Virus record (IMG/VR): IMGVR_UViG_3300047560_000203
Span: 1 to 29,644 of that record
Direction: 5' to 3' (one strand)
DNA from: a virus
Length of the DNA: 29,644 bases
Shown here: piece by piece, positions 1-29,644 of the stretch
How positions within the stretch are numbered: the stretch's first letter is position 1
Layout of the letters: every line of letters begins with the position of its first letter
The notes under the pieces: generated by a model
Databases searched by the model: none
What the model was told of the DNA's origin: nothing
Seen by the model: only the letters and a program-made list of their open reading frames with translations
Position numbers and translations under genes: made by a program

Positions 1-69
1 TGCGTAGCCTGCTCGCATAGTCACAAAGAAGGCGTCTGCAAGTGCGGCTGCTACGAATACATCGGCTGA
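1..69 (+). CDS. C-terminal end of a Cys-rich small protein (partial)
   Basis: An open frame enters from the left edge and stops at TGA 67-69. The 22 visible residues are very rich in Cys and His (CVACSHSHKEGVCKCGCYEY), with a CxxC pair followed by CxCxC. This looks like the metal-binding tail of a small zinc-finger-like phage protein. It fits the Cys-rich small genes that follow on the same strand. The start lies outside the window and the family cannot be named. Confidence is limited because only a fragment is visible. Confidence 0.45.
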   Translation, partial: CVACSHSHKEGVCKCGCYEYIG

Positions 70-98
70 CCGTTCCACGTGAAACATTGGAGGATCAC

Positions 99-257
99 AT
101 GTTCCTAACCTGCGCCCAAGGCCACGACCTCACCGCTCCCGATGCCTACCTGTACCAGAACAACGGCAACCGAGACTGCCGCCTATGCAGCCCCCGTGCC
201 CCCCGCAAGAAGCCATCAGGCAGCACATGGCATGAGAAGCGGGCCACGTTCGCATGA
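99..257 (+). CDS. small zinc-ribbon-like protein, 52 aa
   Basis: The start ATG at 99 is chosen because a strong GGAGG lies at 89-93, five bases upstream. A longer reading from ATG 42 has no comparable site. The protein begins MFLTCAQGHDLT and contains CxxGH early and CRLC about 25 residues later, so two Cys pairs or a Cys/His set could bind one zinc ion. The tail is basic (APRKKPSGS). This spacing resembles the zinc-binding part of small phage HNH-type proteins, but no HNH catalytic core is visible, so nuclease activity should not be assumed. The stop overlaps the next ATG (ATGA at 254-257). Confidence 0.65.
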   Translation: MFLTCAQGHDLTAPDAYLYQNNGNRDCRLCSPRAPRKKPSGSTWHEKRATFA

Positions 258-349
258 AGCAGTTCTATGGCCGCTGGAAGCGGGATAAGAAAACAGGAGG
301 GCTTATATGGAAATGGAAGCGCCGCAAGGTAAAGAAGAGCAAGCCATGA
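254..349 (+). CDS. very small basic protein, 31 aa (possible)
   Basis: A short frame runs from ATG 254 to TGA 347-349. It overlaps the gene before by ATGA and meets an in-frame ATG of the next gene by ATGA at 346-349. The peptide is strongly basic and aromatic (for example LIWKWKRRKVKKSKP at its end), as in a nucleic-acid-binding or membrane-active peptide. Two matching ATGA junctions make it more than a chance frame. However, it has no clear ribosome site of its own, and the AGGAGG used by the next gene lies inside it. Function unknown. Confidence 0.4.
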   Translation: MKQFYGRWKRDKKTGGLIWKWKRRKVKKSKP

Positions 350-714
350 CCCACGACCCGCTATGCGAATGGTCAACGCCCTGTATTCACGGTGAGAACC
401 AGCAGCACTCACGGGATACCGAGAACCTAGCCGTACCAGACGCAACGTACTGCTGGATGTGCGGCGCGGATTGCACCTGTGACCTCATCGCCAAGGTGCG
501 AGAGGACATGCTCGCCAAGTGCATCGCGGCGGTGCGGCCAGCAGCCGAGTTCCAGATTTGTTTCGCTGCAAACTTGTGGTCGTGTGATCCGATGAACTGC
601 GAACTTTGCGATTGCGGCATGGATTCTGCTGGCCGTCAGCAGATTGCAGACACGGCGCACAGTCAAACGGAAATGGTGCTGGATGCCCTGCGTGCCCTAC
701 AGGAGAAGCCATGA
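307..714 (+). CDS. Cys/His-rich small protein, copy A of a repeated module family, 135 aa
   Basis: ATG 307 sits six bases after a perfect AGGAGG (295-300). A second in-frame ATG at 346 begins MTHDPLC, the usual start of this family and of the related gene at 890, and it overlaps the gene before by ATGA, so either start may be used. Three parts are visible. The first is a Cys/His region (HDPLC, then CWMCGADCTCD) suited to zinc binding. The second is a helix-like IAKVREDMLAKCIAAV stretch followed by another Cys cluster (CELCDCG). The last is a conserved tail, ALRALQEKP. Short HDPLC proteins with a following IAxVR helix are common in actinobacterial phages, with no assigned role. The tail is repeated in the next two genes. 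Confidence 0.75.
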   Translation: MEMEAPQGKEEQAMTHDPLCEWSTPCIHGENQQHSRDTENLAVPDATYCWMCGADCTCDLIAKVREDMLAKCIAAVRPAAEFQICFAANLWSCDPMNCELCDCGMDSAGRQQIADTAHSQTEMVLDALRALQEKP

Positions 715-1170
715 GCGACCTAGACATCAGCCGTCTTCAACAGCAGTCCTACAGGCGGGGACAGCGGCACATGCTCGCCAAATGCATCGCGCTCATTCAG
801 GAATCCGTCCCATGGAGCGCAAACAACTGGATAGCAGTGGACGAGCGGGCAGCGATCCTCACCGCTCTACGTGCCCTACAGGAGAAGTCATGAAACACGA
901 CCCGCTATGCCCGTTCGCTCCGTGGCCGGACGAGCACTGCTACCAGCCGGACGCCGGAGTGAGCGTCTGCTCAATCATCGCCAAGGTTCGTGAAGACATG
1001 TCTAATAGTACGCAGATTCTTGGCTCCAAGCCAAGAAGGTGCGTACTGGAGTACGAGGCAGGCGTTGCGGCTGGCCGAGCGGAGGCGTTGGGTATCCGCG
1101 TGCGTGAAGTCATGCCGTACGCGAACGGCTATTTCGACGGCGAGGACCACATGCTCGCCAAGTGCATCGC
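506..1170 (+). repeat. 22-base repeat inside three adjacent genes (MLAKCIA module)
   Basis: Near-identical copies lie at 506-527, 769-790 and 1149-1170. The first and third are identical; the second differs by one base (AAATG for AAGTG). Each encodes the residues HMLAKCIA or DMLAKCIA, in the same frame of its gene. Because the DNA and not only the protein is conserved, the duplications look recent, or are kept alike by recombination. Confidence 0.85.
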
Positions 1171-1291
1171 AGCAGTAGAGGCAGTCTCACACGACTTCCA
1201 TTGCACATCTTTGGATGTCCGAAAGCCACCGTGTAACTGTCCACAAGGCGACGCCCTTGACGCTCTGCGTGCCTTACAGGAGAAGCCATCA
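685..1291 (+). repeat. 30-base repeat at three gene ends (ALRALQEK tail plus ribosome site plus start)
   Basis: Copies lie at 685-714, 864-893 and 1262-1291. Each encodes the tail ALRALQEK and contains ACAGGAGAAG, which serves as the ribosome site of the following gene, then the start/stop junction. The junction is ATGA in the first two copies and ATCA in the third. The repeat thus carries a protein tail and a translation-coupling signal together. Confidence 0.85.
711..893 (+). CDS. small protein, copy B of the repeated module family, 60 aa
   Basis: The start is ATG 711, overlapping the previous stop by ATGA and preceded by AGGAG at 701-705. The protein is mostly helical-looking. It carries the middle module (RHMLAKCIALIQES) and the shared tail (ALRALQEKS) but lacks the N-terminal Cys/His module, so it is a reduced version of its neighbours. 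It has one Cys and no obvious metal site. It is probably co-translated with both neighbours. The shared modules suggest duplication within the phage. Function unknown. Confidence 0.7.
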   Translation: MSDLDISRLQQQSYRRGQRHMLAKCIALIQESVPWSANNWIAVDERAAILTALRALQEKS

Positions 1292-1303
1292 GCCGCCGAG
1301 TAG
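890..1303 (+). CDS. Cys/His-rich small protein, copy C of the repeated module family, 137 aa
   Basis: The start is ATG 890, with ATGA overlap and AGGAG at 880-884. It opens MKHDPLCPF and repeats the IAKVREDM helix seen in copy A. About 60 new residues (with the AGVAAGRAEALG helix) follow, then the MLAKCIAAV module, a Cys cluster (CNCPQG) and the tail ALRALQEKP. Unlike copies A and B, the tail is not followed at once by a stop. Four extra residues (SAAE) are added before TAG 1301-1303, because the expected ATGA junction reads ATCA here. The last 16 bases overlap the glycosyltransferase frame. It is probably zinc-binding; its role is unknown. Confidence 0.75.
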   Translation: MKHDPLCPFAPWPDEHCYQPDAGVSVCSIIAKVREDMSNSTQILGSKPRRCVLEYEAGVAAGRAEALGIRVREVMPYANGYFDGEDHMLAKCIAAVEAVSHDFHCTSLDVRKPPCNCPQGDALDALRALQEKPSAAE

Positions 1304-2346
1304 CGTTCCTCACCCGCGACCTCTACGGAGAACCACCCAACATCTCCCCCGGAGGCTGCGCCTTCTACCGCTGCTACCTCCCCATGGCAGTCCTAGGACT
1401 CCGCGCCAACCTAGGGCTGCCCGTCTACGACCCACTACGCGGCTACGGGGTCATGGAAAACTCCACGATAGGCATGTACGGATTCGACACCATCATGCTG
1501 AAACTCATCATGGACCGGGGTACCGCACAGATGATGCGCCTAGCCCGCAACAACGTCGGTCAAAAGTTCATCATGGACGTAGACGACTACTACAAGGGAC
1601 TGACACCAGCGAACAAGGCATACGCACTGTCCAACGAGGAAACCAACAAGAAAGCCAACCGGGCCTTCTACGAGGAAGCCCTCGCTGAAGCCGACCTCAT
1701 CACCGTATCCACACCGTTCCTACTGGAACACCACTCCAAGACTCACCCCAATGTGCGGATGATCCGCAACGGAGTCAACCCCAACATGTTCGATCCCGTA
1801 GTCCAGAACACGAAACCCGTCATCGGCTGGACCGGTTCCACGAACTTCCGCAACAACGATCTAGAGCAACTACGCGAATGGCTGCCAGACTTCCTAGAGG
1901 AACACGACCTTATGGTCCACCACGCAGGCCACGCGGACAACGCTCCCCCCTTTCACGCTGTAACAGGAGTGAACCCTGATCGTGTCAGGACGACGCCGCT
2001 CACCCTGATCACCCACTACGCCCAAGGGTTCAGGTTCGACATCGGACTCGTTCCACTCAATGACATTGAGTTTAACCACGCCAAGTCCAACATCAAAGGA
2101 CTGGAATACGCCGCCGCAGGAATCCCCTTCATCGCTACCGACACACCCGAGTACCGTCTGCTCCACGAAGCCGGTGTCGGACGTATCGTTCGTACCGCCG
2201 ACGATTGGCGACATAACGCGCAAGACCTACTGTCGCTACACACGCGAAGGCTAGAAGCCAAACGCATTCGACAAATAGTGCTACGCGACTGGTCAATAGA
2301 CGCACGGAAGGAAGAGTGGCGTGACGCATTCAATTCCCTACTTTAG
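1288..2346 (+). CDS. GT-B fold glycosyltransferase, probable ATC start
   Basis: From the first ATG (1384) this gives 320 residues, but the frame stays open back to 1261 and reads like the usual N-terminus of this enzyme family: RRVAFLTRD, then GGCAFYRCYLPM. That is a first beta strand followed by the GG-x-YYR-LP motif of phage glycosyltransferases. No ATG, GTG or TTG occurs in frame between the stop at 1258 and ATG 1384. The base positions match an ATC at 1288, placed behind ACAGGAGAAG exactly as the ATGs of the previous genes are. From 1288 the product has 352 residues. The C-terminal half has the nucleotide-sugar-binding pattern of family 1/4 enzymes (FDIGLVPL, then KSNIKGLEYAAAGIPF, about residues 250-285). 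It probably transfers a sugar from an activated nucleotide donor; the acceptor is unknown. Confidence 0.8.
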   Translation: MSRRVAFLTRDLYGEPPNISPGGCAFYRCYLPMAVLGLRANLGLPVYDPLRGYGVMENSTIGMYGFDTIMLKLIMDRGTAQMMRLARNNVGQKFIMDVDDYYKGLTPANKAYALSNEETNKKANRAFYEEALAEADLITVSTPFLLEHHSKTHPNVRMIRNGVNPNMFDPVVQNTKPVIGWTGSTNFRNNDLEQLREWLPDFLEEHDLMVHHAGHADNAPPFHAVTGVNPDRVRTTPLTLITHYAQGFRFDIGLVPLNDIEFNHAKSNIKGLEYAAAGIPFIATDTPEYRLLHEAGVGRIVRTADDWRHNAQDLLSLHTRRLEAKRIRQIVLRDWSIDARKEEWRDAFNSLL

Positions 2347-3001
2347 GAACTGGCACGAGAACACAGACATCTACGTCCTAGGGTCAGGGGCAACGCTCTC
2401 CCACATTAACCCAAGATTCTTTGAAGACAAGATCATCGTTGCTACCAATTTGGTATCAGATCGCATGGGCCTATACGACCGCTGCGACTGGGTATACACC
2501 CACGGCCACTACCACACAGACATGATCCCGCTGGCCCACAAATACCCGCACTGGTTCTTTGCTCCCCGAGGCAACGAAGGACTCACCGGGGAACCTCCAG
2601 CGGATACGCCAGCGAACGTCGTGTTCTACGACCATAAAGTGAACCAGTACGAGTTCGACGTAGACCAAGCATGGCCCGACAGCCCCAACGGGCTACTCGT
2701 CGGCAGCACCAGCCTCCACGGCTCCATGCACTTAGCCGCCCACTTAGGAGCCAACAACATCATCCTCGTCGGTGCTGACTGCGGCATCCTTGACGGAGAA
2801 ACCAACCACGGCAAATACAAGTCCGGCAACCTCGTCACCAGCGATGCCCGCATGTGGCTGCACCGCTGGGAGATGCACCTACGTCAGGTCAAGCGGAAAC
2901 TGACAGAGCAGTACCCGCACATCGGGATCTACTCCCTGAACCCGTTCCTTAACCTCAACCTTGAAGGACATAGGTGGGAGGGGACTACACCTTCAGCGTA
3001 G
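2321..3001 (+). CDS. DUF115 / MptE-like protein, possible glycosyl- or sialyltransferase relative, 226 aa
   Basis: The start is GTG 2321, inside the end of the glycosyltransferase gene, behind GGAAGGAAG. The N-terminus DIYVLGSGATL (residues 16-26) is the Gly-rich nucleotide-binding loop of the DUF115 group. The group includes MptE-like pterin kinases, flagellin-modifying Maf proteins and relatives of CMP-sialyltransferases. A second signature, GSTSLHGSMHLAAHLGANN then LVGADCG (128-155), matches the second conserved region of that fold. With the overlapping glycosyltransferase it forms a probable sugar-transfer or sugar-processing pair. The substrate cannot be told. It runs head-on into the Dps-like gene, overlapping it by 17 bases. 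Confidence 0.7.
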   Translation: MTHSIPYFRNWHENTDIYVLGSGATLSHINPRFFEDKIIVATNLVSDRMGLYDRCDWVYTHGHYHTDMIPLAHKYPHWFFAPRGNEGLTGEPPADTPANVVFYDHKVNQYEFDVDQAWPDSPNGLLVGSTSLHGSMHLAAHLGANNIILVGADCGILDGETNHGKYKSGNLVTSDARMWLHRWEMHLRQVKRKLTEQYPHIGIYSLNPFLNLNLEGHRWEGTTPSA

Positions 3002-3422
3002 CCTTCAACTGCCAGCGCCACTTCTTGTGCATGTCGTCCCGCTCGGCAAGGAAGTTGGCAATTCCCTGCTCGTCAGCCAAAGAGGCAGCATCAAACGCTG
3101 CACTAATAGACTCAAGCACCCGCTCATTCGCGGCGTACAGGTCAGCAGAAAGTTCAATGGGATCAGTGCTGAACTTGTCGTCTTCCACTGTCCGCATCTT
3201 GTTCAGGTCGGCAAGAGTGAATGGCGGGAACTGACGCAGTTTGCGAATGTCCTCAGCGGTTGGATCAATAGACGAGTACACGTCTTCATAGATTTCTTGG
3301 AAGAACTCATGAAATGTGGAAAACATGGGGCCTTCCACGTTCCAATGTGCGCTATGCGCCTTGAGATACATGGCGAACTGATTCGCAAGCAGTTCCTTTA
3401 GGGCAGTGATCAGATCATTCAC
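2985..3422 (-). CDS. Dps-like ferritin, 145 aa
   Basis: Dps proteins form 12-subunit shells that oxidise Fe(II) and protect DNA from peroxide. The signature is clear: HW-N-x-x-G-PMF-x-x-FHEFF (26-41), then a helix with YSSID and AED. Aligned by eye to E. coli Dps, ferroxidase positions His51, His63, Asp78 and Glu82 correspond to H26, H38, D53 and E57. Asp67 corresponds to Q42, a substitution that may change iron chemistry. It is shorter than bacterial Dps (about 160-170 residues), lacking an N-terminal Lys-rich arm. It is the last gene of the accessory - strand block. A protective role during infection, or scavenging of iron, is inferred. ATG 3422 follows GGAT. Confidence 0.85.
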   Translation of the reverse strand: MNDLITALKELLANQFAMYLKAHSAHWNVEGPMFSTFHEFFQEIYEDVYSSIDPTAEDIRKLRQFPPFTLADLNKMRTVEDDKFSTDPIELSADLYAANERVLESISAAFDAASLADEQGIANFLAERDDMHKKWRWQLKATLKV

Positions 3423-3430
3423 GGTGATCC

Positions 3431-3568
3431 TTAAAGTTCTCTGTCTGTATCAACGTACTCTTTCATGTCTTCTCCATAACAGACCTGACAGAGAAGCACC
3501 CAGCCATACCTAACTTTAGCGCCGTTCGCCGCGCACCTGTCGCAGCGGACGAGGGTTTCGTCACTCAT
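3431..3568 (-). CDS. tiny CxxC zinc-ribbon protein, 45 aa
   Basis: A short frame fills the apparent gap between the Dps-like gene and the gene before it. It starts at ATG 3568 and overlaps the previous stop by eight bases. It has two Cys pairs 15 residues apart: RCDRCAANG and CQVCYG. This is the layout of a one-zinc ribbon. The acidic tail (DTDREL) ends at TAA 3431-3433. Gap filling, overlap and the paired Cys make it a believable gene despite its size. Function unknown, possibly nucleic-acid or protein binding. Confidence 0.65.
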   Translation of the reverse strand: MSDETLVRCDRCAANGAKVRYGWVLLCQVCYGEDMKEYVDTDREL

Positions 3569-3758
3569 CTTCCAGTTCCGAATCCACCATCTTCCAAGCG
3601 TCCGTTTCCATCATGGAGTTGATGGTTTCCTTCCACATCTGGACCATGCGCTTGATCAGATCGTCCGCTACGTCTGGGTACCATGAGGCGCCCTCAGCGA
3701 TAAGTTCCACCTTCAGTTCGCCGTAAGTGATGCGGGCGATAAGATTCTTATTAGCCAT
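3561..3758 (-). CDS. hypothetical small protein, 65 aa
   Basis: It starts at ATG 3758, overlapping the previous stop by one base (TGATG). The first part (LIARITYGELKVELIAEG) looks like two beta strands, followed by a helix (DDLIKRMVQMWKETINSM) and an acidic end (SELEDE). No Cys, no signal peptide and no membrane segment is seen. The family is not recognised. The tight spacing argues that it is co-translated with the genes around it. Confidence 0.65.
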   Translation of the reverse strand: MANKNLIARITYGELKVELIAEGASWYPDVADDLIKRMVQMWKETINSMMETDAWKMVDSELEDE

Positions 3759-3991
3759 CAGGCTTCACTCCAAACATGATCCGCGATCCCTGCATACCCG
3801 GCTATATCAGTGTAATTGTCGCTGAGGTGGCTGACCTTGGCCCTAGAGCACTTCACGAGGATCATGCACATTGCCACGTCGTGGGCGCTGATGGGCATTC
3901 CAAGGTAGGCGGACCACAACTGGGCGGTGCGCTCCATGTTCGCTGACGGGTCCCCGTAGTTCCCGGCCCGCTCGGCCACGATGTCAGTCAT
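3758..3991 (-). CDS. DUF6378-like phage protein, 77 aa
   Basis: A longer frame extends upstream, but ATG 3991 is chosen because the protein from there (MTDIVAERAGNYGDP) matches the usual start of this family and overlaps the previous stop by eight bases. The visible conserved points are ERAGNYGDP, then LWSAYLG, DVAMCMILVKCSR and the end DNYTDIAGYAGI. These match the DUF6378 pattern found in many phages, where a helical fold is expected and the role is unknown. It follows the phosphoesterase gene directly and may act with it. Confidence 0.75.
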   Translation of the reverse strand: MTDIVAERAGNYGDPSANMERTAQLWSAYLGMPISAHDVAMCMILVKCSRAKVSHLSDNYTDIAGYAGIADHVWSEA

Positions 3992-5006
3992 CGAGCCAGA
4001 CCTGATACTGGGCGGTGACTCGTCCCCGGTCGGGGTCGATGAAGTGGAGTCGCTGGCTGGGGACGGCTGATGAGGCCAGTCCAACTGAGGCGTAGCGGTT
4101 ATCGCTTTCTGTACTTCCAGTTCCATAAACCGCTCCCGCTCCATCAGCGAGCGAGGACTGGTAGTGGGTGTGGTAGTGGCCGACGTATACGTCCCTGAAA
4201 TCCCAACCATAGGAACCTGACCGCCAGCGGTTGACGTGGTTGACGATGGTGTTGCCACTTGCGTACCCGTTCCTTCCGATCTCGTCGCCGTGGATCAGCA
4301 GCGCCCGATAGTTCCCGATCTGGACCCGCTGGATGTCCTCTGGGCAATCGTCCCAGACCAGTCGCTTCTCTCCAGCGGATATGAGGATCTGTCGGGCGAG
4401 TTCGTAGGTCATGCGGTCGGCGTTGTCCGACTTGACCACTGCGTCCCGCTTTGACCCGAGTCGCCCGTGATTGCCCCATTCAGCGATGACATGGACTGTC
4501 TGATAGGTAGACAGGGCGCGGCGTACAACTTGTACAAGAAGGTTGGAGACTGTGACGAACTGCCCGAACAGGGTGGCGTCGATCTCGTAGGGCTGGGTGG
4601 GGAAGTTGAACAGCCCCTCAATCATGTCCCCGCCAAGCAGGACATAGCAGTCATTGACGGGGTGGTCTGCCCGCTGGATCTCCGTTATCCTCTGGGCCTT
4701 ATCCACAAACCTGTGGACGCGCTTGTGCATAACCTCAGAATTGTAGGAAGGCGTCACCTTCGCCCCCTGCCAGTCCGTCAAATGCCACAACGCGGCCTCT
4801 GGAGGGGTCTTCCGGCGATCTTTAGGCGGCGCGGGTACTTGGGATAGGGGGCGGGCCAGAACGGCGTCCCTAGCGGCCTCTATGACCGCCGACACCAGAT
4901 GGTCCGCCCGAGACTTACTCGCTGCCAGTTGACGCTGAGTCCGCACCAGCGAGGACCGCAGTTCGTCAATCTCCTGCTGGCTCGTGAACTCCTCCTCCAG
5001 ACTCAC
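3984..5006 (-). CDS. calcineurin-like metallophosphoesterase, 340 aa
   Basis: The phosphoesterase motifs are in order: a D-x-H-like motif as DWQ (78-80, Gln in place of His), GGD (125-127), GNH (178-180), a His in LLIHGDE (239) and GHYHTH (276-281). These normally hold two metal ions that cut phosphodiester or phosphomonoester bonds. About 70 residues of coiled-coil-like N-terminus (QQEIDELRSSLVRTQRQLAA) precede the domain and may mediate oligomer formation. Phage members are often labelled SbcD-like or DNA-processing enzymes. The substrate here is open. The start is GTG 5006, overlapping the previous stop by GTGA. Confidence 0.85.
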   Translation of the reverse strand: MSLEEEFTSQQEIDELRSSLVRTQRQLAASKSRADHLVSAVIEAARDAVLARPLSQVPAPPKDRRKTPPEAALWHLTDWQGAKVTPSYNSEVMHKRVHRFVDKAQRITEIQRADHPVNDCYVLLGGDMIEGLFNFPTQPYEIDATLFGQFVTVSNLLVQVVRRALSTYQTVHVIAEWGNHGRLGSKRDAVVKSDNADRMTYELARQILISAGEKRLVWDDCPEDIQRVQIGNYRALLIHGDEIGRNGYASGNTIVNHVNRWRSGSYGWDFRDVYVGHYHTHYQSSLADGAGAVYGTGSTESDNRYASVGLASSAVPSQRLHFIDPDRGRVTAQYQVWLDD

Positions 5007-5239
5007 TTCTTAGCGCACTCTCTACGCCTGTGCCGCTGGATCTGGTAGTGGCTGATGTCGTACCCGGACTTCTTCAGGGTCCGAGCGATAACGGTCCCGT
5101 AGAGGGAGTGGTCGTCCAGCGCGGTAGCCAGATCGGCGCTGTCCTTGGGAGACATGATCTCCAGCGTCTTACACACCATGCAATGGGGGCCGTGCTTAGC
5201 GGTGCCCTGCTCGTTCTGGATGTCATCCAGCAAGCCCAT
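5003..5239 (-). CDS. helix-turn-helix-like small DNA-binding protein, 78 aa
   Basis: The first gene of the accessory - strand block. ATG 5239 is preceded by GGAGG five bases upstream. The N-terminal part has Cys/His residues (HGPHCMVCKTLE). The C-terminal half (HSLYGTVIARTLKKSGYDIS, then HYQIQRHRRREC) looks like a helix-turn-helix with a basic recognition end. Similar small proteins with a final RHRR-x-C occur in actinobacterial phages. It could be a regulator or a recombination or packaging accessory protein. The position behind a promoter-like site favours a regulatory or early role, but this is inference. Confidence 0.6.
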   Translation of the reverse strand: MGLLDDIQNEQGTAKHGPHCMVCKTLEIMSPKDSADLATALDDHSLYGTVIARTLKKSGYDISHYQIQRHRRRECAKK

Positions 5240-5271
5240 TGTTCCTCCGTAGTGGTTGGCCTAGGAGAAAC

Positions 5272-5280
5272 TGTATACCA
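5272..5280 (-). promoter_or_regulatory. possible extended -10 promoter for the accessory block
   Basis: On the - strand the sequence TGGTATACA lies 33 bases upstream of ATG 5239. It has the TGn extension and a TATACA box close to the bacterial TATAAT consensus. A good -35 box is not visible, which extended -10 promoters may lack. The position, in one of the few real gaps of the window, supports transcription of the genes from 5239 to 2985. Confidence 0.4.
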
Positions 5281-5300
5281 CTGTTACAGGAGTGACACGC

Positions 5301-5320
5301 CTACTTGCCGCTACAAGTAG
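5301..5320 (-). terminator. perfect 7-bp hairpin after the endolysin gene
   Basis: The arms CTACTTG and CAAGTAG pair perfectly around a six-base loop. The hairpin starts eight bases after the endolysin stop at 5329 on the - strand. It is not followed by a T-run, so an intrinsic terminator is not certain. It could instead protect the 3' end of the message or bind a protein. Confidence 0.4.
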
Positions 5321-5328
5321 ATGAATAT

Positions 5329-5865
5329 TTACTTCGGGCGGACGCCGTTCTTATCAATATGGAGGCGAGCAACAACCTCATCAACGTCCTTCTGCGTCGT
5401 GTTCCGGCGAGCCCCATTCTTGTGATCCCAACCCTGAGACAACTCCGAGTGCATCTCGTCCACTTTGCCCCAAACGTACCCATTTGAGATCACATGATGG
5501 CCGTCATTCGTCACATACCGGGCCAAGATACGCTTCAGCGTATCGCTCTCAGCCTTAGTCATATGAGCCTTGTCATCGGCCTTCAGCACGTCATACCTGA
5601 CATCCACAGCCGTACCGGAAGCATGATTCGAAAAACCATTCGCTGCCCGCGCCTTACGATAATTCCAGCCATCCACCGGACCCTTATCCAACTTCAACCG
5701 CGCAGGCATCTCCTCATTCCAGTCAGCCAGAAACGCCGCCAACAGCGGCGCACAACCCTTAGCCAACCGGACAGTCCGCCTCGTCCCCGGAATCGTGATC
5801 GTCCGCAACTTCACCGCCGCCAACGCCGGAGGAATAGCGGGCCACCCGTTGAGGCTAGTTCCCAT
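5329..5865 (-). CDS. endolysin, M15 peptidase (D-Ala-D-Ala carboxypeptidase / L-Ala-D-Glu peptidase type)
   Basis: The enzyme cuts peptide cross-links of the host cell wall at the end of infection. The M15 zinc site is visible: SNHASGTAVD (79-88, with H81 and D88), and the closing motif VDEMHSELS with H139. The chain from ATG 5865 has 178 residues and starts MGTSLNGWPAIPP. This start is preferred over the upstream ATG 5922 because the longer reading would overlap most of the holin end. There is no signal peptide, so export depends on the holin. A basic central part (GTRRTVRLAKG) and a short Lys-rich tail might help wall binding, but no separate wall-binding domain is recognised. Confidence 0.85.
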   Translation of the reverse strand: MGTSLNGWPAIPPALAAVKLRTITIPGTRRTVRLAKGCAPLLAAFLADWNEEMPARLKLDKGPVDGWNYRKARAANGFSNHASGTAVDVRYDVLKADDKAHMTKAESDTLKRILARYVTNDGHHVISNGYVWGKVDEMHSELSQGWDHKNGARRNTTQKDVDEVVARLHIDKNGVRPK

Positions 5866-6049
5866 CAGTCTGATCCGGGGTGATGTTCCCCAGCGCCACA
5901 GCCGGAGAAAGAATCGCGCCAACAGCAGCGATGATCAGCGGAGCCTTATCCCCAGACACCACCCCATACGCCACCAGCAGCGGCACCGCAGCCAAAGCCA
6001 CCCGGTACAGCCACATACGATTCTTAGCCTTAGACAGCCACTTATTCAT
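5855..6049 (-). CDS. holin, two membrane helices, 64 aa
   Basis: ATG 6049 overlaps the previous stop by eight bases. The chain has a charged start (MNKWLSKAKNR), two membrane-spanning stretches (VALAAVPLLVAYGVV and APLIIAAVGAILSPAVALG) separated by a short charged turn (SGDK), and an acidic end. This is the class II holin layout and resembles holins of actinobacterial phages in sequence flavour. It overlaps the endolysin gene by 11 bases, the usual partner arrangement. The holin would open the membrane to release the endolysin. Confidence 0.8.
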   Translation of the reverse strand: MNKWLSKAKNRMWLYRVALAAVPLLVAYGVVSGDKAPLIIAAVGAILSPAVALGNITPDQTDGN

Positions 6050-6260
6050 TCGTCCGCTCCAAATGCCACTGAATATGGGTATCAAGTTTATGCTCAATAC
6101 GATCAACAGCGTCCCGCAAAGACTTCCCCGAGTTCGGGGTCACCTCATGCAGAACCTTGCTCACGCGAGCATCAATCAGCCAGAACAAACCCCCAAACAC
6201 AGCAGTAACGATAGCGATAACTGTTACCGCTTCACCGGGGGTATCCAGCCAGTCAGGCAT
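6042..6260 (-). CDS. small membrane protein with coiled-coil tail, 72 aa
   Basis: One membrane stretch (VTVIAIVTAVFGGLFWLID, residues 12-31) is followed by a charged helix (LRDAVDRIEHKLDTHIQWHL) that could form a coiled coil. The layout resembles DUF2746-type proteins found next to lysis genes in actinobacterial phages. It could be an accessory lysis protein, for example a holin partner. The start ATG overlaps the previous stop by one base (TAATG at 6260). Identification rests on layout and position, not on a specific motif. Confidence 0.65.
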   Translation of the reverse strand: MPDWLDTPGEAVTVIAIVTAVFGGLFWLIDARVSKVLHEVTPNSGKSLRDAVDRIEHKLDTHIQWHLERTNE

Positions 6261-6496
6261 TACGACACCGGACTCACAAACTGATTGGTCACAGGATCGT
6301 ACGTATCTCCCTGACCCGCATACTTCCCTCTCCTACTGCCAGTGAATGATGTATCCAGCCAACGACCCTCAAGGCCAATGCTGTTGCAGAAAGCAGTGAT
6401 GTCGTCATCGTTGTCGTTGCAATACGGAATGACGATGACTTCCTGAACGACATTCTCGTCGTTTACTCGTGCGGCAAGAGCAGTATTTGATGGCAT
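6260..6496 (-). CDS. small tail-fibre-associated protein, 78 aa
   Basis: ATG 6496 follows AGGGA by five bases. The chain has a VQEVIVIPY strand, then WLDTSFTGSRRGKYAGQGDTYD, and ends NQFVSPVS. The pattern W-x-x-TS-x-x-G-x-R-x-x-YAG-x-G-x-x-YD followed by F-x-x-P recurs in small structural proteins beside tail-fibre genes of marine and freshwater phages. It is probably a virion or fibre-assembly protein. It follows the glycine-rich adhesin gene, as expected for a fibre accessory protein. Confidence 0.6.
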   Translation of the reverse strand: MPSNTALAARVNDENVVQEVIVIPYCNDNDDDITAFCNSIGLEGRWLDTSFTGSRRGKYAGQGDTYDPVTNQFVSPVS

Positions 6497-6504
6497 CAGA
6501 TTCC

Positions 6505-7365
6505 CTACGCTGTTCTAACCTTGACAATGACCACACCGGAGCCACCATTAGCGCCGGTATTGTTTCCGCCTCCACCGCCACCGCCCGTGTTAATTGTGCC
6601 CGCCGTGGGAGAGGTAGTCGTAGATCCGTTGCCTCCCCCACCAGTGCCACCAGTTCCGGCAGTGTTGAAGCCGTAACCGCCTCCCCCGCCTCCTCGCGTG
6701 ACGCTGGAGCCAGTAATGGAACTCGCTAGGCCTGCCCCGCCGTTGCCTCCGGTGGTTGATCCAGATCCATTGCCACCAACCGCACCAGCGCCGCCGCCAC
6801 CACCGGCTGCTGTAGTTGATCCACCGGCGCCACCAGCGTTTCCAAGACCGGTAACTCCAGAACCGCCAGCGTATGAACCGCCAGTTCCTCCGCCACCACC
6901 GGACCCACCATTGAGTCCAATGTTGTTATCGCCGCCAATGCCGCCGCCAGTGGCGTAGAAGTTGCCCAGTTTGGATGTGTTTCCAACGCCATAGTAGGAA
7001 GATCCAGAACCGCCCGCCCCCACGGTCACCGTGTAAGTGCCAGCCGCCAGATACAGCGGTCCCTGCCCGGTGCTTTCGCCGTTCAGGTACCCGCCTGCTC
7101 CACCGCCACCCTTAAAGCCGCCCTGTGATCCACCACCAATAATGATGGCTTCAAGAAAACCGCCACGCGACAACGTGATAGTGCCAGATGCGTTAAAGGT
7201 GAAATACGAATACGTCGCTCCATTAGACGTATACGAACCTGTCGCCGATGGGGAAGACACAACAGCCGGAGGGATAAACCCACCGGGAATCAGAGCGTTA
7301 GCAGCACTTGTCTGCTTGATCAGACCAAGTTGCGCCCCAGCGTTAGAGCCAGCCGCAAGAGTCAT
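6505..7365 (-). CDS. glycine-rich adhesin / tail-tip protein, 286 aa
   Basis: ATG 7365 is chosen because it overlaps the previous stop (TGATG). The frame also runs further upstream inside that gene. After an Ala-rich head, a beta region (SYTSNGATYSYFTFNASGTIT) leads into GGFLEAIIIGGG, the entry to a Gly-rich fold. The last two thirds are packed with runs of Gly (up to seven in a row) separated by Ser, Thr, Asn and Ala, and the end SGVVIVKVRTA is a closing beta strand. Such proteins form polyglycine sandwiches at the tips of phage fibres and contact the host receptor (gp38-type adhesins are the model). It is the best candidate for host-range determination here. Confidence 0.8.
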   Translation of the reverse strand: MTLAAGSNAGAQLGLIKQTSAANALIPGGFIPPAVVSSPSATGSYTSNGATYSYFTFNASGTITLSRGGFLEAIIIGGGSQGGFKGGGGAGGYLNGESTGQGPLYLAAGTYTVTVGAGGSGSSYYGVGNTSKLGNFYATGGGIGGDNNIGLNGGSGGGGGTGGSYAGGSGVTGLGNAGGAGGSTTAAGGGGGAGAVGGNGSGSTTGGNGGAGLASSITGSSVTRGGGGGGYGFNTAGTGGTGGGGNGSTTTSPTAGTINTGGGGGGGNNTGANGGSGVVIVKVRTA

Positions 7366-7700
7366 CAGGCAGTCTCCGTGCCAAATGCCGAGAACGACAC
7401 CGTAGACGCCGACGCCGAACACAGCAGATACTTGTTCGTCGCGTCCATCGTCGCGCCAATAGTGAACGTCGCTGAATCATTAGCGGCGACCGTCAGGCCG
7501 TAGTACAGGTAGCCAGCCGCAGCAAACGATGTCGTTGTACTGATGCCAATACGGAACGTGGCCGACGTGGCCGCAGTGTTACACACAACAATCGTGGAAA
7601 CAACAGTTCCAGTTGCCGATGGAACCGTGTAAAGAGTGTCAGCGGTACCGATGGTGCCCGTAGAGGCGATGGCACCAAGGCGCTTAATAGTTGTAGCCAT
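7365..7700 (-). CDS. small beta-rich virion protein, 111 aa
   Basis: ATG 7700 follows GGAGG and overlaps the previous stop. The chain is Thr/Ala/Ser rich with alternating strands: LYTVPSATGTVVSTIVVCN, ATFRIGIS, LTVAANDSATFTIG and a closing VSFSAFGTE. This pattern is common in small structural proteins next to fibre genes of many phages, probably decoration or fibre-base proteins with an immunoglobulin-like fold. No catalytic motif is seen. Confidence 0.65.
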   Translation of the reverse strand: MATTIKRLGAIASTGTIGTADTLYTVPSATGTVVSTIVVCNTAATSATFRIGISTTTSFAAAGYLYYGLTVAANDSATFTIGATMDATNKYLLCSASASTVSFSAFGTETA

Positions 7701-8236
7701 TACATTCCTCCGAGCATAAGAACATCCGAATAAGAAACACCAGTAGCAGAAACAACAGGCTCCCAGTCACCGCTGACATACACGTACATAGCCTGCGTAT
7801 CAGTCTCAAGAATCACCTGATTGGCAGACGGGCTAGCGGGACGGGTACTAGAGGTGCAGACCGTAATAGCCTGCTGCCCAGCAGCGATATGGATATCGCT
7901 CGTATTGACGTGAAGGTTGGCTTCATCGGCATCCGTAGCAGTAGCCACATGCTCAATAACAGCGTTGATCGTGTGCGCTGTGATGGAAGTGTCATCTGCT
8001 GCGCGACCGTTCGTTCCACCAGAGTTGTACACAGCAAGTGTGTTACCGGTACGGGAAACGCAGAGGATCTTCTCCTCGTTGGCCTCGCCACGGTCAATCA
8101 CCACAAAGAACGGACCGATGCTGCCGGTAGGCCAGTTAGTTAGTGACGTACAGGAAATGCTCAGAGCCGATGTGGATGCGGCAAGAGCGGCAGTCAACTG
8201 AGCGGGAGCAGCAGCGCCCTGATATTCACGCCTCAC
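7700..8236 (-). CDS. tail or fibre structural protein, 178 aa
   Basis: GTG 8236 is chosen. It overlaps the previous stop by GTGA and has GGAGGAAG a few bases upstream; a start further upstream would read through the end of the previous gene. A repeat-like beta region (LSISCTSLTNWP, FFVVIDRGEANEEKILCVS) matches a domain seen in actinophage and cyanophage fibres. Next comes a His/Asp-rich link (EANLHVNTSDIH), then VYVSGDWEPV, a short carbohydrate-binding-like or trimer-tip motif. The final GGM residues are encoded by the next gene's ribosome site. A structural role near the baseplate or fibre is inferred. Confidence 0.65.
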   Translation of the reverse strand: MRREYQGAAAPAQLTAALAASTSALSISCTSLTNWPTGSIGPFFVVIDRGEANEEKILCVSRTGNTLAVYNSGGTNGRAADDTSITAHTINAVIEHVATATDADEANLHVNTSDIHIAAGQQAITVCTSSTRPASPSANQVILETDTQAMYVYVSGDWEPVVSATGVSYSDVLMLGGM

Positions 8237-10116
8237 TGGACTTCCTCCACCACTAGAGTAAACATGCCTTCCCAAGACCTGCCATTAATCGACAGTTTCT
8301 CAGGCTGCCACACAAACTTCCGTGCATGAACCTGATAAGACTGCCCAGACTCCTGCAACGAAAAGATTGTACTATTCTCCACCAAACTAATCAGTTCATT
8401 ACATACCGCTAGAGGATCACGGGTATATTTCACCCCATCAATTTCCAGTTCCTCATAGTTCATAATCGGCAGCGTCCAACGGGACGTCCGGCCCTTCACG
8501 GGAATAGCACGCAACTCCCAACGGGTCATGGTGGGGCCAACCGTATGAACTGACGTGTCACGATTCAATCGGTGGCGTGCCTGCGCCCGAGAGAACTGGG
8601 TCCCCGACAGGGAGATATTGCCGGACCTAATCGAATCCGGGATAGAGAAGTTCACTAGTCGGGCATACGAATCAGAGTCATAGGAGATGTCCAACTGGAT
8701 AGACCCCACCAGTGGCAGCCACTTAGCCTGCACATACAGGCCCGTCTTCATATCTTCCACGGAGAACGACAGGGTGCCTTCTGTCAGCCAGCCGCTATTC
8801 ATCAAGTTACTGGTTTCAAACCAGACACCGTTACTGTCGATACTGAATACGCGCTTGTCGCCAAATGTCACGCATGAGCGGACGGTAGCGGCAGGCACCG
8901 TGATAGCGCATATGTCGTTAGCGTAAGCAGGAGTAAGAGCGGTTGTTGTGCTGACGGATAGGTCTAGTCGGCCAAGACCAGCGACCGGTGACTGCGGGAA
9001 ATAGTTGTCTGTCCCGTTGTAGTAGCCGTTCATGCTAGATAGGCCGTACCACACAAACCGATCCTGCCCCTCAAAGCAACGGACGGGTTCAGCGGTAGGG
9101 ATGATTGGGCCAAGCGTTAGATCACCGTTAGCGTTGTTCTCTGTAGCGACACGAATGCCCTTATTAGTGCCAATAAGTACATAGCCAAGGTACGAGTCAA
9201 TGCAGTAACCGATCTCGCCGTCAGGCAGAGTGGCTGCAACAATCGCCGGAGCAAGACCGGTGCCATCACTTTTGATACCAACACGATGGACAACCCAGTG
9301 ATCCTGCGCGCCACCCAGAACGTAGATGCACGAGTTACCGGGAGCAGCGGACTCCCAGCGGAACGTTGACACGGGATGCGTGTAGATGAGGTTCGATGAC
9401 GACCCAGTAATGTCGTACAACTTGTTCTCTTGCCCGATGAGAAGATAGTCCTTCTCCCATGCAATAAAGTTAGCGTTCGTAAACGTGCCAGCGCGAACAG
9501 TGGGGCTGGACCCCGGACCATTAACCGTATACACGCGGTAGTTGCTCAGAAGCGCAGTAACCGTCTGCCCCATGTTGGCAATATCCACAACAGTATTGCC
9601 GCTGTTAATGACCGTAGAACCATGGAGTGACACTGACCCCGTACTAAGCGAGTCATACCAGTAAACAGTCTCGCCATTAATCACGGCAAGATATTCACCA
9701 TAGGTAGTAAGCCACGTCTTACCCGAGAGCGATTCCGTGTTGTACAGGCGTTCAGTAGCAGGCAGCAGGTTTATCTGCCAACGGTTCCACGGATCAATAC
9801 CAAACGAATCGTTATACCGGTACTGCAACGCATCATCACGATCCAGATTCGACTGTCCCGCACCCAGATGCCACGACTGCTCCTGCCAACGCCACACATC
9901 CTGCGGCAGCAGAAGAACGTCACGGTTGTCCGTCGTATTGCGCTGCTGCACCACCTCAAACGACTCACGGCGAAATTCGCCGCTCGCGTTATCCATCAGA
10001 TACGGCACACCGTTAATACCGATAACGGACGGGGAGAACGATGAGGGCAGGCTGGAGTTAGTCGAACCGCCAAGATACGGTTCGCTGAAAGTGTCAGTGA
10101 TCTCCAAGTTAGCCAA
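8233..10116 (-). CDS. large tail protein, possible nozzle / tubular protein B-like, 627 aa
   Basis: The start is TTG 10116 directly after the adaptor gene's stop, with GGAG seven to eight bases upstream. The chain is dominated by beta strands with repeated Trp/Tyr/Gly/Asp blocks (WLTTYGEYLAVINGETVYWYD, then YRVYTVNGPG, YVLGGAQDHWVVHRVG and VLIGTNKGIRVAT), the rhythm of a beta-propeller. Size, fold type and position directly after an adaptor-like gene fit the nozzle proteins of short-tailed phages, but no specific family signature is certain. It could also be a tail-spike or hub. The C-terminal 130 residues look like a separate domain. Confidence 0.55.
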   Translation of the reverse strand: MANLEITDTFSEPYLGGSTNSSLPSSFSPSVIGINGVPYLMDNASGEFRRESFEVVQQRNTTDNRDVLLLPQDVWRWQEQSWHLGAGQSNLDRDDALQYRYNDSFGIDPWNRWQINLLPATERLYNTESLSGKTWLTTYGEYLAVINGETVYWYDSLSTGSVSLHGSTVINSGNTVVDIANMGQTVTALLSNYRVYTVNGPGSSPTVRAGTFTNANFIAWEKDYLLIGQENKLYDITGSSSNLIYTHPVSTFRWESAAPGNSCIYVLGGAQDHWVVHRVGIKSDGTGLAPAIVAATLPDGEIGYCIDSYLGYVLIGTNKGIRVATENNANGDLTLGPIIPTAEPVRCFEGQDRFVWYGLSSMNGYYNGTDNYFPQSPVAGLGRLDLSVSTTTALTPAYANDICAITVPAATVRSCVTFGDKRVFSIDSNGVWFETSNLMNSGWLTEGTLSFSVEDMKTGLYVQAKWLPLVGSIQLDISYDSDSYARLVNFSIPDSIRSGNISLSGTQFSRAQARHRLNRDTSVHTVGPTMTRWELRAIPVKGRTSRWTLPIMNYEELEIDGVKYTRDPLAVCNELISLVENSTIFSLQESGQSYQVHARKFVWQPEKLSINGRSWEGMFTLVVEEVQ

Positions 10117-11007
10117 CTACAGGCTCCTGACAATCGGCACACGCTGAATCAGGCGAGCGGCCTCTTCCCAAATACGCATCTGGTGATCCTTCTCAATACG
10201 AGAAGCGATCGACATGTTCGCCCCAGCAGACACCTCACCAGCGCGGCGAGCGTCACCCTGCTGCTGCACCTGATTACGACGAGACTCCGTAGTCCGCAAC
10301 AGTGTCCCAAGACAGCCAAGGGTGGGGATATCCACCATTGTTGCTGCCAGACCGCACACCTCATTCACGTTGTCGTCAAGATCCTCGGCCTGATGGAACA
10401 CAGCCTTGTAAATAAACTGGATATCCGTACCGCTAGGGATATTGCGGAGCAAGCGCACCTGTGAGCCTGAGAACGTGTCGTTCAACTGGATGCGGTAAGA
10501 CTTCTCAGGGATGTCAATCCACACGTCGGTGGTTCCGGGCATCCGGTAGCGAACACGCAGCAGACCAACCATGTCAAACGCTGACTCAGGAATCGTGTAC
10601 GTCTGGTACGTGGGGTCCACGGGAACAGTCCACGAGGCGATCTGGTACAGGCCATGTTCCGGCGTGGACAGGCGCAGGATCTCCTGATTCATTGTCTCAA
10701 ACATGAACCAGTCAGTTACTCGCGGCTTGATAAGCACAAAGTCGCCCACGCTAACAGGGCGCAGCGGGGAATGGTCAAAGCCGGGGATGACCTGCACGGT
10801 ATTAGCGGCAGTGTCGATGGAGCGGACGTACCAAACGTTCAGGCCGGAGGACAGGCTCATTCCCGTGGTAATGCCGGATACATCCATGTCCATCTTGATG
10901 GAGGTCGCACCAGCCGGTGCAGCCTCAGCCACCAGATTGATCTGGTCATGCAGGCTCCCATAGGCCATACGGCGAGTGTCAGCGATTAGATCGCGCATCG
11001 TTGTCAT
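10117..11007 (-). CDS. head-tail adaptor / tubular protein A-like, 296 aa
   Basis: ATG 11007 overlaps the previous stop by ATGA. An N-terminal helix (MRDLIADTRRMAYG) is followed by a beta-rich middle (TSIKMDMDVSGI, NTVQVIPGFD, VGDFVLIKP). The end is a long helical region (RNQVQQQGDARRAGEVSAGAN, then IEKDHQMRIWEEAARLIQRVP). A helical bundle around a beta domain, with the R-x-G-x-A-x-RR-x-E pattern, is typical of adaptor-like proteins in actinophages and cyanophages that join the portal to the tail. It precedes the large tail gene, as in short-tailed phages. Assignment is by layout and position. Confidence 0.55.
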   Translation of the reverse strand: MTTMRDLIADTRRMAYGSLHDQINLVAEAAPAGATSIKMDMDVSGITTGMSLSSGLNVWYVRSIDTAANTVQVIPGFDHSPLRPVSVGDFVLIKPRVTDWFMFETMNQEILRLSTPEHGLYQIASWTVPVDPTYQTYTIPESAFDMVGLLRVRYRMPGTTDVWIDIPEKSYRIQLNDTFSGSQVRLLRNIPSGTDIQFIYKAVFHQAEDLDDNVNEVCGLAATMVDIPTLGCLGTLLRTTESRRNQVQQQGDARRAGEVSAGANMSIASRIEKDHQMRIWEEAARLIQRVPIVRSL

Positions 11008-12050
11008 GCTGCCGCCTCTTCGTAAAACTTCAGATTACGATGGATTCTATCGTCATAAGGAGACAACTTAAGTGCCTCCATGCCGTGGAACGCTGCCTCA
11101 TGGAAGTAGCCCAGACGGTATGCCGCTATAGCCGCAAGATCATGCGGAAGCGAGCCCCACGCAAAAGCCTCAGTCAAATACTCCAGCGGGCGCTCCTTCA
11201 CAGACAGCGCCTTGACCGCTGCCGCCAGACAGGACTCCCAGTCCTCCTTATCGTGAGCAAACTGGGCGATCTCAATCCATGCCTCGCGTCTGTCCGGGCA
11301 CTCCGTCACAGCGTCATACAGCCACTTAGAATCGCCAGTGATCTTCCACAGGTAGCGCATGGATGCGGCCCGCTCAGGCTTCCATGTAGCCTTCCTCAAT
11401 CCCAGATGGCGGCGGAACTCCACCGCTGCCTCATCCATGCGGCCCGCAAAGAAATACTCGCGCGCCAGATAGTGCGCGTTCCGGTCATCCTCCGGGTCCT
11501 CCAGCACAGCCAGTTCCAGCAGCGGAAGATACTGCGACCGGGACTTAGACGGGTCAGGATGATGATGGATCTCCAGCCCATACCAGCCCTGCACTTCATC
11601 CTTAGTCGGGGTCAGTACCTCATGGACCGGGTGCTTCCACTCATACCCCCAGCGGGAATGGATCTTATCCCCGCCATACACAAGACCGGGTTTGCCACCA
11701 ACCTCCCACGACCATGTGTACTTATAGCGGGGCCGGGTCACACCATCCGCGTAAGCGGCCTCAAGATGCTCACGCCAACCCTCAACTAGAACTTCATCCA
11801 TATCCAAAGCAACACACAGGTCCACGTCGCTAGGGATCATTTCAAGAGCCATGTTGCGGGCGGCATCAAACCGCCAAGGGTTGAACTCCCAGCGGCGCAC
11901 ATCAATCCCAAGATCACGGGCCAGCGTCACCGTGTCATCCGTGGAACCCGTATCAAGAATGTGCAGGCTGTCTGCTTCCTTAGCGGACTCAAACCAACGC
12001 TGCACAAACCGTGCCTCGTTCTTAGCGATGGTGTAGACGGCGATCTTCAC
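11004..12050 (-). CDS. GT2 family glycosyltransferase with C-terminal helical repeats, 348 aa
   Basis: GTG 12050 overlaps the collagen-like gene's stop by GTGA. The GT-A fold opens [19 protein letters not shown] with the family 2 pattern K-N-E. Then come LDTGSTDDT (32-40) and the metal-binding DxD motif in ALDMDE (81-86). HPVHE and YGLEIHHHP follow, as in SunS- and LgtF-like members. The remaining 150 residues look like TPR repeats ([60 protein letters not shown]), which usually hold the protein acceptor. Such an enzyme transfers a sugar from UDP- or GDP-sugar to a protein. Its position within the fibre genes makes the fibre the likely substrate. Confidence 0.85.
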
Positions 12051-13351
12051 ATGCCCCCCATAAGAATACTTATGGTGATGGGATCAGAAGATGCCGCTCC
12101 AGCAGGTCCCGTTGGTCCAGTCGCCCCAGTAGGTCCGGTAACTGTTGACGCGGCTCCCGTAGCACCCGTAGGCCCGGTAGGTCCCGTGGGACCAGTTGCT
12201 CCATTAGTTCCGTTAGAACCAGCAGGACCCGTAGGACCAAGTGCACCCTGCGGGCCAGTAGGACCGGTAGCCCCGTCAACACCGGGAGTGCCCTGCGGAC
12301 CCGTAGCACCAGTCGGGCCAGTAACCGTGGAAGCAGCACCCGTAGGGCCAGTGGGTCCCTGAGCGCCAGTAGCGCCCGCTGCACCAGCCGCACCCGTAGG
12401 ACCGGTGGGACCAGTAGCGCCATCAGCACCGATATAACCCGGCGCCCCGGTAGGACCAGTGGGACCGGTAGGGCCGGTCACGTTGGATGCAAGTCCCTGC
12501 GCACCGGTGGGTCCGGTAGGGCCAGTAGCACCATCTAAGCCACTAGCACCGGTAGGACCAGTGTTGCCTTGAATACCCTGAATGCCCTGAGCGCCAGTCG
12601 GTCCCTGTGCTCCCGTTGGTCCCGTAGCACCCGTGGGACCGGTCGCTCCCGTAGGGCCAGTGACCGTTGACGCTGCACCCGTGGGACCAGTAGGACCGAC
12701 AGCGCCCACCGCACCCGACAGGTTCACTTCCCACAGCGAGTAAGTGCCACTGCCTTCCTTCTCGGTTACGTGGGCGACGACAGCGCCAGTAGCAACGTTG
12801 TAGGTGTCGATCTCGGCGTGCATATGGTTGGCGTAGTCATATGACACAAGGATTGTCTGGTTCGTGCTGTATGACAGGCCAGCGGGAATAGTGAAGTTGA
12901 TTGTTCCGCTGGAAACGATAGCCATCGTGGTTGTAGAAGTCGTCTGGTAATGGTCACCCTGAGGACCCGTAGGCCCAGTCGGGCCAGTAACAGAATTACC
13001 CTGCGGACCCGTAGGGCCAGTTGGCCCGGTTGGACCCTGTACACCCTGATACCCCTGCGCACCCGTGGGACCCTGCGCGCCCGTAGCGCCAATAGGACCC
13101 TGCGCCCCAGTCGGACCAGTCGGACCCTCCACACCTTGAGCGCCCGTAGGGCCAGTCACATTAGACGCAGCACCCGTCGCCCCGGTTGCACCCGTTGGAC
13201 CAGTAGCACCAGTCGGGCCAGTCGGTCCAGCCGGAATGTTCCCCACCGCAGAATTGAGCGTATTAATAGCCTCAATAACAAGATTAATATCCCCCGCCGG
13301 GGCACCATCACCGGGGGTCTTATTAGGCTGCGGCAGAGTCAGACTCGGCAT
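12047..13351 (-). CDS. collagen-like tail fibre protein, 434 aa
   Basis: ATG 13351 follows AAGGA. Residues 1-40 are a non-collagen head ([20 protein letters not shown]), probably the attachment helix. Residues 41-132 and 218-420 are Gly-X-Y repeats, mostly Gly-Pro-Thr (about 36 GPT triplets), Gly-Ala-Thr and Gly-Ala-Gln. The repeat is broken at several places by short SNVTG or STVTG interruptions. Between the two blocks lies a beta domain (133-217, with [17 protein letters not shown] and [15 protein letters not shown]). The end is [14 protein letters not shown]. Such chains form a triple helix, giving a thin trimeric fibre. There is no prolyl hydroxylase near, so stability would come from Pro, Thr and perhaps glycosylation. 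Confidence 0.9.
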
Positions 13352-13359
13352 ATCAATCC

Positions 13360-13692
13360 TTAGTTGTACGGCGAATCGTACTGCTCGTCATAAACGTTAT
13401 CAGTATAAACCGTTCGCCACGTATAACCCGCTGCCGTTAATGCCTCATAATCAAACGACCCAATATCCGTGCGGAAATCCGTTCCACCAAGAATATAAGT
13501 GTGAACGTCAGGGTCCTTAATATCTGACAGCACAAAAGTCTGCTGCTCCACAACAGTCCCATTGTTGTAAATCAGAATACTGTTTTGCGCTGGCGGCATA
13601 AGGAAAAACTGCCAGAGCGGAGAAATCCCCGGACCCGTTACTACACGCGGCCCGTATGTTCCCCGCCCTAGCAGTTGCTCCTGAGTAGCCAT
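13360..13692 (-). CDS. hypothetical structural protein, 110 aa
   Basis: The start is ATG 13692 (TGATG with the previous gene). The chain begins [18 protein letters not shown], then has [20 protein letters not shown], a Pro/Asp loop ([12 protein letters not shown]) and aromatic blocks ([21 protein letters not shown]). No family is recognised. It is rich in strands and Tyr and lies between capsid-accessory genes and the collagen-like fibre, so a virion role (for example fibre base) is likely. Confidence 0.55.
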
Positions 13693-13838
13693 CAGTAACC
13701 CTTGGCATCCTCATAATTACCGGGACGCGTAGGAGAAGCAGGAACAATCACAGTCTGTCCACTGCCACCATTAGAACCCGGGTGCATCACATGGTTCTTC
13801 ATATCATTCGGGGTGGAACATCCACACTTCATGCACAT
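13692..13838 (-). CDS. small Cys-containing protein, 48 aa
   Basis: The start ATG 13838 is chosen, one base after the previous stop. The earlier ATG in the frame lies within the previous gene. The chain starts MCMKCGCSTPNDM, which offers three Cys within six residues, followed by HVMHP and a flexible Gly/Ser/Pro stretch (SNGGSGQTVIVPASPTRPG). It could bind zinc at the N-terminus. No family is recognised. It is part of the series of small genes downstream of the capsid gene. Confidence 0.55.
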   Translation of the reverse strand: MCMKCGCSTPNDMKNHVMHPGSNGGSGQTVIVPASPTRPGNYEDAKGY

Positions 13839-13839
13839 A

Positions 13840-14106
13840 TCAGCAATCCCATGCTCGTAGTGACTTATTAATACGACTGTTTGGATCACGTGCCGTCTTA
13901 GCAGAAGTATTCTTAGCCTTCATGCCCTCCATGCGAGCGCAAAAAGACTTACGGCGAGCAGCAGCCTTAGGAGACTTAGCGGCCTCCGACTTCTTCACTG
14001 GTGGCTTCAGATTCATACCCTGCGCCTTAGCAGAAGCACGACCCTTAGCGTTCAAACCACCATTAGGGTTCTTACCCTCTTTACGCTGCCATGCAGGAGA
14101 AGCCAT
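13840..14106 (-). CDS. DUF6321-like Lys-rich protein, 88 aa
   Basis: ATG 14106 overlaps the previous TAA (TAATG). The start MASPAWQRKEGKNPNGGLNA then KGRASAKAQGMNLKPP and RRKSFCARMEGMK match the pattern SPAWQRKEGKN-x-x-GGL-x-x-KGR and SFCARM-x-GM seen in a small conserved family of marine and freshwater phages (DUF6321 by recall). The chain is strongly basic in the middle, with the end SLRAWDC. Family role unknown. It is probably packed with DNA or sits on the shell, to judge from its charge and its place after the capsid gene. Confidence 0.75.
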   Translation of the reverse strand: MASPAWQRKEGKNPNGGLNAKGRASAKAQGMNLKPPVKKSEAAKSPKAAARRKSFCARMEGMKAKNTSAKTARDPNSRINKSLRAWDC

Positions 14107-14243
14107 TACTTCTTCTTCTTAAGTTCCGCACGCTTCTTAGCAGGAGACTCGCCCTTCTCATGTTTAGCCATTGCAGCCTTAGAAGCGTAACGCTCGCCAG
14201 TCTTCTTCTCATTAACACCCTTAGCGGGCTTCATCATTGCCAT
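14106..14243 (-). CDS. very small Lys-rich protein, 45 aa
   Basis: A short frame fills an apparent gap. ATG 14243 overlaps the previous stop (TAATG) and TAA overlaps the next ATG (TAATG). About a third of the residues are Lys or Arg (KPAKGVNEKKTGERYASKAA), and the end is ELKKKK. No hydrophobic core is evident, so it is probably disordered and binds nucleic acid or the inner shell. Fits the series of three coupled basic proteins. Confidence 0.7.
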   Translation of the reverse strand: MAMMKPAKGVNEKKTGERYASKAAMAKHEKGESPAKKRAELKKKK

Positions 14244-14419
14244 TACTTGCCCTTCTTCACACCCGAAACACGCTTAAGACGCGGGTTAGCCTTTACGGCA
14301 GCCTTACTAGCCTTACGCGCACCAGAAGCAAGGATCGCTCCTGCTCGCTCCATGCTGACACCCTGCTTAGACGCGATTCGCTTCTGCACTGCCTTAAAAC
14401 CGGGATGAGCCTTAGCCAT
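14243..14419 (-). CDS. small Lys-rich protein, 58 aa
   Basis: ATG 14419 is preceded by GGAG seven bases upstream, the first ribosome site after the capsid hairpin. The chain reads MAKAHPGFKAVQKRIASKQG, then VSMERAGAILASGARKASKA and NPRLKRVSGVKKGK. The pattern MAKAHPGF, ERAGAILA and NPRLK recurs in a small conserved phage family seen next to DUF6321-like genes. Basic and probably helical; it may bind DNA, or the capsid's inner face. It starts the run of TAATG-coupled genes. Confidence 0.7.
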   Translation of the reverse strand: MAKAHPGFKAVQKRIASKQGVSMERAGAILASGARKASKAAVKANPRLKRVSGVKKGK

Positions 14420-14444
14420 GTCTAACTCCTAGACAAGAAGGGAT

Positions 14445-14477
14445 GCCCCCTCCCCGGCAAACGCCAAGGGAGGGGGC
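14445..14477 (-). terminator. strong GC hairpin after the major capsid gene
   Basis: Arms of ten bases (GCCCCCTCCC at 14445-14454 and GGGAGGGGGC at 14468-14477) pair perfectly around a 13-base loop, which itself contains a small GGC/GCC pair. The hairpin lies a few bases past the capsid stop at 14485 on the - strand. The bases after it are only weakly T-rich, so transcription may stop in part. This would give high capsid and lower downstream expression. Confidence 0.7.
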
Positions 14478-14484
14478 TATCCGA

Positions 14485-15519
14485 CTACACCAGCGAAGAA
14501 CTGGTCTTGATCTGAAGCAGTGCCGACGCACGGAAGACGGAGTACCCAACGAGGTGGTACCAGCCAACCGATGCAAAACGACGCAACTTGTCAACCACCG
14601 GCGAAACGACTACGGAAGGCTGGTCGCCAAAGCCGGGAGCCGTGCTGTACGCCTTGGCAAGAGCCTCAGCGCCCATCAGGTAGCCCTGACCCTGCGAGGT
14701 GAGGTGATTGTTCACAATGATGCGAACGCCCTCGTAGGTGCCGACCTCGCCCATGAACACGCTGTTGCCGGACGTGTTCGGAGCGGCGTAGCCGACCTGC
14801 CAGCGCCAGCCGGTGTCCGTCGTCTCCGACATCAACTGCTGCGCCTGATACGGCGAGATGACCGCAGCGTACTGGCCGCCCACGAACGGGCGAACGTTGG
14901 CTGCGCGGAGGCGAGCAACACCCTGACGGAGCGTTGCGCCCGTCAGTGCGCTGGAGCCATCACCAATGGAGCCGATGGTGGCCGTGGAGCCGTCATCGTA
15001 GGTGATGGTTGTGGCGTCCAGTGCCGTGCGACACAGGGTGTCGATCGACAGACCGGCGTTGTAGCCGACACGCTCTGCGATCAGCGGGTCCATGGCGATC
15101 ATGGAGGTGCCACGGATCAGGGCGGTGTTGGTCACGGCGACGCCGTACTCGCGCATGGAGACGGTGAGCGCCTTGCTGTTGAGGGCCACCGAGTCAACGT
15201 CGATGTTCTCCAGCAGCGGGGTGGTGTTCTCGCTCAGGTCGTCCACGAACGAGAAGCGGACGGAGCCGCCACGGTGCGTGGTGTTAGAGGCGCGGACCGT
15301 CGCAAACTGATCGAAAATCAGTTCGGGGCGGAGGGCCGGGTAGACGGCAAGGTCGTAGGCCTTGGTAACAAACTGCGAACCAAGGGTAATGTCTACGACC
15401 GGAGCCGGAGCGTTGATGGAAAGCGGACCAGCAGCGGTGACAATCTCACCGGGGCTGTACATGGGGGAGGTAGCGGGACCGTTCTGGTTGCTACCCGGAG
15501 TACCGGTGCCAGCAGGCAT
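14485..15519 (-). CDS. major capsid protein, N4-gp56 type HK97-fold, 344 aa
   Basis: The N-terminal part (ITLGSQFVTKAYDLAVYPAL, then RPELIFDQFATVRAS and GGSVRFSFVDDLSENTTPL) and the middle (EYGVAVTNTALIRGTS, DPLIAERVGYNAGLSIDTL) match the N4-gp56 capsid family. The later NVRPFVGGQYAAVISPYQAQ, then FMGEVGTYEGVRIIVNN and GYLMGAEALAKAYS are its P- and A-domain strands. Many copies form the icosahedral shell. ATG 15519 follows AAAGGA. It lies directly after the scaffold gene, as usual, and is followed by a strong hairpin and small basic proteins. Confidence 0.9.
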   Translation of the reverse strand: MPAGTGTPGSNQNGPATSPMYSPGEIVTAAGPLSINAPAPVVDITLGSQFVTKAYDLAVYPALRPELIFDQFATVRASNTTHRGGSVRFSFVDDLSENTTPLLENIDVDSVALNSKALTVSMREYGVAVTNTALIRGTSMIAMDPLIAERVGYNAGLSIDTLCRTALDATTITYDDGSTATIGSIGDGSSALTGATLRQGVARLRAANVRPFVGGQYAAVISPYQAQQLMSETTDTGWRWQVGYAAPNTSGNSVFMGEVGTYEGVRIIVNNHLTSQGQGYLMGAEALAKAYSTAPGFGDQPSVVVSPVVDKLRRFASVGWYHLVGYSVFRASALLQIKTSSSLV

Positions 15520-15530
15520 TTGTTTGTCCT

Positions 15531-15989
15531 TTACATTTCAGAAGCGATAGGGATTCCGTACTGTCGAACAACGTCCAACAGTCCCGACATGCCTCCCTCA
15601 GCCATTGCCTGCTCCATGCGAGCAAACGCCGCAGCCTCAGAAACGTCCTCTGAAGTAGCGCCAGCAGATGCCGCCATCACACGCGACTGCCCCTCAAGAG
15701 AAGCGGTAGGTGCCACCGGCTGCGGCTGCTGTTCTGGCTGATTCAGGAATCCCGCGTCCAGCGCAGCGTTCTTAATTGCCTCTGCTGTCAGGTCACCGTC
15801 GTATCCCTTAATGAAGTAACTCATCTTGGGATCGTCTAGCGGCAGGCCAGCCTTAGCGAACGCAAGTTCACGCTTAAGATTGCGGTTTTCCGAATCCAAC
15901 TTCTTGGCCTTGCTCGCTGCCCGTCGAAGACCCGGGATTGAGTCGTCCTCAAAGTTCTCATCAGCATCATCGTTGTAGTTGTCAGACAT
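15531..15989 (-). CDS. capsid scaffolding protein, 152 aa
   Basis: ATG 15989 is chosen because it is preceded by AGGGAAGAAC and starts the acidic segment MSDNYNDDADENFEDD; earlier in-frame ATGs lack a site. The middle is helical with heptad-like charge (RRAASKAKKLDSENRNLKRE) and contains FAKAGLPLDDPKMSYFIKGY, a pattern typical of actinophage scaffolds. A Gln/Pro-rich linker and a short helical end (MSGLLDVVRQYG) follow; the latter probably contacts the capsid protein. Position directly before the capsid gene supports the call. Confidence 0.8.
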   Translation of the reverse strand: MSDNYNDDADENFEDDSIPGLRRAASKAKKLDSENRNLKRELAFAKAGLPLDDPKMSYFIKGYDGDLTAEAIKNAALDAGFLNQPEQQPQPVAPTASLEGQSRVMAASAGATSEDVSEAAAFARMEQAMAEGGMSGLLDVVRQYGIPIASEM

Positions 15990-16186
15990 TGTTCTTCCCT
16001 TCATTGCTATACGCGGACACACGGGAGATGCGCCCGGAGCGTGGTATTACATGACTTGACCAATGCGATACGCAGGCTTAGCGGTCAGGACTAGCCCGGT
16101 TAATGAGTCGGCCAGCATCTCCCCTTCTCAGGGGGCCAGCACTCAACTCACTTGGAGAGTAGCACAGTTAAAAGACTCAAGCAACG
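15990..16186 (-). other. intergenic region before the scaffold and capsid genes
   Basis: At 197 bases this is the largest gap in the structural block. No gene or tRNA is visible on either strand. It contains two direct copies of GGCCAGCA (16110-16117 and 16127-16134) flanking a small CCCC...GGGG hairpin, and a promoter-like pair near its right end. It probably holds the transcription start for the capsid genes. Confidence 0.5.
16156..16184 (-). promoter_or_regulatory. possible promoter for scaffold and capsid genes
   Basis: On the - strand TTGCTT (16179-16184) and TACTCT (16156-16161) are separated by exactly 17 bases. Each box matches the bacterial sigma-70 consensus at about four of six positions. 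The location, just past the previous stop and upstream of the scaffold gene, suits a late capsid promoter. By eye only; weak evidence. Confidence 0.3.
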
Positions 16187-17212
16187 TTAAACTGCGGCAG
16201 TTCCCAATCCAGCCGCTCCAGTCTTATTTGTTGCAAACCCGCCTCCGCCCTCAAAGGCAGCGGTACGAGACTTGGCAATACGCTCAATCTTGCGGGCGGC
16301 ATCAGCCTGACCAAATGAAGCGTTAACCAATTCCTCGCGGGATGCCAGTTCCCCATACCCCTGTCCGAATCCTTGACGGTTGGCGGCAACAGCAAAGCCC
16401 TGCGCGGCCTGCTGCATGTTGACCCCTTGGCTAGCAAGGTTCTCTGCTGTGGCAGCGGAAACGTCTCCAAAGTTCTGCCGTATGGCTTCTCCGCCAATTT
16501 GAGCGGCGGTGTACCGCTGCTGCAACTGTGCCTCAGTGTGGGTTGGGTCAAGGTAGAACGAGATGAGATCGCCGTTCTGTAGCCCGTAATAGTCGCGCAG
16601 GGTAGTGAGTGTCTCTGGCGGGGTGGTGGCTACTGCGGCTGCGGCGGTTCCCATGCGGCTGACAATCTCCGCAGCAGAATTATTGTTAGCAATATAATCT
16701 GCCATCTTGTCATTTGTTACAAGACTAGAGTCCACGCCATAACGAGACGCGGCCTCCTTAACTGTGTTCCGATAAGCAATGTACTGCAACTCCGGGTTCT
16801 GACCAGAAAACGTCCCATTCTTAATAAACACATCCATCTTTGGGAACGCAGCCAGATACGTCTCGTAAGCCCGCTTCCCCGCTTCACTCGTATCAGTGCC
16901 ATACCGCAGCGACTGAATAATCTCCACCGGAGAAGCGCCCCGGTTATAAAGATCAGCCGCCCAAGCCCCAAGACCCTGCACGCCAATAGCGTTGTACAAA
17001 AGATCATCCAACATACGGGTAGCCGAAAACGCCGAAGGCGGCGGAGTGTACGTACCCAGACCAACACCAGACGGCTGTGTATTAACCGGCGTCACTGGCG
17101 GCTGTGGATTTGTAGTAGCAGTCGGAGCCCTATCCGCCTGCGTGGCATTACGCTCAATCTGCGCCCACTGCTCGTTAGAGATATTAACTCCGGGCATTCC
17201 CATAACAGCCAT
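16187..17212 (-). CDS. putative internal virion / ejection protein 3, 341 aa
   Basis: It starts at ATG 17212 next to the previous stop (TAAATG). A Pro/Thr-rich flexible part (residues 25-60) is followed by helical segments: MLDDLLYNAIGVQGLGAWAA, AYETYLAAFPKMDVFIK and AASRYGVDSSLV. The end is Ala/Gly-rich (GFGQGYGELASREEL, then GGGGFATNKTGAAG). Helix-rich with a disordered tail, and placed between portal and scaffold, it resembles proteins packed inside the head of short-tailed phages. No enzyme motif is visible. Confidence 0.5.
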   Translation of the reverse strand: MAVMGMPGVNISNEQWAQIERNATQADRAPTATTNPQPPVTPVNTQPSGVGLGTYTPPPSAFSATRMLDDLLYNAIGVQGLGAWAADLYNRGASPVEIIQSLRYGTDTSEAGKRAYETYLAAFPKMDVFIKNGTFSGQNPELQYIAYRNTVKEAASRYGVDSSLVTNDKMADYIANNNSAAEIVSRMGTAAAAVATTPPETLTTLRDYYGLQNGDLISFYLDPTHTEAQLQQRYTAAQIGGEAIRQNFGDVSAATAENLASQGVNMQQAAQGFAVAANRQGFGQGYGELASREELVNASFGQADAARKIERIAKSRTAAFEGGGGFATNKTGAAGLGTAAV

Positions 17213-18313
17213 TTATGCCATCCCAAATGCAGTAAGCAACTGATCGCCCAAACTAGAAAACTGTTGACGCGCAGCCGTCGTCTTATCCCAACCAAACTTA
17301 GGATCAGTCTTCAGCACTCGCATCCACTCATCATTCGACAACGGACCATTAGGACCATTAAGCGCCCCGCTCCACGTCGGATCAAGCGGGTTCATATTCT
17401 CCTTATTAATCCCCAGCATCTGCGACGCAGTATTCATATAGGGATCAACAAGTTGAGTAAACGTGTACTTATCCAGCCGATCAGCAATAGTCGGGTACAG
17501 CAACTTAGCCTGTTCCCGGAACACATTCTTCTGACCCTCTAGCCAGTTCTGCCAATTAGCGCCCTGATTAAGGCCGTCACGAACCATCTGCTGAAGCGAC
17601 TGATCCGTCATAGTCAAACCATAGGAACGCGCCGCGTCATTAACACCTTGATAAATAGACGAACTGGTTCCACCAGTAGACGGCTTTCCAGCGGCCTCAG
17701 GTGTCTGATAGTTAGACGACACAAAACTCAACACATCGTTATCTGACAGATCAGACCGGACAGCCTTCTGAGCAAACTCATTAACCTGCTGCAGAGTCAA
17801 CTGAATACCAGCGGCAAGAGCCTGCTTAGAAATAACCGCAGCCTTATCCGCAACCTTCTTCCGCAGATCCTCCTGTTCAGGACCCTTGATTGCGATATCA
17901 AACGCTTCCTCAGCGCGAGTACGATCCTGACCAAACTGAGTCTTCTCCAGATTCTGAAAAAACTCAGCCTCGCTGTAATTCTTATCAATTGCATCACGAA
18001 CAAACTGCACCATGTCTGGGTACATCTCAAGGAAATCCTTGGATACCCCAAAATCAGCAGCAGTCTTATAGGTCTTAGTCTGCTCTTGCCCCGGCGTAGT
18101 AGCAACAGTCTTAAGCGGCTTACCCGTAGCCGGATCATACGTCGTTACAGCAGTCGTATCCTTTGGGGCCTTGGCCTTGTTTTCAGCGGCAGCCTTCTCC
18201 GCAGACGACACAACACCATCCTTGTTTGTGTCCTTAACGGCCATAGCCAAATCGTTAGCGGAACCCTTAATGCCGTCGCCGTCATAGTCAGTGTTATTAG
18301 GATCAATAGCCAT
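17213..18313 (-). CDS. putative internal virion protein 2 with N-terminal EF-hand pair, 366 aa
   Basis: ATG 18313 sits directly after TAATA. Residues 9-20 (DYDGDGIKGSAN) and 28-39 (DTNKDGVVSSAE) are two calcium-binding loops. The second fits the EF-hand consensus fully (D-x-N-x-D-G-x-x-S-x-x-E); the first lacks the final acidic residue. The pair resembles a dockerin. After a linker (AKAPKDTTAVTTYDP) the rest is helical with internal similarity of style (AARSYGLTMTDQSLQQMV, then WLEGQKNVFREQAKLL), ending in LNGPNGPLSNDEWMRVLK. It is probably an ejection protein acting with its neighbours. A calcium role is inferred from the loops. Confidence 0.55.
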   Translation of the reverse strand: MAIDPNNTDYDGDGIKGSANDLAMAVKDTNKDGVVSSAEKAAAENKAKAPKDTTAVTTYDPATGKPLKTVATTPGQEQTKTYKTAADFGVSKDFLEMYPDMVQFVRDAIDKNYSEAEFFQNLEKTQFGQDRTRAEEAFDIAIKGPEQEDLRKKVADKAAVISKQALAAGIQLTLQQVNEFAQKAVRSDLSDNDVLSFVSSNYQTPEAAGKPSTGGTSSSIYQGVNDAARSYGLTMTDQSLQQMVRDGLNQGANWQNWLEGQKNVFREQAKLLYPTIADRLDKYTFTQLVDPYMNTASQMLGINKENMNPLDPTWSGALNGPNGPLSNDEWMRVLKTDPKFGWDKTTAARQQFSSLGDQLLTAFGMA

Positions 18314-18315
18314 TA

Positions 18316-19725
18316 TTAGCCCTGCCCAAATCCGTAGCCGTAACGCTTAGCAATAAGGTTCAAGTAATACTGAGCCCGATTCTCATCGTATTCTCCGCCG
18401 CCGCCAATCTTCTTAGCAAACGTCAAAGCCATATTGTTAGCATCCACGCTCCCGGGAGTCGTGCGCGAAATACTCTTATTCCCGGCAGTAGTAGTAACTG
18501 TTGTGGTTGGCGACTTTGCCTCAGCAGCATTCAACTGAGACAGAAAATCTGACAACTCGCTATCCGTGGGAATGCGACCCAGTGTGCTCTGAAGAACGCT
18601 AGTAAGAATACGGCGAGCGTCTGCCATGCTGGTCATGCTGTACTGGACCTGTGTACTACCGCCGCCTCCACCACCTCCACCGCCACCGGAACCGTATCCG
18701 CCCGGGGCAGTCTTTGCCCGATCCAGCGCATACTGAAGTTGCGTCTCCCAATTAGTGCCGTTGTAGTTAGCACGCGCCATAAGCCCAGCCATAATGCTGC
18801 GCTCCTCATTACCCTTATCGCCAAACGTAACAGGAGCATTTGACGAATAAAGATGCGCTGCCAAAAACTGCTTCTGAATATCCTTTAACTTAGTGTCATC
18901 CATCTTAGACAACACTTCATCAACAGAATTAGGCTTGTACAACGGTTGCCCAATCTGACTAACAAGAGCATCGTGGTACTTTCGCAATTCCTCGTAAGAA
19001 GCATTAGGCCCCGGTTTCACTGGGGTGCGCGCTGGCACAAAACCGGGAGAAATACCAAGGTAATTATTTTCAGGTGTAACCTTATAATTACCCGTTGAGT
19101 CGGGAGTTCCCCAAATGCTTGTAACAGCATCCGCATACCGCTGGTCAAAACTTTGCTCAAGGTAATTAATCTGATCCGACAGTCCCTTGCCCGGGGTATA
19201 TGCCAGACTGCCTGCACCACTAGCCATGCCGCCATTAGCAACATTGGTTGTCTGTGTAGGGGCAATCCCGCCATTGGCCTGCGAAGCAGTTGGCCTATTC
19301 GGGTAAAGTGGTTCATACCCGACAACCTTGCCTAGATTATCTAGAACAGGACGCGTGGGCGTGTCGGGACCATAAGCATTTGGGTCCATTGGGTAACTCT
19401 TACGCAACGGGTCACGCTGCTGTAGAGGGTTACCAAACTGGTCTGTAGTAATTGGAAAATTGGGGGCTTCAGATGTTAGAAAATCTCCCAAGCCGCGAAA
19501 AGCAGATGATACTGCGTTGCCAATAGCCGGTAGCGGTCCGGCAAGAGGGCCTGTCGCCGGGACACCAAAAATCTCATACGGCGGAGTGTTGTATGACGAC
19601 ATACCGTTGATGGCATGAGACATGGCGCTGGCATTAGGAGACAACCCCATATTTGGGTTAGTCAGCCCTGACGACATCGGGTTAACCGTGCTACCCGATC
19701 CTCCGCTTACTGAGATAAGCGCCAT
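18316..19725 (-). CDS. putative internal virion protein 1 with poly-Gly hinge, 469 aa
   Basis: ATG 19725 overlaps the stop of the giant (TAATG); the ATG at 19734 would sit on top of its own ribosome site and is rejected. The first third is Pro/Gly/Asn-rich and probably disordered. A helical part follows (LSKMDDTKLKDIQKQFLAAH), then a hinge of about ten Gly in a row (about residues 345-356). The end carries LGRIPTDSELSDFLSQLN, a motif seen in virion proteins of actinobacterial phages, and a small helical end (YLNLIAKRYGYGFG). Likely an ejection or core protein. Confidence 0.5.
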   Translation of the reverse strand: MALISVSGGSGSTVNPMSSGLTNPNMGLSPNASAMSHAINGMSSYNTPPYEIFGVPATGPLAGPLPAIGNAVSSAFRGLGDFLTSEAPNFPITTDQFGNPLQQRDPLRKSYPMDPNAYGPDTPTRPVLDNLGKVVGYEPLYPNRPTASQANGGIAPTQTTNVANGGMASGAGSLAYTPGKGLSDQINYLEQSFDQRYADAVTSIWGTPDSTGNYKVTPENNYLGISPGFVPARTPVKPGPNASYEELRKYHDALVSQIGQPLYKPNSVDEVLSKMDDTKLKDIQKQFLAAHLYSSNAPVTFGDKGNEERSIMAGLMARANYNGTNWETQLQYALDRAKTAPGGYGSGGGGGGGGGGSTQVQYSMTSMADARRILTSVLQSTLGRIPTDSELSDFLSQLNAAEAKSPTTTVTTTAGNKSISRTTPGSVDANNMALTFAKKIGGGGEYDENRAQYYLNLIAKRYGYGFGQG

Positions 19726-22700
19726 TAGTCCCATTCCTTTCTAAACTTGCTAGCAAGCAATCTAAAATCAGGATACTGCGTAGCCAACTCATCAATTCTC
19801 GCAATAAGCCAGTCTTTCACAGGAGCGGCACGCTTACCGCTAAGAGTCGCATTCTCATTCCCTGTATCCGCCCTGACCTTGCCCAATGCCGCGTCTCGCA
19901 ACTGCCACGCCTGCATAAACGCCTTACCAGCCTGCGAATCCTGAATCGGCTTATGGTCCTGAACAAAAGCGTTCAACTTGTCCAGTTCCTGTGACCGATC
20001 CATGATCGTCGTTGCACTAGCCGCTGTCTTAACAAACCGATCAGCCAAATCTTCTCGGGCGGCAGTGGCCTCAGCCGCATTTATAAGGCCATTAGCCTCA
20101 AGACTATTAATACGAACCTTCTGGATACGCTGCAAGAACGACACAATCTCTGAATACATCTCGTCCTTGGTCTTGCGCTCCCGGTCACCCTTGCCGTACT
20201 TGTTGATCCAGTCCGTGGCCGCTACATCCGTGGCATCCCCATTGGGGAAGAACAATGTGAACTCATCAAGGTACGACTTGGCGATATCAGGGTACTTGCG
20301 GGCAAAGTCCATAGCCTGCGATGCGGGAATACGCGAAAGGTTCTTCCAGTCTCCAGTGCTTGCGAATAGGGCCGCTGGGCCAAAGTCCTTAACAAACTCT
20401 TCGCGGGCGGCCGTATCGTCAAATCCATTACGAGTGCGATACTGCTGAAACAGGCTGTTGAGAAGTGAAATGGTGTACAGCGCGGTATTGGATGTTTCCG
20501 CGTTGCCCTTTATCTGGTCGCCCTCTAGTTGAGTAGCCGGATTAATAGTCGGGGTAGACGGAAGTGCAGACTGGAACAATCCTGTAGTAAGAAGTAGCGC
20601 CTTGCCAAGCCCAGCAGCGTCGTCTCGTAGTCTGCGGCCTGATTCTGGGTTTGTTGCCCAATCCGGGTAGTTGCCTGTAGAAGAAAGAATCATCATTGCA
20701 TCGCGCAGATTCTTGTTCTTGTTAGCGGGAGCAAGGACATCCAGCCAGCCACCCAATGTGTCTCCCACTACGGGGAGTGCTCCAACGCCACCCAGAACCT
20801 TAGAGAACCATGCCGGGACCATGCTCTCAATAATGTTTTTCTCACCAAAAGGCATAGCAATCTGGCGAAGACTTGCCGTTACCTCACTGTCTGGGAGAAC
20901 ACCGCTCGTCAAGGGCAGAGCAGCAAGCGGACCGACTCCGGGGAAAATGCTGTCGGCTCCCAACGCAATATTCAGGCTGGCTGCCGGAGAACTCACGGGG
21001 ATGTCGCTGACACCCGGAGATTCCTGTCCGTGCAGGAACGCATTCATATTTACTGCACCTGCAAGCATTCTTCCCACGTAAGGGAACAAGAAAGAAGTTT
21101 CTCCGTACTGGTCTGTGTAGAAGAAACCGCCATTAGCGTCTTGCTCCCACGGGGCAAATCCCGGTGCATACTGACCGTAAGCGCCAACAGCCTGCCCAGC
21201 AGTATAAATAGCAGTAGATCCGCTCTCCTGTACCGCATCAAGCGCCTTGAGCGCCTTGTACACCTGTACAGGGTTTTTGGCCCCCAACTCAGTCCAGCGA
21301 CTAATCGTGTTGCCCCATGCCTGCCCGAATGGGAAAAGCAGGCGAAGCGCATTCCACGTCTGATTGCGGCGCGACGCATCGTAAAACAGGTGTGCTACTT
21401 CTTCCGCTGCGTAAGAACTAGCAATCCCATGAATCTCGTCAAGGGTGAGCATTCCGTCTGTGTTGTCTTTCTTAGCCTTGCTCAAGGCGTCAAACACAGG
21501 ATGGTTACGTCCGACCTGATCAAACTTGCTTGGGCCAATCAGGCGCTTGATGGGAGAAAGCGTGGTACGTGCCGCAGCCAACGCTCGGTCTACCTCATTA
21601 GCGTTAAGCCCGGGGGCCAGTTCCGCCAACTTGTCCCAGTAAGCCATACGGAACTCAGGGCCAACTGCGTAAAGCCGCTCAATTTTATTTGCTACGTCAA
21701 AGAACCAGTTAAACAATCCGATTCCGGGCTTCTTTGCTGTCATCTCAAGCCACGGCACCGTGACCTTATTGTCAACAAAATGCTGCTGCCACGACCCATT
21801 GTTGAAATGCTTTTGCAGAACGCCAGCCATCTGCTTAATACGATCATCAGAGTCAACAATGTTCTTAACAAGCAAGGTCTCATTAGTCCCGTATGGCAAC
21901 GATCCTGTCTTGATGTACTCCATAAGACGGGGGTCGTTATTCGTAAACTGCTTGATCCGGGCGGCAACACTATTTGTATTACCAAACAAGTAATCCCGCA
22001 ATAGACTTTCATCACTAAAAATCTGCTGGAACTTTTCATCCGCGCCAGTCATCAAGTCCCTGATGTCCTTCGCGGCAGCGTCATCTGACATCAGCCAAGC
22101 AATAGTCGAATCTTCCTTGCCCGTGCCCAAGGTGCCCGCATTACGAATGCTGGGAGTCCAGTTAGCGGGCGGCCCACCAACCACAGACCGGGCAATGCCG
22201 GATCTCTCCAGCATAATCAATTCGTGCGCCCAGCCATTATTAAACTTAGGCGTTCCATAACCAACTGGCTGCCAACCCTGACGGACAGCATTGTTGTACA
22301 CGCGAGGATCAGTCAACGAATGCGCCTGCCGCGTAATAGCAAAGTAGTTGTCAATAGCGTTCGACAACGCCATCTTCTCGTCATTGCCAACTTCAAACGC
22401 GGTACCAAGAATAGTGTCCTTGTACGGGGCAAACAGTTTGCTGAAGTAATCAACCTTGTCCCCACCAAGACGCTCTTCCACCTGTGCCGCTGTAGGAGGC
22501 TTTCCAAGTTCTTCCTTAAGAATCTGGAACGTCTTTTCCCATTCTGCGGCAGCATTACGTGTGTTCTTGGCTGCCCTGAAATTGCCGACCGTCATACCAA
22601 TCATGGTCAATGGGTCAGATGCAATCGAATGATGTCCATTGAGGAACATGCGGATTTGCATTTCTGCGGTGTTGCGCAGAATGTATGCCACGCGCAGAGC

Positions 22701-25700
22701 CAGCATTGATGAGCGGAAGAAATTGTCAAAGAAACGCTTGCCGTACTCTTTGATATTGCCGAGCATTTCTGTGCGGTTCATTGCCAGCGCAAAGCGACTT
22801 AGTGCTGAATCCCATTCGTCTACGCTAGGTAGGCCAAGAAATCCGTGTGCAATTTCAGTTTCCAGCAGGATGTCAGGCATTTCAATGCTGTTGCCGGTAG
22901 AGTCAATGAGGCGCGAAAATGCGCCATTTGTGCCAACAGTTTCTGCAAGTTTCTTGGACTCTTCTGTTTCGCCACCAAGCCACAGACGCGTGCTGGACTT
23001 AATGGTATTAATGATTTCAGTCTTGCGTGCCAGACCACCAGTGCCGCCAAAAAGAACCTTGGCTGTTCCACTTGCCTCAATACGGTTAACGAGACTGTCG
23101 CTAATTAAATCAAACGTGTCAGCCAAAGCATTGCGGTTTGTACCAATTGACTTGGCGCTACCACTATTCGTAATCACCTTGCCAATTTGTGAAGCCAGTG
23201 CTGACTCATCCAACTTGGCGTAGCGGCCATACATGAGGATTGCCTCAACTACCTCGTCAGCATTTTGCAGATTAACCTGACGGGCTGTAGGCATCTGCCC
23301 CAAGGCTCGCGCTATCTTTGGTGCCGTTGTACGCCATGTGCGGAAGTAACTCTTACCATCACCTTCAACAAGTTTAACTGTCTTAGCAAGATCGCCCTTA
23401 CTTATGTCAATTCCTAGACGAGGGCCAAGGATGTTAAGTAGTCCTTCTTTGCCACCGCCATTAATAGCATTTTCCGCTATAGCGACATATGTTTCGGGGT
23501 CCCACTTGCCATTAGTGATAATTGCCAGTTCGCCAGTTGCCTTGTGCAAAACATCCGCATAATCTTCAGTCAAATTACCAAACGCATCTGCGTACTTACG
23601 GGCATTTAGCGCCCGCTCAATATCCGCTGCCGGAATAAACGAATGCAACACATCAAGCGCCCTACCAGCGACAGAAGCCACCGGCCCAACACCAAACAAG
23701 AAGTTACGCACACCCTTCTCATCCAGCATGATGCTGCCGTTCTTGGTGTTACGCATTCCGGCTGAGTAGCGCAAACTATTACGCAGCACATTAGCCGGAT
23801 CACTAAAATCAGCCGTAATATTCTTAATCTGCTCAGCCAATACCTCGTCACGGCGCTGAGCGTTGTAAAGAACGTCGCCAACGTAGTTGTTGAACGAGGC
23901 ACCGTACTTAGAAGACTTCTGAGCACTATCAATACCCATAGCCTGCAAAGTCTCAATAGGCATCGCCCGAAGATCAGTGGGAATCGCTGTAGCCCCAGAA
24001 AAATCTAGGCCATTCAAAGCAGTCTCAACGTCTGTCTCGGAACGAAGACCAAAGCCAGCATCCTTAGCGGCCTGATCCGCAGCGTAAGTCACCAGTTTGG
24101 GGTTATGCCCCATCCAAACACCGCGCCCGGTGCGGGTTTCAATACCTGCAATGCCATCAACTTTGGCCTTCTGCAAAACAGTAGCAAGCAACTCATCTAT
24201 ACCGGTGTCTTGAGCAAACTTCAAAAACTCGCCAAAAGTAATATCAGCCCTGCCCAAAAGATTCTTCATTGCCTCCCGAGGATCAGCAGTCTCCTTAACC
24301 CGTTGAAGCATCTGTGCAGCAAAACTTTCAGGATTTAAAGCCTCAAACTCAGCGGTTGATCCCGACATTCCCGGGCGATCCAGAAACTCACCAATTGTCT
24401 TGACCAACTTATTGCGCGTGGCAGTGGGGATAACATCTGATGCAGCAACTGTCTTAGGCGCAGTCTTCCCTGCCCAAAATGCTACAGATTCCTGCTTGTT
24501 AATTGACGCAAGAACAGCACGCCCCTTAACCGGAACATCCGTAAGAACTGCACCCGCGTAATCCAGTGTCTGCAAAATGGCTGCATCATCATCAATAAGA
24601 CCATTGGTAAAGAGTCGTGCTGTCTCTCGCTGAACAACGTCAGCCGGGATGTCTTTAGCCCGCGCAATCTTCACATTTATGCGGGAATCAAGAACATCCA
24701 AATATGCCTTAGAGCCTGCGTAATCTTCTGCTGGGAGAACGCCACGCATCTCCAGTTCTGCCTGTTCCGGAGCAATCTTGTTCCACAACTTAAGCCGTTC
24801 AGGGTCTTCCATGACCGACTTGTAAAAGTCGTAATAACGGTTTGCGTCGTACTCAAACTGGCCTTTGCCTACTGGAACGTATGAAGTGGTAACAAACTCA
24901 TTCCACAGTTCCTTTGCAGCCACTGCTTCCGGGCCGCTAACGCCAGTAGCAACTTCATTCTTCAGAATGCCATCAACAAGCAGATTAGTTGAAGCCGCAC
25001 GACGCTGATCACGCATTTGCCGCGCAACAAACGTCTGGTCATACCGGATGTTATGCGTATTCTCAGTAATTGCATCAGCAATCTTTGCATCACGGATGAG
25101 ATTGATTGAATCTTCAATCTGCATCTTGTCAAGATCACTTGACAAAATTTCATCAGGAGCCTCAAGCCCCATAGCACGCTTTGCTGCGTTGGCTTCATTT
25201 ACCTTGACGCGAGCGGCTTCCAATTCACGATTTGTAAGACCACGAGCCTTATTCAAGTCTCTTGCAGCCTTACCAATAACGACGCGCCCACCACTAGCGG
25301 CTTTAAGACCCTTAGAAACAAGGCCCGCTCCTGCTGTGTAAGTGAGTGGGTCTTCAAGAATGGCGGCTGCCGCATCTACAAGACCGGAAGCAATACCGTA
25401 ACCAGCCCAATCAGGGCCACCCACATTAGAGAAAATGCCTCGGCCAAGCGTCCATGAGGTCAACTGGTTATCAGGACCGGGGATAGCCCACGCATCAAAT
25501 GTGGCGCGCCGCTGGGCTTCACCCACTCTAGATGTCTCATCAATAAACCAGCCACCCTGAGCGTAGTAATCCTTGGCTTTAGCGTTTTCTTCTACAGCCT
25601 GATTAAACTCTGGAGTGCCTTGCATCTTGACGTACTTTGGGTCCTGAAGCAGTTCATTTCTAGACTTCTCTAGATCAAGTCCAAACTGCTGATCAGTAAA

Positions 25701-26516
25701 CGCGCTAAAGCCAGCACCGCCAGCCATAGACAGCATTGTTTGACCAAAATTGGTCTGCTCCCACGGATTAGTAAAGTTGTTATCTCCGCGCACACGATCT
25801 GCCCACAGTGCAATGGGCGGGAAAGCAAGAGAACCCAATTCTGCTACAGCACCGGAGATTCTTCCCTTCTCCATGTCAAACCATGGGGCATTCTCGTTGG
25901 TAAGTTCTCCGCCGATACCGCCAATTGCGCCCTGAATTGCCTGTAGAGGCATTTCCATCGCGGCAAAAGCATTACGAACTGGCAATTCAACGGCGTGCCA
26001 GAAGCCGTCCATCCAGTTTCCGCTGTGATTAGCGTTAGGGGAAGACGCTGTAACGGGAGCCTTTTGAGCGTAGTCAGTGGTTGAGGCACTAGCGTCAGCC
26101 TTAAGAAGCATCTGCCCAAGCCCATTATCTGGACTAAGGCCATTTGATGCCATAGACCACAGCACGCCGGGGCTATTAGTGTTGCCGTACTTTGACACCA
26201 ACTTGGCAAAGTTATTGACTGCGTTCTGCTTATGCGGCGCTGCCCATGACTGCGTGTACGAATTAACAATATTGGACTCGGTAACGGCATGGTTGTACGG
26301 GTCAATGTATGGCCCGTTCATGTAAAACCCGTTCTCACCCCACAGTTGAGCAGTTGAAATAGACGGTTGATTTCTAGCCGTGTACTTATTAGGGCTCAGA
26401 TCGGCGGGACGAACTGTGTAACCTTTAAATGACTGGCTGCCAGCAGTATCCGGGATGTCTGGGATGGTGCCCGGAGTTCCGTAATCGACAAAACCAGAGT
26501 CATTTGAAACAGTCAC
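19725..26516 (-). CDS. giant virion protein, probable DNA-ejection / internal core protein, 2263 aa
   Basis: Start GTG 26516, two bases after the previous stop, with AAGG upstream; it covers 23% of the window in one uninterrupted frame. No enzymatic motif (lysozyme, protease, polymerase) is evident by eye. Residues 170-240 and 370-410 contain amphipathic or hydrophobic stretches (MEMPLQAIQGAIGGIGGEL, LVDAAAAILEDPLTYTAGAG) suited to membrane contact. Later parts show FFRSSMLALRVAYILRNTAE (about 1330) and LRLLFPFGQAWGNTISRW (about 1725), the latter resembling the R-x-x-FPF motif of large phage internal proteins. Position between portal and scaffold with three smaller partners is like the core genes of T7 or the N4 giant. 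It probably travels from the capsid into the cell with the DNA. Confidence 0.6.
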   Translation of the reverse strand: MTVSNDSGFVDYGTPGTIPDIPDTAGSQSFKGYTVRPADLSPNKYTARNQPSISTAQLWGENGFYMNGPYIDPYNHAVTESNIVNSYTQSWAAPHKQNAVNNFAKLVSKYGNTNSPGVLWSMASNGLSPDNGLGQMLLKADASASTTDYAQKAPVTASSPNANHSGNWMDGFWHAVELPVRNAFAAMEMPLQAIQGAIGGIGGELTNENAPWFDMEKGRISGAVAELGSLAFPPIALWADRVRGDNNFTNPWEQTNFGQTMLSMAGGAGFSAFTDQQFGLDLEKSRNELLQDPKYVKMQGTPEFNQAVEENAKAKDYYAQGGWFIDETSRVGEAQRRATFDAWAIPGPDNQLTSWTLGRGIFSNVGGPDWAGYGIASGLVDAAAAILEDPLTYTAGAGLVSKGLKAASGGRVVIGKAARDLNKARGLTNRELEAARVKVNEANAAKRAMGLEAPDEILSSDLDKMQIEDSINLIRDAKIADAITENTHNIRYDQTFVARQMRDQRRAASTNLLVDGILKNEVATGVSGPEAVAAKELWNEFVTTSYVPVGKGQFEYDANRYYDFYKSVMEDPERLKLWNKIAPEQAELEMRGVLPAEDYAGSKAYLDVLDSRINVKIARAKDIPADVVQRETARLFTNGLIDDDAAILQTLDYAGAVLTDVPVKGRAVLASINKQESVAFWAGKTAPKTVAASDVIPTATRNKLVKTIGEFLDRPGMSGSTAEFEALNPESFAAQMLQRVKETADPREAMKNLLGRADITFGEFLKFAQDTGIDELLATVLQKAKVDGIAGIETRTGRGVWMGHNPKLVTYAADQAAKDAGFGLRSETDVETALNGLDFSGATAIPTDLRAMPIETLQAMGIDSAQKSSKYGASFNNYVGDVLYNAQRRDEVLAEQIKNITADFSDPANVLRNSLRYSAGMRNTKNGSIMLDEKGVRNFLFGVGPVASVAGRALDVLHSFIPAADIERALNARKYADAFGNLTEDYADVLHKATGELAIITNGKWDPETYVAIAENAINGGGKEGLLNILGPRLGIDISKGDLAKTVKLVEGDGKSYFRTWRTTAPKIARALGQMPTARQVNLQNADEVVEAILMYGRYAKLDESALASQIGKVITNSGSAKSIGTNRNALADTFDLISDSLVNRIEASGTAKVLFGGTGGLARKTEIINTIKSSTRLWLGGETEESKKLAETVGTNGAFSRLIDSTGNSIEMPDILLETEIAHGFLGLPSVDEWDSALSRFALAMNRTEMLGNIKEYGKRFFDNFFRSSMLALRVAYILRNTAEMQIRMFLNGHHSIASDPLTMIGMTVGNFRAAKNTRNAAAEWEKTFQILKEELGKPPTAAQVEERLGGDKVDYFSKLFAPYKDTILGTAFEVGNDEKMALSNAIDNYFAITRQAHSLTDPRVYNNAVRQGWQPVGYGTPKFNNGWAHELIMLERSGIARSVVGGPPANWTPSIRNAGTLGTGKEDSTIAWLMSDDAAAKDIRDLMTGADEKFQQIFSDESLLRDYLFGNTNSVAARIKQFTNNDPRLMEYIKTGSLPYGTNETLLVKNIVDSDDRIKQMAGVLQKHFNNGSWQQHFVDNKVTVPWLEMTAKKPGIGLFNWFFDVANKIERLYAVGPEFRMAYWDKLAELAPGLNANEVDRALAAARTTLSPIKRLIGPSKFDQVGRNHPVFDALSKAKKDNTDGMLTLDEIHGIASSYAAEEVAHLFYDASRRNQTWNALRLLFPFGQAWGNTISRWTELGAKNPVQVYKALKALDAVQESGSTAIYTAGQAVGAYGQYAPGFAPWEQDANGGFFYTDQYGETSFLFPYVGRMLAGAVNMNAFLHGQESPGVSDIPVSSPAASLNIALGADSIFPGVGPLAALPLTSGVLPDSEVTASLRQIAMPFGEKNIIESMVPAWFSKVLGGVGALPVVGDTLGGWLDVLAPANKNKNLRDAMMILSSTGNYPDWATNPESGRRLRDDAAGLGKALLLTTGLFQSALPSTPTINPATQLEGDQIKGNAETSNTALYTISLLNSLFQQYRTRNGFDDTAAREEFVKDFGPAALFASTGDWKNLSRIPASQAMDFARKYPDIAKSYLDEFTLFFPNGDATDVAATDWINKYGKGDRERKTKDEMYSEIVSFLQRIQKVRINSLEANGLINAAEATAAREDLADRFVKTAASATTIMDRSQELDKLNAFVQDHKPIQDSQAGKAFMQAWQLRDAALGKVRADTGNENATLSGKRAAPVKDWLIARIDELATQYPDFRLLASKFRKEWD

Positions 26517-26518
26517 AA

Positions 26519-26887
26519 TTACCGGCCTTCATACTGGAAGCGGTTAAGAAGACGCACAAGGTCTGGATTAGGGGTCGTCAGCATCATTGCCTGTACAGCA
26601 AGACGCACCGGGTCAGCAGGATTGGGAGGAAGCGGGCCAAGAGCCTCAGGGCCAGCCCCCGGGCCATACGGAATGCCCGCTGTCACTGGCTCATTAGGCC
26701 GCATAGTCGGATCACCAATATTGGGTACCTGATCAGCGGTAATAGATGGCGGCATAATGGGCTGCTGCTGCGGCATCGGAGCAATACCGCCAGAAGCGGC
26801 GTCTCCCGGCATGTAATTCATGCCCAGATCAGTGCGGTTTGCATACGCCTTACCGGGAGTTCCCTGCCTTTTTCCTCCACGCGGCAT
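26519..26887 (-). CDS. small Pro-rich protein behind the portal, 122 aa
   Basis: ATG 26887 overlaps the portal stop (TAATG). It starts MPRGGKRQGTPGKAYANRTDL, a pattern recurring in small proteins just after the portal in actinobacterial phages. The middle is disordered (PMPQQQPIMPPSITADQ and PGAGPEALGPLPP), and the end has a short helix (DLVRLLNRFQYEG). The role is unknown; location suggests a head-completion or portal partner protein. The start pattern is one of the better hints of host type. Confidence 0.65.
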   Translation of the reverse strand: MPRGGKRQGTPGKAYANRTDLGMNYMPGDAASGGIAPMPQQQPIMPPSITADQVPNIGDPTMRPNEPVTAGIPYGPGAGPEALGPLPPNPADPVRLAVQAMMLTTPNPDLVRLLNRFQYEGR

Positions 26888-28728
26888 TACACGCCACCCT
26901 TCTCAATGTTTCGCTCGGGAACCAGCGTGCGGGCTGGCGCTCTAAGCGTACTTAGAAGAGAACCAAGGCTTGCCATACCGGGCATAGCCTGCTGACCCGG
27001 GATTGGAGACTGAGGGGCGCCAGTCATAGCCTGCATAGCCGCAGGAGCAGCCATACTTTCAGGCGTCGGAGCAGATTGTTCTGCCTGCTGCTGCTCTTGA
27101 GCCTTCTGAGCCTCTTCAGTGACCTTATTCAGGGCCTCAGCGATCTCCATCTTGTCGTCCTTGACCAAAGTCATGATCTTCGACAACACCAGCGGGGGGA
27201 TAGCGCCCTGAGCGGCCTGCTGCTGGATGGAAGCAACAAGTGCTTGCTCCAGTCCCTCAGCGATAATCTGGTCATGCTCTGATTCCGCGTTATCAATGAA
27301 CGGGTCAAGGATGGCTGCGGTGCGCTTAGACATGATTCCAAGGCCCACTCGCTGCCCAAGACCGATGATCAGGGAGTTAACGTCGGTGCCAGTTGCCGGA
27401 TAGGACACGACATGCTCTGGGTCAGGGAAAATCTGGTTAGCCGTGTAGGTAATTGCCTTGGTTTGGTTGCCGGTACCGACGTAAATGGTGCGAGTGTTGT
27501 CGCCGTCGTACTTTTTGGCGAGAGCAATAGCGATCTCGTTCTCTTCTTCCAGAGCAAAAGCGAATGTTTCCTGCGCTTCGGCTACGGGATAGTCGATGAC
27601 GGCGGACAGCACGGCGTCGCCACGGCGTCCGGTTCTAATGTTGCTAGAAGACTCTCCGCCAAACTCAGCAGGGATTCCTGCTGTGACGCGCTGATTTCGC
27701 TCCAAGCGGTCAATAGTCGGATTTGTAAGGTACCCGGGCTGTGATTGGACTTCACGAATGTCGCCACCGGCGATGATATTGACCTGTCCAGTGCGTCCAT
27801 CATGCGGGCCGTCAAGGAACCGTCCAATTTCTCCGGGTCGTGAAACAAGGTAAGTGTCTGGGAAGATGCCCTTCTCCACCGCGATGGCCTCAAGTGCCAT
27901 CAGGCGAGACTGCATGTAGTACAGGCCCACCATGTTATCGAACTGGCCCGCTGCCCCATCCAGCGTAATACGCATGGGAACCGTGCAGAACATTTCCTCT
28001 GTGGGATTGGGGATGGACTCAAGAAGGACTCCGCGCATTCCCGTGCCCTGTCCGCCCATTGTCAGGCCATACACGGGGTCGGACTGGGAGTAGGAACTGA
28101 GAATGAGTTGCGTGCCCCACTTGTCAACGTATTCCAGCAGCAGCATGGATGCCGCGTCGTGGGTGTCGTTGTTGCCCGTGACCGCGATGATCTGGGCGTT
28201 GTATCCCATGTTGCGCAGCCATCCAGCAGATCGACGGTACGCGAAGATCACATCCGTGGGAACGACAGTTCCGGGGATAATGTCGGTGGACGGGAATGTC
28301 TCAAGCGGGTGGCGGATGTGCCACGTGGGTCGATGCTCCTTGGGGTCCCAGCGCAGCACTGCCGGAGTCATGCCATACGCGATGATGTGGCGGGCGCGCT
28401 GCTTCATCTTCATGGGCAAGCGGTCTTCCTGCCACCATCCGGTCAGGACGCGGGATGCGGTTTGTGCGCGCCGAGTTTCGGTGCGGTTGCTGTTTCTGGT
28501 GGCAAAGGTGACGCTGGGGATGACGGAGGCGATGCGGCCTGCCATTTGGTCCACGCCCTGCGCGAGCAGGTTGGGAGCGTAGGGGAGTTCGTTGCGCTCC
28601 ATGTCCGGCAGGGGCACCTCAGCGGTGCCGTTGTAAATCTGCTGGATCATTCTCATGCGGTTGTGGAGCGGCGCATAGAACGTTGTGCGCTGTCGATAAA
28701 GATCAATAATCTCTTCGATGCTTTTCAT
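26887..28728 (-). CDS. portal protein, 613 aa
   Basis: ATG 28728 overlaps the terminase stop by ATGA, preceded by GAGGAATT. The portal is a 12-subunit ring through which DNA enters and leaves the head. N-terminal helix (IEEIIDLYRQRTTFYAPLHN), then RNELPYAPNLLAQGVDQMAG, a beta core (GMTPAVLRWDPKEHRPTWHI), a wing-like part, and the helix NQRVTAGIPAEFGGESSSNI seen in this group before the channel region. The end is a long disordered Gln/Pro/Ala stretch (QKAQEQQQAEQSAPTPESMA). Size and gene order agree with portals of this phage type. Confidence 0.8.
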   Translation of the reverse strand: MKSIEEIIDLYRQRTTFYAPLHNRMRMIQQIYNGTAEVPLPDMERNELPYAPNLLAQGVDQMAGRIASVIPSVTFATRNSNRTETRRAQTASRVLTGWWQEDRLPMKMKQRARHIIAYGMTPAVLRWDPKEHRPTWHIRHPLETFPSTDIIPGTVVPTDVIFAYRRSAGWLRNMGYNAQIIAVTGNNDTHDAASMLLLEYVDKWGTQLILSSYSQSDPVYGLTMGGQGTGMRGVLLESIPNPTEEMFCTVPMRITLDGAAGQFDNMVGLYYMQSRLMALEAIAVEKGIFPDTYLVSRPGEIGRFLDGPHDGRTGQVNIIAGGDIREVQSQPGYLTNPTIDRLERNQRVTAGIPAEFGGESSSNIRTGRRGDAVLSAVIDYPVAEAQETFAFALEEENEIAIALAKKYDGDNTRTIYVGTGNQTKAITYTANQIFPDPEHVVSYPATGTDVNSLIIGLGQRVGLGIMSKRTAAILDPFIDNAESEHDQIIAEGLEQALVASIQQQAAQGAIPPLVLSKIMTLVKDDKMEIAEALNKVTEEAQKAQEQQQAEQSAPTPESMAAPAAMQAMTGAPQSPIPGQQAMPGMASLGSLLSTLRAPARTLVPERNIEKGGV

Positions 28729-29644
28729 GCAATTCCTCGCTGCTTATAGCCAAGCCACGATGGGCGCTCCATGCGATACATACCGTCCTTGCGAGGAGTA
28801 TAGAGGTTTTCTACGCCAAGTTTACCGAACCATGTTGACATAATCAGGTCGGTCGTGTCGTGATCGGGGTACCGTGTTGCTTCATCAATTAAATGCTGGC
28901 AGCGGTTACGGGATTGCAGGTCGCCCCATGGGATGCGGATGCGGCCTTGACGGAACAGGTCGCCAATGGATTCCAGTCCGTATTTGGGGTCGGCTTTGTT
29001 GACGCTGGTGGTGTGTGGAACGAATGCGACGCCGGTTGCGGCGGACCATCGTTGGACGTGTGGCTGGGATAGGAGCCATCTTTGGGCGGCGTTGACTTCC
29101 ACGATGACGTGGCTGACGGGGATCTGGAGGTCGTTGGATTCTTCCCAGAGTTCTTGCATGAGGCCGCTGTAGGCCATGGTGTCCAAGTCGATGGAGAGGA
29201 ATTGTTCGGGGTTGAGGCGGCGTTTGTGTAGGTCGATGATGTAGCGGTTACCGCTGTTGGGGTCGTAGAGCCACCAGATGACTCCCCACCATTCGGTGGG
29301 TGAGGGGTCTACGGTGATGAAGGACCAGCCGTTGCCGTTGAGTAGGTTGGCTGGGGGGTCTAGGAATGAGCGTTGTTTGTCTAGGCAGCCGGGGGCGGGG
29401 TAGCCGTCGCTGTCGATTCCTCCGGTTATCCACATGCTGTCAACAAGTCCGCCTACGACGTCGCCATCTTCTTGCTGGTACATGATGGCGAATGAGCGGG
29501 GGTTGTTGTGCTTGAGAGTTTCGAGGTGTTTCCACGGCAGCCGGTGGGGGTCAAGGAGGCAGCCTTCGGGCCATGCTTTGAGGTTGTCGTGGTTGCCTGT
29601 GCAGAGGTCTTCATCATGCGCCTTGAAAATGATATGACGGTATT
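28725..29644 (-). CDS. terminase large subunit, C-terminal part (partial at right edge)
   Basis: The frame continues past its first in-window ATG to the window edge, so the gene is cut and the ATPase half lies outside. The visible part reads LLDPHRLPWKHLETLKHNNP, then FAIMYQQED, the end of the ATPase region. The RNase H-like nuclease domain follows, with its acidic motifs: TVDPSPTEWWG, then VSHVIVEVNAAQRWLL and YPDHDTTDLIMSTWFG. This nuclease cuts the packaged concatemer. It overlaps the portal gene by four bases. Confidence 0.9.
   Translation of the reverse strand, partial: YRHIIFKAHDEDLCTGNHDNLKAWPEGCLLDPHRLPWKHLETLKHNNPRSFAIMYQQEDGDVVGGLVDSMWITGGIDSDGYPAPGCLDKQRSFLDPPANLLNGNGWSFITVDPSPTEWWGVIWWLYDPNSGNRYIIDLHKRRLNPEQFLSIDLDTMAYSGLMQELWEESNDLQIPVSHVIVEVNAAQRWLLSQPHVQRWSAATGVAFVPHTTSVNKADPKYGLESIGDLFRQGRIRIPWGDLQSRNRCQHLIDEATRYPDHDTTDLIMSTWFGKLGVENLYTPRKDGMYRMERPSWLGYKQRGIA

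Follow-up and report, generated by a model that had tools for sequence, protein, structure and literature searches.

An ATC codon at the expected ATGA junction of a phage glycosyltransferase gene: a possible recent loss of a coupled start

Introduction

Where does the glycosyltransferase encoded near the left end of this viral DNA begin, and how did an ATC codon come to stand at the position where its relatives start? We analyzed the whole stretch of 29,644 nucleotides, referred to here as the window, in which a cassette of small genes runs up to the glycosyltransferase gene. The answer bears on annotation, which, if done automatically, would trim 32 conserved residues from a conserved enzyme. 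The locus is also a clean natural test case of a single base serving as both start and stop.

The glycosyltransferase gene and its product

The reading frame of the enzyme is open from 1261 to 2346, beginning after a TGA at 1258–1260. Its translation matched the phrog_7162 phage glycosyltransferase profile (E 3.5e-34, residues 21–347). The predicted structure, of medium confidence (pLDDT 67, pTM 0.67, with residues 11–25 poorly defined), has a GT-B fold; its best structure match was GlgM (6tvp, E 6.2e-11), followed by PimA, MshA and BshA. The Pfam gathering cut-offs were missed by Glyco_trans_1_4 (21.0 versus 27 bits) and Glyco_trans_1_2 (21.4 versus 25 bits). The E-x7-E motif of CAZy family GT4, read by eye, was absent, with the invariant E273 present and residue 265 being Ala in all aligned sequences. 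No relative turned up in genome contigs searched with the protein, and when the first 8 kb were compared with sequenced phages by blastn, nothing matched. The features of the region are listed in Table 1.

Table 1. Features around the start of the glycosyltransferase gene in the window.
Feature	Coordinates	Strand	Remarks
parS-like palindrome GTTCCACGTGAAAC	72..85		Its GTG is the glycosyltransferase start codon in L001
Stretch present in the window, absent from L001	86..1297		1,212 bp, clean presence/absence
First small cassette gene	99..257	+	Own GGAGG
31-residue basic small gene	254..349	+	ATGA coupling at both ends, without ACAGGAGAAG
Small cassette gene	346..714	+	Ends LQEKP, ATGA coupling to next gene
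Small cassette gene	711..893	+	Ends LQEKS, ATGA coupling to next gene
Upstream small gene	890..1303	+	Four residues, SAAE, beyond the normal LQEKP end
GT-B glycosyltransferase gene	1288..2346	+	352 residues from the ATC; supported by alignment to five distinct relatives, phrog_7162 and GT-B fold matches
First canonical in-frame ATG	1384..1386	+	Internal Met 33, within helix 1 of the predicted model; no Shine-Dalgarno sequence, +1.4 kcal/mol
Next gene	2321..3001	+	226 aa, GTG start, 26-base overlap with glycosyltransferase end; weak MptE-like / sialyltransferase-like matches

Two other genes of the window may be mentioned here. Adjoining the glycosyltransferase block on the minus strand (2985–3422) is a candidate Dps-type ferritin-like protein, recognized by eye, with homologues in the related genomes G001 and G006. 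Another minus-strand gene (12047–13351) encodes a collagen-like protein (GPTGPTG, 434 residues) on which phage glycosyltransferases may act.

The junction at position 1288

The anomalous base is C1290, the last base of the ATC at 1288–1290 on the plus strand, where the junction reads ATCA (1288–1291). These coordinates agree with the original prediction, which had also proposed that this one base explains both the lost start and the run-on of the preceding gene, a proposal that our results support. An AGGAG Shine-Dalgarno sequence (1278–1282, plus strand) lies five bases 5' of the ATC, and the anti-Shine-Dalgarno pairing energy at this codon, −7.4 kcal/mol, is equal to that at the sibling start at 890. 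When ATG, GTG, TTG, CTG, ATT, ATC, ATA and ACG were all counted as start-like, the glycosyltransferase frame 5' of ATG 1384 contained only ATC 1288 and ATC 1342, of which ATC 1288 is the sole start-like codon at the site where the relatives start. The conserved N-terminal region holds no canonical start.

The junction lies in the third copy of a module of about 45 bases, ACAGGAGAAG-NCATGA, which occurs three times within 620 bases (679–723, 858–902 and 1256–1300). In this module CTACAGGAGAAGNC encodes LRALQEK-P/S, the AGGAG is the Shine-Dalgarno sequence of the following gene, and the ATGA is a joint start and stop. The module precedes the genes at 711 and 890, and its third copy fronts the glycosyltransferase with the same AGGAG; this copy alone reads ATCA. 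The glycosyltransferase and its neighbor consequently do not form an ATGA-coupled pair, and the upstream gene continues through LQEKP-SAAE to the next stop, the TAG at 1301–1303. The earlier statement that every junction in the cassette combines ATGA with the repeat held for ATGA, which is also found at 254 and 346, and failed for ACAGGAGAAG, which occurs only before 711, 890 and 1288.

To judge how unusual this junction is, we considered 12 other module genes from the window and other viral contigs, which are not fully independent, as some of the source contigs are related to each other. The 18-base module pattern occurs in 30 viral contigs, many by chance, and genes were kept only where an open upstream frame ended in an LQEK-type protein end. 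All 12 stop directly after LQEK[PSQ], which bears out the earlier claim that SAAE is absent from the paralogues, and 11 of them do so via ATGA. The exception, in L045 (reverse strand, gene end at 472 of the reverse complement), reads LQEKP-TAG followed by GTG and is the sole other departure at such junctions. The 27 other gene starts in the window are all ATG, GTG or TTG. Judged by these counts, the ATC at the junction is more than a chance irregularity. When viral contigs were searched by exact pattern for another copy of this junction, only the record of L001 was returned, and all four hits in genome contigs, from unrelated bacteria and one archaeon, were fortuitous. None of the hits was a near-identical second copy, in collections that may lack near-identical records.

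The small proteins encoded at 346–1303 belong with those of L011, L018, L019, L029, L032, L020, L026 and L045 to a family of small, fast-changing phage proteins that have the pieces HDPLC, IAKVREDM, MLAKCIAAV and LRALQEKP in common. Their C-terminal codons carry the Shine-Dalgarno sequence of the next gene, and the order and number of the genes vary among contigs, as if they were shuffled at shared junctions.

The start position in relatives

We compared five distinct relatives of the enzyme: L001 (89% identical), L002 (74%), L036 and L040 (63%; two related contigs), and L037, which stands with the near-identical L038, L039 and L032 (53–54%). The start codon is ATG in four of them and GTG in one. 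In 5/5 the start lies one to three codons ahead of the conserved segment [RT][VI][AG]F.TRD (RVAFLTRD), with the first codons reading GTG AAA CGA GTA in L001, ATG CGA CAT ATA in L002, ATG ACC AGA GTT in L036 and L040, and ATG ACT ATC GGG in L037; the window protein has one extra residue before RVAF with respect to L001. As had been proposed, the family start is thus at 1288 and not at 1384. The anti-Shine-Dalgarno energies at these starts range from −1.1 to −3.6 kcal/mol in L001 (−3.6), L036/L040 and L037, and reach −7.2 kcal/mol in L002.

Comparison of the relatives at the junction, which the original prediction had suggested as a check, showed that those bearing the cassette join the enzyme via ATGA. 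The enzyme start overlaps the preceding gene as ATGA in L036/L040 and L037, and the cassette relatives L032 and L037–L039 read ...NALKEQP-ATGA at the equivalent junction. It had been argued that such relatives would make the base in the window an error. In that form the argument is not supported, as the relatives in question are only 53–63% identical in protein; their sequences suggest that ATG is ancestral, which is not the same as a wrong base call.

The in-frame ATG at position 1384

In the predicted fold, strand 1 comprises residues 5–9 and helix 1 comprises residues 27–39. Because this model places Met 33 midway along helix 1, a protein starting at 1384 would lose strand 1, the invariant GGC-FYR loop and half of helix 1, and the model thereby marks the removed N-terminal segment as structurally important. 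None of the five relatives starts at the equivalent of Met 33, so that no relative begins there without the upstream motif. The frame 5' of ATG 1384 encodes the conserved N-terminus RVAFLTRD…GGCAFYRC, which relatives share and which had rightly been taken as the normal N-terminus of the family. Between the window and L001, codons 4–32 show three synonymous and two non-synonymous differences, and on these small counts pN/pS is 0.23, compared to 0.18 downstream. Codons 4–32 thus appear to evolve like coding sequence, under constraint as in the rest of the gene.

The cassette edge

In L001, the closest relative, the cassette is absent, and CACGTGAAAC is directly joined to GAGTAGCG. The difference reflects a gain in the lineage of the window or a loss in L001. 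The original prediction offered four explanations for the junction and missed this 1.2-kb cassette edge, which adds a fifth, a recombination seam.

The enzyme of L001 starts at a GTG that belongs to the palindrome GTTTCACGTGAAAC; the Shine-Dalgarno sequence of this start is weak. This palindrome occurs at 72–85 of the window with one mismatch, at 2915–2928 of L001 and at 1520–1533 of L002, in a like position in the three related phages, directly after the CGCYE-IG gene; the number of parS-like palindromes expected by chance in the window is 0.06. Exact GTTTCACGTGAAAC is listed as the chromosomal parS of Mycobacterium smegmatis (PMC7022226). The ParB N-domain family was not found in the window, L001 and L002 records, which are fragments. 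The palindrome may serve as a site at which host ParB docks.

Discussion

We give about an even chance to the reading that a single base changed recently, so that an ATGA-coupled start was lost and only weak initiation at AUC, behind a strong Shine-Dalgarno sequence, was left. In the normal state, the glycosyltransferase would begin at 1288 and be ATGA-coupled to the preceding gene behind the repeated AGGAGAAG module. A recent change from ATGA to ATCA in the phage lineage would have abolished at one stroke both the start codon and the stop of the upstream gene. Strongly reduced expression of the enzyme is then to be expected, because the full-length product could arise only through weak initiation at the AUC behind the intact Shine-Dalgarno sequence, a site now 13 bases ahead of the stop at which the upstream gene newly ends; the result would be a strong knock-down, not necessarily a null. 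This reading builds on where the family starts, on the ATGA-type junctions of the relatives and the sibling modules, on a frame that is intact, on the missing alternative start, and on the importance that the predicted model gives to the removed segment. We infer that nature, and not a consensus error, put the C at this site, that the change is recent, and that AUC initiation is low but non-zero. Against this reading, the closest relative, L001, has no cassette that would show the immediate ancestor of the junction, and the cassette relatives with ATGA are 53–54% identical.

An AUC codon offers the initiator tRNA two of the three base pairs. PMC9094748 describes AUC as a start seldom found in nature, and an E. 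coli survey, as cited in PMC12350097, places it among the seven strongest start codons, yet as a minor one. In B. subtilis, mutation of the start codon of a rny-lacZ fusion to AUC gave “much lower expression levels” (PMC10303841). Weak third-base pairs yielded very little full-length product in vitro (PMC10158994), and for this reason the change at C1290 is possibly close to null. Because re-initiation uses starts that overlap a stop or lie a few bases from it (PMC2268962), loss of the ATGA has perhaps also weakened the coupling.

A consensus error, by which the phage has ATGA and base 1290 was miscalled or mis-assembled, fits the site equally well, and only plausibility sets it apart from a natural mutation; we hold it to be a serious possibility, though well short of an even one. 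C1290 is present in a single record only, one change would repair two anomalies, and the rest of the gene, with its N-terminus, shows no decay. Near-identical cassette repeats, here a module in three closely spaced copies, can moreover confuse an assembler. On the other hand, a mix-up of repeats would not yield C, because the other two module copies in the window carry G. The orthologues compared show no other damage, and because they match those of G006, a 41.9-kb relative, and of G001 free of frame breaks, the window record does not look error-ridden. We regard the junction as an accident confined to this locus, or else an error of sequencing, and not as a new mechanism.

We consider it unlikely that the C arrived with joined sequence and not by point mutation, when the cassette was inserted before an L001-like gene and the old start, the GTG of the palindrome (window 79–81), was left 1.2 kb upstream. 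The clean 1,212-bp difference from L001, where GTGAAAC and GAGTAGCG meet, would fit such a seam, as would the fact that the bases common to every module copy reach only to ...CAT. However, L001 may equally be a derived deletion, and the cassette already exists with ATGA at the same junction in L032/L037. The bases that follow the glycosyltransferase start (AGC) also match the module starts at 711 and in L011. Because of this match and because the ATGA cassette exists in L032/L037–L039, we prefer a cassette that had a normal ATG and later lost the G.

It is also unlikely that the AUC is used and selected, as a tuned start in which a strong inherited Shine-Dalgarno sequence is offset by a weak codon and the enzyme is kept low. 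The downgrade of the start codon would then compensate the upgrade of the Shine-Dalgarno sequence brought by the duplicated gene-junction module. The initiation regions of most relatives (L001, L036/L040 and L037), which are weak in a different way, through their Shine-Dalgarno sequences, are consistent with such tuning, and the AUU of infC, a known regulatory near-cognate start as cited in PMC2268962, provides a precedent. Against this, ATC is conserved in no relative, all five having ATG or GTG, and L002 combines a good Shine-Dalgarno sequence with ATG. The SAAE run-on of the upstream gene would also be left without explanation.

That the protein truly begins at ATG 1384 and the part upstream is untranslated is very improbable: this is the first canonical start, which any automatic caller limited to ATG, GTG and TTG would pick, but it has no Shine-Dalgarno sequence, its use would remove the invariant GGC-FYR motif and strand 1, L036/L040 have no Met there, and the codons 5' of it appear constrained. 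Fusion of the upstream gene to the enzyme by −1 frameshifting in the overlap at 1261–1303, where the two frames share 43 bases and are related by −1, is hardly credible either and was rejected, as the relatives keep separate genes and the upstream frame contains no slippery heptamer of the form X XXY YYZ.

Should the base be real, an accessory enzyme of the phage has been knocked down naturally; should the AUC be used, this would be one of few such starts documented in phages. Failing that, the outcome is an annotation correction only.

The enzyme resembles the phrog_7162 family, and in particular gene 174 of Arthrobacter phage Racecar (30% identity, with the alignment running from GGC-YR, ten residues past the annotated start of that gene), in its short N-terminus ahead of the GGC-YR motif; it differs in that the first codon is ATC and not a canonical one. 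ATGA translational coupling is found at two of the window's three copies of the module and at nearly all copies in relatives, whereas the glycosyltransferase junction reads ATCA, with the stop moved to 1301–1303 and a non-canonical start. Like the AUU start of infC, the AUC is an AUN codon behind a good Shine-Dalgarno sequence, and the conserved N-terminus has no canonical start; unlike the infC codon, it is not conserved in relatives and is known here from sequence alone.
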